64,000 nt of DNA, from contig NC_009976.1 of NCBI RefSeq assembly GCF_000018585.1, positions 553,982 to 617,981 of the forward strand, given 5' to 3'. The stretch comes from Prochlorococcus marinus str. MIT 9211 (lineage in GTDB: Bacteria > Cyanobacteriota > Cyanobacteriia > PCC-6307 > Cyanobiaceae). Shown piece by piece: positions 1-64,000 of the stretch. The position numbers and the translations under genes are program-made. The notes under the pieces are model-generated. The model was not told where the DNA came from and did not search any database. It was given only the letters and a program-made list of their open reading frames with translations. Each line of letters starts with the position of its first letter. Position 1 is the first letter of the stretch.

Positions 1-87
1 AGTTGTAAGCAATGCACTTACACCGAGTTTTATAAAGGCAAAGTCACAGGTGTCCAGAAAGTTTTTGACTTCTTGGGAAGCGGTTAG
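1..87 (+). CDS. C-terminal end of a PD-(D/E)XK-like nuclease (partial)
   Basis: Open frame from the window edge to a TAG, 28 residues. Its SCKQCTYTEFYK stretch resembles CCKNCAYSEQYAKA near the end of the nuclease-like protein at 325-1182, so it is probably a paralogous or related protein whose body lies upstream of the window. The two closely spaced cysteines match the C-terminal Cys pair of Cas4/RecB-type nucleases, but with only this tail visible the family call is inference. Confidence 0.5.
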   Translation, partial: SCKQCTYTEFYKGKVTGVQKVFDFLGSG

Positions 88-156
88 GAATGCTTTGGAA
101 GTGCTTAGGTTGTAAGTTCCTTTCTATCAATTTATAAGTTTTGGATTGGTAATTAA

Positions 157-321
157 ATGACTTTGAGTTCGCATAGGCAACACAAGATTTATATAGCAGC
201 GACTATGGGATATGGTCTTGGCTCAGAAGACCCTGAAGAAGTTGCTTATTACGAAAAGATCAAAGAAGAGATGAAAAAAGATAGAGAAATGGGAAACATG
301 GGGACAACAAGAACCGATTAA
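157..321 (+). CDS. hypothetical 54-aa protein
   Basis: ATG frame of 54 residues that sits 3 bases before the start of the PD-(D/E)XK protein, so the two are probably co-transcribed. Its C-terminal half is charged and probably helical (EEVAYYEKIKEEMKKDREM). No family recognised. The tight spacing to the next gene is the main support. Confidence 0.55.
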   Translation: MTLSSHRQHKIYIAATMGYGLGSEDPEEVAYYEKIKEEMKKDREMGNMGTTRTD

Positions 322-324
322 TAA

Positions 325-1182
325 ATGATTGACCTCAAACGCAACGGCAAGAAAGAACCTGTAAAAGCAACTGGAGTGCGTAGTAGAGAATCGTCTTCTT
401 ATACCCCTAATCAAACCGCAGATTTTAAAATTAGTAGAGGCCGCTTCTCTAACTTCCTTACGTGTAAAAGATGTTTTTATCTCGATCGAGTGAAGGGTCT
501 AGATCCTCCCGGAACACCTGGCTGGACACTTAATGAAACCACTGACCTACTACTTAAAAAAGAATTTGATGAGTGCCGAGAAACTCAGACACCACATCGT
601 TTATTTGCTGCTAATGGGTTAGGACATGTTGTTCCTTTTGATCATCCAGAAATTGAAAACTGGAGGAACTCTCTTCATCGTGGATTGATGCTTAGACACA
701 AAGGCACCAGCATTATTTTGACGGGAGGAGTCGACGATATATGGCAGGACACCAGAACCAAGCAGTTAATCGTGGTGGACTACAAATCTCAAGCAAAGAA
801 TGGTGTTGTTGATAAGCAAGACTATTTAGATGATCCATATCACGATGGATATAAGATTCAAATGGACTTCTATTCCTATCTGCTTTCAGGTATGGGGTTT
901 GATGTCCATCCAACGTCTTACTTCTTGGTCTGCAATGCCAAAAGAGATGACGATGGCTTCCATAAGACGATGAACTTTGACGAATATCTCGTTCCTTATA
1001 ACTGGAATAGTGATTGGATCGAAGAAAAAGTTGATGAGATGGTTGCTCTTATGAATCAGCATCAAATCCCTGAACCGAATGAGTGTTGTAAAAACTGTGC
1101 TTATTCTGAACAGTATGCAAAAGCAGTTCATCAAGCTGACAGTAAGCAAGGGGAGAATGTCCAAGGCTCATTCTTTTCTTGA
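325..1182 (+). CDS. PD-(D/E)XK nuclease-superfamily protein (RecB/Cas4-like)
   Basis: 285 residues. Visible superfamily motifs in order are GGVDDI (134-139), a VDYK element (151-154, the D-x-K of the active site) and a Q-x3-Y motif (about 179-183) on the following helix. Cysteines occur early (C47, C50) and in a CCKNC cluster near the C-terminus, the layout of the iron-sulfur-binding Cas4/AddB nucleases. Probably a DNA exonuclease or repair nuclease; no cas genes or CRISPR repeats are present in the window. The end of a similar protein precedes it at 1-87. The family call is fairly firm, the substrate unknown. Confidence 0.7.
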   Translation: MIDLKRNGKKEPVKATGVRSRESSSYTPNQTADFKISRGRFSNFLTCKRCFYLDRVKGLDPPGTPGWTLNETTDLLLKKEFDECRETQTPHRLFAANGLGHVVPFDHPEIENWRNSLHRGLMLRHKGTSIILTGGVDDIWQDTRTKQLIVVDYKSQAKNGVVDKQDYLDDPYHDGYKIQMDFYSYLLSGMGFDVHPTSYFLVCNAKRDDDGFHKTMNFDEYLVPYNWNSDWIEEKVDEMVALMNQHQIPEPNECCKNCAYSEQYAKAVHQADSKQGENVQGSFFS

Positions 1183-1308
1183 TTCAAGAGGTAACAGCAA
1201 ATAAAAAACCGCCCATTCAAGAGCGGCTTATTTATGCGATCGAGGATCGGCTATCAACCAACATCATTATTGCTTACGGGCCCTTTAAAGAGTTGAACGT
1301 GGGGTAAA

Positions 1309-1335
1309 GACAAGGGGCTACCACAGCCCCTTGTC
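1309..1335. terminator. strong hairpin, possible terminator
   Basis: Perfect 11-bp inverted repeat (gacaaggggct ... agccccttgtc) with a 5-base loop, between the convergent genes ending at 1182 (+) and 1378 (-). There is no clear T-tract on either side, so it may be a terminator without one or an RNA-stabilising element. A weaker hairpin at about 1207-1228 is followed by a T-run in the minus direction. Confidence 0.5.
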
Positions 1336-1377
1336 ATCTTGTCCTCAGTGATCCCTATCACCCAGAATTAGTAAGAT

Positions 1378-1659
1378 TTATGCTTTAACTGCTTCTTTCT
1401 CCGCTGGAGTCAGTGTTTTGAGTTCTTCTTTTATTTCAGTTTCACGTTCATCAAGGATTTTGATACGTGATTGATAGTTGGCCTCAAGACGCTTGCGTGA
1501 TTCAGTGAGGTTGTCCAGCTCCTCTTGATGCTGTCTTTTCTTAAGTTCCTCTAGTTGACTATCAGAGACGACATAAACAGTTCGATGAGGAGCAAGGAAA
1601 GAATCAGAAAAGAAGCTGTCAAAGAGTGACGTATACATGGTGGCCTTTGCGAAGTACAT
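1378..1659 (-). CDS. coiled-coil hypothetical protein, paralog of 15052-15309
   Basis: Small charged helical protein with the core RTVYVVSDSQLEELKK followed by a Lys/Glu-rich predicted coiled coil (ESRKRLEANYQSRIKIL). It shares DSFF, R-T-V/I-YVVSDSQLEELK and YQSRIKIL with the protein at 15052. I start at the ATG at 1659 because both paralogs have an ATG exactly 7 codons before a second conserved Met-Tyr (here at 1638); a longer frame runs to 1689. Upstream lies an inverted repeat shared with the paralog. Function unknown. Confidence 0.65.
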   Translation of the reverse strand: MYFAKATMYTSLFDSFFSDSFLAPHRTVYVVSDSQLEELKKRQHQEELDNLTESRKRLEANYQSRIKILDERETEIKEELKTLTPAEKEAVKA

Positions 1660-2001
1660 AACTACTTTGCACCGATTTGTTCGAATCAAGAAGGATGTAA
1701 ACCGAAGATTCCTATTCGGTCTCTACTACTTAGATCGGTTGCTACTACTATAATGTTGGGTTTGCCGAAAGTAGAAGTGCCAGTTATCTAGACCACCGGC
1801 ATTGCTCTGTATAACCTTGATAGATTTGTGCAAATCCTTTCAAGACGTTTTGAAGTTACTAACAACATCCCTAGCAACTTAAACAAAGGGTCAGGTTCAA
1901 ACTTATCTGCAATCCTTTACGGCAACTTCAATTATCTTTTGATCGGAATGTGAGGTGGACTTGAAATTCTTGTCGATCCTTAAAAGGACTTAATATGCCT
2001 T
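1660..2001. other. intergenic region
   Basis: Apart from the operator-like repeat at 1701-1740 I see no gene here. It presumably holds the promoter of the minus-strand coiled-coil gene and that of the plus-strand microprotein cluster beginning at 2002. Confidence 0.5.
1701..1740 (-). promoter_or_regulatory. putative operator with three half-sites
   Basis: Contains accgaa-N8-ttcggt (1701-1720) and a third cggtt half-site at 1736-1740. The same arrangement, with the same spacing to the start codon, precedes the paralogous gene at 15052-15309. This suggests a binding site for a dimeric regulator; the regulator is unknown. Confidence 0.5.
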
Positions 2002-2094
2002 ATGGATACCCTTTTCCCAATGTTGTTGCTAGTTGGTTCAACCATTTACTTGGTTTGGATATTCCAAAAGTTTTTCAAGAAGAAAGATTCATAG
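2002..2094 (+). CDS. 30-aa single-pass membrane microprotein
   Basis: ATG frame of 30 residues: a hydrophobic stretch (LLLVGSTIYLVWIF) followed by a basic tail QKFFKKKDS. The pattern YLxWxFxxFF is shared with the microprotein at 2484-2609 and with the interrupted copy at 18443, suggesting one family. It is too short for a database-level call by eye; support is the membrane-plus-basic-tail pattern and the family resemblance. Confidence 0.45.
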   Translation: MDTLFPMLLLVGSTIYLVWIFQKFFKKKDS

Positions 2095-2169
2095 CTTTTA
2101 AAACTGACTTAAGTGTTTCCCTTTGACAGGTCAAGTATGAGATAGTCAATACTCTTATAGAAAATTTTC

Positions 2170-2469
2170 ATGTCTAAGGGGTATTGGATCGTTACAACAA
2201 CAGTCACTAATCCAGAAGGGTTTGGGGAATATGTACAAGGCTTTACTACCTGGATTCAATCAATTGGTGGGAAGGTTGCTGCTAAAGATCTAGATGCAAA
2301 AACAGTTGAAGGTAAAGGCGGTCACCTTGCTGTGATTATTGAATTTCCATCTAAAGAAGTAGCTTCAGAGGCTTACAATAGAGCTGACTATCAAGAGTTA
2401 AGTAAATTACGCTGGGCTAACTCTAGTGAAACCAATATCACGATTATGAATGGCTCAGTAACTCACTAA
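2170..2469 (+). CDS. DUF1330-like protein
   Basis: 99 residues that fit the small alpha/beta-barrel DUF1330 family: K-GYWI near the start, then a central G-HLAVIIEFPSKEVASEAY and YQELSKLR. Members are dimeric ferredoxin-like folds of unknown function. A paralog lies at 19762-20106 with GYWINTATVVNPE and NFAVICEFPS at equivalent places. It starts a plus-strand run of closely packed small genes (2170-3030). Confidence 0.7.
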   Translation: MSKGYWIVTTTVTNPEGFGEYVQGFTTWIQSIGGKVAAKDLDAKTVEGKGGHLAVIIEFPSKEVASEAYNRADYQELSKLRWANSSETNITIMNGSVTH

Positions 2470-2483
2470 AAGTAAAGGCGACA

Positions 2484-2609
2484 ATGATGGGTGAGATGCC
2501 AACAGTAGAAGCAGCAAATAGAGCAGTTGGAACTATTGGACTGTTTTTGTTCATTGGAACCTCTGCCTATTTGGCTTGGCAGTTCAAAAGATTTTTTGGA
2601 AATAAATAA
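2484..2609 (+). CDS. 41-aa membrane microprotein (MPTVEAANR family)
   Basis: Frame of up to 41 residues. The start may be 2484, 2487 or 2496; the last gives MPTVEAANRAVGTIG, which matches the start of the interrupted copy at 18443. One membrane helix (IGLFLFIGTSAYLAW) is followed by QFKRFFGNK. Its stop overlaps the ATG of the next gene (TAATG), implying translational coupling. Function unknown. Confidence 0.6.
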   Translation: MMGEMPTVEAANRAVGTIGLFLFIGTSAYLAWQFKRFFGNK

Positions 2610-2812
2610 TGCAAAAACTGCTAATCACTCTCGGGCTTGGAATTGCCGCTATAGGTGTTCTCTACCCTTATTTAAGGAAATTAGGTTTAGGACAACTGCC
2701 AGGCGACATAATTCTGAAGGGAGAAAACTCAACTTTTTACTTCCCAATAGTAAGTTGCATTGCTATTAGTTTGCTTGTTTCGGTTCTCTTTAACTTGTTC
2801 CGGTCCTCCTAA
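2609..2812 (+). CDS. DUF2905 family membrane protein
   Basis: 67 residues with the DUF2905 layout: N-terminal membrane helix (LLITLGLGIAAIGVLYP), the motif LGLGQLPGDI, a short beta segment (NSTFYFP) and a C-terminal membrane helix (CIAISLLVSVLFNLF). Start and stop both overlap neighbouring genes (TAATG at each junction), so it is in a coupled chain. Role of the family is unknown. Confidence 0.8.
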   Translation: MQKLLITLGLGIAAIGVLYPYLRKLGLGQLPGDIILKGENSTFYFPIVSCIAISLLVSVLFNLFRSS

Positions 2813-2904
2813 TGCCCCTAAACAAACCTATCCCTGATTCTGTTATTAGTTTCTGGAAGAAGTTCTTTAAAGATCTCAAGGCGAGATTTCGAAGATCAGG
2901 CTAA
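2812..2904 (+). CDS. 30-aa basic microprotein
   Basis: Frame starting in the stop codon of the DUF2905 gene (TAATG). Mostly basic and amphipathic (SFWKKFFKDLKARFRRSG). Resembles the basic tails of the upstream microproteins. The coupling is the main evidence that it is translated. Confidence 0.45.
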   Translation: MPLNKPIPDSVISFWKKFFKDLKARFRRSG

Positions 2905-2919
2905 GGCTGTTTTTAAGAA

Positions 2920-3030
2920 ATGTTCAAACTCCTACATCAGCTTTATCCTCCTTGGCATATCGCTCTTGATGCTCTTCTTTTAACAGGAGAAATTTCTTAT
3001 TTCTTTTATAAACGCAAGAGTTCTTCCTAG
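2920..3030 (+). CDS. 36-aa microprotein
   Basis: ATG frame 15 bases after the previous stop: a moderately hydrophobic segment (LYPPWHIALDALLLTGEISY) with a KRKSSS tail. Probably the last member of the coupled run. No family recognised. Confidence 0.4.
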   Translation: MFKLLHQLYPPWHIALDALLLTGEISYFFYKRKSSS

Positions 3031-3184
3031 AGCTTTCTCTGTAAAACATATCTACCTCCTATAAATATATTCCAAGCCTTCATGATCTCTCTATGACTTT
3101 AAGAAGGCATCTATCTTCTGATTGTCGACAACAAAGGTCTTTCTTCCCTCAAAAGGAAGCCTGCTGCTGGCCTTACTTTCTTCC

Positions 3185-3742
3185 TTAATTTGTCCAAGGA
3201 CAAGGATCAGCATACCTTTTATAAATGGTGGCATGGCCTTTGGTAATCATCAATTGCTGGACATTGATTCCAGTTATTGATAACTCAGCAACAGTTCGGT
3301 TGTAACGGTCCTTGGTAATTCTGCGAATTTCCACTTCATTTCCAGCGACTAGGTCATTTAAAAAATCTCTTGCAATCTTCGCAGCCTCTGGATTTGCCCT
3401 GCTGCCTCGAAGCTCTGGTGTATCTATACAAGCAAGTCTGATCTTCTCCCCTTCAGTAGTTGTGCAAGTATCACCGTCATAGCAACTGGCAATAGTCACC
3501 ACTCCTTTCTTCGATTGGCTTTGCGAAGGAGTTACTTCAATCTTCATTATCGAATTACTACTTTCTCCCTGAGAAGAACTGCTCCGATGACAGTGGCCGT
3601 TACCTGTCTCACGATTGTCATGACAACCCTGAGTGTTGAGGCCACCACCATGAGAAATCGCCTCTGAAGCGTCTATAGCACTAGCGAGGGCGATGCCAGC
3701 AAGCCAGGTAGGAATTAAAAGGAAGAATTTCTTATTTCTCAT
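3185..3742 (-). CDS. secreted staphylococcal-nuclease-like (thermonuclease) protein
   Basis: 185 residues. An N-terminal signal peptide (FFLLIPTWLAGIALASA) is followed by a His/Cys motif, HGGGLNTQGCH...GHCH (31-52), found before nuclease domains in several bacteria and probably metal-binding. The SNase domain covers about 80-180 with YDGDT (88-92), KIRLACIDTPE (100-110) and KDRYNRTVAEL (144-154), carrying the expected catalytic Asp, Arg and Glu. It should degrade extracellular or periplasmic nucleic acid, perhaps for phosphorus or nucleotide scavenging (inference). Confidence 0.85.
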   Translation of the reverse strand: MRNKKFFLLIPTWLAGIALASAIDASEAISHGGGLNTQGCHDNRETGNGHCHRSSSSQGESSNSIMKIEVTPSQSQSKKGVVTIASCYDGDTCTTTEGEKIRLACIDTPELRGSRANPEAAKIARDFLNDLVAGNEVEIRRITKDRYNRTVAELSITGINVQQLMITKGHATIYKRYADPCPWTN

Positions 3743-3796
3743 TTGCCTTTAACGAATTTTTAGCATCTTTTGGATTAGGTGCTTGAAATAATGAAG

Positions 3797-4024
3797 TCAA
3801 AGATTTCGCTTGTACTTCAAGCAATATGACTTTGCTCGAAAATGATATTGTTCTTGGCCTATACCCTGGAAGCTTAAGTTCAATAGCTTCATTGCTTCTT
3901 TCCCACTAATTTCCTTTATGGAAAGGCGAGCACAAGTATCTCTAACCTTAAAGTCCTTATCACTGGCTTGAGCAACCATCGGTAATAAAAGTCCAAGGAT
4001 CAGGGGAAGTAATAAGCGCTTCAT
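3797..4024 (-). CDS. small exported hypothetical protein
   Basis: 75 residues from the ATG at 4024, which opens directly on a signal peptide (KRLLLPLILGLLLPMVAQAS). A longer frame goes to 4066 but would bury that signal. The mature part has two cysteines (RDTCARLS and SYCLKYK) that may pair in the periplasm. It lies 54 bases downstream of the secreted nuclease start on the same strand. Function unknown. Confidence 0.6.
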   Translation of the reverse strand: MKRLLLPLILGLLLPMVAQASDKDFKVRDTCARLSIKEISGKEAMKLLNLSFQGIGQEQYHFRAKSYCLKYKRNL

Positions 4025-4196
4025 TTGCTCATAATACTTTTGGGGAACAGACAATTTTTGAATCAATGAACGGTCGTTTTGGATGGGCGGCTGTTGTATT
4101 TGCCTTTATTTTTAGACCAAAATGAGATGGCTTTAAACCACTTAAAAAAGTAGATAAGTCATTAAAATTTTAAATATTTTTTAAATTCTGATTCTA

Positions 4197-4328
4197 ATGG
4201 ATAGAGGCGCAAGGAACTTTGATGATGAATCCTATGACGAGGTGGAAGAAAGATTAGGAGAAGAGAATGCAGGCCAAGAAGATCGTGCTTATTTCCCTAT
4301 AGAAGAATCCACACCCCCTCACTATTGA
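4197..4328 (+). CDS. 43-aa acidic hypothetical protein
   Basis: ATG frame, strongly acidic and without hydrophobic segments (DDESYDEVEERLGEE). No family recognised, no clear ribosome site, and AT-rich upstream DNA. Support is limited to the open frame and composition. Confidence 0.35.
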   Translation: MDRGARNFDDESYDEVEERLGEENAGQEDRAYFPIEESTPPHY

Positions 4329-4356
4329 TTTGCTTTTGGGATGTTGATCTTTTCTA

Positions 4357-4599
4357 CTAAGTCTCAGTTGTGTTGCTATTAGAGAATGCATCTTCAGGGA
4401 GTTGTTGCCAACCGCTGACCCATTCGTCTTGATTTTTCAATTCAGCTATAGGAACTTTGATCCGAAGCTCTTTTTGTAGGACAGGGCATAGCTCTATCCA
4501 TCGTTCAGATCCCTTTCCGCCAAATTGCTTCGCTTCAAAGTGGCGATAGCCTTTACGCTTTCTTGTTGAAGTCCAAGTTTTGTTAGGAGGCCATCTCAT
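4357..4599 (-). CDS. hypothetical 80-aa protein
   Basis: Trp- and Arg-rich N-terminus (MRWPPNKTWTSTRKRKGYRH) then a region with W-IELCPVLQKELRIKVP. Its ATG overlaps the stop of the small membrane protein at 4596-4760 (ATGA), so the two form a coupled pair. Resembles the uncharacterised small proteins typical of Prochlorococcus; no domain recognised. Confidence 0.6.
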   Translation of the reverse strand: MRWPPNKTWTSTRKRKGYRHFEAKQFGGKGSERWIELCPVLQKELRIKVPIAELKNQDEWVSGWQQLPEDAFSNSNTTET

Positions 4600-4760
4600 C
4601 TATTCCCCGAGTCATCGGTCTTACCCTTTCTAATTAATGGGTTCTTTGGAAAAAAGTAAGTGACTAAACGGCCAGAATAATAACTTCCTAGCAAGATGAA
4701 CCCACCACCTAAACCCCATAGAAGATTTGCTTGTGGTGATGTGGCAAGTAATGGAGTCAT
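4596..4760 (-). CDS. 54-aa membrane microprotein
   Basis: ATG frame with one membrane segment (ANLLWGLGGGFILLGSYYSG) and a basic C-terminus. It ends in an ATGA overlap with the next minus-strand gene, strong evidence for translation of both. Function unknown. Confidence 0.6.
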   Translation of the reverse strand: MTPLLATSPQANLLWGLGGGFILLGSYYSGRLVTYFFPKNPLIRKGKTDDSGNR

Positions 4761-5063
4761 TTACCTATAATAGTTTTTATTGATAGATGGTTTTCGGATT
4801 AATCAAAGGTCATTTTGAATGGGTACCTTTGTGAATTGTTGTTGGAATAGGCCTCTAATTACTTGGATCTATTGTTGGTTTGTTTTAGTTCATTTAATTA
4901 AATCACTAATTTAGACTCCATAGAAGAGCATGGGGTATAGAAAGATCGTACATAATCATTTGTGGGAATGAAAAATTAACTTCAGCTCATTACTAAAGAA
5001 CAAATGAAGGAAGTGGTAAGTACCAAATAATGCTTTTGGAGAACTAGGTCTTAGATTCAGACT
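4761..5063. other. intergenic region
   Basis: AT-rich. The only open frame of note is a 31-residue Trp/Cys-rich hydrophobic one at 4819-4914 (+), which I do not call. Otherwise I see nothing. Confidence 0.4.
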
Positions 5064-5216
5064 TTAAAAGTACTCTCCTTTGAGAAACCTTTCCATACAT
5101 ATGGTTTGACAATCACTAAGGCTTTCATCAACCGAACAAAAAGACGTGCATTCAAAGTAATCATCTATAGCTTCTCTCTCTTGTGCAGAAGTGATCTTAT
5201 CAACAGTATTTTCCAT
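5064..5216 (-). CDS. 50-aa four-cysteine microprotein
   Basis: ATG frame with four cysteines in the pattern C-x3-C-x8-C-x3-C (ECTSFC, then LSDCQTIC) after an acidic helix. Spacing suggests a twin CX3C hairpin, as in small disulfide or metal-binding proteins. No hydrophobic segment. Function unknown. Confidence 0.6.
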   Translation of the reverse strand: MENTVDKITSAQEREAIDDYFECTSFCSVDESLSDCQTICMERFLKGEYF

Positions 5217-5406
5217 AATTTTCTTTGCTTACTAATTACAGTGTATTTAATTAATGCATAAATGCCATCAGCATTACTTCCTAAAACTTTCCTTGGTTTT
5301 GGCGATGTTTTTCATTAGTCCTATTTGAGATAATTTGAGTTCGTAAGCCACCATCTTACGAAAAGCTTGACATTGATAATATTGACTCGCTTAAGGGAAA
5401 TGAAGT

Positions 5407-6798
5407 TTATTGACTTTTAAAATGGTAGTTACGGGAAAGTTTGAATACGGTTTTTGAAAGAAGTAAAAGAGCTATTAAATTAGGGATAGCCATTAATCCA
5501 TTTAAAGTATCTGCAACAGCCCAAACGATCCCTCTATCTCCTGCAACAGCGCCAATAACTACAACAGAGACCCAAACTAACCTAAAAGGAAGTATTGCTT
5601 TAGTCCCAAAAAGATATTCAGTGCAACGTTCTCCATATAGGCTCCACCCAAGAATAGTTGTGAATGCAAATAAAACTAGACCCACGAGAACAATCCATCC
5701 ACTACCAGCAATCCCACTATTAAATGCAGTAATTGAAAGATCAGCTCCAGATTCTCCTGTTTGATATGCACCAGTGGTGATGATTACTAGCGCAGTCATT
5801 GTACAAATAATTATGGTGTCAATAAAAGTTCCAAGCATTGCTATGGTTCCTTGTCTGACAGGATCATTGGTCTGAGCAGAGGCATGCGCAATTGGGGCGC
5901 TTCCTAGACCGGCTTCATTTGAAAAAATACCTCTTTTAAATCCCATTAGAATTACTTGAGTAAATGCTCCGCTAGCAGCAGCTTTGCCTGTAAAGGCATT
6001 TGAAAATATTGTTGAAAAGGCTGATGGGACTTCTGAAAAATTGCTAAGTATAATTATTAAACAAGCCAATACATATAAAAGTGCCATAGATGGAACTATG
6101 GCAGAAGCAGCTTTTGCTATACGTTTAACACCTCCAACGATGACAGAGAAAACAAGAATTCCCAGGACAACTCCGGTGAGTAGCTTTGGAATACCGGCTA
6201 ATGCAAGAGCACTTGAGACTTCAAAGCACTGAACCCCATTCCCAATACCAAACCCTGCCAACATGCCAAAAAGAGCAAATAATCCTCCTAACCAAGTCCA
6301 TCTACTACCTAGGCCATTTTTTATGTAATACATCGGACCACCTACGTGGTTCCCAAGAGAGTCAACTTCGCGATAGTGAACAGCTAAAACCCCTTCAGCA
6401 TATTTGGTGGCAATTCCAAAAATTGCTATTAACCACATCCAAAAAATTGCGCCTGGTCCGCCTATTGCAATTGCTGCAGCTACACCAGCAATATTTCCAG
6501 TTCCGATTGTCGCGGAAAGTGATGTCATTAAGGCTTGGAATGGACTTATTTCTCCTTCTTGTGTGTCTTTAGTAGAGCTATTAAGCAAAATCTTAAATCC
6601 ATAAGGAAGCCGCAGTAGAGGCATAAATCCGAGCCCCAACATAAGTACGATCCCAGTAATCGCAATAAGGCTCACTGTTGGCCAACCCCAAGCAAAGCCA
6701 TTTATAGGGCTGTTTATTAGCTCTATAGCATTTGAAATTGTTCCTTGCATTTGGGCAAAAGTATTTACTGAGAGACTCTGATCTGTCAGAACAAGCAC
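5407..6798 (-). CDS. sodium:alanine/glycine symporter (AGCS family)
   Basis: 463 residues, the usual family length, with about 10-11 membrane segments. The family signature is clear: LMTSLSATIGTGNIAGVAAA followed by GGPGAIFWMW (about 90-120), then GGPMYYIKNGLG and GIFSNEAGLGSAPIAHA. It imports alanine or glycine with sodium into the cytoplasm. The 6798 start is GTG; an internal ATG at 6750 gives a more typical N-terminus (MQGTISNAIELINSP). No riboswitch seen upstream. Confidence 0.9.
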   Translation of the reverse strand: MLVLTDQSLSVNTFAQMQGTISNAIELINSPINGFAWGWPTVSLIAITGIVLMLGLGFMPLLRLPYGFKILLNSSTKDTQEGEISPFQALMTSLSATIGTGNIAGVAAAIAIGGPGAIFWMWLIAIFGIATKYAEGVLAVHYREVDSLGNHVGGPMYYIKNGLGSRWTWLGGLFALFGMLAGFGIGNGVQCFEVSSALALAGIPKLLTGVVLGILVFSVIVGGVKRIAKAASAIVPSMALLYVLACLIIILSNFSEVPSAFSTIFSNAFTGKAAASGAFTQVILMGFKRGIFSNEAGLGSAPIAHASAQTNDPVRQGTIAMLGTFIDTIIICTMTALVIITTGAYQTGESGADLSITAFNSGIAGSGWIVLVGLVLFAFTTILGWSLYGERCTEYLFGTKAILPFRLVWVSVVVIGAVAGDRGIVWAVADTLNGLMAIPNLIALLLLSKTVFKLSRNYHFKSQ

Positions 6799-7005
6799 TT
6801 GGCATTTAATAAACTGTTCATGATGGTGTCATATGGTTGCTTGGGGTGCAAGAAGATAAGGGAATTATTATTAGTTTTAGCTAAGTACTATGAAATTCTT
6901 AGGCCGAACTTTCTAATTTGTCGTTCCTTATCAAATAGTTCTGAGAATCTATTCTTTCGTGAAAAAAATGTTCGACTAGTTTTCAATGTTGCTTTTGCTG
7001 CCTTC

Positions 7006-8724
7006 TCAGGATGAGCAACTGTAGTGGGATACCCCACCAGTGTTAAAGAATTTCGTAGGCTTTAGGCGATCGTACTTCGACGCTACAATCGAGCATTGAT
7101 CGTCGTAGGGATTGCTAAAAACAGTCTGTAGTTCTTTGATAAGGCTGTAGTCTCCTCTTTCAGCCCTCGTGTAAGCGGGTTCGACAAGCCATTCACGCCA
7201 AGTGTATTTTGGGTTGATGAGTTTCATAGCTGTGGATGTCAAGGTTAGGTCTCCACAGCTCTTAATGCCCCCCCGCCAACGTTGTAGCCAGCCACGCCAC
7301 TGTGCATCTATTTGCTCTGAGCTAGGCGAGTAGAAACTCTCTTTTAAGGGTGTGAGGTGCTCTGGAATGTGAGACAACTTTCTGAAAAAAATCGTGTAGT
7401 CAACTTTTGAGAGAACCATAAGCTCCAATAGTTCGTCCACTAGAGTTGAGTCATAGCTGGCTAGGCCCAGCTTTTTTAGCCACATTTTCTCGATCTCTTG
7501 ATTCATCGCCTCGCTAAAGCCTTCGCGGACTTGATCTAACCTTCTCAATGCTTCCGTGTTGGTCGATAGCAAGGGTCGGATGGCTGCCCAGAACATATGA
7601 TAATTTGCCTCGGCAGCAACAGGTTGGTTGAAGAATGAGAAATGTTCACCACCGCCGGTCCAGGGTTGAAATCTGGGATCGAAGAGTTCACAGAATCCGA
7701 AGGGGCCATAGTCGAGGGTAAAGCCACCCGCTGCGCAGTTGTCACTGTTGAAATTGCCTTGGCAGTAGCCGACACGAATCCAGTTGGCTACCAGTGATAT
7801 GAGCCTTCCTTTAAACAAATGGGCCAGTTCGACAATTTGCTCAGCAAAACAAAGGTTCGGGTCAATTTCCTGTTGGTAGTTTCGATCGATTAGGTGCTTA
7901 ACTATCATCTTGAGCTCACTCAGTGCTCCTTGGTGCTCATCGTTGCGTGCACGACGTGCAAATAATTCAAGCTGGCCGACACGAAGAAAAGACGGAGCAA
8001 CTCGTGTTGTAATAGCCACAGGGTTATCCACAACGATGTCGGGATCGATGGAGCTAGAGTCCTGGGAATACCATGGCCTACGCACTTTCTCGGTTTTGGA
8101 CACATAAAGCGTGAGAGAACGTGAGGTCGGGACTCCAAGGGCTTGCATGAATTCCTGCCCTAGAAACTCACGCACGCTTGAACGAAGGACAGCACGTCCA
8201 TCAGCGCCGCGGCAGTAAGGGGTGGGACCTCCGCCTTTGAGTTGCATTTCCCATCGTCTGCCCTTGAAAAGACCTTCAAACACGGAGATAGCTCGTCCAT
8301 CGCCATAGCCGTTGCCGGTTCCAAATGGGCATTGCTGTACATATTCTGTTCCATAGATCGACAGGGCATAACCGGTTGCCCATCCAACCTGTCGCATTGG
8401 CTCTTGCGCCACAGTTATGTCGCCTGAGAACAGACTGCGAAATTGTTTGTCGAAAGCAAGCTCATGGTTCAACCCAAGTTCGTTAAATAAGGATTTGCTA
8501 TGGGCGATGTATTCAGGATCTGGAATTGCAGTAGGGTTTACAGGCACGTAATGGCCGGAGAACACTTGTCGTGGGTGGTGATCGATGCCATCGGTTGTCG
8601 CCTGAGGATCTGCTTGGAGTGAGTTAATAAACGAATAATTAGCTAGTTTTGAGAATTGAGCAAAAGTTTGTGTAGCCGGTGATAAGAAAGCGCTCGGGTT
8701 GGTTGGCATGGGGCAAATTGTCAC
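7006..8724 (-). CDS. selO: SelO family protein adenylyltransferase (YdiU/UPF0061)
   Basis: 572 residues. A pseudokinase-fold enzyme that transfers AMP to Ser/Thr/Tyr of proteins and is linked to redox stress in other bacteria. Visible family blocks: [62 protein letters not shown] and [16 protein letters not shown]. It ends in CSS, the cysteine standing where eukaryotic members have selenocysteine, so the gene is complete. Start is GTG at 8724 or ATG at 8709. Sampled lines have roughly 48-53% G+C, clearly richer than neighbours, suggesting later acquisition. Confidence 0.92.
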
Positions 8725-8967
8725 TTCACACTATGGTTTTGGGATGCCTGAGCATTCTCCTTTAAGAAAGTTTATCCAAGATTCCTCAAACTTATCTTCA
8801 AAAGCTTTTTTCTTTCTAATTAGGGCTGCTTGCGAATTAGTCGATTAGTAAGACATGCTAATCAAAAATCTTAGTGGTTAGAAGCACTTACTTAGATTCT
8901 TTTTCAGGTTTCTATTTACTATTAAATTTTCTTTTTTTTGATTGTTTAGGTAGTCACCAGGGTTTAA

Positions 8968-9198
8968 ATGCTTGGGGGTTTTTACGGTTTTAATTCAGTT
9001 GTGTTTGAAGTAGATACCTATGCAGAAGCCAAGGGCTGTGGGTGTTGGGCTTGGAGCCTTATGGCTTTAGGAGGGCTTTATGCCCTCCGCAAAATTATCC
9101 ATCATTATTCAGCTGATCAGCTCAAACTTAGAAGAGAATGGAAAGTGGTTAGTGAATTTGGAAATATCGACATTAGAGCTGCGAGTAGGGGGGATTAG
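8968..9198 (+). CDS. hypothetical 76-aa protein
   Basis: Weakly hydrophobic centre with a GCGCWAWSLMALGGLYALRK segment that could be a membrane helix, then a charged C-terminus. It converges on, and overlaps by 4 bases, the exported protein at 9195-9686. No family recognised. Confidence 0.5.
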   Translation: MLGGFYGFNSVVFEVDTYAEAKGCGCWAWSLMALGGLYALRKIIHHYSADQLKLRREWKVVSEFGNIDIRAASRGD

Positions 9199-9686
9199 TA
9201 ATTAGCAAGCGCTTTATTGGTAGGCTTCTGTCGGGTTGGTGGAATCTGCAGACCGCCAGAAGTTTCTTTTGGAATCTTTTTTGTTAATTGAGCTATATAG
9301 TCATTGACTTTTTCTTTTGTAGGCCCAAGAGCATTGCCGCACCCATCAAAAATATTTTTGGAAAGAGATGCAGCTAACTCTTCTTTTGGCGCAGAGATTA
9401 TTTCTTTCATAGCTGGTGTGAACAATAAGTTTTTTGATAGTTGTGTTGCGGCGACCTCTCCAGCTTTTTCAGGAGTAATTCCATTCCCAATAGATGCACA
9501 GAACTTTTCTGAAAACTGTTTGCTTATATCTGAGACAGTAGGAGATAACTCTGCTGTGGAGGCAAGTATCACAACGGGAGCTAGAAAAAATGTTGTCGCG
9601 AAAAAAAAGGTAAGTATAAAACGATTTATATCTTTAACTACTCCACGTGTACTAATTCTATCCACAAGCTCTTTAATCACTGTCAA
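9195..9686 (-). CDS. hypothetical exported protein
   Basis: Up to 163 residues. An N-terminal hydrophobic stretch (RFILTFFFATTFFLAPVVIL) looks like a signal peptide or anchor. The remaining part is helical with two conserved-looking cysteines (EKFCASIGNG, DGCGNALG) and a Pro/Lys-rich tail. Start codon is TTG at 9686 or GTG at 9680. Function unknown. Confidence 0.55.
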   Translation of the reverse strand: MTVIKELVDRISTRGVVKDINRFILTFFFATTFFLAPVVILASTAELSPTVSDISKQFSEKFCASIGNGITPEKAGEVAATQLSKNLLFTPAMKEIISAPKEELAASLSKNIFDGCGNALGPTKEKVNDYIAQLTKKIPKETSGGLQIPPTRQKPTNKALANY

Positions 9687-9790
9687 GACTTTAACTATAA
9701 TCTACTGCTTAGTCGAAGCCTCGTTGTCGACTCAAGTAATTTCTTTCTGCTCTTCTCTTCTTTTAAAGTTTATAAAGAGTTTTATTGCCA

Positions 9791-9883
9791 ATGGAAGAAT
9801 TAGACAAAAGATTGGAAGAACTTGAGAGGAGAGTCCAGCATTTAGAAGCAATGCTGCGATACCAAGTAAGAAAAAACAAGTGA
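9791..9883 (+). CDS. 30-aa coiled-coil microprotein
   Basis: ATG frame made entirely of heptad-like charged helix (EELDKRLEELERRVQHLEAM). It resembles a short leucine-zipper dimerisation unit. Short, so uncertain, but the amphipathic regularity is unlikely by chance. Confidence 0.45.
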   Translation: MEELDKRLEELERRVQHLEAMLRYQVRKNK

Positions 9884-9896
9884 TTTCACTTTGCAT

Positions 9897-10082
9897 TTAT
9901 CCAATACCTGGGATATCAAAGGGAAGTTTGTTTTCTAATGCTACGAGATATCCCTGGACAGCTGGGATACGCAATAAAGCCAAAGGTGCAACAATGTTTA
10001 GCAAGATCCAGCCCCCTCCAATTATTGGTGCCCATTTGCCAAATCTTTTAAGAAAGCCTTTTTGTGCTTTTTTTTCTGTCAT
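9897..10082 (-). CDS. small membrane protein
   Basis: 61 residues from the ATG at 10082 (a TTG three codons upstream extends the frame to 10091). A basic N-terminus (TEKKAQKGFLKRFGKW) precedes one membrane segment (APIIGGGWILLNIVAPLALL) and a Pro/Gly-ended tail. Function unknown. Confidence 0.55.
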   Translation of the reverse strand: MTEKKAQKGFLKRFGKWAPIIGGGWILLNIVAPLALLRIPAVQGYLVALENKLPFDIPGIG

Positions 10083-10202
10083 GGACTCCAAAATTTTAAA
10101 GCGGTGATTCTTTCTAGCTCATAACGAAATTTCTTGCTGAGAACAAATTCGGCTAATAAAGAATGGAACTGATCGTAAATTCCCAATTGTAAATGCTACG
10201 TA

Positions 10203-10370
10203 ATGACAAAATCGTTAAGGGTATTAGAACTATCAGAGAAGATTGAGAAAAGCACAGATGACATAATTGCCACCTGTGCTTTTCTTGATATTCCGGCAAC
10301 TTCAAGAATTAGTTGCCTAACCGAAGAGAATGCTCAGCAGATCATCAATTATTACAATGAGACTACTTAG
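10203..10370 (+). CDS. mini-protein resembling the IF2_N domain
   Basis: 55 residues. The pattern LRVLELSEKIEKSTDDII, then A-FLDIPATSRISCLTEENA and QQIINYY, fits the small helical IF2_N domain found at the N-terminus of translation initiation factor 2 (V-x-ELAK, a turn, S-x-L-x-EEA). Here it stands alone. It ends with an 8-base overlap with the convergent H1-like gene. The family call is from pattern only. Confidence 0.6.
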   Translation: MTKSLRVLELSEKIEKSTDDIIATCAFLDIPATSRISCLTEENAQQIINYYNETT

Positions 10371-10854
10371 ATACTGCTGCTGGCTTAGCTGCTCTTCTTG
10401 CACGCTTAGCTTTTCTTGGCTTAGCGGTTGTTGAAGGCGCAACTTTCTTGGCAACTGTCTTTTTAGAAACAGTTTTCCTTGGACTTGTTTTTTTTGCTGC
10501 AGACTTTTTAACCACAGCTTTCTTTACTGCACGCTTCTTAGGTGTGGCTTTCTTAGTAGCTGACCCCTTACGTGTGCGATGGGCGACGATTAAAGCCCAT
10601 TCTTCAGCAGATACATTGGCGGGCTTGTTGCCATGAACTTCAGCAGACTTGGCAGCTTTCTCGATGTCCTTGATAAGGTTCTTCCAAGAAGCTGCATAGC
10701 GCTTGTCAGATTGAGACTTGGCACCGCTTTCAACAAGAGTTTCAACTACACCTTGTGCAGTTACTTTTTTGCGACGACGGTTAAAGATCTCCTTCTGAAG
10801 AGTGGCGATCATAGCCTCAGCTTTAGCTGAAACTTTGATGGTGAGTTGAGACAT
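10363..10854 (-). CDS. histone H1-like basic protein with Lys/Ala-rich tail
   Basis: 163 residues. Residues 1-95 form a folded, mostly helical part starting MSQLTIKVSAKAEAM with RRRKKVTAQGVVETLVESG. The rest is a Lys/Arg/Ala/Thr-rich tail (TPKKRAVKKAVVKK and similar) like eukaryotic H1 and bacterial Hc1/AlgP tails, expected to bind nucleic acid without sequence preference. The tail is GC-richer, normal for such composition. Possibly nucleoid-associated; partner unknown. Confidence 0.65.
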   Translation of the reverse strand: MSQLTIKVSAKAEAMIATLQKEIFNRRRKKVTAQGVVETLVESGAKSQSDKRYAASWKNLIKDIEKAAKSAEVHGNKPANVSAEEWALIVAHRTRKGSATKKATPKKRAVKKAVVKKSAAKKTSPRKTVSKKTVAKKVAPSTTAKPRKAKRARRAAKPAAVSK

Positions 10855-10939
10855 TTAGGTAGTTAATTCCTATATTCCATCTCTACCACAAATAGAGTAC
10901 CCAATTCAAATGAAGACTGAATCTACGACATAATAGAAG

Positions 10940-11116
10940 TTAAGACATCACTCCATAGCGACTAGCTATGCCTTCTATGTCTTCAATCGAGAGCTCCTTG
11001 AAGTAATGAGATAAACACTTGTAGGTATTGAGATATGCGTGAAAAGACTCGCAAGGGGTTGAAGGGTCCTTGTGCATCGCGAGAGAAATTTTTAAGGCAA
11101 AATCGTTCTTAGTCAT
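10940..11116 (-). CDS. 58-aa hypothetical protein
   Basis: ATG frame, third gene of a three-gene minus-strand cluster and only 4 bases after the preceding stop. Helical, with FALKISLAMHKDPSTPCESF and YFKELSIEDIEGIASRYG. No family recognised; the clustering supports it. Confidence 0.55.
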   Translation of the reverse strand: MTKNDFALKISLAMHKDPSTPCESFHAYLNTYKCLSHYFKELSIEDIEGIASRYGVMS

Positions 11117-11120
11117 AGTG

Positions 11121-11288
11121 TTAAGAAGCCTCTGTGCATAAGTCGTATTGGTCTGAATTATTTCTATTCCATAAAGAGCATCTACAAGTTAGATGTGAGC
11201 CTTGAGGAATAAGACGTTGGTGTGCGTTACATGCAAGTAGTGTGTGACAATGTTTATTGCATGAATACTTGAAGTGGATACACGTCAT
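11121..11288 (-). CDS. Cys/His-rich small protein, probably zinc-binding
   Basis: 55 residues beginning MTCIHFKYS, with CNKHCH, ACNAHQRLIPQGSHLTCRC and a CSLW ending. The dense Cys/His spacing suggests one or two zinc sites. I choose the ATG at 11288 because it overlaps the upstream gene's stop as ATGA; a longer frame to 11402 overlaps that gene out of frame and is probably not used. Function unknown. Confidence 0.6.
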   Translation of the reverse strand: MTCIHFKYSCNKHCHTLLACNAHQRLIPQGSHLTCRCSLWNRNNSDQYDLCTEAS

Positions 11289-11491
11289 GCAAATGCAAGT
11301 TGAACGTGATCTTTTAAGCGTATCTTCGGCGAGATATTCCCAACTTTCTTTTTCTGGATTTGTTTCCTTGCATAGGCTCTCTTGACATCTAATTTTAGGC
11401 ATTGTCTATAGTCGACAGGGGAAACTACTGCAGGACTCCAGTCAGACGCCTTGAATACAGCGTAGGGTGAGGAAGCTGGAGCCATGTTCAT
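11285..11491 (-). CDS. 68-aa hypothetical protein
   Basis: First gene of the cluster 11491 to 10940. N-terminus APASSPYAVFKASDWSPAVV is extended; the second half is basic (KLDVKRAYARKQIQKKK). Its TGA overlaps the ATG of the Cys/His-rich gene. No family recognised. Confidence 0.55.
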   Translation of the reverse strand: MNMAPASSPYAVFKASDWSPAVVSPVDYRQCLKLDVKRAYARKQIQKKKVGNISPKIRLKDHVQLAFA

Positions 11492-11667
11492 CGCAGTAGT
11501 ACATCTATACTAATCAAGTAAATTGGTAGCTGTCAATACAGACTCGTAATATTGGTGATGTGTTACCTTTTTGTTATCTCTAATGAGATCAAGCTAGAGA
11601 TATAAGTCTCGGCAGATGTGATATTGGTTAGCCCAATTCATTAAAAACACCAAACATAGGAGTCTTA

Positions 11668-11829
11668 ATGACGAAAACAAAATTGAATATGGAGTATGAG
11701 AAAATCATACTCGAAGCCCAAAAAGCAGAGGGCAGAAGGGAAACCATCACTCTTCTTAAGAAGGCCCGCTCAATCAGAAAAGAAATGCAATTAGATGAAA
11801 TCGAATACCCTCTAGTTCATAACGGCTAA
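11668..11829 (+). CDS. 53-aa hypothetical protein
   Basis: ATG frame preceded by an aggag ribosome site 6 bases upstream, which decides the start. Charged and helical throughout (EYEKIILEAQKAEGRRETI, KKARSIRKEM), ending EIEYPLVHNG. Function unknown. Confidence 0.6.
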   Translation: MTKTKLNMEYEKIILEAQKAEGRRETITLLKKARSIRKEMQLDEIEYPLVHNG

Positions 11830-12102
11830 AGAGCTGTTGCTCAGACTAGTAATATTTTGCTTATTGTGTCACGCTTTACAGTTATAAGGTCGCTCATGCT
11901 TATGTTGACTTATAGGAAGTGATTATTTGCTTTGTCAGATTTATAAATCTTGCTAGTACATTATGGCCTCATAAGTTACTAAAAAGAAAACTAAGTCTGA
12001 TCCTTCGCTCAAAGCCTGCTGCTTTTAAGTATTGCAAAAATGTTTTTTACCTCTTCTCGTTAGTTATTGACTTCATTGAATTGGGTGATCCACTAGAAAG
12101 TA

Positions 12103-12840
12103 ATGATGAAACGCTTATTAGTTTTACAACATCTGGAGAGAGAAGGACTTGGCTTGCTCTCCAGAATTGCCCAAGAGAGGGGTTTAATCGTCAGTATTTT
12201 TCGATTAGACCTCGGCGACTCTCTCCCCGAATTAGCGAAAGGTGATTTGGTATTAATTTTGGGAGGACCAATGGGAATAAGAGACATTAATCATCCAAGT
12301 TTTCCATGGCTCCTTGATGAGATTGAATTTATAAAGGAAGCGCTGAATAAACAAGTTGGCATTATTGGTATTTGCTTGGGGGCTCAACTTCTTGCTTATG
12401 CTTCAGGTGGTTATGTGGAGGCTCTATTAGGAGGAACACCTCCTAAGCCTTTACCAGAAGTTGGTTGGGATACCGTTTCCAAAAGTCCAGGTGCCAAGAC
12501 AGATTCATTGAGCTCTCTCTTGGCCGTTCCTTTGCCAGTTTTGCATTGGCATGGCGACCGGATATTGTTGCCTAGTGATGCTGAGCTAATTGCCAGTAGT
12601 AGTCGATGTAAAGAGCAATTTTTTAAGATTGGATCATTGGCTTATGGAATGCAATTTCATATTGAAATAGAAGACGAAATGGTGTTCAAATGGATTGAAG
12701 AAGATAGTGATTTCATAAGGTCAGGTTTAGGAGTAGATGCTCGATTTGTCTTAGAAGAACAACAGAAAGAATTTGGAGACAGTACACTACAGTCTAGGTT
12801 GATGTTGTTAGAGAAATTGTTTGATTTGATTAGTGCTTGA
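12103..12840 (+). CDS. class I glutamine amidotransferase domain protein
   Basis: 245 residues, a stand-alone GATase1 fold of the type annotated as GMP-synthase-like amidotransferases. The nucleophile elbow is GICLGAQLLAYA (Cys near residue 91), the oxyanion region LILGGPMGIRD precedes it, and the catalytic His-Glu pair is in MQFHIEIED. LHWHGD is also typical. It probably hydrolyses glutamine or a gamma-glutamyl compound; no synthetase partner is adjacent, so substrate is unknown. Two in-frame ATGs (12103, 12106) are possible. Confidence 0.85.
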   Translation: MMKRLLVLQHLEREGLGLLSRIAQERGLIVSIFRLDLGDSLPELAKGDLVLILGGPMGIRDINHPSFPWLLDEIEFIKEALNKQVGIIGICLGAQLLAYASGGYVEALLGGTPPKPLPEVGWDTVSKSPGAKTDSLSSLLAVPLPVLHWHGDRILLPSDAELIASSSRCKEQFFKIGSLAYGMQFHIEIEDEMVFKWIEEDSDFIRSGLGVDARFVLEEQQKEFGDSTLQSRLMLLEKLFDLISA

Positions 12841-13095
12841 GTGAATTGTTTAAGAGAACTGTATGTGCAGTCTCGCAACCTGTTTCTTGGCCTAGTTTTA
12901 TGAGATCTCTAAGGATATACAGCGCTCTTCAAAAAGCTTTCTAAGTAATTCTTTCTTGTTTTTCTTGAGTTAGTTCCCTTTTATCTATCTAAGACACATT
13001 ATTCTTGTCGTTGTGACTTTCTGATTAGGCCCTCTTTTCTTTTAAGGAGGATTAGAATTCGTGCATAATGTTCTTTTTTGATGGCTCATCTTTAG

Positions 13096-13338
13096 TTATC
13101 CATAGGGTGAAATTATTTCTGTCTTCACATCATCCCAAGGATCTTTGGCTGCTAAAGGATCTTTTGAGGGCTCATTCAATTTTTTCTTGGAAGCGAGATC
13201 TTTCCATTCGCACCACATGTCATTGAGCATTAGTGCTTGGCTTTGACTTTTTGCACCTTCTTCCAGCAATCTAATTTGCAAAGGCTTGAGATTAGTTTTC
13301 AATTGTTTGAATTCTTCCTTCCAGTTTTCGTCGTTCAT
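13096..13338 (-). CDS. hypothetical 80-aa protein
   Basis: Helical charged protein: NWKEEFKQLKTNLKPLQIRL, then MWCEWKDLASKKK and a Pro/Asp-rich tail (DPLAAKDPWDDVKTE). No membrane segment or known domain. The ATG is unambiguous. Confidence 0.55.
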   Translation of the reverse strand: MNDENWKEEFKQLKTNLKPLQIRLLEEGAKSQSQALMLNDMWCEWKDLASKKKLNEPSKDPLAAKDPWDDVKTEIISPYG

Positions 13339-13432
13339 GCTCCTGCCAGTTCCTTTTCATTAATAATCCTTTAGATAGTCGTTAGCGCAAGTCCCTTATG
13401 CTTCCTAATGGATTTAAGGATCTTGCTAAATT

Positions 13433-14047
13433 ATGGATTTAACAAAATTATTAATTATAGAGGGGGCTGTGGTGCTAGTAGGACTCCCCTTGTTCTTTGT
13501 ATCTCAAGCCCTTAAAGAGAAGGGTATGATCTTAGATAACTTCATTGAAAATAAATTACCAAGTCAAAATGCACTAAAGTTGCCTAGCAAACAAAAATTA
13601 TTAGAACTTGAGCGAATAGCGAGAAAACATGGCAGTGGAATTGATTTTGCTTCTTTGATTGGTCTTTGGAGTTTTGTTTATGTATGGAAAAAAGACTCTG
13701 ACAAGGATGACATGGTCTCAAGTTCTTTGTTGCGTCTCTTTTCGGCAAGTTTAGATATCAGGCAAAAAGAGCCTAATGAATTTTCTATTACCAACTCTAT
13801 TCATTTTGGACCACTATCTATACTGTTTAGAGGTTTGGGAAACTTAAAAGGAAGGCAGCCTTTATTGCCTTTCTTTTTTGATTGTATAGAACTTAAAGCT
13901 GGTTCAAGAGTTGTTTTCAATAGATCTCTTCAAATACCAGAAGAGAAGAACAGACCTTTTTTTGCATTGATTTCTATGGGAGAAAGTTGCAAATGGCTTT
14001 CTGCTAGAGGTCGAGGTGGCGGCCTTGCTCTTTGGATTAAAGGGTGA
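13433..14047 (+). CDS. conserved cyanobacterial protein, possibly PAP/fibrillin-like
   Basis: 204 residues. A membrane helix at the N-terminus (LLIIEGAVVLVGLPLFFVSQ) is followed by a linker and then a beta-rich domain: LIGLWSFVYVWKKDSD, NSIHFGPLSILFRGLGNL, FDCIELKAGSRVVFNRSL and LSARGRGGGLALWIKG. The W-Y motif start and hydrophobic strands recall plastid-lipid-associated (fibrillin) lipocalin-like proteins, which handle thylakoid lipids. The assignment is tentative. Confidence 0.55.
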   Translation: MDLTKLLIIEGAVVLVGLPLFFVSQALKEKGMILDNFIENKLPSQNALKLPSKQKLLELERIARKHGSGIDFASLIGLWSFVYVWKKDSDKDDMVSSSLLRLFSASLDIRQKEPNEFSITNSIHFGPLSILFRGLGNLKGRQPLLPFFFDCIELKAGSRVVFNRSLQIPEEKNRPFFALISMGESCKWLSARGRGGGLALWIKG

Positions 14048-14287
14048 AAAGTTTGATTCCTTCAGAAGCCTTAAAGCTTTAATTTGCTTTGGAAGACTTG
14101 ATCATTATTCAATTACTAGGACTAGGATTGGAAGGTGTTTTGATTGGCTAGAGGTATTAAGTAAAAATCGTTTTTAAAGCTGTGGTTAGCCCTTTTGATT
14201 TAGTTGCATTCTTAATATTGAATGGACCAATAAAGGAACCACTGCTAAGTCTAATAAGTATTATCTAATACTTTTGGGTTAACTCAC

Positions 14288-14428
14288 ATGAACAACGTAA
14301 ACCTTGTAGAAATTCTTTTGGCTGCAATTCTTGTCTCATCAACTTATGACAAGAGTCAGCCTGTCATTAAGTGGGGTGGCATAGTAATTGCTGCTGGTGC
14401 AGTTGCCTCATCTTTATTTGGTGGCTAA
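14288..14428 (+). CDS. 46-aa membrane microprotein (VIKWGG family)
   Basis: ATG frame with two short hydrophobic segments (LVEILLAAILVSS and GGIVIAAGAVASSLFGG) around a KSQPVIKWGG turn. The protein at 25458-25646 has the same layout (LAAILV, then KVIKWGGVVVAV), so they are paralogs. A strong terminator follows 66 bases downstream. Function unknown. Confidence 0.65.
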   Translation: MNNVNLVEILLAAILVSSTYDKSQPVIKWGGIVIAAGAVASSLFGG

Positions 14429-14494
14429 AGAATCGAATCTCAGGGACTGATTTATTTGGCTTTTAGTCAAGTACCCAATTTTTGAAGAAAAAAA

Positions 14495-14526
14495 GGCTGC
14501 AAGGAATTCTTGCAGCCTTTTTTTTA
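14495..14526 (+). terminator. rho-independent terminator
   Basis: Perfect 9-bp stem ggctgcaag/cttgcagcc with a 5-base loop followed by a T-tract; an A-run on the other side would let it work in both directions. It ends the transcript of the microprotein at 14288-14428. Confidence 0.85.
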
Positions 14527-15051
14527 AGACTTTTTGCTTAAACTCTTCTTTAAGAGGGTTGAGTATTGATTTTCTAAGTATGGGTTTGTTTGAATTGCGT
14601 GCTTAATATTCTTCTAAAACAGACCTCCTTTTAATTTTCGTAAGTCTTGCAAGCAGATCAACTTGGATGCTGATGAGATCCCTTCGAGCAAAACTCAACA
14701 TGAGTTTCCTGGGGGATTGTGTATGAGAAATCATGTACCCTGCACATCATTCAGTGAATTTTGAGAACATTGAAGGGAGTCAACAGCTTAATCAAACATT
14801 TCGCTTTAATACTATATTTTTAGATGATAGTTGTTAGATATGAAGCCTCAGCTTTAACCCGACTATTCGTGCATTTCAAATTTCTTCCTAGTAAGAATTT
14901 AATACAGCCCAGAGCATTTAAGGCCAGGTAAAGTATTAAGATTTACTTTTAATAATTGATTTAAAAGTTAGGAAAGAATGGACATAATAACCCTTCTTTC
15001 CTGACTTTGCTAACCTAATTGAATTGAGTTCAATCCTACTTTTTCAACCTA
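14527..15051. other. intergenic region
   Basis: About 520 bases with no convincing frame longer than 20 residues on either strand. Slightly less AT-rich around 14680-14760. No hairpin with T-tract noticed. It could hide an RNA, but I cannot support one. Confidence 0.4.
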
Positions 15052-15309
15052 TTATTTTTTTGCTGGAGCAAGATCCTTCAGTTCTTCTTGAAGTTCATTC
15101 TTTCGCTCATTCAGGATTTTAATTCGCGATTGATAGCTCTCTTCTAGTCTCTTACGGGACCCTTCCAAGGTTTCTAATTCGTTGATTCGCTCTTTTCGCT
15201 TAAGCTCTTCCAATTGGCTATCAGAGACAACATAAATAGTTCTCATTGGAGAGAAGAATGAGTCATAGATGAAAGAATGTTTGTACATAGTGTTTTGTTC
15301 GGTAAACAT
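15052..15309 (-). CDS. coiled-coil hypothetical protein, paralog of 1378-1659
   Basis: 85 residues: RTIYVVSDSQLEELKRK, then a Glu/Lys-rich helix with SRKRLEESYQSRIKIL. It aligns with the protein at 1378 along nearly its full length. ATG at 15309 is in the same relative position (7 codons before a Met-Tyr at 15288) as in the paralog. Function unknown. Confidence 0.7.
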   Translation of the reverse strand: MFTEQNTMYKHSFIYDSFFSPMRTIYVVSDSQLEELKRKERINELETLEGSRKRLEESYQSRIKILNERKNELQEELKDLAPAKK

Positions 15310-15350
15310 TATTAGCTTGCACCAATTCTATGAATAAAATAATGATGCAA

Positions 15351-15390
15351 ACCGAATAAATTTATTCGGTATATGGCACCCACTTCGGTT
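15351..15390 (-). promoter_or_regulatory. putative operator: perfect 20-bp palindrome plus third half-site
   Basis: accgaataaatttattcggt at 15351-15370 is a perfect palindrome, and a further cggtt is at 15386-15390. The matching element at 1701-1740 has the same internal spacing, and both lie 63 bases from the conserved Met-Tyr codon of the gene. Confidence 0.6.
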
Positions 15391-15494
15391 AGTACCACTT
15401 AGACTTAGTGAAAACCATAAGGGTAAATATTTAACAAGTAACTATAAGAGATCAGACCCTTTTAGACATCAAGGATGTGTTGAGATTTACCACC

Positions 15495-15713
15495 TTAGGC
15501 AGTCCGAAGCTTTTTTTTGCCCTCATCGTTGATCTCTGAAATTATCTTGATAGCAGTTGGGTTGAATTTGTTGTGATACTTTTGAGCCCTTACTCTCGCT
15601 GCTCCATCTAAAAATAGATCATCAATGATCACGTCGAATTGATCTTGAGCCATGAAAAAAAAGCTTTCGGGCACCCAACCTAGCGCCCTGACAAAATCAT
15701 TCCAGCCAGTCAT
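15495..15713 (-). CDS. hypothetical 72-aa protein
   Basis: ATG frame: GWNDFVRALGWVPESFFFMA, then FDVIIDDLFLDGAARVRAQK and a basic C-terminus. No membrane helix or known motif. Intermediate confidence because there is no family match or tight neighbour. Confidence 0.5.
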   Translation of the reverse strand: MTGWNDFVRALGWVPESFFFMAQDQFDVIIDDLFLDGAARVRAQKYHNKFNPTAIKIISEINDEGKKKLRTA

Positions 15714-15894
15714 TACACCTATTCTTTATGATCGTTTTGACAAGGTCCTTTGAAAAATAGTCCCTTAAAATTTTTTCAGGAAACTTTGTATGGATTTGAA
15801 CCCTAAGGAACCTAAAGGCTCATAAACAATGATGGAAATTTATTACAAGTAGGAGAGTTGGGTTTATTTCACGCTCCAGTCCTAATGATTTCGG

Positions 15895-16056
15895 TCATGG
15901 GAGATTACCTTTTTTTAAAAGGAAAAATAATCCACCAATAACTAAAGGACCTGCTGTTGCTGCTAATCCCATTAACCCCAAGACCTTTAAGACTTCGGAA
16001 GTCTCTATGGCTGGTTGAGTTGCTAATACTAGTGAAGCTAAACAAAAGGTTTTCAT
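15895..16056 (-). CDS. 53-aa membrane microprotein
   Basis: ATG frame. A signal-like start (KTFCLASLVLATQPA) and a second long hydrophobic segment (LGLMGLAATAGPLVIGGLFF) ending in KKGNLP. Lies 55 bases after the exported protein start region of 16112-16420, same strand. Function unknown. Confidence 0.55.
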   Translation of the reverse strand: MKTFCLASLVLATQPAIETSEVLKVLGLMGLAATAGPLVIGGLFFLLKKGNLP

Positions 16057-16111
16057 ATTTGTTTTGGCTTATAGCGTTTTAGGCAATTTTTGAGCTTTAA
16101 AACTTAGCGAT

Positions 16112-16420
16112 TTATTCATAAGAGTCCAAACCTGCTACAAAAGGGAAAACTTGATCAGACCCTAAATCTGGATAATTGGCTATATCAGGGTTGGTATTCA
16201 TATCTTCGTTGTCTTCAGCTTGTTCAATAACTATTCCTAATGGATTGTCCCCGTTAGCTTCTTGAGAGAGTGATTTCTCTAAAGCATTGGTGCTAGCTAC
16301 TTCTACAAAAAAGATTGAATAGATTAATGCTATTGATAAAGTGAAAAGAGAAATCACCTTGAAAACTTGTCTGTGCATTTCATTGGTAATTGCTTTGCGC
16401 CATCTAATGAGTTGATTCAT
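16112..16420 (-). CDS. hypothetical anchored protein
   Basis: Up to 102 residues; a second Met (MHRQVFKV, residue 15) may be the real start. One membrane segment (VISLFTLSIALIYSIFFVEV) then an acidic, Asn/Asp-rich tail of about 60 residues that would face the periplasm or lumen. No family recognised. Confidence 0.5.
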   Translation of the reverse strand: MNQLIRWRKAITNEMHRQVFKVISLFTLSIALIYSIFFVEVASTNALEKSLSQEANGDNPLGIVIEQAEDNEDMNTNPDIANYPDLGSDQVFPFVAGLDSYE

Positions 16421-16704
16421 CTTAGGACCTTTTCGTTTCTCTTACTCAATGTAGTTAAGCAAGGTGTTTTAGTAACCATTTTTTGAAAACGTTGATAGGA
16501 TTTATTTCATATGGGCTTTCTATGACTAGGACTTAGTCTCGAGTTGGCCAATTGCGAGAAAAGATTTTGCAGTCGATGACTATTATTAAAGGCTAATATG
16601 GTTAGCTTAATCGCTCTATTCTTCAGCTCTTACCAACAAGCTAAGAGTGCAAGGGTAGGTTATAAAGAATATCTTTAGGATGATTCCCTTTATTCTGACT
16701 GCTA

Positions 16705-16803
16705 ATGAGCGAAAATTTTTTAGTGCATTGGGATGTTGGATTTGAAGTAATGGTTGTCTTGAGTTTGATTATTTATGCTCAATTGTTTAGGAACAATAGA
16801 TAA
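16705..16803 (+). CDS. 32-aa membrane microprotein
   Basis: ATG frame with one hydrophobic segment (GFEVMVVLSLIIYAQLF) and a short basic tail RNNR. Size and layout are like small photosynthetic or membrane-complex subunits, but no match is recognised. Confidence 0.4.
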   Translation: MSENFLVHWDVGFEVMVVLSLIIYAQLFRNNR

Positions 16804-16921
16804 GAGCTTTCCCCCTAGGCGCTTACAAGTTGTTTGAGAGTTAAAAAAAGTGCTTGCTGCTTAGAAGTAAAAAAGATAAAAATGACTTGACTATTGCTTA
16901 CCATTTGCGAGCCTTATTGGA

Positions 16922-18214
16922 ATGAATGAAATCAACTGTCCAGAGTGTGGCAAAGTTTTCAAATTTGAGGAGACTGGTTACGCGAATATTATCAAGCAGG
17001 TAAGAGATGCAGAGTTTGATCAAGAATTGCTTGACAGACTTGAATTGGCAGAAAAAGATAAGATCCAATCAATTGAACTGGCTAAAAAGAAAATTACAAT
17101 AGAGATGCAGGAGATTTGTGCGGATAAAGATACAAAAATCCAGGGATTAGAAGCAAAGCTCAATGCGGCAGTTGTTGAAAGAACATTGGCTGTGACTCAA
17201 GCTAAAAGTTCTGTAGAAAAGGAACGAGATAGCCTTGTCTACCAACTTGAGAAGATTAAAGAAAATAGTGAATTTGCCCAACAGCTTGCAATTAATCAGG
17301 CCGTAAGTGGTTTACAAAAGGAAAGGGAACAGTTGAAAGCTAGCCTTGAGAAAGCCAGGCTAGAAAAGGAACTAGAAGAAAAGTCTTTGAAGGAAAAATA
17401 TGAAATTCAGATTAAAGACAGAGATAATGCGATTGAAAGACTTCGGGATATGAAATTGCGTCTTTCTACAAAAATGGTAGGAGAGTCGCTTGAGCAGCAC
17501 TGTGAGATTGAATTGAATCGACTTCGAGCTTTGGCTTTCCCAAAGGCTTATTTTGAAAAAGACAATGATGTAAGAACAGGGAGTAAGGGGGATTATATTT
17601 TTCGAGACTTTGATGATAGTGGAACTGAGATAGTTTCAATTATGTTTGAAATGAAGAATAAGAGCGAATTAACTTCGACAAGAAAAAAGAATGAAGATTT
17701 TTTGAAAGAGCTTAATAAAGATAGAAATGAGAAAGGCTGTGAGTACGCTGTTTTGGTATCTTTACTTGAGCCTGAGAGTGACTTTTATAATTCTGGAATA
17801 GTTGATGTCTCTCACCGCTATCCAAAGATGTATGTGGTTCGCCCTCAATGCTTTATTTCTATAATTACTCTCTTACGTAATGCAGCTATAAAGTCATTGC
17901 AATACAAGTCAGAATTGGCTCTTGTTAAGGCACAGAATATTGATATAACGAATTTTGAAAGTAGCTTGGAAATATTTAAAGATACATTTGGTAAAAACTA
18001 TAGCCTTGCTTCAAGAAGATTTGAAACTGCAATTCAAGAAATTGATAAGTCAATTGATCATTTGCAAAAAACTAAGGATGCTCTCCTTGGAGCAGATAGA
18101 AATCTTCGACTTGCCAATGATAAGGCCCAAGAAGTTACAGTAAAAAAATTGATTAGAAATAACCCTACGATGAAAGCAAAATTTAGTGATCTTAAAAATA
18201 AGAATGTCGCTTGA
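16922..18214 (+). CDS. DUF2130 domain protein
   Basis: 430 residues. A short N-terminal zinc-ribbon-like part (NCPECGKVF) is followed by a long coiled coil (about 30-190) and the DUF2130 core: [60 protein letters not shown]. The core resembles restriction-endonuclease-like folds (E-x-K in FEMKNK), so a nuclease-related role is possible, though the family is uncharacterised. A second helical region closes the protein. It stands alone, common for accessory DNA. Confidence 0.85.
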
Positions 18215-18442
18215 CAGATTGAAAAATTTTTTAAAGAGCTTGCAAAATTCACAGGAAACCCCTTAGAGATAAGCATGTTGTTAAAACTGTTGATATGACT
18301 ACGTCATGTAGGCCTTGTCTCACAAATTAAGTAAGGAATTTCACTTTGATTGCAACTGCTTCAACAGGTTTGCCCAATATGATATTCGCCAGTTAAGTGA
18401 TTAATCCTTATTGCTATTCTTTTTGAAGAATGCCAATAAGAG

Positions 18443-18568
18443 ATGCCAACAGTTGAAGCAGCAAATAGAACAGTGGGAACATTTGGCATTATCTTGTTCT
18501 TGACGTCAAGTTTTTATTTGATTTGACCTATCCAGAGATTTTTTCAAAAAAAGGATATTGAATCATGA
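18443..18568 (+). pseudogene. interrupted copy of the MPTVEAANR microprotein
   Basis: Starts MPTVEAANRTVGTFG exactly like the protein at 2496, but after FYLI a TGA (18524-18526) stands where the paralog has TGG (Trp). Reading through gives PIQRFFQKKDIES and a TGA at 18566-18568 that overlaps the ATG of the next gene as ATGA. So the ancestral frame ran to 18568. The remaining 27-residue product may still be made. Confidence 0.65.
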
Positions 18569-18675
18569 CACACGAACCAGGCTGGAAAAATATATTGGCT
18601 TACTTTTATATGGGATCTGTATTTCTTGCAGCCGTGATATGGATACTTGGTTACGTTAAGTCTCAGGCGTTATAA
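18565..18675 (+). CDS. 36-aa membrane microprotein
   Basis: ATG frame overlapping the old stop of the preceding copy. GWKNILAYFYMGSVFLAAVI is mostly membrane helix. Its first residues (xxxxGWK) recall the 43-aa protein at 20894 (NTYGWKDLL). Overlaps the end of the minus-strand gene at 18656. Function unknown. Confidence 0.5.
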   Translation: MTHEPGWKNILAYFYMGSVFLAAVIWILGYVKSQAL

Positions 18676-18874
18676 AACGTTTTTTGATTTTTGCTGATTT
18701 GTCTAATTCATTTATAAAAGAAGAGAGATTGCATTTTGTCGAACCATCTTCTCTAGTAATTCCATAGCCAGCAGCCAAGCAGAGCTCATCTCCGTTGCCT
18801 TTGAACTTCTCTCTATTCTGCTCTATATAAGAAGCTAGTTCTTGCCCTTTCAACTTCTTCGGATTTTCAAGCAT
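18656..18874 (-). CDS. hypothetical 72-aa protein
   Basis: Features ELASYIEQNREKFKGNGDEL followed by CLAAGYGITREDGSTKCN and FINELDKSAK; two cysteines frame the Gly-rich middle. It looks like a conserved Prochlorococcus small protein; no role known to me. Confidence 0.6.
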   Translation of the reverse strand: MLENPKKLKGQELASYIEQNREKFKGNGDELCLAAGYGITREDGSTKCNLSSFINELDKSAKIKKRFITPET

Positions 18875-19063
18875 ATCTTCTAAGGCTGTGAACTCTAATC
18901 TGACAAGAATTCATGCTTTTGGGTTGTTCAAGTTGTACTTAGTAAGAAAAATCACTTTATATATCCAACCAGATCTTAGTCAGTTAATGAAAAATTCTAG
19001 CTTCACATCACTTAGGCTGCTGCAATAACTACTTCTCTCATATATCCCTAGGGAAAATTTTAA

Positions 19064-19234
19064 CTATTTAGCCCCCTGATAGGCAGGGATCATCATTCCA
19101 CCGTCTTGGTCGTCATCGTCGTCAAAGCCCCGAGCTAAAAGTTCGATGATGACCAAAACAGAGATGGGATAGAAACACCAGAGGAATGCTTTCCAAAAAG
19201 GGAATATTTCTACGCCTAGCTGAAGTTCTCCCAT
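19064..19234 (-). CDS. 56-aa membrane microprotein with Asp run
   Basis: ATG frame: one membrane segment (FLWCFYPISVLVIIELLARG) directly followed by FDDDDDQDGGMMIPAYQG. The poly-Asp patch after the helix could bind cations. No family recognised. Confidence 0.55.
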   Translation of the reverse strand: MGELQLGVEIFPFWKAFLWCFYPISVLVIIELLARGFDDDDDQDGGMMIPAYQGAK

Positions 19235-19290
19235 TTACTTGTTATAAGTGGCCATAACATAATTGATGAAATTAAAAAACGTGTGTCGAT

Positions 19291-19575
19291 TTATACGAAG
19301 TGCTCATTTTTTTTATAGATCAATTTCAGAAAAAGAATAGTTGTATTTAGAATGCATGTAATTATGTTGGCGATTAGAACTGGTAGGGAATTTGTTTGAA
19401 TTGCATAGAGGATCCAGAATAAAACTCCTGTGATGAACATTATTAGCATCACTATGGAAACATCCTCAGCGCTCTTTGTCTTGATTGTTTTTATAACCTG
19501 AGGTAAGAAGGCTACTGTTGTTAATGCAGCAGCTATAAATCCAAAGAAATTAGGAGTATTTACTATGTCAACCAT
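19291..19575 (-). CDS. SemiSWEET sugar transporter (MtN3/PQ-loop family)
   Basis: 94 residues and three membrane helices, the exact size of bacterial SemiSWEETs, which work as homodimers to carry sugars by facilitated diffusion. The PQ motif is in TTVAFLPQVIKTIKTKSAED, followed by VSIVMLIMFITGVLFWILYA and NIITCILN. Substrate cannot be read from sequence; sucrose or glucose are usual. Confidence 0.88.
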   Translation of the reverse strand: MVDIVNTPNFFGFIAAALTTVAFLPQVIKTIKTKSAEDVSIVMLIMFITGVLFWILYAIQTNSLPVLIANIITCILNTTILFLKLIYKKNEHFV

Positions 19576-19761
19576 TTCTCTGGTTGATAGAGTTTGATTG
19601 ATTCATGATTTCTTCTGAGATCTTTTCTAGCGCAATAAACTTGTAAAATTTAGTAGAAAGCTAAGAATACCGCTTTTGTTAGTAGAGCCTGAAAGAATTG
19701 TTCCTTGGAATGTAACTTTGTAGAAGATATGCAATGCTTTTTTAGTCTACAAAGGTTTTTT

Positions 19762-20106
19762 ATGGACAAAAAAGGGGCAAAAGGCTATTGGATTAACACT
19801 GCAACAGTTGTTAATCCTGAATTATTTGCTGATTATGTAGAGCAGGTAGTCCCTTGGCTTGCTTCTGTTGAAGGGACTATTTTTGCTAAAGATACCGATC
19901 CTCACGGCAAAGAAGGGACCGAAGGTGCAAACTTTGCCGTGATTTGCGAGTTTCCTTCTATGAGGGCAGCTATTGATGCTTATGAATCTGCTGAATACAA
20001 AGAGATAGGGAAGATCCGTAAAGCTGCTACAGGGAATGGAACTTTCACAATTATCGAAGGTATGGATGAAGCTCAAAGATTAAGAAGAGCAATGGGTAAA
20101 AAATAA
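19762..20106 (+). CDS. DUF1330-like protein, paralog of 2170-2469
   Basis: 114 residues from the ATG at 19762, chosen because an aaagg sequence lies 7 bases upstream and the family begins near GYWI; a longer frame to 19705 exists. GYWINTATVVNPELFADYVE, NFAVICEFPS and AYESAEYKEIGKIRKAA match the paralog. It carries an extra basic C-terminus ([11 protein letters not shown]). Its stop overlaps the next ATG (TAATG). Confidence 0.7.
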   Translation: MDKKGAKGYWINTATVVNPELFADYVEQVVPWLASVEGTIFAKDTDPHGKEGTEGANFAVICEFPSMRAAIDAYESAEYKEIGKIRKAATGNGTFTIIEGMDEAQRLRRAMGKK

Positions 20107-20276
20107 TGACTAAATTTACAGATGATCAAATGTTGGCTGCCATTGCACAAAAAGGAATCGTTAAAGATTCTTATGTCAAAATCCAAGAAGCTTGTCAGGC
20201 CTTGCAGGAAGGGACAGGTTGTCCTGATGAGGATATAGACGATTTACTTAGATTCCTTGTTGGTAGATGGCAATAA
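20106..20276 (+). CDS. 56-aa protein, paralog of 24368-24541
   Basis: Coupled to the DUF1330-like gene by TAATG. The core YVKIQEACQALQEGTGCPDE matches FVKVKEACMRLQEKTGCSND in the protein at 24368, with both cysteines kept. Soluble and helical. Function unknown. Confidence 0.65.
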   Translation: MTKFTDDQMLAAIAQKGIVKDSYVKIQEACQALQEGTGCPDEDIDDLLRFLVGRWQ

Positions 20277-20427
20277 GGTTCTCTCAGAGGACCTTATCGA
20301 AAAGGACATAGTCTTAAAAAACACCTTAATAGCAGAAAAATCTTCTAGGCCATAAAGATTATATTGAATGATTTTTGAGTATTTATTTCAGTTGGTCTTT
20401 CTTGCAATAAGTAGCGAGGCTTAGTAC

Positions 20428-20625
20428 ATGACAAATTTTATTTACGTACTTGCAGTTACGCAGGTTTGGAAGCCTTCTGAAGGCCTTATCTACTTTTTGC
20501 TAGTGATAGGGGCTTTCTTGACGGCGGGAGTTGCTCTTTCGATTCTTACTTTCTACGAAGACTGCTATTGGGGTGATGAGTCTTATAGAAAGGTTTTGAA
20601 AGAAGGTAAGAAGTCATCTATTTAG
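20428..20625 (+). CDS. 65-aa membrane protein
   Basis: ATG frame with one or two hydrophobic segments (GLIYFLLVIGAFLTAGVALS) and a charged tail (YEDCYWGDESYRKVLKEGKK). Function unknown. Confidence 0.55.
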   Translation: MTNFIYVLAVTQVWKPSEGLIYFLLVIGAFLTAGVALSILTFYEDCYWGDESYRKVLKEGKKSSI

Positions 20626-20721
20626 TGAGGTTTAAAGCTCGCCTTCATCACTAAGGATTTATTCAATACTTTCGAAAATAAAAATGCAGGCGTATGCTGT
20701 TTTTATTATGCTTGATTCCTA

Positions 20722-20865
20722 ATGGCTGTAGCAACAAAAACTATCAAAAAGAGCTTGCCAAGGCTTGGTAAGTTTGCCACATCTAAGCTGATTCAAAATT
20801 TGGGATCGAATCAAGAGCAATATAAGTTCGACGGAAATTTGCGAACTGTTCATGGAAGAGACTGA
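20722..20865 (+). CDS. 47-aa basic microprotein
   Basis: ATG frame, basic first half (TKTIKKSLPRLGKFATSKLI), polar second half ending LRTVHGRD. No family recognised. It precedes the membrane microprotein at 20894 by 28 bases. Confidence 0.45.
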   Translation: MAVATKTIKKSLPRLGKFATSKLIQNLGSNQEQYKFDGNLRTVHGRD

Positions 20866-20893
20866 CTATACTTTTTAATCAGACCGTGAATAC

Positions 20894-21025
20894 ATGAACA
20901 CCTACGGCTGGAAAGATTTACTTGTTGATGCAGCAATTATTGTCGTGATAGCTGGCATTATTCTTTTGGTGATTGGATCATTCCCTGGCTTTTTCGGAAA
21001 ATTCCTTCAGAGAATAAATTTTTAA
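20894..21025 (+). CDS. 43-aa membrane microprotein
   Basis: ATG frame: NTYGWKDLLVDAAIIVVIAG then ILLVIGSFPGFFGKFLQRIN, one long membrane helix with a basic end. Similar in plan to the microprotein at 18565. Function unknown. Confidence 0.5.
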   Translation: MNTYGWKDLLVDAAIIVVIAGIILLVIGSFPGFFGKFLQRINF

Positions 21026-21066
21026 AAAATTGTGCTTTTGATTCCTTAATCTCAATAGTTCTATAT

Positions 21067-21234
21067 ATGAAACCTTTGATACTAATTCTGTTACTTATTG
21101 GGGTTTCATTGCTTTTTGGGATATTTCAAATACTAAAAATACTGATAAAAAAGCAAATTGACGATCAAATAAAAAAAATGATTCCTTTGAAATTGGTCAG
21201 AAGTCAGGTGGGAATAAAAATCAAATGGCTTTAA
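21067..21234 (+). CDS. 55-aa membrane-anchored basic protein
   Basis: N-terminal membrane helix (LILILLLIGVSLLFGIFQIL) and a Lys-rich cytoplasmic part (KKQIDDQIKKMIPLKLVRSQ). No family recognised. A hairpin follows at 21265. Confidence 0.5.
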   Translation: MKPLILILLLIGVSLLFGIFQILKILIKKQIDDQIKKMIPLKLVRSQVGIKIKWL

Positions 21235-21264
21235 AACAAAACTTAATTTCAAGAGATAAAGCTC

Positions 21265-21296
21265 AGAGCTATCAAGTATTTAGGCCTGATAGCTCT
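21265..21296 (+). terminator. hairpin, possible terminator
   Basis: Perfect 10-bp stem agagctatca/tgatagctct, 12-base loop, between a plus-strand gene ending at 21234 and a minus-strand gene ending at 21320. No T-tract follows, so a terminator role is uncertain. Confidence 0.4.
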
Positions 21297-21319
21297 TGGA
21301 GATTGCTTAATAGATGGAA

Positions 21320-21499
21320 TTAGTCTTTAAGGGCATAACCCTCTTTTGAATAAAAGCTTGTATAACCGTCTGTAGCTCTTGCCCGGATAATGATTATATG
21401 AACTGGGATTGCTACTAATGCATGAAAAAATGTAAGCAGAAGGAAATCCATTGGGACTCCTGTTTGTCCATACATTGCAAAAAGGGTTGATAGGTGCAT
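21320..21499 (-). CDS. 59-aa membrane microprotein
   Basis: ATG frame: STLFAMYGQTGVPMDFLLLT, then FFHALVAIPVHIIIIRARAT, ending GYTSFYSKEGYALKD. One membrane helix with Arg at its inner end. Function unknown. Confidence 0.55.
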   Translation of the reverse strand: MHLSTLFAMYGQTGVPMDFLLLTFFHALVAIPVHIIIIRARATDGYTSFYSKEGYALKD

Positions 21500-21659
21500 A
21501 GTTTTAGATGGTTCAACCTGTACTTATTGAGTTTGTCTCCTAAATCAATAGTTTGCATGATTGGTATTAAAAAATTAATGCCTCTTTGCAACCAAAAGAA
21601 AGCAACAGATTTTTTTATCCATATGAGAGGCTTAAATTTGGGACTAAAGTGACTCTTTT

Positions 21660-21896
21660 ATGATTAGAAACTTTTTATTTGTTCTTGTGGGTCTTTTTGG
21701 AGGGCTTTGGATTGCTTGGCCAGGGATAAGTGATGAAGAGAATTGGAGCTGTGCCAAGGAAATTGTTATGAAATCAAAAGAAGAACGTACAGATATACGT
21801 GCCATTTTAGCTGTTTCACCTAAGTACCTTTTAAAGCAAGGGAGCCAGGGGCCAATGGATCAGTTAAGAGTTGTAGGCGATGCATGCTTTCGATGA
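21660..21896 (+). CDS. small exported hypothetical protein
   Basis: 78 residues. Signal-like N-terminus (IRNFLFVLVGLFGGLWIAWP), two cysteines in the mature part (WSCAKEIV, GDACFR) that could form a disulfide. No family recognised. Confidence 0.55.
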   Translation: MIRNFLFVLVGLFGGLWIAWPGISDEENWSCAKEIVMKSKEERTDIRAILAVSPKYLLKQGSQGPMDQLRVVGDACFR

Positions 21897-22043
21897 GAAT
21901 AAGTGGACCTAGGGCTAATACTTCCTTTTAAGATGTCTGTTTCTAATCAAAAATAAAGAAAAGGTATAAATTTTTGATCAACAACGACACCTGTAGAAAA
22001 TTTTCACTAGCTTCTCTGAAATTCCTGCGAGTACAAGGTTCAA

Positions 22044-22151
22044 ATGGCTCAAAAAATTTCTGGTGCTTTGAATTCACCCTTTAGAGAATTGGTAGAGTTT
22101 GCCTTTTTTTGTATTGTTGGCTTTACAGCTGGATCGCTTGGCTTGATATAA
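22044..22151 (+). CDS. 35-aa membrane microprotein
   Basis: ATG frame: AQKISGALNSPFRELVEFAF then FCIVGFTAGSLGLI. Amphipathic start and one membrane segment. It precedes the hairpin-rich region 22213-22373, which may be its 3' untranslated region. Confidence 0.45.
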   Translation: MAQKISGALNSPFRELVEFAFFCIVGFTAGSLGLI

Positions 22152-22212
22152 GTTTTGGCTCGATACATGAGCATCCTTTACTGGCCTGTCCTATATCAAA
22201 ACTTTTTTGTGA

Positions 22213-22373
22213 TGTAATCTTTCTGGGATTACAAAGTTCTATCGGATATATATAAATAATCTTCCCCTGTGCTGTTAATAATAATCAGCATATAGAACAG
22301 GAGGTTAATATTTGTTCTTCCCATAAAAGAACTTCTAGAAATTATCCTAGAGGTTCTTCTATGGGATTTTTTT
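22213..22373 (+). ncRNA. candidate small RNA or structured 3' UTR
   Basis: Non-coding stretch with three hairpins: tgtaatc/gattaca (22213-22233), a cctgt-gctg/cagc...acagg structure (22266-22301), and a strong terminator at 22320-22365 plus T-tract. The terminator stem has 19 positions with one mismatch and one G-T pair. Either a free small RNA, as is common in Prochlorococcus (the Yfr RNAs), or the tail of the 22044 gene. No match to a named RNA recognised. Confidence 0.4.
22320..22373 (+). terminator. rho-independent terminator
   Basis: Long near-perfect stem beginning cccataaaagaac and closing gttcttctatggg, 8-base loop, followed by seven T. Oriented for plus-strand transcripts. Confidence 0.85.
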
Positions 22374-22387
22374 CGTTTAAAAGCTAT

Positions 22388-22531
22388 TTAGCTTTTACCG
22401 TCTACATCAAATTTTTCTAGGTTAGGCCCTGCAATGAAGCCTACAATAGCAAAGAGAGCAATGGAAGCAACTCCAACTGCAGCTGCAGTTGGATTGAATC
22501 CACCTGCTGTGATAGTAGCTAAAAGATTCAT
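22388..22531 (-). CDS. 47-aa membrane microprotein (PTAA-ASIALFA family)
   Basis: From the ATG at 22531 (a TTG-started frame reaches 22588). The segment NPTAAAVGVASIALFAIVGF followed by IAGPNLEKFD is closely matched by the protein at 36658-36807 (PTAAYIGIASIALFAVM, VGPDYDQM). One membrane helix. Function unknown. Confidence 0.6.
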   Translation of the reverse strand: MNLLATITAGGFNPTAAAVGVASIALFAIVGFIAGPNLEKFDVDGKS

Positions 22532-22668
22532 AAAATTAGCCAAAGCTTGGCATTGATAATCCTGGGAGCTTACAAACTTACCGATCAATGGATTGCGATT
22601 ACCTCGAAATCTTCTTATTTAGTTGGATTATTCGGACCAAAGTTTTTATTTATAGATGTGTTTCCTCT

Positions 22669-23022
22669 TTAGCCATTGGCTGAGCTCCTTCTTACGACCC
22701 TTCTTCCATTAGTGACTTCAGAAGATGGTTCTTGCTTGCCCTTTGACAAATCTTCTTTGTGCTCGTTAGGAGGATCGTCTTCTTCCATTTCTGCGCAAAC
22801 CCCCACCACAATTGCTGCTTCGACTTGATTAGGCAGATCCCCAATTGTTATGAGCGCTTTTAAGACAAGTTGCAGGCGAGGGTCTTTGCCAAGCTCCGGG
22901 CGCAGTTTCTTGACTGTTTGCCAAAGCTCTTTTGTGACTTCTTTGAGCAGCTCTTTATCAGTAGCCAAAGCAATTCTTATGTTTATGATTGTTAAACCTA
23001 ACAGCCGATCAGTTACAAGCAA
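22669..23022 (-). CDS. conserved hypothetical protein
   Basis: Helical protein: IRIALATDKELLKEVTKELW, KKLRPELGKDPRLQLVLKAL, GDLPNQVEAAIVVGVCAEME, then an acidic and basic polar tail. No ATG lies near the N-terminal end of the conserved part; the start is probably a TTG (23022 or further in). It resembles a small cyanobacterial family, but I cannot name it. Confidence 0.55.
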   Translation of the reverse strand: MLVTDRLLGLTIINIRIALATDKELLKEVTKELWQTVKKLRPELGKDPRLQLVLKALITIGDLPNQVEAAIVVGVCAEMEEDDPPNEHKEDLSKGKQEPSSEVTNGRRVVRRSSANG

Positions 23023-23130
23023 ATTATTTGATAAATCCTGCTTATTTTTGAGGCTTTAAACGCTTATAGATATGAGCATATAAACAAAGGAGTTTAAGGC
23101 TCTCAATTATTCTTTTGGATGCAATCAGCT

Positions 23131-24137
23131 TTAATGCTTTTCATTAACCCAGATGTATCGGCCACTTTCTTCTTCTCGCTTAACAGCTATGCAATTACTT
23201 GCAACATGCCAGAGAGCGTTCAGGATAGGTGTTGGGTTATATAGATAAGCCTTTGGAAAAGATTTTTTGATTGCCAAAGTTGCTTCTTTCGCGTGGTAAT
23301 GAGGTACACCTGGAGCAATATGGTGGATCACGTGGGTAGACCCTATTTTGTGATGAAGAAAATCAAGAATCAATCCATAGGGCCTGTCAACTGATAGAAA
23401 TGCACCGCGCATAAATGAAAAATCTGAGTCGGCTAGATGGGGCACGTCAGTATCAGTGTGATGAAGCCAGGTATAAATTACGAGCCAAATATTCACCACT
23501 AACAAAGGGGCCACATACAATGCTATTACTTGCCAGCTAGCAAGTAAGCAGGCCAACCGAAAATAAGGTGAAGTATTAACTGAAGCACTCCAAAGGTGTT
23601 TTTCCCAATTGTTTTAGCAATGGCTAGTTCGTTATCGCCACCTTCATTCTCACTAATACTATTTCCTCCAACAACTAAAGGTACATGGGTTTCACCCTTA
23701 CTTATATGGTTGGTGAATCGATGATGAATGGCATGGGACCTTTGCCAAGAGAAGTAGGGAACAAGTAAAAAAGAATGCAATATGTACCCAATCATTGTTT
23801 GAAGCTTCCTATCTGCAGAGAAGGCTCCATGTCCACATTCATGCGCAAGTACCCAAAAGCCCATTGCGCATGTACCTGAAATAAGGTCGTAGATGAACCA
23901 TGCAGGTGCCAACTTTCCTGTAAGCGGAATAGTTAGACCAACCAAAATAATTACTGCTTGAATAGCTAATGATTGAATAAGGTAATAAATGGATCTGCTT
24001 GTTTTACATGAGAAGCATTTCTTTGGGATTACAGCCCTAGCTTGAGAATTAGTGGGAATGTCTTTCATTTCTAGAGCAATTGCTTGCCCTCTTAAGCCAG
24101 AGAATTGGATATTTCTTGTGAATCTGTTGTTCGTCAA
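23131..24137 (-). pseudogene. desA: fatty acid desaturase (delta-12/omega-3 type), disrupted by internal deletion
   Basis: Two overlapping frames encode the two halves of one membrane desaturase. 24137-23526 carries the first two His boxes (HECGHGAFSADRKL, SHAIHHRFTNH) and stops after GWPAYLLAGK. 23556-23131 carries WLVIYTWLHHTDTDVPH and the third box STHVIHH. In the family a segment of very roughly 50-70 residues lies between GWPAYL and the LVVNIWLVIYTW region; it is missing here and the frame changes at the join. So a deletion has probably inactivated the enzyme, which introduces double bonds into membrane lipids. The fold cannot be rescued by a simple frameshift. Confidence 0.8.
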
Positions 24138-24367
24138 AGCTATAATTTAAAGTCGACAGGCTGCTGCCCCTGACTTTGTACCATGATCTTTTGAGAGTAC
24201 TAGGTCATAGGATCCATTTTTTAAGCATTACTAACTGAGGCAGTTCAAAGAACTTTTATACTATTATTGAATAAGATAAACTCTTAAGCTCTGATTGCTT
24301 CAGCCTCTTGAAATAAAGAGGAAGCAAATAATTTCTTGTTTCTGACAGTTAACGACCTATTCTGCCG

Positions 24368-24541
24368 ATGAATCACTACTCAGAAGAAAAACTAACAGAT
24401 ATTTGTGAAGATGCTTTCGTGAAAGTTAAGGAAGCTTGCATGAGGCTCCAAGAAAAAACAGGTTGTTCCAATGATGTGGTTGTTAAAATGCTGAATAATG
24501 TTTCTGAATTTTATATATCTCAAAGTGAATCAACCGATTAG
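24368..24541 (+). CDS. 57-aa protein, paralog of 20106-20276
   Basis: Shares the V-K-x-x-EAC-x-x-LQE-x-TGC core with the 20106 protein; otherwise acidic and helical (SEEKLTDICEDA). An extra cysteine lies before the core. Function unknown. Confidence 0.6.
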   Translation: MNHYSEEKLTDICEDAFVKVKEACMRLQEKTGCSNDVVVKMLNNVSEFYISQSESTD

Positions 24542-24690
24542 CTTGGATATTAATATCCAAGCTTTATAATTTTTTTGAGTAGGCCCGCTTACTTTTACAG
24601 TAGAAAGGCTCAGGAAGAATTACTCAAGTGTTTTTACTAATTACATAATTGTTCTATCTGGTGTAGAAATGTTATAGCAGAGTACTTGTT

Positions 24691-24840
24691 ATGAACTTCA
24701 CACCTGCACAGAAGCCTTTAAGTTGTAGTCTCCCAAGAAAACAGAAAGCTATTGAGGTACTTTATTGCTTGCTTTGGAAAAAACAAAAAAAGGATAGACC
24801 CATGTGGATTATTAAAGAGTTAAATAGTTATTTTATTTAA
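24691..24840 (+). CDS. 49-aa basic microprotein
   Basis: ATG frame rich in Lys and Arg: LPRKQKAIEVLYCLLWKKQK. No membrane helix or family recognised. Weak support. Confidence 0.35.
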   Translation: MNFTPAQKPLSCSLPRKQKAIEVLYCLLWKKQKKDRPMWIIKELNSYFI

Positions 24841-24908
24841 GTGTGATAGAGCTTTTAATAATTTATATACGCTAGAAAAACTTAGCTCTTCCCTTGTTAA
24901 ATTTAGAT

Positions 24909-25133
24909 TTATATTTCAGAAAGCTCTTCTTCAAAAAACCATTGTTTCTTACCAATAGATAATTCAAGTACTAATCCAAATTGGTTCCCGTCTACCATTT
25001 TGTACCCTACTAACTTGCCTGTAGGGTTATTTGCAAGTTGTTTCAGGATTTTACGTGGAAGCCTGTCGTTCAGACTTTCAATCTCAACTTTTAAGACCTG
25101 ACCTTCTTTAAGCTTTGATGAGTCTTTTATCAT
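24909..25133 (-). CDS. DUF2862 family protein
   Basis: 74 residues with the DUF2862 pattern: KEGQVLKVEIESLNDRLPRK, then NNPTGKLVGYKMVDGNQFGL and KKQWFFEEEL. A small beta-barrel-like cyanobacterial and plastid family of unknown role. A second member lies at 33976-34368. Confidence 0.8.
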   Translation of the reverse strand: MIKDSSKLKEGQVLKVEIESLNDRLPRKILKQLANNPTGKLVGYKMVDGNQFGLVLELSIGKKQWFFEEELSEI

Positions 25134-25201
25134 TTATAGATAACTCACTAATATGAGTTTAGATATTAAGAGCATTTTTAAGATCATTATACAATAATTG
25201 C

Positions 25202-25402
25202 TTAGTTTCCTTTTCTATACTCTACAGTGCCATCTCTTTTTCTTAATGGCTTTGCATAAAGGACTCTAAGTAATCCTTTAGTATCCATATTTCTAGTGGT
25301 CAGAAAAAATGTTAATAAAAAGGTCAAGGATATTATGCCTAGCAATACCCTTGCAAATGGATCTAGACCCATTTCAGAGAAAGTGATAGATAATAATTTC
25401 AT
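25202..25402 (-). CDS. 66-aa membrane protein
   Basis: ATG frame with one membrane segment (FARVLLGIISLTFLLTFFLT) and a basic tail (RVLYAKPLRKRDGTVEYRKG). Function unknown. Confidence 0.55.
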   Translation of the reverse strand: MKLLSITFSEMGLDPFARVLLGIISLTFLLTFFLTTRNMDTKGLLRVLYAKPLRKRDGTVEYRKGN

Positions 25403-25457
25403 TGATAAATGATCAAGATTTTATATCTATATAAATTTAGAGATCTCAAGCATTTCC

Positions 25458-25646
25458 CTAATGTCCACACCAAATAGCACATGTAGTTGTTACTACAGCT
25501 ACTACGACACCTCCCCATTTGATAACCTTTTGAGGTGCATTAAATGTTATGCCAACTAATATTGCGGCTAAGTTGACAACAATTAGCTGATCAGTTGTGG
25601 GGGAAATTCCAAATGGTCCTACAGATGCAGAAGCGATTAGACTCAT
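25458..25646 (-). CDS. 62-aa membrane microprotein (VIKWGG family)
   Basis: Same plan as 14288-14428: LIVVNLAAILVGITFNAP, a QKVIKWGG turn, then VVVAVVTTTCAIW. The N-terminal 17 residues are an extension absent in the paralog. Confidence 0.6.
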   Translation of the reverse strand: MSLIASASVGPFGISPTTDQLIVVNLAAILVGITFNAPQKVIKWGGVVVAVVTTTCAIWCGH

Positions 25647-25799
25647 GATTCAAGAAAACTTTGACGTATTCTAAGCAAATCAATAGTTATTAAAACTTTC
25701 CTAACTAATGTTTTAATAATGCTTAAGGTCTTTATATGCTAAATCGTTCTCCTTGAGATAAGAGACTAAGTGTTAATACCTCTGAATACCTATATAAAA

Positions 25800-26105
25800 T
25801 TAAATCCCCCAATGGTCTTTAGACCATTGGGAATATACCAAAGGATCTAATAGATTCCAGTTGTCTGCTTCAAAGGCTGGCTTGAGTCGCTTGCTTAGTA
25901 TTTTAGGATCATTTACTTGATCATAATTAAGAAGCCATTTCTGAAAATCACTTAATTTTAGATTATTGGAATCTTTATCAAATATTATTTGTTTGTCGAC
26001 TCTTTCTGGTGGATTGCTTCTTCTTTTTAGAAGCCTACTTTTTCTGCTAAAGATAAGCATGCAAACAATTACTAGTAACAGCAAGATTAAAAATAGAAAA
26101 CTCAT
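25800..26105 (-). CDS. membrane-anchored hypothetical protein
   Basis: 101 residues: N-terminal anchor (SFLFLILLLLVIVCMLIF), basic linker (SRKSRLLKRRSNPPERVDK), and a Trp-rich C-terminal domain (LSDFQKWLLNYDQVNDP, NWNLLDPLVYSQWSKDHW). No family recognised. Confidence 0.55.
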   Translation of the reverse strand: MSFLFLILLLLVIVCMLIFSRKSRLLKRRSNPPERVDKQIIFDKDSNNLKLSDFQKWLLNYDQVNDPKILSKRLKPAFEADNWNLLDPLVYSQWSKDHWGI

Positions 26106-26368
26106 AGTGGATTCTTTGGAATGCTTGCCTATTTAATCTATGTCGCTAATATATAGCGAGACCATGAATTATTGGATTTAGACGGAGCTCTATTTGAGAT
26201 TAATCTTAAAAATCTAGTTATAAAAAAAATAAAATGCTCCAAAAATGATTGACTTGAGATCTAGTTTAAAACATTAACTTAATAAGCTATTAAAAAATTA
26301 ATATATCAGGGCAATACTTAAAATCAATCTGTTTGCTAGAAAGTACGTAGGAATAAAAAACTCTTATT

Positions 26369-26596
26369 ATGCTTCTCAAAGGTGAAAAAGCTGCATTGAC
26401 TCGCCTTTTCCTTTTAGGTATTGGCGCCCCTCTTGGCTTAGACCGATTTTACGAAGGAGATATTACGGGGGGGTTTCTTGCGATCTTGGGATTTACAATT
26501 GCTGTTATTACCATCATAGGCTTATTAATATGGATAGTTCCTTTTTTAGGTAAGACTTTCAGGCTTTTGAGAGAATTTGAGTCTACAACTGAATAG
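26369..26596 (+). CDS. TM2-domain membrane protein
   Basis: 75 residues. The first hydrophobic helix runs into GLDRFYEGDITGGFLAILGF, the turn typical of TM2 domains (G-x-x-RFY-x-G-x-x-G), then a second helix (AVITIIGLLIWIVPFLG). Two-helix hairpin of unknown function. Confidence 0.7.
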   Translation: MLLKGEKAALTRLFLLGIGAPLGLDRFYEGDITGGFLAILGFTIAVITIIGLLIWIVPFLGKTFRLLREFESTTE

Positions 26597-26772
26597 TATG
26601 CAATTAACGTAATTAATAGAGGCTACTTGGTTAACTAACGATTAAATAAAAGTCTTTATCAATCAAGGGCTAAATAAAGCCTTTTTTGAAGATAATCAGT
26701 GTGAGATCCATCTTAAAACACTTGACATAGCAAATAAAGACCGCAAATTGTCTTATAGCTTTAGTTACACTT

Positions 26773-27444
26773 TTGTTTATTACTGTTTGTGGTCAAAAAG
26801 GAGGAGTTGCTAAGACTTGTACGTCGATTCATTTAGCGAGTGTTTGGGCAGCTCAGGGACAAAATGTATGCCTTGTAGATGCTGATAGGAATAGGTCTGC
26901 ACTTGCTTATGGATCACGAGGAAAGCTTCCTTTTGCAATTGTTCCAGTTGAAGCAGCAGCTAAAGCCTCAAGATTTGCCGATATTGTTATTACTGACGGT
27001 CAAGCTAGCAGTGATGAGGAGGAGTTGAAGCATATGGCAGCAGGCTCCGATTTGGTTCTTTTGCCCACTGCTCCTAAAGCTAGATCAGTTGAATTAACTG
27101 TCGAGTTGGCCTCTTTGCTTAAAGCTTTAAATATTATTCATGCAGTCTTGCTAGTAAAAGTGGATCTTCGCCAGAAAAGAGCAGCTGATGAAGCAAGGCT
27201 TGCATTGAATAAATTTGATTTAACAGTCCTAGAAGGAGAAATACCTTTGCTGTCTGCATTTGACAAAGCAGAGCATCAAGGCTCTGCAGTACTAGATGCT
27301 GTGGATGATAAAGGCCGATCCGACCCTAGACGAATGTCAGGTTGGTCGGCCTATTGCTCTACCGCTAACCAAATTAAATGCCTGATTTCGAAGCCCTCAT
27401 TAAGCACCAGCAAAGCTATAGAAGTTCTTCCGCTGATCGCTTAA
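26773..27444 (+). CDS. ParA/MinD-like P-loop ATPase
   Basis: 223 residues. Deviant Walker A CGQKGGVAKTCTS near the N-terminus, then VCLVDADRNRSALAYGSRGK and IVITDGQASSDEEELKHM in the position of the switch region. This is the ParA fold that drives positioning of DNA or protein cargo. No ParB or parS-like site is adjacent; the only close partner is the overlapping membrane protein gene at 27378. Start is TTG at 26773 (no ATG near the P-loop). Confidence 0.8.
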   Translation: MFITVCGQKGGVAKTCTSIHLASVWAAQGQNVCLVDADRNRSALAYGSRGKLPFAIVPVEAAAKASRFADIVITDGQASSDEEELKHMAAGSDLVLLPTAPKARSVELTVELASLLKALNIIHAVLLVKVDLRQKRAADEARLALNKFDLTVLEGEIPLLSAFDKAEHQGSAVLDAVDDKGRSDPRRMSGWSAYCSTANQIKCLISKPSLSTSKAIEVLPLIA

Positions 27445-27626
27445 AAATAGTTGAGCCTATAAAAGAGGTAGAAGCAAAAACTTCTTCTAAAAGAAGCTTT
27501 TTTTATCCAATGTTCTTTGGATTCTTAGGTGGGATGTTGGGTTCCATAGTCTCAACATCACTTCTAATGATTTCATATTACAGCGGCTGGATAAATTATG
27601 AATTTGTTTTCAAGTCTTTGTTTTAA
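27378..27626 (+). CDS. hypothetical protein with C-terminal membrane helix
   Basis: 82 residues from ATG at 27378, overlapping the ParA-like gene by 67 bases in another frame, so the two are probably coupled. Polar first half, then FFYPMFFGFLGGMLGSIVST and LLMISYYSGWINYEF as hydrophobic segments. It could be a membrane partner of the ATPase (inference from position only). Confidence 0.55.
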   Translation: MPDFEALIKHQQSYRSSSADRLKIVEPIKEVEAKTSSKRSFFYPMFFGFLGGMLGSIVSTSLLMISYYSGWINYEFVFKSLF

Positions 27627-27710
27627 GCAATCTAGAATGAGTAATCACTCTCATTGCTAAGTACTCTGTAATGGGCTTTCTTTAGTAGGAAATTTACTTT
27701 AGTCAAAAAG

Positions 27711-27899
27711 ATGCTAAAAGCACTTTTTTGGGGAATGCTTGGTGCATCAAGTGCTTATTACGGTGATTCAATTGGACTTGCTCCAATTGCTTTGGGTAGG
27801 CAATCCATGAAAAAAATTGACCCTTGTAAGGACAATTTTTGGGCTAGAGAATGTGCTTTAAATCCCAATAGAATAGCCTGTTTAAACTACGAATCTTAA
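27711..27899 (+). CDS. 62-aa hypothetical protein
   Basis: ATG frame: a Gly-Ala-rich hydrophobic N-terminus (ALFWGMLGASSAYYGDSIGL), then a Cys-containing tail with three cysteines (DPCKDNFWARECALNP, ACLNYES). Possibly exported. Function unknown. Confidence 0.55.
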   Translation: MLKALFWGMLGASSAYYGDSIGLAPIALGRQSMKKIDPCKDNFWARECALNPNRIACLNYES

Positions 27900-28009
27900 G
27901 CTCACTACGAAAGAAATCTCAAGCATAGTTAAATGCTAAATGTCTTAATTCCAACATTAGGCATTTATGTTTTAAGAAATCTATTTAAGTTCAGTAAAAA
28001 TCTAAATCC

Positions 28010-28138
28010 ATGGTTTTACAAATGGATGTAGCAATTGAATCTCTTGGAACTGAACCTAAGGAAGTCTTAGGCTTTGATAGCGAAGAAGATCTAGAACTTG
28101 CTTTGCAGGATTTAATGCGAGAAGTTCTAGATTCGTAA
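28010..28138 (+). CDS. 42-aa acidic microprotein
   Basis: ATG frame, helical and acidic (FDSEEDLELALQDLMREVLD). No family recognised. Confidence 0.45.
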   Translation: MVLQMDVAIESLGTEPKEVLGFDSEEDLELALQDLMREVLDS

Positions 28139-28257
28139 AATTTGCTTGATAACTTAACAATCCATTTAAGATTATTCCTTTTAATTAAATGGAAACTTAC
28201 TATCAAGAATTATTCTTGATGCATGATCGAAACTTATATCTCTAATGAACCTTTAAT

Positions 28258-28383
28258 TTATACGTGTTGTTGTTTATTAAATGCAGTTGAGGCCTCGCTT
28301 AATAACTCTCTAATACCTAGGAATACAAACCAGGCCAAGAATCCTCCAATTAATAAAGGAATAATTTGCTCAATTTGAGACAT
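28258..28383 (-). CDS. 41-aa membrane microprotein
   Basis: ATG frame preceded by an aaaggagg-type ribosome site (cctccttt on the plus strand at 28390). SQIEQIIPLLIGGFLAWFVF is one membrane helix, followed by GIRELLSEAST. Function unknown. Confidence 0.6.
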   Translation of the reverse strand: MSQIEQIIPLLIGGFLAWFVFLGIRELLSEASTAFNKQQHV

Positions 28384-28545
28384 TGGTGCCTCCTTTAAAA
28401 AGATTAAAATGGGACGGAGTTAGTTAATGCACTTGCCCCTAAGCCTTAGATGGAAACTTGCGGTTGCCTTTAGGCTGTAGTTTATTTCTAATTGAGGAAT
28501 AGAAAATTGTCTATGAGACGAATAACTTAAGTATTTATGCTTTCT

Positions 28546-28860
28546 TTAAAGGCTTTTACTCTGCGAGTTGATATTCTTGACGGTATACCAGGCTTCAAAC
28601 GCAGTAATGGCAGCAATGGTAAATAAACCTATGAAAACACTAGTATCACTACTGCTTTGTATTGGATCAGATTGGTCTACGCTTAAATCACGATAAGAGC
28701 CTAGAAAAACCCATAAGGCTGATATTGCCGTTGTAGCCCAATATGCTTTCCAGCGACGTTGGTATATATAACCGGTGCCTAACCCTGGGAAGAAATTTAA
28801 TAAAGCAGCTACCCAGCCTGCTGAATTACCGAGGATTTTCTTTTGAAGAGATTCATCCAC
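28546..28860 (-). CDS. membrane protein with PGLGTGYIYQRRWKAYW motif
   Basis: 104 residues, GTG start. AALLNFFPGLGTGYIYQRRW and KAYWATTAISALWVFLG recall the turn-and-helix of TM2-like cyanobacterial membrane proteins; a second hydrophobic hairpin follows (VFIGLFTIAAITAFEAWY). Function unknown. Confidence 0.6.
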   Translation of the reverse strand: MDESLQKKILGNSAGWVAALLNFFPGLGTGYIYQRRWKAYWATTAISALWVFLGSYRDLSVDQSDPIQSSSDTSVFIGLFTIAAITAFEAWYTVKNINSQSKSL

Positions 28861-28924
28861 TTGATTTTCTTTGATACTCCAATGGAATCATTGCATTTTA
28901 AAGAAGGTTTGAATTATTTCCTTT

Positions 28925-29608
28925 TTAAGAAGCAATGTCTTTCTCTTCTTGGGGAGGGTCAGCAAGCATCTCAGATTGATTTAGATCCTCAACAGTATTA
29001 ACTGCTTGCTCAGAAGAAGGAACTTCGTTCTCTTCTTGGGGAGGGTCAGCAAGCATCTCAGATTGATTTAGATCCTCAACAGTATTAACTGCTTGCTCAG
29101 AAGAAGGAACTTCGTTCTCTTCTTGGGGAGGGTCAGCAAGCATCTCAGATTGATTTAGATCCTCAACAGTATTAACTGCTTGCTCAGAAGAAGGAACTTC
29201 GTTCTCTTCTTGGGGAGGGTCAGCAAGCATCTCAGATTGATTTAGATCCTCAACAGTATTAACTGCTTGCTCAGAAGAAGGAACTTCGTTCTCTTCTTGG
29301 GGAGGGTCAGCAAGCATCTCAGATTGATTTAGATCCTCAACAGTATTAACTGCTTGCTCAGAAGAAGTAGCTTCTTTCTCTTCTTGAGAAGAATCAGACG
29401 TTTCCCCCAAGTTCTCTTGTTGTTCATCCTGAACTAGTCCCTTTAAAGAACCTGCTAAGTCTTTAAGGTTATTAAATAGATCCTTCAAGTTCAATCCGAT
29501 TTCTTTCAATATCGATTTTATTTCAGTTGCTTTCTGACCTTTATTTGTGATAAGGACCAAAGTAATGATTCCTGAAACTAGGAGTATAAAAAAAATAAAC
29601 CCAAGCAT
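28925..29608 (-). CDS. membrane-anchored acidic protein with five tandem 29-residue repeats
   Basis: 227 residues. N-terminal anchor (FIFFILLVSGIITLVLI), an amphipathic helix region (residues 25-60, LKDLFNNLKDLAGSLKGL), then five consecutive units from residue 82, each SSEQAVNTVEDLNQSEMLAD plus PPQEENEVP. Units look identical at DNA level except the last. The repeats are acidic and probably disordered. Function unknown; unit number may vary between cells. Confidence 0.75.
   Translation of the reverse strand: MLGFIFFILLVSGIITLVLITNKGQKATEIKSILKEIGLNLKDLFNNLKDLAGSLKGLVQDEQQENLGETSDSSQEEKEATSSEQAVNTVEDLNQSEMLADPPQEENEVPSSEQAVNTVEDLNQSEMLADPPQEENEVPSSEQAVNTVEDLNQSEMLADPPQEENEVPSSEQAVNTVEDLNQSEMLADPPQEENEVPSSEQAVNTVEDLNQSEMLADPPQEEKDIAS
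28928..29365 (-). repeat. five tandem copies of an 87-bp unit
   Basis: In-frame direct repeats inside the gene 28925-29608; copies 1-4 appear identical base for base and copy 5 diverges at its end. Their sameness suggests recent expansion by slippage or recombination. There are no spacers, so this is not a CRISPR array. Confidence 0.9.
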
Positions 29609-29819
29609 TTAATTGGTAAGTATCATCATCTTAAAGATCACTTGCATTCCTTATTTATCAAGTGTTTGGCAATAACCTTTGAAAGATATCTTATTTAATT
29701 TATTTTCTTTAATGCTTGAGATGGTGAATCCATATTTTGGGTTTGTATCAATTGTATATTTCTAGCCACCTTTTGTAACAAGAGTATTTTTGCAATGGCA
29801 TGAAGCATTTATTCAACCT

Positions 29820-29975
29820 TTAAAGATTGAATACAGCCTTTTGGGAGATAACAAATATTAGAAGGCCTAAGGAAATCAAGGATAAGGCTATCCCTCCAAT
29901 AACCATTGATTTGGATCGAAGGGGTGATTGAATTTGCTCCTTAGCAATTTTTGGCTCTTTTTTTATTAAATTCAT
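29820..29975 (-). CDS. 51-aa membrane microprotein
   Basis: ATG frame with a basic polar N-terminus (KKEPKIAKEQIQSPLRSKS) and a C-terminal membrane helix (VIGGIALSLISLGLLIFVIS). Tail-anchor-like layout. Function unknown. Confidence 0.55.
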   Translation of the reverse strand: MNLIKKEPKIAKEQIQSPLRSKSMVIGGIALSLISLGLLIFVISQKAVFNL

Positions 29976-30103
29976 AATTACTTCCTTAAGCCCTAGACAG
30001 AATTATGGGAATCTTACTAAGCTTGTCATATTAAGAAATTCTCAGGACTCTTTCAACTGTACTTACTTTAAATAGTCCTAATTTTATTACGAACCCTCAA
30101 AAA

Positions 30104-30277
30104 ATGACCAACCCTGAACCTGACAATAGCCAACCTAAATGGGATTACACCTCTAGTAGGCAGAATTTTATTACTGGGGCTATGGTTGTAGGCGGAAACC
30201 TTTTGGTCTTAATTCTTTATCTCCTATACAGAACAGTTCCTTCTGTTCATCAAATTATTTCAGGCAAGCCTCTTTAA
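30104..30277 (+). CDS. 57-aa membrane microprotein
   Basis: ATG frame: polar N-terminus (NPEPDNSQPKWDYTSSRQ) then one membrane helix (FITGAMVVGGNLLVLILYLL). 41 bases upstream of the next plus-strand microprotein. Function unknown. Confidence 0.55.
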   Translation: MTNPEPDNSQPKWDYTSSRQNFITGAMVVGGNLLVLILYLLYRTVPSVHQIISGKPL

Positions 30278-30318
30278 GGCCGACTACATTTAAATACAAC
30301 TCAAATCAAAATTTAATC

Positions 30319-30510
30319 ATGACAAATTTTAGAGAACGAGTGAATGCTCATCTACCTGTGCTTCTTCAGTTGCTTAGTACCGCCTCATTGGTGCTAATTG
30401 CTTTAAGTGCTTTATGTGGTTCTAACTCTTTGAAGAAAATGGCTGAACACCACACAGGTTCTCCTCTTACAGATCAAATTCATCTTGATCAAACTTCTCA
30501 TTCAAATTAA
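30319..30510 (+). CDS. 63-aa membrane microprotein
   Basis: ATG frame: amphipathic RERVNAHLPVLLQLLSTASL, LVLIALSALCGSNS membrane stretch, then a His-rich polar tail (AEHHTGSPLTDQIHLDQTSH). Function unknown. Confidence 0.55.
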   Translation: MTNFRERVNAHLPVLLQLLSTASLVLIALSALCGSNSLKKMAEHHTGSPLTDQIHLDQTSHSN

Positions 30511-30535
30511 AAGCACTAGTTTGCTTTTGATTTGG

Positions 30536-30724
30536 TTAACTCTGCTTGATCTTCTTTGAAGCATCATGCGAATTGGATTGATAACTTTCTAAAGTTTCTC
30601 GAAGATCAACATATCTTAGGCGAAGTCGCTTCTCATTCCTTATTAGTTGTAATCCTAGCCATCCAATGCTTAAACCAAGTGCTAATGGTAAACCTTTAAG
30701 CATAAGATAATTGTTTCCCTTCAT
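30536..30724 (-). CDS. membrane-anchored hypothetical protein
   Basis: About 62 residues from the ATG at 30724 (a TTG extends to 30742, another ATG is slightly further in). One membrane segment (GLPLALGLSIGWLGLQLI) and a charged helix (RNEKRLRLRYVDLRETLES). Function unknown. Confidence 0.5.
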   Translation of the reverse strand: MKGNNYLMLKGLPLALGLSIGWLGLQLIRNEKRLRLRYVDLRETLESYQSNSHDASKKIKQS

Positions 30725-30775
30725 ATACTTATTAACCAACAATAATAGATGAAATTAGAGGTGTATCCCTCATTA

Positions 30776-31261
30776 TTACTTTAGTTGTTTAATGATAAAA
30801 AACACGAAAAGCATTAAGGCGACGAAAGGCAAGAAATATAACGCTGCAAAAAAACCCATCAAAACAATAAAGCTTATAAATAAAAATGTCACCCAGATGA
30901 CTATAAAAATAAGCCATTTCCGGAATCTTTTAGGCCAAACTTGACCTGTTAGTTGATCTAGGCGAGTCTGTGCATTTCGCCGTTCTCTATTTAGATCAAT
31001 TAGTTTCTGTTGATGCCAAATGAGAGAATTTTCAGCACTAGAATCGACTAATTTTTTTTGAATACCTCCCAAAAAACCATTATTTCTAGAAAATGCAGAG
31101 CGTATCCTTACAGCTTGAGCTTGAAGGATTGCTTTACTAGTTTCAGAAATTTGACTATCTAACTGTTGTATTTTCTCTAATAAAAAATTTATATCATTAG
31201 AGCTGTGAGATTTTTCAACCCTTTGAATCGAAGACTTGATTTTGTTTTTCCTGGAAAACAC
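30776..31261 (-). CDS. coiled-coil protein with C-terminal membrane hairpin
   Basis: 161 residues, GTG start. Residues 25-105 form a coiled coil (FLLEKIQQLDSQISETSKAI, KLIDLNRERRNAQTRLDQLT). Two membrane helices follow the PKRFRKW boundary (LIFIVIWVTFLFISFIVLMG, FFAALYFLPFVALMLFVFFI). No family recognised. Confidence 0.6.
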   Translation of the reverse strand: MFSRKNKIKSSIQRVEKSHSSNDINFLLEKIQQLDSQISETSKAILQAQAVRIRSAFSRNNGFLGGIQKKLVDSSAENSLIWHQQKLIDLNRERRNAQTRLDQLTGQVWPKRFRKWLIFIVIWVTFLFISFIVLMGFFAALYFLPFVALMLFVFFIIKQLK

Positions 31262-31449
31262 CTTTTATATGAAAAGAATCTTTGGGGTTAATCAACTTAT
31301 AAATAGCAAAAAAAATCTTAGAATAGTTAATTAAGTCGAAATAAAATTAAATGAAGATAAATGTTTCTTAAGTAACCTGACCTCAAAGTTTGTATATGTT
31401 TAGAGGGCTTTAATTCTTGAGATAGTTTTTTTTAAACTTCATATGAAAT

Positions 31450-31803
31450 ATAAAGGGGGCCGCTAGTGGACCCCCTTAAAGTATTTCTTTTTAAAAGAAG
31501 CTTTTCATCTATGGCACCTGGGGCCTAGTTTCCAGGTGTTGGGCTTGAAATCTTTAAGGGCACCTAAACGATGCAGAGAAGTTTCGACTGAATTGACGCA
31601 CCTAAATCATTGATCCTTGTCGCTTCAGTGAATAAGCCCACTTTTTAATTGAGACTGTTGGAGCAGGGGCCAGTTTCAGATTGCTTCTGTTAGATACTCA
31701 GGTGGTGTGTCTACCATTTGATGGTGCCTCCGAGATCGATAAACATATTTTTGTCGCATCCAAAGTAAAAGGCAATCGGTTTTAATGCCCATTGCTTTTT
31801 TTT
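31450..31803 (+). ncRNA. candidate structured RNA ending at a terminator
   Basis: Begins near the aaggggg/ccccctt hairpin (31453-31477) and ends at a hairpin with eight T. Inside is cacctgg...ccaggtg (about 31515-31539) and three GCACCT copies. No plus-strand gene lies within 1.2 kb upstream to use the terminator. I compared it by eye with tmRNA, 6S, RNase P and SRP RNA and saw no match. The alternative is a decayed minus-strand gene. Confidence 0.35.
31772..31803. terminator. rho-independent terminator
   Basis: Stem gcaatcgg/ccc-attgc with one mismatch, then eight T on the plus strand. On the minus strand a weaker TTTT follows, so it could also end the TauE/SafE transcript. Confidence 0.6.
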
Positions 31804-31851
31804 GCTTATTGAATGATATTGGAGGTTTGGAGAAAATTTCCTTGAAGAAAG

Positions 31852-32628
31852 CTATATATACAAGCCTTTTAAAAATAGAGATAGCCCAAACAAAATTGAA
31901 ATGACTTCAAAGGCTTTTTTGACTAGATGGTCACCCTTGAGTATTGATAAGTGAGCCCCAAGATATCCACCTAAAAGTGAACCTAAGAATAAGCTGGCAA
32001 TCCAATTCCATTGAATATCTGCATTTATACCTAGCACCAACGCGCCTGTACCATTCCAAACCACTCCAACAAGGACAAGTGTATATGCGATTGCATTTGT
32101 ATAAGTAAGACCAAACCATGCAACAAGCCACATGGTTAAAAATAAACCAGTCCCTGAAGTTAGAGAACCATTTAAAACACCTATTATAAATATAACAATT
32201 CCACCAATTATTTTTTCGGACTGACTAAAGCTAGGCTTTTGATTACCTTTCCCTAGACGTGGACTTTTAGATGAATATATACCTAGCCAAAGAGTTAATA
32301 GGCCTAATAAAATAGTCGCACTTTTATCTGGAATAGATAAGATTACTCCAGCACCAATTAAAACACCTGGTAACCCAAATCCAAGAATTATCGCAATAAT
32401 TGATGGCCTGAGATTTCTATGATTGTAATATCGAATACTCGCTCCAATTCCAAGTGCAACACTAGCTACTTTGTGAGTGGCCAATGCTTTTGCAAAAGGT
32501 AAGCCTAATAATATTAATGCTGGCAATTGTACTAATCCAGCCCCTCCGCCCGAAAAAGCAGAAAGCAAGTTCGCACAGGTTGCTATCAAAAATAAAATAG
32601 TTTGTAGGATTAATGGTTCAGTATGCAT
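31852..32628 (-). CDS. TauE/SafE family permease
   Basis: 258 residues from the ATG at 32628 (a TTG-started frame reaches 32730 but adds a polar extension). About eight membrane helices. Family features are the first-helix LLSAFSGGGAGLVQLPALIL with KALATHKVASVALG and, in the second half, LNGSLTSGTGLFLTMWLVAW. Members export or import sulfite, sulfonates or organic acids across the inner membrane; the substrate is not readable. Divergent from the hli gene. Confidence 0.85.
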   Translation of the reverse strand: MHTEPLILQTILFLIATCANLLSAFSGGGAGLVQLPALILLGLPFAKALATHKVASVALGIGASIRYYNHRNLRPSIIAIILGFGLPGVLIGAGVILSIPDKSATILLGLLTLWLGIYSSKSPRLGKGNQKPSFSQSEKIIGGIVIFIIGVLNGSLTSGTGLFLTMWLVAWFGLTYTNAIAYTLVLVGVVWNGTGALVLGINADIQWNWIASLFLGSLLGGYLGAHLSILKGDHLVKKAFEVISILFGLSLFLKGLYI

Positions 32629-32900
32629 TTCTAGTTGTTGATAGATAAGTAAATAAGGTTCAGTTAATGGTGTGTTTGCGTTAATAAATAGATTCCTTTT
32701 GCTATTGTTAAACTTATTGGGTATTTTCAATGACGTTTTAAAATAAGCTTTCTAATTCTAAAGACTTGACTGAGTGGAGAGAATTTCTTTTGAATAAAGA
32801 CTTTAGTTCATAGGAATTTATCTTACATAAGACCCTATCACTAATTAAAAAGTCATTCAAGCTATGCATTTATGCTCATTAGTCAATTTTAGACTACCCC

Positions 32901-33074
32901 ATGAGCCAAAACCTTGTTAAAACAGCAGTAACAATAAAAATCCTAATGACACTACAGTTCTTGAGAACGGCCGAAGTCATTAATGGAAGAATGGCAATGC
33001 TTGGCTTGATGTTTTTAGTGCTCTCCAAGTTAGGCCCAGAAATTTTCAGCCACGTTAAATCTGTTGTTATATAA
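32901..33074 (+). CDS. hli: high-light-inducible protein (one-helix LHC-like)
   Basis: 57 residues. The chlorophyll-binding signature AEVINGRMAMLG (residues 24-35, pattern AExxNGRxAM) is followed by the rest of the single membrane helix (LMFLVLSKLG). Hli proteins bind chlorophyll and carotenoid in the thylakoid and protect photosystems during light or nutrient stress. The N-terminus is basic. This copy sits alone in the accessory region, as many Prochlorococcus hli genes do. Confidence 0.9.
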   Translation: MSQNLVKTAVTIKILMTLQFLRTAEVINGRMAMLGLMFLVLSKLGPEIFSHVKSVVI

Positions 33075-33422
33075 ATTAGTTTCTTTTTTATTCTAAAGAC
33101 CTATTGGTATTGAGTTGTTTCTTAGAAAACTCTAAAAAAGACATCAAAGCATATGGAGAAAAAATAATCCCTACAATTGGTATACTTAGATACCTAGGAT
33201 AAATTTGGCTTTCCAATTTTTCTTATATGATGGAAAGAGTAAATAAGCTTGTGAAATAATAACATTACTGACAGAGCTTTCTTGAAAGAAAAACTTTGTA
33301 TTTATTCGACCTAATTAACCAGCCTGTTAGGAAATGATAATGCGATTGTTTCGGAATTTTCTTTTTAGGACTTTTTGGTAGCAAAGTTTATTCTGATCAT
33401 TTATGAATAAACTAAATTTGCG
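33075..33422. other. intergenic region
   Basis: AT-rich. No frame above 20 residues looks coding, and no terminator or repeat was noticed. It presumably contains the promoter of the DUF4912-like gene. Confidence 0.4.
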
Positions 33423-33974
33423 ATGGAAATGCAGTTATTTGCCTTTTTCAAAAAAAATCTTAAGAATAAGGTAAGTTTTTTCTTTCAAAAGGCCTTCAGC
33501 GTTAAAACAAGTCTCTCTGCTAGGTATCTAAGCAATGGCCTTGTCCAATGTTCTTGGACATTAAATAAAGTAGATAAAGCTAAATTGTTTAAAAAAGGAG
33601 TTTTTTCCTTGGCAATAAGAATATTTGATATAACTGCTGGCACCTCTAAAGAGAACTCCACTTGCATCATGAAGGAAATAGAGGTTAATAGAAAACTCTC
33701 TAAATGCTTTATACAACCACCTATATCTAATGGAACAATGTTAATTGAAATTGGCTATAGAGCATTACGTTCTAATTGGGAAAAATTCTCTAACTATGAA
33801 TTAAAATTAGGTGAAAGAGAAATAATCATCCTATCCCCTGATGAGCCTTGGTTTGATTTGCCTTTTAAAGAATCTCAGGAAAATCTACACGAGAAGATGT
33901 ATAGAATTTCCAGCAGAAAAAATCTTGGTGGCTCAGAAAAACTACATTCACTAGAAGAACTAAATCTAAAGTAA
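33423..33974 (+). CDS. DUF4912-like protein
   Basis: 183 residues. SARYLSNGLVQCSWTLNKVD, then LAIRIFDITAG and CFIQPPISNGTMLIEIGYRA follow the DUF4912 order (x-R-x-LFxYWEV, LALRLYDVT, and the W-x-PIPVSD...YVAEIGYR block), a beta-sandwich family found in cyanobacteria. The N-terminus is basic. Function unknown. Converges with the DUF2862 gene. Confidence 0.65.
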   Translation: MEMQLFAFFKKNLKNKVSFFFQKAFSVKTSLSARYLSNGLVQCSWTLNKVDKAKLFKKGVFSLAIRIFDITAGTSKENSTCIMKEIEVNRKLSKCFIQPPISNGTMLIEIGYRALRSNWEKFSNYELKLGEREIIILSPDEPWFDLPFKESQENLHEKMYRISSRKNLGGSEKLHSLEELNLK

Positions 33975-33975
33975 G

Positions 33976-34368
33976 TTAGAATATATCTTTAGAGGAAGTT
34001 ATAAACCACTTTAGAAAATTTATAGGATTCATAACATATGAGATTTTATCCATGCCCTCCGGATTCATGTAATTTTTATCAATTGGTAATTGCTTTGATA
34101 GCTTTGAGTCTATGTTTAACCTAGGACGTCCTTCTGCAGTGGAGTAAATTTCATTTTTGAAAAACCATCGAGTTGAATTATCATTAAACCTAATAAAGAA
34201 ACCAATATCTGTTCCATCAGTAATCTTGTAGTCAATAACTGTTCCTGATGGGTTGTCACCTAACTCTCTTCTTAGGTTCTCAGTGCCTCGATCTGCTATT
34301 TGAGTGGTGTCAATGGACACCATAGCTCCAATTTCATAGATTTCATTGGTTCGATCTATTGCTGCCAA
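33976..34368 (-). CDS. DUF2862 domain protein with C-terminal extension
   Basis: 130 residues. Residues 10-75 match DUF2862 (YEIGAMVSIDTTQIADRGTE, NPSGTVIDYKITDGTDIGFF, STRWFFKNEI). About 50 further residues are absent from the 24909 paralog. The start is TTG at 34368; an ATG at 34323 would cut off the first conserved glycine. It ends 2 bases from the convergent DUF4912-like gene. Confidence 0.7.
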   Translation of the reverse strand: MAAIDRTNEIYEIGAMVSIDTTQIADRGTENLRRELGDNPSGTVIDYKITDGTDIGFFIRFNDNSTRWFFKNEIYSTAEGRPRLNIDSKLSKQLPIDKNYMNPEGMDKISYVMNPINFLKWFITSSKDIF

Positions 34369-34496
34369 AACTACAAAGCTATATTCACGAAGAATACCTT
34401 AACTAATAATTGAACTTAAGACGTTCCATTAACAGATAATTATTTATTTGCTAAAGAAAAACTTGAGTTATTACTCTTTTATGGCTTGCTGAATTG

Positions 34497-34718
34497 CTAT
34501 TTGTCCATTTGTCCATCATCCCCTTTGGGCTTGAACCCTTGTAAATCCTTTTTAGAGCTTATATTTACAGCATTGCCTTGGGACTTTAAAAGGTTAATGC
34601 CTTTAGATATACCAGTAACTACAAGGCGAAATAGGAGAATGGCAAATGCAACGAACCCTGCAGCAACTGCAATTGATAGAATCGTTGCTCCTAAATCTAT
34701 TTGGCCGATGTCTTTCAT
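34497..34718 (-). CDS. 73-aa membrane protein
   Basis: ATG frame: IDLGATILSIAVAAGFVAFA and ILLFRLVVTGISKG form one membrane helix, then a Lys/Asp-rich tail (SSKKDLQGFKPKGDDGQMDK). Function unknown. Confidence 0.55.
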   Translation of the reverse strand: MKDIGQIDLGATILSIAVAAGFVAFAILLFRLVVTGISKGINLLKSQGNAVNISSKKDLQGFKPKGDDGQMDK

Positions 34719-34985
34719 TAGGTTTTGGCAATGCTAACTATAGAAAAGGCTGGATAATATACCCAAATCTTTTTCTCTATTCTCTCTGATGCAAATTTTT
34801 ATTGACTTAGTTAGTAACAAATTATTATAGAAAATTCTTTAGCATCCACCTTTAAAATCTTTATCAAAACACTCTTTTAAGGCTTTTTCGGAAAAACTTC
34901 TAAGCTTGATCTAGGTATTTATTTTATAGTTAACTTTATTTTATTTGTTCTAGATCACTGCTTATTGTAATCTGGTCAAATCACT

Positions 34986-35201
34986 TTAGATTCCGTTGAC
35001 CTTGCCTTCTTTGAGTGTCTGTTTTGGGTTATTGCTTATAGCAGTTGGTTTGCTGGTTAAGTTTGAATTCCGTATTAACATTAATGAGGAATAATTCCTA
35101 GAATTAGATTGGTGAAGTTTAGGATGATACTTAAAATATTTTTTTACTTGTTTTTGGGCTTCTATATATAAATAATGCATGCTTAAAGACTTATTAAGCA
35201 T
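34986..35201 (-). CDS. uncertain hypothetical protein
   Basis: Open frame of 71 residues, or 64 from MHYLYIEAQKQVKK. Polar, basic, Asn/Ser-rich, without recognisable features. It may be a chance frame in AT-rich DNA. Confidence 0.3.
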   Translation of the reverse strand: MLNKSLSMHYLYIEAQKQVKKYFKYHPKLHQSNSRNYSSLMLIRNSNLTSKPTAISNNPKQTLKEGKVNGI

Positions 35202-35227
35202 TTTCTCTCATCATACATGAAAGGATT

Positions 35228-35548
35228 TTAAAAACCTTTTTCCTCTAAATTAGCATTGTGTTGTTTTTGCATTTCTACCATTTCAGCACATGTTAATGCT
35301 GGTCTGTAGAGAAACTCGCAACCAAAGGCTGATCTCCAAAACATAAAATGTTTAAAGAGGGCTTTCGTATCAGAAGCTTTACAGATAATACATAATTCAC
35401 CTGATTCGGGCATGTGAAGCCTAGCCACTAGTTCAAAGCCATCAAACTTATCCATCTCTGCTCCATCTTCCATATATTTTATAAAAGCTGTATAGCCTTC
35501 GTCCTGTGTTTCTGAAGGTACTACACAAGTCACTACATAGAACTGCAT
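35228..35548 (-). CDS. DUF3303-like protein
   Basis: 106 residues from the ATG at 35548 (a TTG extends to 35602). It opens MQFYVVTCVVPSETQDEGY, like DUF3303 proteins, then DGFELVARLHMPESGELCII and KHFMFWRSAFGCEFLYRPAL. Probably a dimeric ferredoxin-like fold; three cysteines. Function unknown. Confidence 0.65.
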   Translation of the reverse strand: MQFYVVTCVVPSETQDEGYTAFIKYMEDGAEMDKFDGFELVARLHMPESGELCIICKASDTKALFKHFMFWRSAFGCEFLYRPALTCAEMVEMQKQHNANLEEKGF

Positions 35549-35646
35549 CTGAGTTTTTAAAACTAATTTCTTTTCTAATGGTTCCAGGTTAAATATTGGC
35601 AATTCCCAGGTTGATTGTTAGTAGAACAAAAAAAATGATTCACATA

Positions 35647-35832
35647 TTATGAAAGCCAAAAACCACCTTTAAACAATACTCGCAAATAGTTATCCAACTC
35701 TTGATGCTTTTCTTTCGCAATTCCATTATTTTTTAACGCTTGTTTTTTCTCTTTAGCAGGCTTCATGTTGAAAACCTCACCTAAGTTTATTTTCACGAGA
35801 GGTCTATTATTTTTCCAATTAATTACAGCCAT
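35647..35832 (-). CDS. 61-aa hypothetical protein
   Basis: ATG frame: AVINWKNNRPLVKINLGEVF, a Lys-rich middle, and YLRVLFKGGFWLS at the end. Resembles small Synechococcus/Prochlorococcus proteins with a Trp-rich start; family not named with confidence. Confidence 0.5.
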   Translation of the reverse strand: MAVINWKNNRPLVKINLGEVFNMKPAKEKKQALKNNGIAKEKHQELDNYLRVLFKGGFWLS

Positions 35833-36029
35833 GGAAAAAAGAATGATTACTTAATTTGATAGCTAGATTTTCTTATATAGGCAATACCTTTTCTGTATGC
35901 AATCAAAAATGAACCTAAAAAGCACTTTTTTATTCAATTACCCAATGGTTCTTGCCCCTTACCTTTGGAATCTGATGCTATAGAGATCAATATCTTTATA
36001 AAAAAGCTCGATTATGATAAAACTTGAAT

Positions 36030-36254
36030 ATGACTTTATTTTCAAGCTTGCTCAAAATGAATTTTAAAGAAGCTTTTAAGACCTATGGCTACCCAACCCT
36101 AGCTGTCTTAAGTACCGCTGGCCTGGTTTCTATCTCAATGTCTCTAATACCTATCTCAAAATGGGCAAGAACCCAGAATGACTGTGTTGAGAAAACAACA
36201 GCTTTTAGCAGAATTTCGGATAAGGTTTGGAGCTGTAGTGGTGGTGGTCACTAG
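36030..36254 (+). CDS. small membrane-anchored hypothetical protein
   Basis: 74 residues from the ATG at 36030 (TTG at 36024; another Met at 36057). A membrane segment (YPTLAVLSTAGLVSISMSLI) is followed by PISKWARTQNDCVEKTTAFS and a C-terminus with WSCSGGGH; two cysteines. It looks like a conserved Prochlorococcus small protein. Confidence 0.55.
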   Translation: MTLFSSLLKMNFKEAFKTYGYPTLAVLSTAGLVSISMSLIPISKWARTQNDCVEKTTAFSRISDKVWSCSGGGH

Positions 36255-36395
36255 AGAATGAAGAAATCCTTTTTAATTTGAAGGTTTTCCTTGTTTTAGG
36301 GAAGTAAATTCACCTAATGATATTTTCTAAAAACTAAGTACTTATCTTCGTAAAACCGATAGGGGAGTGGGAACCGAACTTGAAAAGTTTTTTCA

Positions 36396-36590
36396 ATGTC
36401 TTTATATCTTCTTTGTCATGCAACAAAACATCAGCTAGATAGTTGGAGTTTTATGGATAGAGAATCCTCTTCTTCAATAAAAAAAGCATTAGAAGTTTCC
36501 CATTCTAAAGGTAATGACCGTTTGACCAAGGCTCTTTTAGAAGCTTTAGAGGATCGTCAAAGAGATCTTAAGAGGCATAACGCCGCATAA
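36396..36590 (+). CDS. 64-aa hypothetical protein
   Basis: Soluble and helical: SFMDRESSSSIKKALEVSHS, KGNDRLTKALLEALEDRQRD. Ends just before a terminator. Function unknown. Confidence 0.55.
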   Translation: MSLYLLCHATKHQLDSWSFMDRESSSSIKKALEVSHSKGNDRLTKALLEALEDRQRDLKRHNAA

Positions 36591-36597
36591 TCCAATA

Positions 36598-36633
36598 AAA
36601 AAAAGCCCCTCGGAATAAAAGGGGCTTTTTTTT
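36598..36633. terminator. bidirectional rho-independent terminator
   Basis: Stem agcccct/aggggct with flanking A-run and T-run, between a plus-strand gene ending at 36590 and a minus-strand gene ending at 36658; it can serve both. Confidence 0.85.
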
Positions 36634-36657
36634 ATTGGATTAATGATTCCTTAAAGA

Positions 36658-36807
36658 TCAGTCTTTCTTTGAAGGATAATTCATTTGATCGTAGTCTGGG
36701 CCAACTAGTACAGCCATAACTGCAAATAGAGCTATGGAAGCTATACCTATGTATGCGGCAGTAGGAGCTGGGGTACCAAGGAGAGAAGCGAATGTAAAAG
36801 GAATCAT
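36658..36807 (-). CDS. 49-aa membrane microprotein (PTAA-ASIALFA family)
   Basis: ATG frame: PAPTAAYIGIASIALFAVMA then VLVGPDYDQMNYP, close to 22388-22531. One membrane helix preceded by a Pro-Thr-Ala motif. Shares the terminator at 36598. Confidence 0.6.
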   Translation of the reverse strand: MIPFTFASLLGTPAPTAAYIGIASIALFAVMAVLVGPDYDQMNYPSKKD

Positions 36808-37219
36808 GGCTGTTAGTAAACAGTGCTATTAATACATCAAAATCCTCTTTTGTAGTGTCCTCTTATTTACATTTGGTTAGATCGTCAAATCGAAAAAAAT
36901 TAGTAAAAAGCCTGAAATAATTTGGAACTGGCCTTTTAGCCTTGAATTAGAGCGGTTAGCAATGTGTAATAACTGAGAGCATAACCATAAAAATTGTTTT
37001 GAACTAGTTACGAAAAAAGCCTTATTGCCCTTTCCTATCCATCACAAAACAGGAAAGAAGATAGTTTTTTCTCTGACAACTGAATCAATGACTACAGTTC
37101 TTTAAAGTAGGCCTTGGTTATACCTCGATTATATTGCTGAAATCTATTTTTAATTTTTTAGCTCATGCAGCTAATAGTAATCAATTAAGTAGATTAATTG
37201 GTTTGAATAGTCGTATTAC
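36808..37219. other. intergenic region
   Basis: 412 AT-rich bases. I see no frame over 25 residues that looks coding and no strong hairpin with a T-tract. Confidence 0.4.
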
Positions 37220-37423
37220 TTACCTTTTACCAGCTTGTGACCAAGTAATAAACCAATCTGATTGACTATTTAATAATTCTTTTGGCATTGAATTCTGGAG
37301 CTCTGAGACTGCTGCTCTCATATAAGGGTTGCCAGAGTCAAATTTTTCAAAAAAGTCAATAAGGTTTAAAAGATAATCGTCAATCTTGACATCTAGATTC
37401 TTGGTGGTTAATTGATTGTTCAT
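37220..37423 (-). CDS. 67-aa hypothetical protein
   Basis: ATG frame: NLDVKIDDYLLNLIDFFEKF, then GNPYMRAAVSELQNSMPKEL and WFITWSQAGKR. Soluble, helical. Function unknown. Confidence 0.5.
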   Translation of the reverse strand: MNNQLTTKNLDVKIDDYLLNLIDFFEKFDSGNPYMRAAVSELQNSMPKELLNSQSDWFITWSQAGKR

Positions 37424-37663
37424 TGATGTACTTGGTGGTAGAAATGCTTGCGATGAATGAGTAGTTCCAGTTTAATTGATTATATCTTTATGATGAAGTA
37501 TATTCCATTAAAATAATGTCTGACTTGTTTGATCCTTTTGAAAACATGGACATTGATAAGATTTCCACCTAAGTTAACAAGTACTTTTGGTTTTAGGAAG
37601 ATCAAGTTTGGGAAAAAATGATATTTATTAGATTTATAAAGGCTCTAGAGGAATCTTTTGCCT

Positions 37664-38872
37664 TTATCCATTTTGATTAGAAATGTCTTTATTGCCTGCT
37701 TCTGCTAAATCATCTTGAAGCTTGCTTTCGCATGCGAGAACTCTTGCCCAGCAAGGTAGTTGCGGCGATACTGGCGAATCAAGAAAATTCAATATTGCCG
37801 GCCTTATTATCTTTGCAAATTTTTGTATGGAAAGTTCCTCTTCATGCCTGTCATAAGGCAAATGATTTACAGCTGAATCAAGTGCGAATTGTTTAACCCT
37901 ATCTTGCCCAACCCGTCTAAAGAGAACTTCCAGGTTTGAGAGTTGAGAGCTTGTGAGTGATTCTGCTTGGTGTTCCATTAATCCCCTTAATACACTAGAA
38001 AGAATTTCAGTACACATTTTTTGAAGGCCTTCATTTGGCTTAGATCCAATAGTTTTATGTTTATGATCAAAAACTCCTAAATCAACCTGAGCAATTCTAG
38101 AAATTCTTACGTTTCTATATACCTCAGAAAGTAATCCTATTTCTAGTCCCCAGTCACAAGGGATTCTAAGGTTCATTCCTAAATCCCTAGTAAAAGCAAA
38201 TTCCCCTGCTAAAGGATATCTAAACGCTTGTAAATACTTAAGAAATGGTCCATGCCCTACCAATTGTTCTAGTGATGCTAATAAAGGACCTACAAAAAGT
38301 CGCGTTGCCCTTCCTTGTAGTGCATTTGTTTCTAGAGAAAGTCTGCTATAAAAAGCCTTTACGTAGGATATTCCATGCGAAGGATCGAGTAATGGTTGCA
38401 GCATTCGCACGGGGTAGGCGGGGTTAAATGTGCGAATATCTGCATCAAAAAGCGCTACCACCTCTGAATGTCTAGTTGCAATACCAATACCTTGCCAAAC
38501 TGCCCATCCTTTCCCAGGGGTACCTAAAAGATCTAGACCATTACTTTCTTGATTCCCTAGTAGTTCAATCACCGAAGGACTATTTGTCCATTGAACATGT
38601 ACAGGAAAGGGCATGTCAGCAAAGAATGCTTTTGCTTCCAAGACTTCATGTGCTGACTTGGCAGATAATGCAATGACAAGTTCATTCAATCCTTCTAAAT
38701 TTTCTAGAACACTTCTTATCAGGCTCAATGCAGGCCTTTTAAATTCTTCAAATAGACAAGGAATTAAAAGTGATGTTGGCCTCTTTGAGAGACCTTTTCT
38801 CAAGTCACTTAGAGAATCCTCAGCAACCCCATATCCATGAATTGTTGTGATCAAACCCTGTTGAAAGTCCAT
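37664..38872 (-). CDS. gpgS: glucosyl-3-phosphoglycerate synthase
   Basis: 402 residues, usual for GpgS (GT81). It transfers glucose from a nucleotide sugar to 3-phosphoglycerate, the first step to the compatible solute glucosylglycerate. Visible: SLLIPCLFEEFKRPALSLIR, the GKGWAVWQGIGIA loop, VALFDADIRTFNPAYPVRML with the D-A-D metal motif, PLAGEFAF and IPCDWGLEIGLLSEVYRN. Divergent from the GH13/gpgP/kinase genes, sharing an 80-base promoter region. No ribosome site stands out. Confidence 0.92.
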   Translation of the reverse strand: MDFQQGLITTIHGYGVAEDSLSDLRKGLSKRPTSLLIPCLFEEFKRPALSLIRSVLENLEGLNELVIALSAKSAHEVLEAKAFFADMPFPVHVQWTNSPSVIELLGNQESNGLDLLGTPGKGWAVWQGIGIATRHSEVVALFDADIRTFNPAYPVRMLQPLLDPSHGISYVKAFYSRLSLETNALQGRATRLFVGPLLASLEQLVGHGPFLKYLQAFRYPLAGEFAFTRDLGMNLRIPCDWGLEIGLLSEVYRNVRISRIAQVDLGVFDHKHKTIGSKPNEGLQKMCTEILSSVLRGLMEHQAESLTSSQLSNLEVLFRRVGQDRVKQFALDSAVNHLPYDRHEEELSIQKFAKIIRPAILNFLDSPVSPQLPCWARVLACESKLQDDLAEAGNKDISNQNG

Positions 38873-38950
38873 TCGGTGTTAAGCGCAACAGAATGTAGGT
38901 AGTACTGTGATGATCCTGTGCAAAGTATTGGCAGATATACAGTGACAGGG

Positions 38951-40687
38951 ATGGAACAGCAACTAGTGAGATTGAGTGAATTACTCAATGAAGTTTACAG
39001 AGAACACTCTGCAGAAGAAATTGATTATATGTGGTCACAATTGCTGCAGATTTTGAATCAGCATAGTGATAAACGAGATAATTATGCTGAACTCTCCGAA
39101 CTTTGGAACTCTTCTAGCGCCGTTTTGATTACTTATGCTGATGGTGTATACAAGTCAGGAGAGCCAACTTTAAAGACCCTTAAAGATTTAATCGATTTGC
39201 ATTTAAATGACTTTGCATCGGTTATACATGTCTTGCCTTTTTTGTGTTCCACAAGTGATGGTGGGTTTGCTGTATCAGATTTTGAGAAATTAGAAACACG
39301 TTTTGGCGAATGGGATCATTTAAAAGCTCTCTCGAAGAATCACATATTGATGGCAGACTTGGTTCTAAATCATGTTTCATCTTCTCATCCATGGGTCCAA
39401 CAATTTATTCAATCTAAGGAGCCTGGGAGTAAATATATTCTTTCCCCTTCATCATCTGAAAACTGGGAAGATGTTACTAGGCCAAGGAATACTTCTCTTT
39501 TTACTAACCTTTCTACTACTAAAGGTAAGAAAGATGTTTGGACAACATTTGGTCCAGATCAAATTGATATTAATTGGAAAGAGCCATATGTTTTGATAGA
39601 ATTTTTAAGATTAATTATTAGATATATAGATTCTGGAATAAAATGGATTCGACTTGATGCCGTCGGCTTTATATGGAAAGAGCCAGGTACAACATGTTTG
39701 CACAGAAATGAAGTTCATAAGATAGTTAAGGCATTAAGAATTCAGATTAATGAACTTATAAACTCTAGTGTTTTAATTACTGAAACTAATGTTCCAGAAA
39801 AAGAGAATGTTTCATACCTTAGTTCAGGCGATGAAGCGCATCTTGCATATAACTTTCCTCTCCCTCCCCTTTTACTGGAAAGTTTAATTACCAATAAAGC
39901 AGATTTACTTAACAATTGGTTATCCTCATGGCCTGAGTTGCCTAAAAACACAGGGTTTTTAAACTTTACGGCTTCCCATGACGGTGTTGGGCTAAGAGCC
40001 TTGGAGGGTTTAATGGATCAGAAAAGAATTCGTGAATTATTAATAGCTTGTGAGAAAAGAGGAGGTTTAATCAGCCATAGAAGAATGTCTAATGGTGAGG
40101 ATCAACCTTATGAATTAAATATTAGTTGGTGGAGTGCAATGGCAGATAAAGGAAGAGATACTTCCTTATTTCAGTTTGAGCGCTTTTTATTGAGTCAACT
40201 TTTTGTAATGGCTTTAAAAGGTGTTCCAGCTTTTTATTTGCAGGCGTTAATGGCATCGGAAAATGATTTAACAACCTTTGCCAAATCTGGCCAAAGGAGA
40301 GATTTGAATCGTGAAAAGTTTGAAGCAAATACTTTACGCATCAAACTGGAGGACGAAAAGTCACATCCAAGTAGAAATTTAACTTCTCTTAAGAAAGCAA
40401 TGCAGGTAAGAAGAAAATTAAATGCTTTTCATCCCAACCAACCAATGAAATGCCTTAGTAAGAGTCGCAGTGATCTTGTGATAATTTCTCGTGGTGAAGG
40501 TAATGAAACTATTTGGGCATTACATAATATGACCAATTCAAAACTATGCTTTTCTCTTTCAGAAGGTTTAAATGTTAATGGAGAATCTACTGTCTCTTGG
40601 GATGATTGCTTAAATGATTATAAGCGACATCAAAATAGAATAGACTTGCATCCCTACTCTGTTCATTGGTTAATGAAATCAAACTAA
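38951..40687 (+). CDS. GH13 sucrose/glucosylglycerate phosphorylase
   Basis: 578 residues from the ATG at 38951 (a GTG gives 11 more). GH13_18-type barrel with VLPFLCSTSDGGFAVSDF, MADLVLNHVSSSHPW, nucleophile Asp in KWIRLDAVGFIWKEPG, acid/base Glu in VLITETNVPE, and transition-state Asp in FTASHDGVGLR (about D236, E278, D344). Sequences of this type cleave sucrose or glucosylglycerate with phosphate to glucose-1-phosphate. Neighbours gpgS, gpgP and glycerate kinase favour glucosylglycerate as substrate (inference). The next gene starts 5 bases after it. Confidence 0.85.
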   Translation: MEQQLVRLSELLNEVYREHSAEEIDYMWSQLLQILNQHSDKRDNYAELSELWNSSSAVLITYADGVYKSGEPTLKTLKDLIDLHLNDFASVIHVLPFLCSTSDGGFAVSDFEKLETRFGEWDHLKALSKNHILMADLVLNHVSSSHPWVQQFIQSKEPGSKYILSPSSSENWEDVTRPRNTSLFTNLSTTKGKKDVWTTFGPDQIDINWKEPYVLIEFLRLIIRYIDSGIKWIRLDAVGFIWKEPGTTCLHRNEVHKIVKALRIQINELINSSVLITETNVPEKENVSYLSSGDEAHLAYNFPLPPLLLESLITNKADLLNNWLSSWPELPKNTGFLNFTASHDGVGLRALEGLMDQKRIRELLIACEKRGGLISHRRMSNGEDQPYELNISWWSAMADKGRDTSLFQFERFLLSQLFVMALKGVPAFYLQALMASENDLTTFAKSGQRRDLNREKFEANTLRIKLEDEKSHPSRNLTSLKKAMQVRRKLNAFHPNQPMKCLSKSRSDLVIISRGEGNETIWALHNMTNSKLCFSLSEGLNVNGESTVSWDDCLNDYKRHQNRIDLHPYSVHWLMKSN

Positions 40688-40692
40688 AAATT

Positions 40693-41487
40693 ATGAGTAC
40701 AAAAAAAAAATGGTGGGTGGTTACTGATATAGATGGGACATTAATGGACCATAATTATGACTTGAGCCCGGCATTGCCAACAATTCAGTGTCTTCAAAAT
40801 ATGGGTATACCTGTTATACCTTGTACGAGTAAAACTGCTACTGAAGTTAGATCTCTTAGGGATCAAATAGGGCTTAATGATCCATATATTGTTGAGAATG
40901 GAGGCGCAATATATGGAACAGATAGCTCTTCTAAAGAAGAATGGCAAATTGTTCTGGGGAAGAGATTTGAAGATTTACGCCCCATTTTAGATCAAATATC
41001 ACAAGAGATTGGCTATCAACTCAAGGCACTTAATGATTTATCAGTGGAAGAAATAGAGTCGCTTACTGGGCTAACAGGAGTGTCAATCTCTCGTGCTTTA
41101 GAAAGAGAGTGGAGCGTTCCATTCTTAAACCCCCCATCTTCTGATAGAGAAAGATTACTAGAAATTGCAAGTAATTTAGATACAACAATCTATAAGGGCA
41201 ATCGAATGAGTCATCTACTAGGTAAAGGCAGTCATAAAGGGAAAGCAGTTATCGAATTGAAAAAGTTTTTAGGTCTACCTGATGTAAATATAATAGGTTT
41301 GGGAGATTCGCATAATGACCTTCCTTTGCTTGAAGTAGCAGATCATTCGATTGTTATTCCAGGTCATGATGGGCCAAATCAATTTTTGATAGACGGTATT
41401 CAGAAAGGTCATTTTATTTTAGCTCCAGCCCCTCATGCAGAAGGATGGGCTGGAGCGATTAGAAATCTAATCTCTAATTTTGATTAA
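40693..41487 (+). CDS. gpgP: glucosyl/mannosyl-3-phosphoglycerate phosphatase (HAD)
   Basis: 264 residues. HAD Cof-type phosphatase: motif I VVTDIDGTLMDH, motif II VIPCTSKTATEV, motif III Lys in KGSHKGKAVIELKKFLG, motif IV GLGDSHNDLPLLE; IVENGGAIY is typical for the mannosyl-3-phosphoglycerate phosphatase branch. It removes the phosphate from glucosyl-3-phosphoglycerate to give glucosylglycerate. Start is the ATG at 40693; a longer frame overlaps the preceding gene. Confidence 0.88.
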   Translation: MSTKKKWWVVTDIDGTLMDHNYDLSPALPTIQCLQNMGIPVIPCTSKTATEVRSLRDQIGLNDPYIVENGGAIYGTDSSSKEEWQIVLGKRFEDLRPILDQISQEIGYQLKALNDLSVEEIESLTGLTGVSISRALEREWSVPFLNPPSSDRERLLEIASNLDTTIYKGNRMSHLLGKGSHKGKAVIELKKFLGLPDVNIIGLGDSHNDLPLLEVADHSIVIPGHDGPNQFLIDGIQKGHFILAPAPHAEGWAGAIRNLISNFD

Positions 41488-41528
41488 AATAAGACATGAA
41501 TGACTTTAAATGTTAAGCATATACAAGC

Positions 41529-42515
41529 ATGAGCAATCATTGTTGTTGGTCAGAAGTTGGAATAAAAGGGATTAAATTTCCTCAGCAAAGTTTTGAAAGA
41601 CTTCTAGAAGATTTAGATTGGAACTTTCTAGATTGGTTTAACTACTGGATAGCTAATGATGGTGAGACTCTTGCTAATACCTCTTGGCCTAAAGGGGTAA
41701 AGCAAGATTGGATTTGGGGTTTGGCTTTACCACTCCTTTCTGAAATTAAGAGAATCTCTAAAGATCAATCTAAATCTAGTATTTTAGGTATATCTGCATT
41801 GCCCGGTTGTGGTAAATCTAGTCTTGGCAGCTGGTTAGAAACCTCTTCTAATTTATTAAATCTTCCTATAAATGTGATTTCTCTAGATGACTTTTATTTA
41901 CCAGGAGAGGAACTTGCAAAGGCAATGGATGGCAATCCATGGAATGTTCCTAGAGCTCTTCCTGGAAGCCATGAAATTAAACTCTTAGAAGATACTATTA
42001 TAAATTGGAAAGAAACAGGCGATTTGCTGGCACCTCAGTTTGATAAAGCCTTAAGAGCTGGATTGGGAGATAGGTCAGGATGGATAAAATCCAAGCCTCA
42101 AGTCTTAATTTTAGAAGGTTGGTTTTTGGGGTGTAAACCTATATACAAAAGTCAAATCCCAGTTGATTGCTTAGAACCTTCATTAACAAGTAGAGAAGTT
42201 TACTATAGAGAGAAAATTCAAGATGAGCTTATAAAATATGAGACTATTTGGAAACATTTACAACGTACCTGGCATATAAAAGCTTTGGACTTCTCTTCTA
42301 CTTGTAAGTGGAAAATTGATCAGGAAACTAAAATGTTTGAGCTTCGAGGGAGTTCATTAAAAGGCGATCTATTGAACTCATTCGTTAGGATGATACAAGC
42401 ATCAATCCCTCAATATAGTTTAAATAATCTTGATAGTGATGTGGTAATTAAGATCAATGAGTCGCGAGAGGTTCTTTGGGCAGGAAGGACTGTAGACCAG
42501 GAGCCATCTGATTAA
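41529..42515 (+). CDS. D-glycerate 3-kinase (GLYK type)
   Basis: 328 residues. P-loop GISALPGCGKSSLGSWL (about 88-104), VISLDDFYLPGEEL and EGWFLGCKP match the P-loop glycerate kinases of plants and cyanobacteria that phosphorylate D-glycerate to 3-phosphoglycerate. In photorespiration it closes the C2 cycle. Beside gpgS/gpgP/GH13 it can also recover glycerate released from glucosylglycerate. 41 bases after gpgP. Confidence 0.85.
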   Translation: MSNHCCWSEVGIKGIKFPQQSFERLLEDLDWNFLDWFNYWIANDGETLANTSWPKGVKQDWIWGLALPLLSEIKRISKDQSKSSILGISALPGCGKSSLGSWLETSSNLLNLPINVISLDDFYLPGEELAKAMDGNPWNVPRALPGSHEIKLLEDTIINWKETGDLLAPQFDKALRAGLGDRSGWIKSKPQVLILEGWFLGCKPIYKSQIPVDCLEPSLTSREVYYREKIQDELIKYETIWKHLQRTWHIKALDFSSTCKWKIDQETKMFELRGSSLKGDLLNSFVRMIQASIPQYSLNNLDSDVVIKINESREVLWAGRTVDQEPSD

Positions 42516-42593
42516 ATGATTTGAGGGAATAGTTGCTTTTTATACAGTAATTCTTTTTTTAATAGGTTTAAATATAATTGAAGAGGGACTTTT

Positions 42594-42821
42594 ATGATTG
42601 ATTTTTCTTATCAAAATAAAAACACAAAGATGGTAGTTTTTCGTTGTATAGGCCCTAATAATTTTTTTCTTGAAAGAGTTGTATTCCCTTTGGAGACACT
42701 CTCTATTAAGGCCCCTACTGAATCTAGGGTGGAAATTTGGGGTAATGATTTTTACGGTCCTATTATTGAAGAGAGAATAAGGATTAATAGTTCTAATGAA
42801 GACATCAGATTGGTGGCATAA
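42594..42821 (+). CDS. DUF1830 family protein
   Basis: 75 residues: VVFRCIGPNNFFLERVVFPL then RVEIWGNDFYGPIIEERIRI, the DUF1830 order (C-Y-x-N, the ERVVFP block, x-LEIW). A small soluble cyanobacterial family of unknown function. Confidence 0.8.
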   Translation: MIDFSYQNKNTKMVVFRCIGPNNFFLERVVFPLETLSIKAPTESRVEIWGNDFYGPIIEERIRINSSNEDIRLVA

Positions 42822-42915
42822 ACCTTTTATAATCTAGTAGTACTTTACAAAATTAATTTCAAAGAGATGAATTCAGGAGCTTTTACTCCCTCTTTGATTA
42901 ATTATAGAACTTCTA

Positions 42916-43293
42916 ATGGAATCCTATATTTATTTAATAAGGAACAAAGATCTTTATACTATTGGCATCTCGAATAACCTTGACAATGCTCAGAGTCAAT
43001 TGAAGCCAGGTAAGTTAGTTGCTTTTATGAAAAGCAATGATACTAAGACTATTTGCAAAAAACTTTATGCAAGATATTCACAAGAAAGAATACCTAAGTC
43101 AGAATACTTTCGATTAAATGCATCTCAAGTGACGGATTGCAAGCAAATGATGAAGGAGGCTGGAGGTCGGGATTTCTTTCTTCCAATTTTCAGAGGAGGG
43201 ACTTTAGTGCTTACTTTTCTTTTGGCTTGGCTTGTATTCGCAGGAATAATAATTAAGTTTGGGGTCGATCCTATCTTTGATAGGTTTACATGA
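42916..43293 (+). CDS. GIY-YIG/T5orf172-like protein with membrane anchor
   Basis: 125 residues. YIYLIRNKDLYTIGISNNLD, QLKPGKLVAFMKSND and YARYSQERIPKSEYFRLNAS follow the T5orf172 (GIY-YIG nuclease superfamily) layout: Y-Y-I, G-Y-x-IG-S, an E/K-x-x-YF. A C-terminal membrane helix (TLVLTFLLAWLVFAGIIIKF) is unusual for the family. The catalytic Arg and Glu are not clearly kept, so nuclease activity is doubtful. Confidence 0.6.
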   Translation: MESYIYLIRNKDLYTIGISNNLDNAQSQLKPGKLVAFMKSNDTKTICKKLYARYSQERIPKSEYFRLNASQVTDCKQMMKEAGGRDFFLPIFRGGTLVLTFLLAWLVFAGIIIKFGVDPIFDRFT

Positions 43294-43384
43294 AAACAAT
43301 AATTATTGTCTTAATTCCTTAATATTCAACTTCATTAGGAAAAATCAACTAAATTACTAGTACATACACCTTCTAAATAATCCC

Positions 43385-43519
43385 ATGGATCTTTCGGATC
43401 TTTTAATATTTATTTCAATACCTTTTGTTGTTATAACTGCATACTTTGGTACAAGGAATGGTTATTATGACACTGATAAATATCAAGGTGATGGTTGTGC
43501 CCATGATGTAAAAAGATAA
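43385..43519 (+). CDS. 44-aa membrane microprotein
   Basis: ATG frame: LSDLLIFISIPFVVITAYFG, then a polar tail with YYDTDKYQGDGCAHDVKR. Function unknown. Confidence 0.5.
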   Translation: MDLSDLLIFISIPFVVITAYFGTRNGYYDTDKYQGDGCAHDVKR

Positions 43520-43598
43520 GACTCTGTTCTATATCTATATATCTAGTTTTTATAAATAAAGCCTAAAGAATCTTTTTAAGAGAGTCCAAAATTTTAGA

Positions 43599-43889
43599 TC
43601 AGTCTTTCCCGTCGTATACGCATGACCATCTGTTGTCAAACTGCCAAACAGGCTTATAAATATCACTAGATATTTTTTTGCCAGCTTTTTTGCATGCTTC
43701 TAATGATTCCATAGGTATTGCAAATAGTGAGGGACTTGTAATTCCGCTTACCTGTGGCCTGGGACCAGGACCCTGCCGGTAGCTACCGATTACAAGCCAA
43801 TATTCCGCCTGAACAATCAGGGGAGAACCTATTAACCCAATTAATGACAATATTAATGAGAAAGAGATCTTTTGAGTGGTGTCGCCCAT
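43599..43889 (-). CDS. exported hypothetical protein
   Basis: 96 residues with a signal peptide (FSLILSLIGLIGSPLIVQA) and a mature part containing EYWLVIGSYRQGPGPRPQ, SLEACKKAGKKISSD and NRWSCVYDG; two cysteines. No function recognised. Confidence 0.6.
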   Translation of the reverse strand: MGDTTQKISFSLILSLIGLIGSPLIVQAEYWLVIGSYRQGPGPRPQVSGITSPSLFAIPMESLEACKKAGKKISSDIYKPVWQFDNRWSCVYDGKD

Positions 43890-43971
43890 TTAGTGCAATC
43901 TTTTCTTTTAGGTTAGTTAGCTTTAATACTAAAGTTAATTTGTTTTTGCTTCTTATGAGACAAAGAGATAT

Positions 43972-44847
43972 ATGAGCATATCTTCCCTTGGGATTCCACA
44001 TTCATCATCTTGGTTTTTGGAGGAATGTTTTAAGTACTTTGTATTAGGCATTATTCAAGGAATTACAGAGTTCTTTCCAATAAGTAGTACTGCTCACTTA
44101 AAGGTTATACCTGAATTCTTGGGATGGGGTGACCCTGGAGTTTCTTTGACTGCGGCTATTCAATTTGGAAGCATTCTCGCAGTGGTTTGTTATTTTTGGA
44201 AAGATATTAGGGTAGTTCTTAAGGGGATCTCAGAAGCATTTCGCAGTGGTTATTGGTCTCATCGAAATGCAATGCTTGGTACTTCATTAATCATTGGCAC
44301 TCTCCCTATCTTATTGGTAGGAGGCTATATAAAACTTTTTTGGCCTGGTTACCAATTCTCTCAACTACGAACTCTGACATCAATAGCACTGGTTTCTATC
44401 TTAATGTCTTTTATGCTTTATTTAGCAGAAAGATTCAGTACTAGAAAAAGGACAATAACCCATATAAATGGCTTTGACGGTTTAATTGTTGGAGCAGCCC
44501 AAACCTTGGCATTTCTTCCAGGTGCATCTAGATCCGGAGTCACAATCTCAGCAAGTTTGTTTCGAGGTATGGATGGCATTTCCTCTGCCCGATTCTCTTT
44601 TCTGCTTGGCATCCCAGCGATAATTTTTTCAGGTTTGATAGGGATTAAAGATGCTATCAACACTCAAGACTCAGCGAGCCTTCTACCTTTGACAATAGGT
44701 ATTTTCTCTGCGGCCATTACTTCTTGGCTAAGTATTGACTTTCTTTTAAAATTTCTTCAGAAAAAAAGCATAATGATTTTTGTTTATTATCGCTTCTTTT
44801 TTGGGATATTCTTGTTAACTTGGATCTATACAAACAACTCTGCATGA
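43972..44847 (+). CDS. uppP: undecaprenyl-diphosphatase
   Basis: 291 residues, inner-membrane BacA/UppP family. It dephosphorylates undecaprenyl pyrophosphate so that the carrier can be reused for peptidoglycan and glycan synthesis. Motif 1 GIIQGITEFFPISSTAHL and motif 2 LPGASRSGVTIS are intact. Its TGA overlaps the ATG of the microprotein downstream (ATGA). Confidence 0.93.
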   Translation: MSISSLGIPHSSSWFLEECFKYFVLGIIQGITEFFPISSTAHLKVIPEFLGWGDPGVSLTAAIQFGSILAVVCYFWKDIRVVLKGISEAFRSGYWSHRNAMLGTSLIIGTLPILLVGGYIKLFWPGYQFSQLRTLTSIALVSILMSFMLYLAERFSTRKRTITHINGFDGLIVGAAQTLAFLPGASRSGVTISASLFRGMDGISSARFSFLLGIPAIIFSGLIGIKDAINTQDSASLLPLTIGIFSAAITSWLSIDFLLKFLQKKSIMIFVYYRFFFGIFLLTWIYTNNSA

Positions 44848-45011
44848 TAGAGAATTTTAACTTGAATCTTATTACAGTTAAATTTGGGGAATTAGATCTC
44901 CCCAATTCAACTGTGTTTGTTTTATTGGGTATTTCCATATTTGTTTTTGTAGCTGTTGGACTTAGCTCTTTTAGACTGATTCAGTCTGCTTTTCTTGAAA
45001 AAGAAGATTAG
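44844..45011 (+). CDS. 55-aa membrane microprotein coupled to uppP
   Basis: Starts in an ATGA overlap with uppP. Polar N-terminus (ENFNLNLITVKFGELDLPNS), one membrane helix (TVFVLLGISIFVFVAVGL), short acidic tail. Coupling supports translation; role unknown. Confidence 0.65.
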   Translation: MIENFNLNLITVKFGELDLPNSTVFVLLGISIFVFVAVGLSSFRLIQSAFLEKED

Positions 45012-45311
45012 ATGTAACGCTTCATTTTTATCAAGACTTATTTAAGTTAAATCGTTTTTCTGGCTATTCTATTCAAATAAAAAAACTTCCCAGCGCAGAC
45101 AACTGGAAAGTTTATAACTCATGCATATCAACTAAAGCTTGCTTCTTGGTAGAACGCTATAGTAACTTTTACTTAAATTCAATTTAGCATCTAATAGAAT
45201 TTATAGAAAATTTCTGAATTAACTTAAGTGTTAATGAATCGAAAATAAAATCAGATTTACAAATAAATAGTTGAATGCTTTAATAAAACTATTTTAAATA
45301 GCTATGCAAAT

Positions 45312-45341
45312 ATTAACCTCTTCTTAAAGAGATTTCGCTAA
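45312..45341 (+). promoter_or_regulatory. Pho-box-like tandem repeat upstream of pstS
   Basis: ATTAACCT-ctt-CTTAAAGA-gat-TTCGCTAA: 8-bp units 3 bases apart, close to the cyanobacterial PhoB site consensus (tandem yTTAAyyw). The units get weaker downstream. Position before pstS fits phosphate-starvation control. Confidence 0.55.
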
Positions 45342-45361
45342 GATAAATAGGGAGGGCAGTA

Positions 45362-45395
45362 AATTTACTTTTTAAATTAATTTAAAAAGTAAATT
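45362..45395. repeat. perfect 34-bp palindrome
   Basis: Symmetric about 45378/45379, 17-base arms rich in A/T with an actttt/aaaagt block in the arms. Lies between the Pho-box-like element and the pstS start. It could be an RNA hairpin in the leader or a protein site. Confidence 0.8.
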
Positions 45396-45551
45396 GCTCC
45401 TCAATAGATTGCTTATAAACAAGTATCTTGGAAGAAAAGGTAATATCAATGAATATTATGAAAAATAGAGGGATTATTGTTGAAGGGAAAAAATTGACTT
45501 GAAGACTAATTGAAATGCTATAAGAATATAAGGCTAATTTTATTGGGTTCT

Positions 45552-46523
45552 ATGGGCTTTCGAAAGAAGAGTCTTCTTCTACTCCCTGTACTTTTAATTT
45601 TTGCAGCTGTTAAAGTTGAAGGAGCCGTTCGACTTAGCGCAGCAGGGGCGACATTCCCTGCAAAAATTTATACAAGATGGTTCTCTGATTTAGCAAAGGC
45701 TGGTGGACCACGCGTTAATTACCAGGCTGTTGGTTCAGGCTCTGGGCGTAAAGCTTTCATAGATCAGACAGTTGACTTTGGTGCATCTGATGACCCAATG
45801 AAGGTTGACGATATTGCGAAAATTACCCGTGGGTTGATTCAAGTGCCAATGGTAGGAGGGACTATCGCTTTTGGATATAACTATGACTGTGACCTCAAAC
45901 TCTCTCAAGAACAAGCAGTCCGTGTTGCCATGGGAATTATCACAAATTGGGAAGAGCTTGGTTGCCCTACTGGCAAGTTGACTTGGATTCATCGCTCGGA
46001 TGGTTCCGGAACTACTAAAGCATTCACTAACTCCATGAAGGCTTTCTCAAAAACATGGACTATTGGAACAGGTAAAGCTGTTAAATGGCCTGCTGGCATT
46101 GGCGGTAAAGGCAATGCTGGTATAGCAGGTGTTATTAGGAATACCCCTGGAACAATCGGCTATTTAAATCAGTCATATATCAAAGGAAGCATCAAAGCAG
46201 CTGCTTTGCAGAACCTTTCTGGTCAGTATTTAAAACCATCCATAGAGGCAGGTGCTGAAGCACTTAATGGAATTGCTTTGGATTCTAATCTTGCGGGTAC
46301 GAATCCAAACCCATCTGTAAAAGGTGCTTATCCAATAACAACTCTTACATGGGTTTTGGCTTATGAAAAAGGTAATGATAAAAACACCAAGGCCATTAAG
46401 GAGACGTTAAATACATTGCTGAGTGACTCTTATCAAAAGAAAGCAACTTCTTTAGGTTTTATTCCTTTAAGGGGAGAAATTCTTATTAAAGCCCGTGCTG
46501 CTGTTAAACGCATAGGTAGATAA
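45552..46523 (+). CDS. pstS: phosphate ABC transporter substrate-binding protein
   Basis: 323 residues from the ATG at 45552, which places a signal peptide (KKSLLLLPVLLIFAAVKVEG) at the start; a TTG extends to 45510. Phosphate-pocket motifs: AAGATFPAKIYTRWFSD, GSGSGRKAF, FGASDDPM, HRSDGSGTTKAFT. It captures phosphate in the periplasm for PstCAB, not in the window. Control by phosphate limitation is likely from the element at 45312. Confidence 0.95.
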   Translation: MGFRKKSLLLLPVLLIFAAVKVEGAVRLSAAGATFPAKIYTRWFSDLAKAGGPRVNYQAVGSGSGRKAFIDQTVDFGASDDPMKVDDIAKITRGLIQVPMVGGTIAFGYNYDCDLKLSQEQAVRVAMGIITNWEELGCPTGKLTWIHRSDGSGTTKAFTNSMKAFSKTWTIGTGKAVKWPAGIGGKGNAGIAGVIRNTPGTIGYLNQSYIKGSIKAAALQNLSGQYLKPSIEAGAEALNGIALDSNLAGTNPNPSVKGAYPITTLTWVLAYEKGNDKNTKAIKETLNTLLSDSYQKKATSLGFIPLRGEILIKARAAVKRIGR

Positions 46524-46682
46524 CAGTAGAAAAAGCAAAGGATTAGTTGACTAAGAGTAAACCCTGTAATGTTTTTTATCAGCATTTATTTATATACAAG
46601 CCCTTGTAATGTTAGTCTTTAAATTGAAATTATTTTATTCAGATATGTCTTACTAATTTAAGATTGATTGATAAGATAACCT

Positions 46683-46748
46683 ATGACACTTGAAGATTTA
46701 TTTGGAAAAGAGTGTAGATTGAAGAAAGAATTTATTAATAGTAATTAA
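46683..46748 (+). CDS. 21-aa open frame, uncertain
   Basis: MTLEDLFGKECRLKKEFINS then a TAA. It looks like an N-terminal fragment, but nothing downstream continues it. Low support. Confidence 0.15.
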   Translation: MTLEDLFGKECRLKKEFINSN

Positions 46749-46815
46749 TTTTTAGGTCACATTTCTTCCAAATAAAAACCTCTAAACAAAGCAGGTGAGA
46801 ATTTAATCATTTAAA

Positions 46816-46889
46816 TCGGAACGGCGGGATTTGAACCCACGACCCCCACTACCCCAAAGTGGTGCGCTACCAAACTGCGCTACGCCCCG
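46816..46889 (-). tRNA. trnP: tRNA-Pro (anticodon GGG)
   Basis: 74 bases folding as a cloverleaf: acceptor cggggcg/cgttccg, D-arm gcgc/gcgc, anticodon stem ccact/agtgg with loop ttggggt, T-arm gtggg-ttcaaat-cccgc. No CCA is encoded. tRNA genes often mark island edges, but I saw no second copy of its 3' end in the window. Confidence 0.93.
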
Positions 46890-46909
46890 TAATTTGAAGG
46901 TATCACAAG

Positions 46910-47242
46910 CTATTCAAAAAATAATCCTCTTCTTCGGTTTTTAGATATTTTTCGATTTAATCGCCGGAGAACTCTTTTGCTTAAATCATTCTTAGCGTCA
47001 GAGGAATACCCTTGGATGTTTAGCTTCATTGCTAATAAACGAAGTTCGCTTAAATGCATTGTTGATACTTTTAACTCAGGTATTGTTTCCCACCTATGAC
47101 TGCTAGTAGTTAATTTATTGGTGTTAGTACTATTCCTTAAAGCTATGATTAGTTCGGCTAGCCACTCAGGTATTACTATAAGTAATACTGCTATTATTGC
47201 ATATATTCTCACTAAACCTATAGGGACAGGATCAAGATCCAT
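46910..47242 (-). CDS. membrane protein with SAP-like C-terminus
   Basis: 110 residues from the ATG at 47242 (GTG extends to 47281). A membrane helix (VRIYAIIAVLLIVIPEWLAE) is followed by a linker and a helical hairpin MHLSELRLLAMKLNIQGYSS with DLSKRVLRRLNRK, which resembles SAP/Rho-N-like nucleic acid-binding helices. A conserved cyanobacterial type; role unknown. It starts upstream of tRNA-Pro on the same strand. Confidence 0.6.
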   Translation of the reverse strand: MDLDPVPIGLVRIYAIIAVLLIVIPEWLAELIIALRNSTNTNKLTTSSHRWETIPELKVSTMHLSELRLLAMKLNIQGYSSDAKNDLSKRVLRRLNRKISKNRRRGLFFE

Positions 47243-47338
47243 CGGATTATTTTTATTAGATTTTTTCCTGATCTGATTCACTTTCTTGATGATAAATAAT
47301 AAGGGCTATTAAATAAATACTTCTATCTTTCAAATAAA

Positions 47339-47503
47339 CTAAGTGCTTAGATTTTCAATATTATCAAGAGTAGAGCTTTTCCATTGTATTGCCGGGTCTA
47401 GTTGGGTTTGTGGAGGCCTAAAGGCAAAGACAAAGCAGAAGATAAGAAGAATTGTGCTTAAAATAATTAGAATTACTGTTCTATCAGGTAAAGGATCATT
47501 CAT
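47339..47503 (-). CDS. 54-aa membrane microprotein
   Basis: ATG frame: NDPLPDRTVILIILSTILLI then FCFVFAFRPPQTQLDPA. A signal-anchor with a polar tail. Preferred to the plus-strand frame over the same bases because of its membrane layout. Function unknown. Confidence 0.55.
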   Translation of the reverse strand: MNDPLPDRTVILIILSTILLIFCFVFAFRPPQTQLDPAIQWKSSTLDNIENLST

Positions 47504-47511
47504 TATTGTGA

Positions 47512-48237
47512 CTACAGATCTTTGGGGATAGGATTAACATTACTCCTAAGGATACAATGACTAACAGACCAATCATAATTTAACCATATTTTTTTACTCA
47601 GCTTATAGTTTGCTCCATCAAAGTCTGACAGATTAATATTTGTTGGCATTGCAGAACAGTAAGGCCTTGAGCCTGGTTTAGCTAAGTATTGTTGATGATA
47701 TTCTTCGGCATAGTAGAACAAGTGCTCTTCTCTTATTTCAGTAGTAATAACTCCATAACCTTCTTTTGTTAAAAGCTTTTGGTATGAATTACGACTGGAA
47801 AGAGCCATTTTGGTTTGCTTTTCGTTAGTAGTAAAGATTGCAGAGCGATATTGAGACCCTTGGTCATTTCCTTGTCTATTCTTCTGGGTGGGATCATGAC
47901 ACTCCCAAAATAGTTTCAGAAGATCGCTTAGATCTATTAGGCTTTTCTTCCAAACTACTTTGACTACCTCTGAATGTCCTGTCCTTCCTGAGCAAACTTC
48001 TCTATAGGTTGGATTTGCAATTTCACCTCCTGCATACCCCACTGCAGTAGTTTTTACACCTGGTAATTTCCAGAAACCTTTCTCTGCCCCCCAGAAGCAT
48101 CCGCATCCAAAAAATATTTCTTCTTCATCGTTACCTATAGGTTCATTTAAGGAACTTCCTAAAACGTAGTGGGTCAAATCGCTACTAGCCATTTCACTTT
48201 TTTTAAAAAATATTAGATTTAATAAGTTTTTAAGCAT
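47512..48237 (-). CDS. msrA: peptide-methionine (S)-S-oxide reductase
   Basis: 241 residues from the ATG at 48237. It repairs oxidised methionine in proteins using thioredoxin. Catalytic motif FFGCGCFWGAEKGFW, then VGYAGG, GRTGHSEVVKV, HDPTQKNRQGNDQGSQYRSA and HQQYLAKPG are all intact. N- and C-terminal extensions of about 40 and 30 residues are longer than in E. coli. Confidence 0.93.
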   Translation of the reverse strand: MLKNLLNLIFFKKSEMASSDLTHYVLGSSLNEPIGNDEEEIFFGCGCFWGAEKGFWKLPGVKTTAVGYAGGEIANPTYREVCSGRTGHSEVVKVVWKKSLIDLSDLLKLFWECHDPTQKNRQGNDQGSQYRSAIFTTNEKQTKMALSSRNSYQKLLTKEGYGVITTEIREEHLFYYAEEYHQQYLAKPGSRPYCSAMPTNINLSDFDGANYKLSKKIWLNYDWSVSHCILRSNVNPIPKDL

Positions 48238-48241
48238 TAGA

Positions 48242-48499
48242 TCATAACCCCTGGTTAAGAATATCTGGCTCAAGTTCAATATGATTCAGTAGTGTTGTGA
48301 CAAAAGCAAACAGGAGGAAGGGCAAGCTTATTACAAGAATTAAGCCAACTCCCACAAGCGCGAACAAAGGCTTTGAAGCACCCATGAGGCTTAGGCCACC
48401 AGCTAAGCTGACAAAAATAACTGCCATCCAAGCCAGGACCTGAATGTATATATCACCAAACGTGAGGTTACATCTGATGGAGTACTTAGTAGGTGTCAT
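48242..48499 (-). CDS. 85-aa membrane protein upstream of msrA
   Basis: Two membrane helices (IQVLAWMAVIFVSLAGGLSL, FALVGVGLILVISLPFLLFA) with a short C-terminus. It ends 4 bases before the msrA start, so the two are probably one operon. No named family; conserved-looking. Confidence 0.6.
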   Translation of the reverse strand: MTPTKYSIRCNLTFGDIYIQVLAWMAVIFVSLAGGLSLMGASKPLFALVGVGLILVISLPFLLFAFVTTLLNHIELEPDILNQGL

Positions 48500-48597
48500 G
48501 GTTTAGATAATTTCTAATTACCTTTAGCAAACTAAAAGAGTTGGTCCACAGAAGTAATTAGTAGACATTTTTAGTGATGAACGTTAATGGGTTCCTT

Positions 48598-50349
48598 TCA
48601 CGCTTCTTCCTGGAGACTTTCTGCAGCTTTTTCTCTTTCCCAAAGATTTTTATATAGACCATCTAATTTGATTAGGTCAATATGAGTTCCTTCTTGTTCT
48701 AACTTCCCTTCATTTAAAACAAGGATTCGATCACATGCAGCAGCTGCAGAAAGTTGGTGACTGATCATTAATATTGTTCTGTTCGTTTTGCTTCTAATTG
48801 AAGAAAGTATTGCAGAAGCAGTTTTATTGTCCACACTAGCGAGTGCGTCATCAAGAACTATTATTGGCGAGCTTATTAATAGTGCTCTACCAAGGGCAGT
48901 TCTTTGACGTTGACCGCCACTTAAAGTGATACCTCGTTCACCCACTAGCGTATTAAAACCTTCGGGGAAGCCCTTAATATCATCAATTAAACGAGCCTGT
49001 ATAGCCGAATTTTCCATTTCTTCTTTATTTGCAAAAGGATCTCCATATTTAAGATTTTCAGCAAGAGTACTTGTAAATAGATACCCTTCCTGAGGAACTA
49101 AGGCAATGTTTTTACGTAAATCTTCGAGCCTTAGATCTACTACATCATGTTCATCTATAAAAAGTTGCCCTTTCGGTACGTCAACCATTCGCCCAATTGC
49201 TCTTGCTAAAGTAGTTTTACCGCATCCAACTGGTCCTACTATCGCTACTAATTCGCCTGGATTGATAACAAAGCTAAGTTTGCGAAGAATTTCCCTATCA
49301 CTCTTTTCATATTTAATAGATAATTCTTTGGCTTCTAATCTCCCTAGTATAGGTTGATTGATCTTTTTACTTTTGGATTTGTTTCTTATATTTGGTTTTT
49401 TATTTAATAACTCCTCTACACGCTCAAGACTTACTTGACCCACTTGAAATGTATTTAAAGTAAAGCCAAGTAATGCTGTAGGGAAAACTAATCTCTCTAC
49501 ATAAAGTATTAGAGCTATTAGACCTCCAATAGAAAGAGAACCTTTCTCAAGAAGATTGCTGCCTAGAGCTATTAATAACAATAGAGATATTGAAGAAATT
49601 CCTTGAAGAAGAGGGAATAAAGTACTTGCTGTTCTAGCAAGATTAATGGCAGAGTTTTTATAATTATCGTTCAATTTTGAAAAGGCATTTCTCTCAGCGT
49701 TTTCTTGGCCATATATTTTGATGGCACTTATTCCAGATAAATCTTCTTGGATTAATTCACTCAATGTGGCGAGTGCCTCTTGCTGGCGTCTTCTTTGTCT
49801 TACCATCCTCCCGCCAAAGAGACCCACAGTCCCAAGCATTAAAGGGTATAAAGAAATAGCTACTATTGTTAACCAAGGGTCTATAGCAAGCATTGCTGGG
49901 ATAGTGAAGCAATATGCCAGCAATGTGTTCGTAAGACTTAAAATAGTAAATCCAAGTAACCTTCTAATGTTTTCAACATCACTAGTAGCTCTGCTGATAA
50001 CTTCTCCACTTCCAATCTGCTGCACCCATCCTGGATCTTGTATTAGCATGTGGTCAAATAACCGTTGCCTAATTTCGACCTCCACTTGACGACCTACCCC
50101 AAAAACAAGCTGCCTTGATATAAGACGAGCGACCCCCATCGAGGTCGCCAAGATAACGATCCAGCCAGATTTTTTTAGAACATCGGTAAATTTGAAGCCT
50201 TCTTTTAGGGCGTCAACAATTCCTTTAACCTCCATTGGAATTGCGACACTTAACAGATTGACTATGACTAGAGTTATCGCGCCAAGAATAATGGCTTTGC
50301 GATGAGGCCTTAAATACCTATTTATTAGATCAAGACGAAATGAAGCCAT
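48598..50349 (-). CDS. ABC transporter half-unit, permease fused to ATPase (MsbA/MDR type)
   Basis: 583 residues. Six membrane helices (about 15-300) then the ATPase: Walker A VGPVGCGKTTLARA, Q-loop NIALVPQEGYLF, signature TLSGGQRQRTALGRA, Walker B IIVLDDALASVD and His switch ISHQL. It exports a lipid, peptide or drug as a dimer; substrate not readable. Divergent from the DUF3288 gene. Confidence 0.9.
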   Translation of the reverse strand: MASFRLDLINRYLRPHRKAIILGAITLVIVNLLSVAIPMEVKGIVDALKEGFKFTDVLKKSGWIVILATSMGVARLISRQLVFGVGRQVEVEIRQRLFDHMLIQDPGWVQQIGSGEVISRATSDVENIRRLLGFTILSLTNTLLAYCFTIPAMLAIDPWLTIVAISLYPLMLGTVGLFGGRMVRQRRRQQEALATLSELIQEDLSGISAIKIYGQENAERNAFSKLNDNYKNSAINLARTASTLFPLLQGISSISLLLLIALGSNLLEKGSLSIGGLIALILYVERLVFPTALLGFTLNTFQVGQVSLERVEELLNKKPNIRNKSKSKKINQPILGRLEAKELSIKYEKSDREILRKLSFVINPGELVAIVGPVGCGKTTLARAIGRMVDVPKGQLFIDEHDVVDLRLEDLRKNIALVPQEGYLFTSTLAENLKYGDPFANKEEMENSAIQARLIDDIKGFPEGFNTLVGERGITLSGGQRQRTALGRALLISSPIIVLDDALASVDNKTASAILSSIRSKTNRTILMISHQLSAAAACDRILVLNEGKLEQEGTHIDLIKLDGLYKNLWEREKAAESLQEEA

Positions 50350-50434
50350 AACATGCTTACCATGTGATCAAACTTAGTAGCTATTGGGTACAGTTGTGAT
50401 CATTTTCATTTATTTGATATTGGCTTAACAGCAG

Positions 50435-50740
50435 ATGCAAAATCAAAATCACCCTCTTTACCCTATTGATCGTGAACTAGTAGATCGTCTCTTGGCCAAA
50501 GATTCTCCCAACGAAGAAGATCTTATTGATTTGGCAAGATTATTTAATCGCTATGAAGGGTTTCCTGGGGCAGAAAACTTACAAATAGATATGGCAAAAG
50601 CTCTAACACTCTGGGGTATGACAAGAGATCAGCTGAATATAAGTGCTCGAAAACTGTGGTCAAAGGGTTATCGGCCTGGTAAAAATATTAATGAAGCTGT
50701 TGGTTCTGGTTTCGACACTTCTGAGAATGATGGGACTTAA
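50435..50740 (+). CDS. DUF3288 family protein
   Basis: 101 residues: HPLYPIDRELVDRLLAKDSP, LIDLARLFNRYEGFPGAENL and DMAKALTLWGMTRDQL match the DUF3288 order. Cyanobacterial, soluble, function unknown. A terminator follows. Confidence 0.82.
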   Translation: MQNQNHPLYPIDRELVDRLLAKDSPNEEDLIDLARLFNRYEGFPGAENLQIDMAKALTLWGMTRDQLNISARKLWSKGYRPGKNINEAVGSGFDTSENDGT

Positions 50741-50817
50741 TTTAATGACAAAAGAGTCTTACAGGACTTTCTCTATCCTATGTTTTTTGTAGATATTAGA
50801 AAAGTCCCCATCCTCTG

Positions 50818-50847
50818 GCCCGGAGTGCACAGCACCCGGGCTTTTTT
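50818..50847 (+). terminator. rho-independent terminator
   Basis: gcccgg-a-gtgc/gcac-c-cgggc stem followed by six T, between the DUF3288 gene and trpD. It separates the two transcripts. Confidence 0.9.
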
Positions 50848-50861
50848 CTGAATTAATACCT

Positions 50862-51896
50862 ATGTCTGACTTCTCTTGGCCAAAAATTCTTGACAAGCTT
50901 TTGAATGGTAATGAACTTACCTCTGAAGAGACAAATGCTTTGATGAATGCTTGGCTCAATCAAGAACTTGCTCCTGTTCAAACCGGAGCTTTTCTAGCCG
51001 CTTTTAGATCTAAGAATGTTAGTGGATTGGAGTTGGCAGCTATGGCTAAGGTCTTAAGAGATGCCTGTGTTTTCCCTTTTCCTGTTCCTGATCTTTATTT
51101 AGTGGATACATGTGGTACTGGGGGGGATGGAGCGGATACATTTAATATTTCAACTGCAGTAGCATTTCTGTCTGCATCTTTGGGTGTGAAAATAGCCAAG
51201 CATGGCAATCGAAGTGCTAGCGGAAAAGTTGGATCGGCTGATGTTCTTGAAGGAGTAGGAATCAGATTAGACACTCCCATCGAAAATGTAGTGACAGCCC
51301 TAGATAAAACAGGCATTTCTTTTTTATTTGCACCTATCTGGCACTCTTCATTAGTGAACCTTGCCCCTTTAAGAAAGACTTTGGGAGTAAGAACAGTATT
51401 TAATCTTTTAGGACCATTGGTAAACCCTTTTAGGCCGAGTGCTCAAGTCCTAGGTGTTGCAACATCAGAATTACTAGATCCAATCGCTCAAGCTTTAAAA
51501 TATTTAGGCTTAAAAAGAGCAGTTGTAGTTCATGGTGCTGGAGGCTTAGATGAAGCCTCACTTGAAGGCAGTAACCAAGTACGATTTCTAAAAGATGGCG
51601 AGATTTCCTCATCTGAAATTGATATAACTGATTTAGGTCTTACCCCGGCCTCCAATAATCAATTAAAAGGTGGAGATCTTTCTAAAAATGAGGCTATCTT
51701 TATGTCAGTTCTAAAAGGAAATGCCACTAAGCCTCAGATGGAGGTGGTTGCTCTTAACACTGCTTTGGTCTTATGGGCTTCTGGCCTAGAAGAAGATTTG
51801 AGTCAAGGAGTCGAGATGGCATTAAACTCTCTAAAAAGTGGAAATGGCTTGAAAAAATTACTGGAATTAAAAGAGTTTTTAGGACCAAAGAATTAG
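50862..51896 (+). CDS. trpD: anthranilate phosphoribosyltransferase
   Basis: 344 residues. Catalyses the second step of tryptophan synthesis, joining anthranilate and PRPP. Motifs: [18 protein letters not shown] (PRPP loop), [28 protein letters not shown]. It starts 15 bases after the terminator T-run and is followed 20 bases later by carA. Confidence 0.95.
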
Positions 51897-51915
51897 AAAC
51901 GACAATTACTTTTCG

Positions 51916-53058
51916 ATGAATTATTCTTCTAAAGATGATGCGATTTTGGTTTTATCTGATGGCACTTTGCTTGAAGGAAAGCCCTTTGGATTCAAGGGAA
52001 CTGTTCTTGGAGAGATAGTATTCAATACTGGTTTAACTGGTTACCAAGAGGTCTTGACTGATCCTAGTTATCATGGACAGCTGGTTACCTTTACTTATCC
52101 AGAGCTTGGAAATACTGGCGTTAATCCTGAGGATCAAGAAGCTGATTCTCCTTTTGTCAAAGGAGTAATAGCAAGGCAAATAATTAATAAACCTAGTAGC
52201 TGGCGTGCTAAGAGCAATCTCGCGGATTGGCTCGAAAAACAGAAGGTTATAGGTATACATGGTGTAGATACAAGATCATTAGTTAGACACTTAAGAGAGT
52301 ATGGAACCATGAATGCTGCTATCTCTACAGATGGCAAATTCACCCCTTTGCAGTTATTGAAAAAACTTCAAGATGTTCCTTCTATGGAAGGACTGAATTT
52401 GGCAGAAAAGGTTACAACGCAAAAAGCTTATAAATGGAAAGAAAATACAGCTGCTGGCTTTGATAAAAGAGAAATTAATCAGACATCGGCATCTTTTAAG
52501 GTGGCTGCAATAGATTTTGGAATTAAGAGATCAATACTTAACAGGTTGGTTGCTTTTGGATGTGAGGTGAATGTCTTGCCAGCGAGTATAAATTTTTCTG
52601 AAGTAATAAAGCTGTGTCCTGAAGGTGTTTTTCTTAGTAATGGGCCAGGTGACCCTGCGGCAGTAACTAAAGGCATTGCTTTGGCCAAAAAATTAATTGA
52701 AGAAACAGAAATTCCTCTTTTTGGTATTTGTCTAGGGCATCAGATTTTAGGCTTAGCCCTTGGTGCGAAAACCTTCAAGCTCCCTTATGGCCATAGAGGA
52801 CTTAATCACCCATGTGGTGCAAATGGTCAAATAGAAATTACAAGTCAAAATCATGGTTTTGCTATCGATGCCTCATCTTTAAATCCTAATTTGGTTGAAA
52901 TAACCCATTTAAATCTTAATGACAGAACTGTTGCGGGTTTTGCAATGCTTAACAAGCCTGTTTTCGGAATCCAATATCATCCTGAAGCTAGTCCAGGCCC
53001 CCATGATGCTGATTATCATTTCGAACGTTTTGTTGCACAAATGTCAGAACGTCGTTGA
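51916..53058 (+). CDS. carA: carbamoyl-phosphate synthase small subunit
   Basis: 380 residues. Glutamine amidotransferase subunit feeding ammonia to CarB for arginine and pyrimidine synthesis. N-terminal domain with [20 protein letters not shown], then the GATase: [11 protein letters not shown], nucleophile in [14 protein letters not shown], and His-Glu in [15 protein letters not shown]. carB is not in the window. Confidence 0.96.
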
Positions 53059-53122
53059 AGAATGGTTGATTTGCTATTAGATAACTACACTTCCTTTCAG
53101 AAGTACAAGGAGGGCTAAACCC

Positions 53123-53488
53123 ATAAAAGATTTACAGCGATTGACCGTTTCTTTGCGGGGAGGGTTTGAACGGCGTAAAGGCTGTTTGGTGTTTTATTTC
53201 ACTGGTCAGCTAGATGCTTACTCTGAAAAACAGTTCACAGATTTTGTAAATGATGTTTTCAGTGCTAATCAATTGCCAATGGTTATAGATCTTACAAAAA
53301 TTGATTTTATTGATTCCTCTGGTTTAGGAGCAATGGTGCATACAGTCAAACAATGTAAGAAATTAAAGAGGTCTTTTGTTGTTGTTGGGAATGCAAGAGT
53401 GATCCAAACAATCAAGCTTGTTCGGCTAGAAGACTTTCTACACTTAGTTCCTGATTTAGATACCGCTTTAACTAAACTTGCAGCTTGA
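53123..53488 (+). CDS. STAS-domain anti-sigma factor antagonist
   Basis: About 121 residues. CLVFYFTGQLDAYSEKQFTD, VIDLTKIDFIDSSGLGAMVH with the phosphorylatable Ser after IDS, and FVVVGNARVIQTIKLVRL are typical of the SpoIIAA family. The first standard start is TTG at 53141, 27 bases from a strong AAGGAGG (53107-53113). An in-frame ATA at 53123 sits 9 bases from it and gives IKDLQRLTVSLRGG. The end overlaps the next gene (TTGA). Confidence 0.85.
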   Translation: MKDLQRLTVSLRGGFERRKGCLVFYFTGQLDAYSEKQFTDFVNDVFSANQLPMVIDLTKIDFIDSSGLGAMVHTVKQCKKLKRSFVVVGNARVIQTIKLVRLEDFLHLVPDLDTALTKLAA

Positions 53489-53919
53489 CTGACTGGCTCC
53501 GTCTGCTAAAGCCATCAGGTTCTCCTGAGGAGTTAGGCCCTTTGCAATTAGCCTGGCTAGGTGATGCCGTTTGGGAAATGCACCAAAGGCTTTTGCTTTG
53601 CAGGAAACCTGCCAAGTCAAAAGAACTCCATAAAACTGTTGTTTCAAGAGTGAAAGCAGAAGCTCAAGCAGATGCTTTGCAGATGATCAATGTTTTTTTG
53701 ACAGATTTGGAAAAAGATTTTGTTAGGCGAGGCCGTAATCGGGTTGGCCGTGGATCCCGTAAAGTAGAAATAGCTACATACGCTAAGGCCACTGGATTCG
53801 AGACATTAATTGGATGGTTATTTTTGAAGGATCCAGCCCGTCTTGCGCAGCTTCTAGATCGACTTGAGGAAACTCACCCTACAAGGCCCATAGCAACTAA
53901 TAAAAATGAGCCCTACTAA
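53485..53919 (+). CDS. mrnC: mini-ribonuclease III
   Basis: 144 residues, a single RNase III catalytic domain without the dsRNA-binding part, as in MrnC, which matures 23S rRNA. LGPLQLAWLGDAVWEMHQRL holds the catalytic Asp; GRGSRKVEIATYAKATGFET and LIGWLFL follow. The TTG start overlaps the stop of the STAS gene, and the end overlaps rlmB. Confidence 0.88.
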   Translation: MTDWLRLLKPSGSPEELGPLQLAWLGDAVWEMHQRLLLCRKPAKSKELHKTVVSRVKAEAQADALQMINVFLTDLEKDFVRRGRNRVGRGSRKVEIATYAKATGFETLIGWLFLKDPARLAQLLDRLEETHPTRPIATNKNEPY

Positions 53920-55147
53920 TCGCCGTATCCGCAATTTTTCGTCATCCTCATCTTCTGGGCAGAATAGAGGAAGAGGCCGTCCACATACTTCACGAAGAAT
54001 AAGAGAAGATGGTATTTCAGGTTCAAAAAGAAGTTATAAGTCAAAGGATGATGAAGGTGATTTCAGAAGAACATCTCTACAAAGCAACAAAAAAACACGC
54101 CCATCTAGAGATAAAGCTAATTCTAGAAAATCTAATAAATCACTAGCCACTTCTGAAAACTCTTTTAGGCGTTCCGAAAGGAAAAATAATTCAATTAGGT
54201 ACTCCCAGAAAACGGATAAGCCTAGAAGGAGCTTAAATGCAAGAATTTCCCCTAGAGAAATACGTCGCAATGACTTAAATAGAGAAGAAGAGGTTTTAGT
54301 ACAAAACTCAGGAGAAATTAGGAATAATGAGAATCATTTGGATGACATATTTTGGGGAAGGCATGCTACGCAAGCAATACTTGAATCAGGAAGACCTGTT
54401 CATCGCATCTGGTGTACTGCAGAACTGAGAAGCTCTCCAAAATTCCTTCAACTTCTTAAAGACTCAAAGTCTTTAGGAGTTCTAGTTGAGGAGGTCTCTT
54501 GGGCAAGATTAGGCTATATAACTCATGGAGGGGTTCATCAAGGAATTGCTCTCCAAACAGCGGCATCTAAGACACTTGATTTGCAGACATTGATTGATGG
54601 TTGCAGTCAATTGGGAGAGTCTTCTGTCTTAATAGCTCTTGATGGCCTTACAGACCCTCATAATGTTGGAGCAATAATTAGGTCTGCTGAAGCATTAGGA
54701 GCGCATGGCCTTGTGTTACCACAAAGAAGAAGCGCTGGTTTAACAGGCTCTGTAGCCAAAGTCGCAGCTGGCGCTTTAGAGCATTTCCCCGTGGCAAGAG
54801 TTGTTAATTTAAATAGATCCTTGATAGAACTTAAGGATGCTGGTTATTCGGTAATTGGCTTGGCTGGAGATGGTGATTTTGTCCTTAATGAAGTTGATTT
54901 GTTAGGACCTTTGGTTTTGGTAATTGGTTCAGAAGATAAAGGTTTATCTGTTTTAACCAGGCGAAATTGTGATCAATTAGTCCGAGTCCCTTTAAGAGGG
55001 GTTACTTCAAGCTTGAATGCATCTGTTGCTGCATCTATTTCTTTATATGAAATTGCAAGCAAAGGTTGGATGAAGGGCCTCTCTGGTCAGGCTCCATCTC
55101 CCAAGCAAGTTCGGCCAAAACTATCTAATAAGCCAGTGATGCTTTGA
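53906..55147 (+). CDS. rlmB: 23S rRNA (guanosine-2'-O-)-methyltransferase family (SPOUT)
   Basis: 413 residues. Residues 1-140 are a basic, Ser/Arg/Lys-rich low-complexity extension not found in E. coli. It is followed by the substrate-binding domain (DDIFWGRHATQAILESG) and the SPOUT knot: ALDGLTDPHNVGAIIRSAEA, LVIGSEDKGLSVLTRRNCD, PLRGVTSSLNASVAASISLY. It overlaps mrnC by 14 bases, pairing two rRNA-maturation genes. Confidence 0.9.
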   Translation: MSPTNRRIRNFSSSSSSGQNRGRGRPHTSRRIREDGISGSKRSYKSKDDEGDFRRTSLQSNKKTRPSRDKANSRKSNKSLATSENSFRRSERKNNSIRYSQKTDKPRRSLNARISPREIRRNDLNREEEVLVQNSGEIRNNENHLDDIFWGRHATQAILESGRPVHRIWCTAELRSSPKFLQLLKDSKSLGVLVEEVSWARLGYITHGGVHQGIALQTAASKTLDLQTLIDGCSQLGESSVLIALDGLTDPHNVGAIIRSAEALGAHGLVLPQRRSAGLTGSVAKVAAGALEHFPVARVVNLNRSLIELKDAGYSVIGLAGDGDFVLNEVDLLGPLVLVIGSEDKGLSVLTRRNCDQLVRVPLRGVTSSLNASVAASISLYEIASKGWMKGLSGQAPSPKQVRPKLSNKPVML

Positions 55148-55384
55148 ACTAAAACACGAAGTGCACTCTTATATTTAAAAGCATTCTTAAGAAAACAGTT
55201 GTCATTAAGATTGCTCACTAAAGGGAATTTTGTATAAATCATTTGAAGACATCCATTGATGAGGCTATTGACTTATGTAAATTTGCTGGAGTTTTATGAT
55301 TCGAAAATGTATTAGTCGGGATTCCAAAGAACCTTTCTTTTTATTAGTTAACTATTAAAGTAATTGTAGATAGATAAAATTGTT

Positions 55385-55615
55385 ATGGGCCCAGTCAGGG
55401 CGATTCGCAGTTTAGTTAACAGTTTTGGTCTGGCTTGGTGGGCCAGAGTAGAGACTAATGACCCTAATGCGACATATTGGTTTGGACCATTTGTGACAAG
55501 AAGAAGTTTAAAGGGAAAACTCTCGGTATTTATAGAAGACTTGGCTTCAGAGGGAACTGAGTCAATTGCGCACAGTTTTGTTCGCTGTAGACGAATTGAG
55601 CCTCTAACCATTTAG
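55385..55615 (+). CDS. DUF1816 family protein
   Basis: 76 residues: LAWWARVETNDPNATYWFGP, FVTRRSLKGKLSVFIEDLAS, and ESIAHSFVRCRRIEPLTI are the DUF1816 blocks. The fold is related to the CpcD linker domain. Cyanobacterial, function unclear. 55 bases before gatA. Confidence 0.85.
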   Translation: MGPVRAIRSLVNSFGLAWWARVETNDPNATYWFGPFVTRRSLKGKLSVFIEDLASEGTESIAHSFVRCRRIEPLTI

Positions 55616-55669
55616 GAATTTTGGTACAGGCAACTGATAGCGTCTTAAGTAAATAACCAGGACTTCATA

Positions 55670-57133
55670 ATGACTATCGCCGAATGGCGCCAAAGATTGA
55701 ACAATCGAGAAATTTCCTCTCTTGAATTAGTCAATGAACAATTTGCACGGATAAAAGATGTAGACAATAAGCTACATGCTTTTTTAAAGCTAGAAGAAGA
55801 TAGTGCTAGAGAAAATGCAAAAAGGATTGATGAAGCCCGGTTATCTGGTAAAGAGCTCCCACCTCTTGCAGGAATACCTTTTGCAATTAAAGATAATCTT
55901 TGCACTAAAGGAGTAAAGACAACTTGTTCAAGCAAAATGCTCGAAAGTTTTGTCCCTCCTTACGAGTCAACAGTTACCCAAAGGCTGTGGGAAGCTGGAG
56001 CAATTTTGCTGGGGAAAACAAATCTTGATGAGTTTGCCATGGGAAGCTCAACAGAGACTTCAGCATTCGGGGCGACCTCAAACCCATGGGATCTGTCACG
56101 CGTTCCAGGTGGGAGTTCTGGAGGCAGTGCAGCAGCAGTCGCCTCAGGACTTTGTCTTGCTGCTTTGGGCTCTGATACTGGGGGCTCTATTAGACAACCA
56201 GCCTCTTTTTGTGGCGTAGTGGGACTAAAACCTACATATGGCCGAGTAAGCCGTTGGGGGCTAGTCGCTTTTGCTAGTTCTTTGGATCAGGTGGGGCCTT
56301 TTACTACAAGTGTTGAAGATGCGGCAGAAGTTTTGCAGGTTATAGCTGGGAAAGATCCATTAGATTCAACTTGCTTAGATAAGCCAGTTCCCAACTTTTC
56401 TGAATATTTCTCTGACTCTATTAAGGGCTTACGTATTGGGTTAATTAAAGAATGTTTTGAACAAGAAGGTATTTCCTTAGAGGTTAAAGAATCGGTCCTT
56501 AAAGCAGCAAATCAACTTCAATCTCTTGGAGCAGAATTAATAGATGTCTCTTGCCCGCGATTTAATGATGGTATAGCAACTTATTACGTAATTGCTCCTT
56601 CTGAAGCATCAGCAAACCTTGCTCGTTACGACGGAGTTAAATATGGGTATCGCCAACATGGAGAAGAAAATTTGTCGGCAATGACCTCATTAAGCCGGGC
56701 TAAGGGGTTTGGGAGTGAGGTCCAAAGGAGAATTTTGATTGGGACCTATGCTCTTTCAGCTGGTTATTTCGATGCTTATTACAAGAAAGCTCAAAAAGTA
56801 AGGACACTTATAAGTAGAGATTTTGCTAATTCGTTTGAAAAAGTGGATTTACTTTTGACACCAACATCTCCATCAACTGCTTTTAAAGCTGGTTCACATG
56901 ACAACGATCCATTGGCAATGTACCTATCGGATTTATTGACAATTCCAGTAAATCTGGCGGGCCTCCCTGCTATTTCCGTTCCATGTGGTTTTGATAAAGA
57001 AGGCCTCCCAATAGGACTCCAACTAATTGGGGATGTTTTGGGAGAACAGCGATTGCTTCAAGTGGCACATCACTATGAACAAGCAGCCAATGTAATGGGA
57101 AATTGCCCTAAGGGGGATTTGATACCAGCCTAA
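55670..57133 (+). CDS. gatA: aspartyl/glutamyl-tRNA amidotransferase subunit A
   Basis: 487 residues. Amidase that supplies ammonia for Glu-tRNA(Gln) to Gln-tRNA(Gln) conversion. The Lys is in [12 protein letters not shown], and the Ser-cisSer-Lys triad in [16 protein letters not shown] and [34 protein letters not shown] is also diagnostic. Complete length. Confidence 0.96.
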
Positions 57134-57212
57134 ATACAACTCGATACACCTTATGTAGCGTTTTGTTTGATTGAGTACGCTTGATATTGAGTATTCCCCA
57201 TAGAATGCAGAA

Positions 57213-60200
57213 ATGGGCTTTGTACCTCTTCATAATCACAGCGATTACAGTCTTCTTGATGGAGCTAGTCAGCTGCCAGCAATGGTTTCCAGAGCCAAGG
57301 CGCTTGGATTTCCAGCTATTGCGCTAACTGATCATGGAGTGATGTATGGCGCTATTGAACTTTTAAAGCTTTGTAAGTCAGAAGGTATAAAACCAATCAT
57401 TGGGAATGAAATGTATGTTGTTAATGGATCAATAGAAGACCCTCAGCCGAAAAAAGAACGAAGATATCACCTTGTTGTACTTGCTAAGAATGACGTTGGA
57501 TATAGGAATTTAGTCAAGCTAACTACTATTAGCCATTTAAATGGGATGAGAGGACGAGGAATTTTTTCAAGAGCATGTATTGATAAACAATTACTTGAAA
57601 CTTATAAAGAAGGCTTGATAATTTCGACTGCATGTCTTGGTGGCGAGATTCCTCAGGCTATTTTGCGAGACCGTATTGATGTGGCAAAGGATGTTGCTAG
57701 TTGGTATAAAAAAGTTTTTGGGGATGATTTTTATTTAGAGATTCAGGACCATGGATCTGTAGAAGATCGAATAGTCAATACAGGGATATGTCGTATTGCT
57801 AAAGAATTAAATATTGAACTGATTGCAACAAATGATGCTCACTACCTTACTAAAGATGATGTGGAAGCACATGATGCGTTGTTATGTGTACTTACAGGGA
57901 AATTGATAAGTGAAGAAAAACGTTTGAGATATACAGGAACAGAATATCTCAAATCTGAAGAAGAGATGGGAAAGCTTTTCTCAGACCATATCGAGAGTAA
58001 TATTATACAAGAAGCAATAAATAATACTGTTACTGTCTCCGAAAAAGTAGAAGAATACAATATTTTAGGAACTTATAAAATGCCTCAGTTCCCTGTGCCT
58101 GATGGTGGTCAGTCAACTGATTATTTAAGGAAGGTATCTCAAGATGGATTGATGACTAGACTTAAGCTTGAATCACTAGAGATGATTGAAAATAAATATA
58201 TAAATCGCCTTAATAGTGAAATAAAAATAATAGAACAGATGGGTTTCCCAGACTACTTCCTTGTTGTATGGGATTATATTCGTTTTGCAAGAGAAAATCA
58301 TATACCAGTTGGTCCAGGGAGGGGCTCTGCAGCAGGATCCCTCGTTGCATATTCTTTGGGTATTACAAATATTGATCCTGTAACAAATGGTCTTTTATTT
58401 GAAAGATTTTTAAACCCTGAAAGGAAATCTATGCCTGATATAGATACTGACTTTTGTATTGAACGTAGGGGTGAAGTTATTGATTATGTTACGAAGCGCT
58501 ATGGAGAAGATAAGGTTGCGCAAATTATTACTTTCAACCGAATGACATCTAAAGCTGTTCTTAAAGATGTTGCAAGAGTTTTGGATATTCCATATAGTGA
58601 CGCAGATAGATTAGCAAAGTTAATTCCTGTAGTCAGAGGTAAGCCAGCTAAACTTTCTCAAATGATTGGGGATAATACTCCCAGTAAAGATTTTAGAGAA
58701 AAATACCAAAATGATCCTTTGGTAAAGAAGTGGTTGGATATGGCAATCAGAATAGAAGGTACTAATAAGACTTTTGGAGTTCATGCAGCAGGTGTTGTTA
58801 TTGCCTCGGACCCCTTGGATAATTTAGTTCCTCTTCAAAGGAATAATGATGGCCAAATAATTACTCAATATTTTATGGAAGATATTGAATCATTAGGATT
58901 ACTTAAAATGGATTTTTTAGGTCTTAAGAATCTTACTATGATTGAAAAGGCAGTAACTTTAGTCGAAGATTCTTTGGGGGAAAAGCTTGATTTAGATCAA
59001 TTAAATATGGACGATACTAAAACTTATGAGCTCTTATCAAAAGGCGATTTAGAGGGAATTTTTCAACTTGAGTCAACTGGAATGAGACAAATAGTTAAAG
59101 ATCTTAGGCCATCTTCTTTGGAAGATATTTCTTCAATTCTTGCGTTGTATAGACCAGGTCCACTTGATGCAGGATTAATTCCAAAATTTATTAATCGAAA
59201 GCATGGGAAAGAGCAGATTGATTTTCCCCATGCTTCTTTAGCACCAATACTTGGAGAGACATACGGCATAATGCTTTATCAAGAGCAAATAATGAAAATT
59301 GCCCAAGAACTGGCTGGTTATTCGTTAGGCCAGGCAGATCTTTTAAGAAGGGCTATGGGTAAGAAAAAGGTTGCGGAGATGGAAAAACATAGAAACTTTT
59401 TTCTTGAAGGCGCTAGTAAAAATGGAATTAATTCGAATATAGCCAATGAATTATTTGAGCAAATGCTCCTTTTTGCGGAGTACTGCTTTAACAAGAGTCA
59501 CTCCACTGCTTATGGAGCAGTTACTTTCCAAACAGCTTACTTAAAAGCTCATTACCCAGTTGCATATATGGCTGCTCTGCTTACTGTAAATGCTGGGTCT
59601 AGTGACAAAGTTCAACGCTATATATCTAACTGTAATTCCATGGGCATAGAAGTTATGCCGCCAGATGTTAACTCTTCGGGAATAGATTTTACTCCCAATG
59701 AAAATCACATTCTGTTTGGAATGTCTGCCGTGAAAAACCTTGGTGATGGTGCTATTCGTGAATTAATAAAATCTCGTGAAGAAGATGGCTCTTTTATTTC
59801 CTTGGCAGATCTTTGTGATCGAATTCCACCAAATACCCTTAACAGAAGAGGATTAGAGTCTTTAATTCATTCTGGTGCGCTTGATTCCTTTGATAAGAAG
59901 GCAAATAGGGCTCAGTTGTTAGCAGACCTTGATCTGATTATTGAGTGGGCGACTTCTAGAGCGCGAGATCGTATTAGTGGTCAGGGAAACTTGTTTGATC
60001 TGGCATCTTCTTCTTCCGAGAATCAAACATCAAACAGCCTTCACACTGCTCCTAAAGCAGCTCCTGTAAGCGACTATTCTCCTACAGAAAAGCTTCGCCT
60101 TGAGAAGGAACTCATTGGCTTTTATCTTTCTGATCATCCACTTAAGCAACTCTCTGAGCCAGCCAAGCTTATTGCTCCAATAAGCTTAGGGACATTAGAA

Positions 60201-60728
60201 GATCAACGGGATAAGTCAAAAGTAAGTGTCATTGCCATGATTAACGATATGAGAGTAGTAACTACTCGCAAGGGAGATAAAATGGCTATCCTTCAAATTG
60301 AGGATTTAACAGGCTCATGCGAAGCTGTTGTTTTCCCTAAGAGTTATCACAGACTTTCAGATCATCTGATTTCTGAGACACGTTTATTAGTTTGGGCATC
60401 AGTTGATAGAAGGGATGATAATACTCAATTAATTGTTGATGATTGCCGCTCAATAGATGACATGAGATTTGTTTTAGTTGACTTATTGCCTGATCAAATT
60501 TCTAATATTGATTATCAATATCGGCTTAGAGAATGTTTAAATAATCATCGTCCTGCAAGAGATGAGCTGGGCGTAAGAGTTCCTGTAGTTGCTGTAATTA
60601 GAGATGGTAGCAATATTAAATATATTCGTTTGGGTCATCAATTTTGTGTTAAGGATGCAGCTGCGGCAGTTAAGTCTTTGCAGAATAGTTCTTTTAAAGC
60701 CAGTTTTAGTGAGAGTTTGGTTAACTAA
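57213..60728 (+). CDS. dnaE: DNA polymerase III subunit alpha
   Basis: 1171 residues. PHP domain with [16 protein letters not shown], polymerase core with [20 protein letters not shown] and the metal-binding PDIDTDFC, HhH tail and OB fold ([40 protein letters not shown]). Catalytic subunit of the replicative polymerase. No intein is visible. Confidence 0.96.
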
Positions 60729-60734
60729 ATATAT

Positions 60735-61163
60735 TTATTTCTTTGTATTTACAGTCTTGAATGCATTTCTCATACGTTCAATGTTTGGCTGGATATTTTC
60801 AAACCCTAGAAGACTTCCAGGTGAGTCATCCCAGCTAGCAGAAAGTATCCCATAGCTTAACCCTATAAGACCAATTAGAAAGCATAGAGCTGAACTGGCA
60901 AGTGTAATGGCCGGAGGTACATCTGTAATTCCTTTAATTATTAGAAGATAACTAATTATGAAAACTCCCATGCCAGATAATGTTGGTAAACCAGTTGTAA
61001 AAATAACTCTTCTAGCCATCCTATTTGCAACAGCTTTAGGTATAAAAGATTCACGACTTTTCTTTTTGTTTTTCTTTATCTCTGGATACTGAAATGATTT
61101 CTCCTCATTAACTCCCTTAGGTATTACTTTTTTATTTTTTTTTGGGTCCAAATCTTTTGACAT
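60735..61163 (-). CDS. PAM68-like protein (DUF3464)
   Basis: 142 residues. A Lys-rich N-terminus with SFIPKAVANRMARRV, then two membrane helices and GILSASWDDSPGSLLGFE, the usual PAM68 end. Plant PAM68 helps assemble photosystem II; cyanobacterial homologs probably assist photosystem assembly in the thylakoid. Convergent with dnaE. Confidence 0.88.
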   Translation of the reverse strand: MSKDLDPKKNKKVIPKGVNEEKSFQYPEIKKNKKKSRESFIPKAVANRMARRVIFTTGLPTLSGMGVFIISYLLIIKGITDVPPAITLASSALCFLIGLIGLSYGILSASWDDSPGSLLGFENIQPNIERMRNAFKTVNTKK

Positions 61164-61193
61164 TTAAAAATCTTTATATGTTCTATTTATTGA

Positions 61194-61463
61194 TTAGCCC
61201 CTGAGCTTTAGCTTTGTAATTATGTCAGTATAGCGCTTATTACTTTTGTCACGTAGATAATTGAGCAACCTTTTCCTCTGACCAATCATTTTTAAAAGAC
61301 CTTGCCTAGATGAAAAGTCATGAATATTTTTTTGTAGGTGATTACTTAGTTTTGAGATTCTCTCGGATAACATTGCCACTTGCACCTCGGCTGAGCCCGT
61401 GTCAGTGCCATGATTCTGATGGGTGTTGATAAGTTTTTGTTTTTCTTGGGTATTTAGCGTCAT
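61194..61463 (-). CDS. rpsO: 30S ribosomal protein S15
   Basis: 89 residues, standard length. [20 protein letters not shown], then [20 protein letters not shown] and NYLRD are S15 hallmarks that contact 16S rRNA. Complete. Confidence 0.97.
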
Positions 61464-61539
61464 TTTGAAGTCGAATGCGAATAGAAAGAGTTTTGAAGTG
61501 GCTTCTTAATCTAACGCCTCATGTTGCTTTATACCTATT

Positions 61540-62211
61540 TTATTTGTTTAGCGTTATTAGAGCTTGTTTGAAAAGCTTCTCAAAATTTAGACTTTTTAGA
61601 AGCAGCTTCCGCTCATTGGCTGAAGCTGCATCGTCGAGATAGTTGCTTGTGACAGTGTTTACGGCTTCCAAAATTTCAAAATCTGAATAGTCAAGATTCC
61701 TTAGAGCACTTTTTATTTCTGTTAATAGCTCTTCATTGAGATCTTCAGCAGACTCTGGGCGCAATTTTGTTGGAGGGGAGAACTCGTTATTTAAGTCGAA
61801 ATCAGATAGCTTGTTTTGCAATTCCAGGATTAGTCTTTCTGCTGTACGTTTTCCCACGCCTGAAGACCTGGTTAATTTAGTAACCTCTTTATTCTGAACA
61901 TTTGCAATTAATTGCTCATATGAGTTGTCATCAAGTAGGGACATCGCAAGTTGAGGGCCTACTCCACTAACAGTTATTAATTTTCTAAATAGGTCTCTTT
62001 CACTTTTTTCTATGAATCCAAATAAGTTAGATCCATCTTCTTTTAGAACTTGATGAATCCATATTGATAAAACATTGTAGTTATTAAGAGCAATGAGATT
62101 TCTTCTAGATAGCTGAATTTCGTATCCAACTCCATTGCATGACAATACAAAACCTGCTCTATTGCCATTATTCCAGTGATCTATTTTTTCCCCTTTAAGC
62201 CAGCCAATCAT
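61540..62211 (-). CDS. ruvA: Holliday junction helicase subunit RuvA
   Basis: 223 residues from the ATG at 62211 (MIGWLKGEK, the family's start; a TTG adds 4 codons). It binds Holliday junctions with RuvB for branch migration. Domain order: OB fold, HhH pair (LITVSGVGPQLAMSLL, LTRSSGVGKRTAERLILELQ), and C-terminal domain III. Confidence 0.95.
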   Translation of the reverse strand: MIGWLKGEKIDHWNNGNRAGFVLSCNGVGYEIQLSRRNLIALNNYNVLSIWIHQVLKEDGSNLFGFIEKSERDLFRKLITVSGVGPQLAMSLLDDNSYEQLIANVQNKEVTKLTRSSGVGKRTAERLILELQNKLSDFDLNNEFSPPTKLRPESAEDLNEELLTEIKSALRNLDYSDFEILEAVNTVTSNYLDDAASANERKLLLKSLNFEKLFKQALITLNK

Positions 62212-62242
62212 TAGGACAATCAAGAATTAATTAGTGTAGAGA

Positions 62243-62635
62243 TCAACCTCCATCTATTTGGCAGCCAATCATTGCACCTGCTGCCCCTCCTGCTGGGACG
62301 GCCCACCATCTATCTTTCCCTCTGGTCCCAGACATTGTCAGCCCAGCTCCAAGCAAACCACCTATAAGAGAACCCTCTTTACAGTCATTGTTATCGACTT
62401 TTTGTGGAACTGCTTGTCTGACTGAAGTGGCTCCTCTCGAGTTGCATGGGACTTCAACTGTTTCTGTCCAGCTCTCTATATATCCAGGTTTCTCAAGAGA
62501 AGTTCCAGGGAAATACTCTTCTCTATATTCTTGTTTGGTGCAGGTTCTTGACCTTGCATAGCCACGTTGAGATTCGTTTCCTAAGGCGGTTGAACAAAAG
62601 CTCAAAGAAAAGATTAAGGCAAATAAAATTCTCAT
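62243..62635 (-). CDS. exported Gly-rich hypothetical protein
   Basis: 130 residues. Signal peptide (ILFALIFSLSFCSTALG), several cysteines (RTCTKQEY, VEVPCNSRG, NNDCKEG), and a C-terminal Gly-rich segment (SLIGGLLGAGLTMSG, GGAAGAMIGCQ) like glycine-zipper envelope proteins. Function unknown. Confidence 0.65.
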   Translation of the reverse strand: MRILFALIFSLSFCSTALGNESQRGYARSRTCTKQEYREEYFPGTSLEKPGYIESWTETVEVPCNSRGATSVRQAVPQKVDNNDCKEGSLIGGLLGAGLTMSGTRGKDRWWAVPAGGAAGAMIGCQIDGG

Positions 62636-62655
62636 AACTTTTGGAGAGATGATTT

Positions 62656-63543
62656 TTATTTTATTACCAATTCTAAATCTGGCCTAGCAGATAGGCTAAT
62701 TAATGTTGCTCCAAATACACATATCGCACCTGTGACAACGTAAATGTTGAGAAACTCTGAGAAAAACAGCATTCCCCAGATGGTTGCAAAAATCACCTGG
62801 GTGTAATTTATTGAACTTGCCTGAGCCGCAGGGAGAAGACTTAATCCTTTGGTGATCCATACTTGGCCTAGTTGAGTAAATAGACCAATACCTAAAAGCC
62901 ATAACCATTCCATTCCCAATGGGATAACCCCTTCGCTGAATAAAAAAGGTAGGCAGATTGGTGCTGATACCAAAGGGAAATAATGCACAATTACTAAAGG
63001 ATGCTCTTTTTTAGAGAGCTTGCGAACACTTACATAAGCCAATGCTGTCAGGACTGCACCCATCAAAGCTATACCTATTGCGAATAGATTTTGGCCGCCT
63101 CCTATGCTTTCTCCCCTAAGAGGATGTACTACGAGAGTTATTCCAACCCATCCCATCATTATTGCGACAAGAATTCTTTTTCTTATCTTTTCTCCTAGGA
63201 AGAGTTTGGCTGAAATTGCTGTAAAAGTTGGATAGCTGTATTGAATAACTGTTGCTGTAGAAAGGGGTAATAACATTAGGGCTTTAAAAATACAAAACAA
63301 GGCGCCTGTTCCCATTACCCCCCTTATCAATAGTAATTTTTTGTTTGTACCCCAGGGATTTACCTTGAGTTGTTTCATTAAGAACCTTGTTATTAAAAGG
63401 CTTATTGCAGATCTAATGAAAATTAGTTCTGCAACAGGTATTCTCCCTTCAAGTTTCTTCACGCAGACTGTCATCAGGCTAAATGCTAAAGCACTTGCAA
63501 TTAATGACTGAAATCCAAGGATTTCCTTTTCTTTTATACTCAT
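62656..63543 (-). CDS. EamA/DMT-superfamily transporter
   Basis: 295 residues and ten membrane helices in two repeats (ALAFSLMTVCVKKLEGRIPV; GIALMGAVLTALAYVSVRKL). The first repeat includes AELIFIRSAISLLITRFL and ATVIQYSYPTFTAISAKLFL, typical of the drug/metabolite exporters. Substrate unknown. Confidence 0.87.
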   Translation of the reverse strand: MSIKEKEILGFQSLIASALAFSLMTVCVKKLEGRIPVAELIFIRSAISLLITRFLMKQLKVNPWGTNKKLLLIRGVMGTGALFCIFKALMLLPLSTATVIQYSYPTFTAISAKLFLGEKIRKRILVAIMMGWVGITLVVHPLRGESIGGGQNLFAIGIALMGAVLTALAYVSVRKLSKKEHPLVIVHYFPLVSAPICLPFLFSEGVIPLGMEWLWLLGIGLFTQLGQVWITKGLSLLPAAQASSINYTQVIFATIWGMLFFSEFLNIYVVTGAICVFGATLISLSARPDLELVIK

Positions 63544-63679
63544 CTCTTAATTGCTAGTTCACATTGAATTTGATTTCCAAGGTTGCAATTGCTTAGTGGT
63601 TGCATCGATAAAATCACTGTTCTTTAGAAATTAGAACTATTAAGTAGACCAAATTCTTGATGACCTTCAAAATAATCTA

Positions 63680-64000
63680 ATGGGCAACCCTCGCATACAT
63701 CCACATACCATTGAGGCAGTTAAAGAAAGGGCTGATATCGTTGATGTTGTTGGAGAGCATGTTGTCTTAAAGAAAAAGGGGAAGGAGTTTGTTGGAATTT
63801 GCCCTTTTCATGATGACAGTAAGCCTTCTATGACTGTCTCTCCAGCGAAGCAATTTTATTATTGCTTTTCTTGTGGGGCAGGAGGCAATTCCATTAAATT
63901 CCTAATGGAATTTCAGCGAGAAAGTTTTATAGATGTTGTTTTAGGTCTTGCTAGAAAATATCAATTACCGATTGAGACTTTAGAAGGACCTCAGCAAGAA
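63680..64000 (+). CDS. dnaG: DNA primase, N-terminal part (cut by window end)
   Basis: 107 residues visible: IEAVKERADIVDVVGEHVVL, GKEFVGICPFHDDSKPSM and FYYCFSCGAGGNSIKFLMEF. This is the CHC2-type zinc-binding domain (Cys-x2-His, Cys-x2-Cys) that opens DnaG. The enzyme makes RNA primers for replication. The rest lies beyond the window. Confidence 0.95.
   Translation, partial: MGNPRIHPHTIEAVKERADIVDVVGEHVVLKKKGKEFVGICPFHDDSKPSMTVSPAKQFYYCFSCGAGGNSIKFLMEFQRESFIDVVLGLARKYQLPIETLEGPQQE

Follow-up and report, generated by a model that had tools for sequence, protein, structure and literature searches.

The b-type microsome-like delta-12 acyl-lipid desaturases of marine picocyanobacteria (DesA family), represented by Pro1214 of SS120, were classified in PMC2593844 by phylogeny and by three His boxes with the patterns AHECGH, WxxSHxxHHxxxN and HxxHH. 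SS120 keeps two DesA-type genes according to both that paper and our genome search. For Prochlorococcus marinus MIT 9211 the same study reported in 2008 an N-terminal and a C-terminal partial sequence, possibly belonging to a single gene, and it counted the strain as having only the b-type delta-12 desaturase, the gene being deduced from a draft genome. The two ORFs, P9211_05577 and P9211_05582, are taken there as one gene, and the accessible part of the paper mentions neither a deletion nor a loss of function. Thus, the split itself is already on record in that part of PMC2593844, and what is new here is the recognition of the deletion. No later work treating the MIT 9211 gene as a pseudogene was found in a search that left most subscription papers outside its range, and the word "desaturase" was not found in the main text of PMC3940434. 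As to the role of such enzymes, the accessible part of a temperature study of MIT9301 places desA and desC among stress-response clusters and reports that fatty acid desaturases are upregulated in the cold (PMC10294614). Pseudogenes and gene losses in streamlined Prochlorococcus genomes resemble the present case: there, too, dispensable genes were inactivated recently and are entirely gone from sister lineages, and the locus described below is no different in kind.

The window, a stretch of 64,000 nucleotides, derives from the MIT 9211 genome (one contig, 1,688,963 bases). Its minus strand carries at 24137-23131 a gene for a DesA-like acyl-lipid desaturase (delta-12, microsome type) spread over two frames, the putative delta-12 role following from the way such genes were grouped in print, by phylogeny and His boxes. 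The N-terminal part lies in frame A (23526..24137, minus strand; 203 aa, start codon uncertain, TTG in the window) and includes His boxes 1 and 2, with a PF00487 match at residues 79-145; it ends in GWPAYLLAGK, and its stop codon follows one codon past the junction. The C-terminal part lies in frame B (23131..23529, minus strand) and comprises the helix that follows the gap, VIALYVAPLLVVNIWLVIYTW and the third His box, likewise with a PF00487 match. Read mechanically, frame B is a 141-aa ORF that runs from a TTG at 23556, upstream of the junction, and stays open to 23131. As ORFs the two frames measure 612 and 426 nt and overlap by 31 nt, exactly as given for P9211_05577 and P9211_05582, and they are the same feature. 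The His boxes read HECGH (23843-23829), HAIHH (23735-23721) and HVIHH (23334-23320), and across the two frames all three published patterns are present, as AHECGH, WQRSHAIHHRFTN and HVIHH. Both halves pass the PF00487 (FA_desaturase) profile, with 45.5 and 39.8 bits against a cut-off of 29.7. Pro1214 is orthologous over both halves and has the same three His boxes; the match in genome G012 (1121255-1122085) falls within the coordinates given for it in the table of PMC2593844. Unlike Pro1214, however, the window copy has no single continuous frame that includes the segment between boxes 2 and 3, 57 codons being gone and the frame changed. A promoter and terminator scan yielded nothing beyond what shuffled sequences gave. 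Judged by its sequence, the window copy is a broken member of the DesA type, not a working one.

The deletion junction lies at 23530..23531 (minus strand), where the bases AA stand in place of the 57 codons of intact orthologs. The net loss of 169 nt (171-2) is not a multiple of three and thereby changes the frame. For comparison, 72 relative loci were reduced to 46 unique intact orthologs once duplicate entries for a gene and loci lacking a usable open frame had been taken out; 42 of these are close (60-69% identity to the window copy) and four distant (L118, L119, L124 and L125; about 43-45%). Between the flank LLAG and the part aligned with VIALYV there are 57 residues in all 42 close orthologs and 61 in all four distant ones, so that the segment is kept in 46 of 46 intact genes and the lesion is absent from every one of them. 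The reading put forward in the earlier note, that three His boxes survive while the segment joining boxes 2 and 3 is missing and the frame shifts, is thus borne out by both the sequence and the alignment, as is its statement that intact DesA types carry this segment. The C-terminal part does continue in the other frame as claimed there, although homology resumes at VIALYVAP, slightly 5' of the LVVNIW that was named. Since all 46 orthologs are continuous at the junction site, a conserved split gene was rejected.

With a probability of about 0.83, we take the locus to be a null allele, a pseudogene of recent date, of MIT 9211's b-type microsome-like delta-12 acyl-lipid desaturase. A single net 169-nt deletion has taken out the 57 codons that lie between His boxes 2 and 3 and has put the remainder into another frame. 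The product is expected to be inactive, because frame A stops one codon past the junction and a readthrough product would still be devoid of the predicted transmembrane helix and of NHFWP. The missing segment holds a hydrophobic stretch, which constitutes this predicted helix, and 20 of its 57 positions, NHFWP included, are invariant among the 42 close orthologs. In a structure model of the relative L065, built from five sequences with a mean pLDDT of 45 and used for helix order only, the stretch corresponds to helix 236-263, where confidence is low (block means 33-79); a PDB sequence search with L065 returned nothing at E up to 0.01. Alternatively, the gene could still work, the two frames giving a split or frameshift-fused enzyme that dispenses with the segment. 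Both frames are open and conserved, which, if taken literally, could reflect constraint on the two parts and hence counts against a pseudogene, and the TTG at 23556 could restart frame B. Still, such an enzyme would have to function without a segment that every intact ortholog retains, with its invariant positions and its hydrophobic helix, and we regard it as exceedingly improbable. In the desaturase fold, the loss of one helix would upset the membrane topology. Relocation of the segment within the genome was also rejected: it was not found elsewhere in MIT 9211, where a search with a relative's segment reached a best E of 0.04, versus 1e-21 or better in four genomes with intact genes.

Apart from the junction, the gene is as well preserved as its intact orthologs. 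The window copy keeps 124 of the 125 columns that are invariant in the 42 close orthologs, the sole deviation being N to D at residue 109, and no further stop codons are present outside the junction. Held-out clusters of intact genes showed mean deviations of 0 to 3 per cluster with clustering at 80% identity, and a mean of 6 at a 72% threshold, which yields one very large cluster. In a neutral simulation starting from the observed sequence, with transition bias assumed, the probability of seeing no stop and not more than one new deviation was 0.16 at 1%, 0.04 at 1.5% and 0.01 at 2% substitutions per site. By this simulation, the break is younger than about 1-1.5% neutral substitutions per site. 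It is also much younger than the split of MIT 9211 from its genus mates G001 and G002, with proteins in this trio diverging by 19-35% in four of six cases (GpgS 14-15%, RpoB 1-2%). Likewise, the root-to-tip distance of the window copy in the desaturase tree is not raised (2.39, compared with 2.24-2.63 for other close tips and 1.90 for one basal tip). A lesion absent from orthologs, together with little further decay, is what characterises a recent pseudogene.

The slight decay, in combination with the simulation, means that the break is either young or not natural. On the latter account, the deletion would be absent from the wild genome and would have arisen during cultivation, in a clone made for sequencing (where a membrane protein would harm the host) or during assembly. 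An undecayed remainder is what one expects if the wild gene is intact, and the junction allele is known from one genome only, which also weighs against the pseudogene reading. The 2008 draft record of MIT 9211 presumably stems from the same project as the present sequence. Nevertheless, according to the accessible part of PMC2593844, both ORFs are already in that draft, identical in length and in overlap. Furthermore, the relatives' sequences compared, of which the nearest intact one is about 69% identical to the window copy, showed no long direct repeat at either breakpoint that would favour collapse. Both genus mates are also without the gene, so its loss is natural in this group. A deletion of artificial origin is, on these grounds, unlikely.

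Among the orthologs, a different lesion was noted in L140 (G244:C1:1355000-1357200), a b-type desaturase ortholog whose frame is closed by a TAA following KKAF, some 43 residues short of its relatives' ends. Its coordinates fit AS9601 A9601_15921 in the table of PMC2593844, which lists 1,035 nt for this gene versus 1,167 nt in MIT9301; this gene, too, may be decaying, or its truncation may be tolerated. In a wider family survey, 240 of 300 genomes gave a match (E up to 0.001) to the 203-aa N-terminal half; many of these matches are weak and probably represent paralogs. The phage collection searched with the same half yielded no phage-borne homolog.

The two other genus genomes compared, G001 and G002 (the latter 85% complete), gave no DesA match and contain only two PF00487 proteins each. 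In both, the site is empty and colinear with the window, with the same neighbours on either side: a downstream ORF (22669..23022, minus strand) and a small upstream ORF (24368..24541, plus strand), neither with a Pfam family. The gap between the neighbours' open frames is 287 bp in G001 and 144 bp in G002, versus about 1.3 kb in the window, and when the G001 site was compared by short words with the gene region of the window, only stretches of 12 to 18 bases at chance level (E 0.07 to 0.85) were returned. The branching order within the trio differs between a six-protein tree (4,567 columns), which joins MIT 9211 with G002 at only 51% support, and a three-protein tree, which joins it with G001 at 49%. 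Provided that the gene is ancestral at the site, the simplest account involves two or more independent losses, because the break in the window is recent and the sister lineages have no trace of the gene.

Ancestry at the site is weakly suggested by the neighbourhood of desA in two genomes: a homolog of the window ORF 25202-25402 sits immediately upstream of desA in G057, and 24368-24541 has a homolog in G053 at a distance of about 3.5 kb from desA. Conversely, a copy acquired at a naturally empty site, and broken thereafter, would agree with the empty sites of both genus mates and with several outgroup loci (L105, L107 and L111) where the desA neighbourhood differs from that of the window and lends ancestry no support. 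However, the gene tree offers no recent donor, the window copy forming a long branch (0.33) paired with L021 (0.27), and the homologs in G057 and G053 point to an old neighbourhood. We therefore hold such an acquisition to be very unlikely.

Besides the broken gene, the MIT 9211 genome encodes two intact PF00487 proteins, namely the carotenoid hydroxylase CrtR (1,026 nt), which scores above its NCBIfam cut-off, and a delta-9-type desaturase (945 nt); both lengths agree with the MIT 9211 coordinates in the table of PMC2593844. No second DesA-type gene was found in this genome, and a backup copy, which the earlier note had offered as one explanation of the loss, was rejected. Its description of a recent deletion with little other damage is upheld by the conserved residues, the lack of other stops and the neutral simulation, and its other explanation, a reduced need for lipid unsaturation, is plausible: it fits the empty site of both genus mates, but drift would look alike. 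As a recent pseudogene, the gene would be dispensable and probably heading for the complete deletion seen in these two relatives, and the gene content suggests that the strain would be left with delta-9 (monounsaturating) desaturation only.

On balance, we lean towards the view that two or more losses, one of them very recent, have removed the last delta-12 desaturase within one low-light Prochlorococcus genus, whose cells would then be limited to monounsaturated lipids. If so, the genus would be a natural experiment in the minimum of membrane unsaturation on which a deep-living phototroph can manage; in other respects, the case is routine gene loss in a streamlined genome and ordinary in kind. 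The finding corrects the published count, in which MIT 9211 should now appear as a strain that lacks an intact delta-12 desaturase, and MIT 9211 and SS120, with its two DesA-type genes, form a pair for a simple lipid comparison at low temperature.

Several features of the wider window were also observed. The stretch 17000-38000 contains many small ORFs, several with no Pfam match, and is largely colinear with G001, with many of its proteins just 40-75% identical to their G001 counterparts; the region resembles an island and is old within the genus. At 28925-29608 the window encodes a protein with a repeated unit of about 30 residues (SSEQAVNTVEDLNQSEMLADPPQEENEVP-like), whose G001 counterpart is about 38% identical. 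Finally, the ORFs at 2161-2466 and 19693-20103, of which one is a DUF1330 member, both match one pair of G001 ORFs and so look like paralogs.
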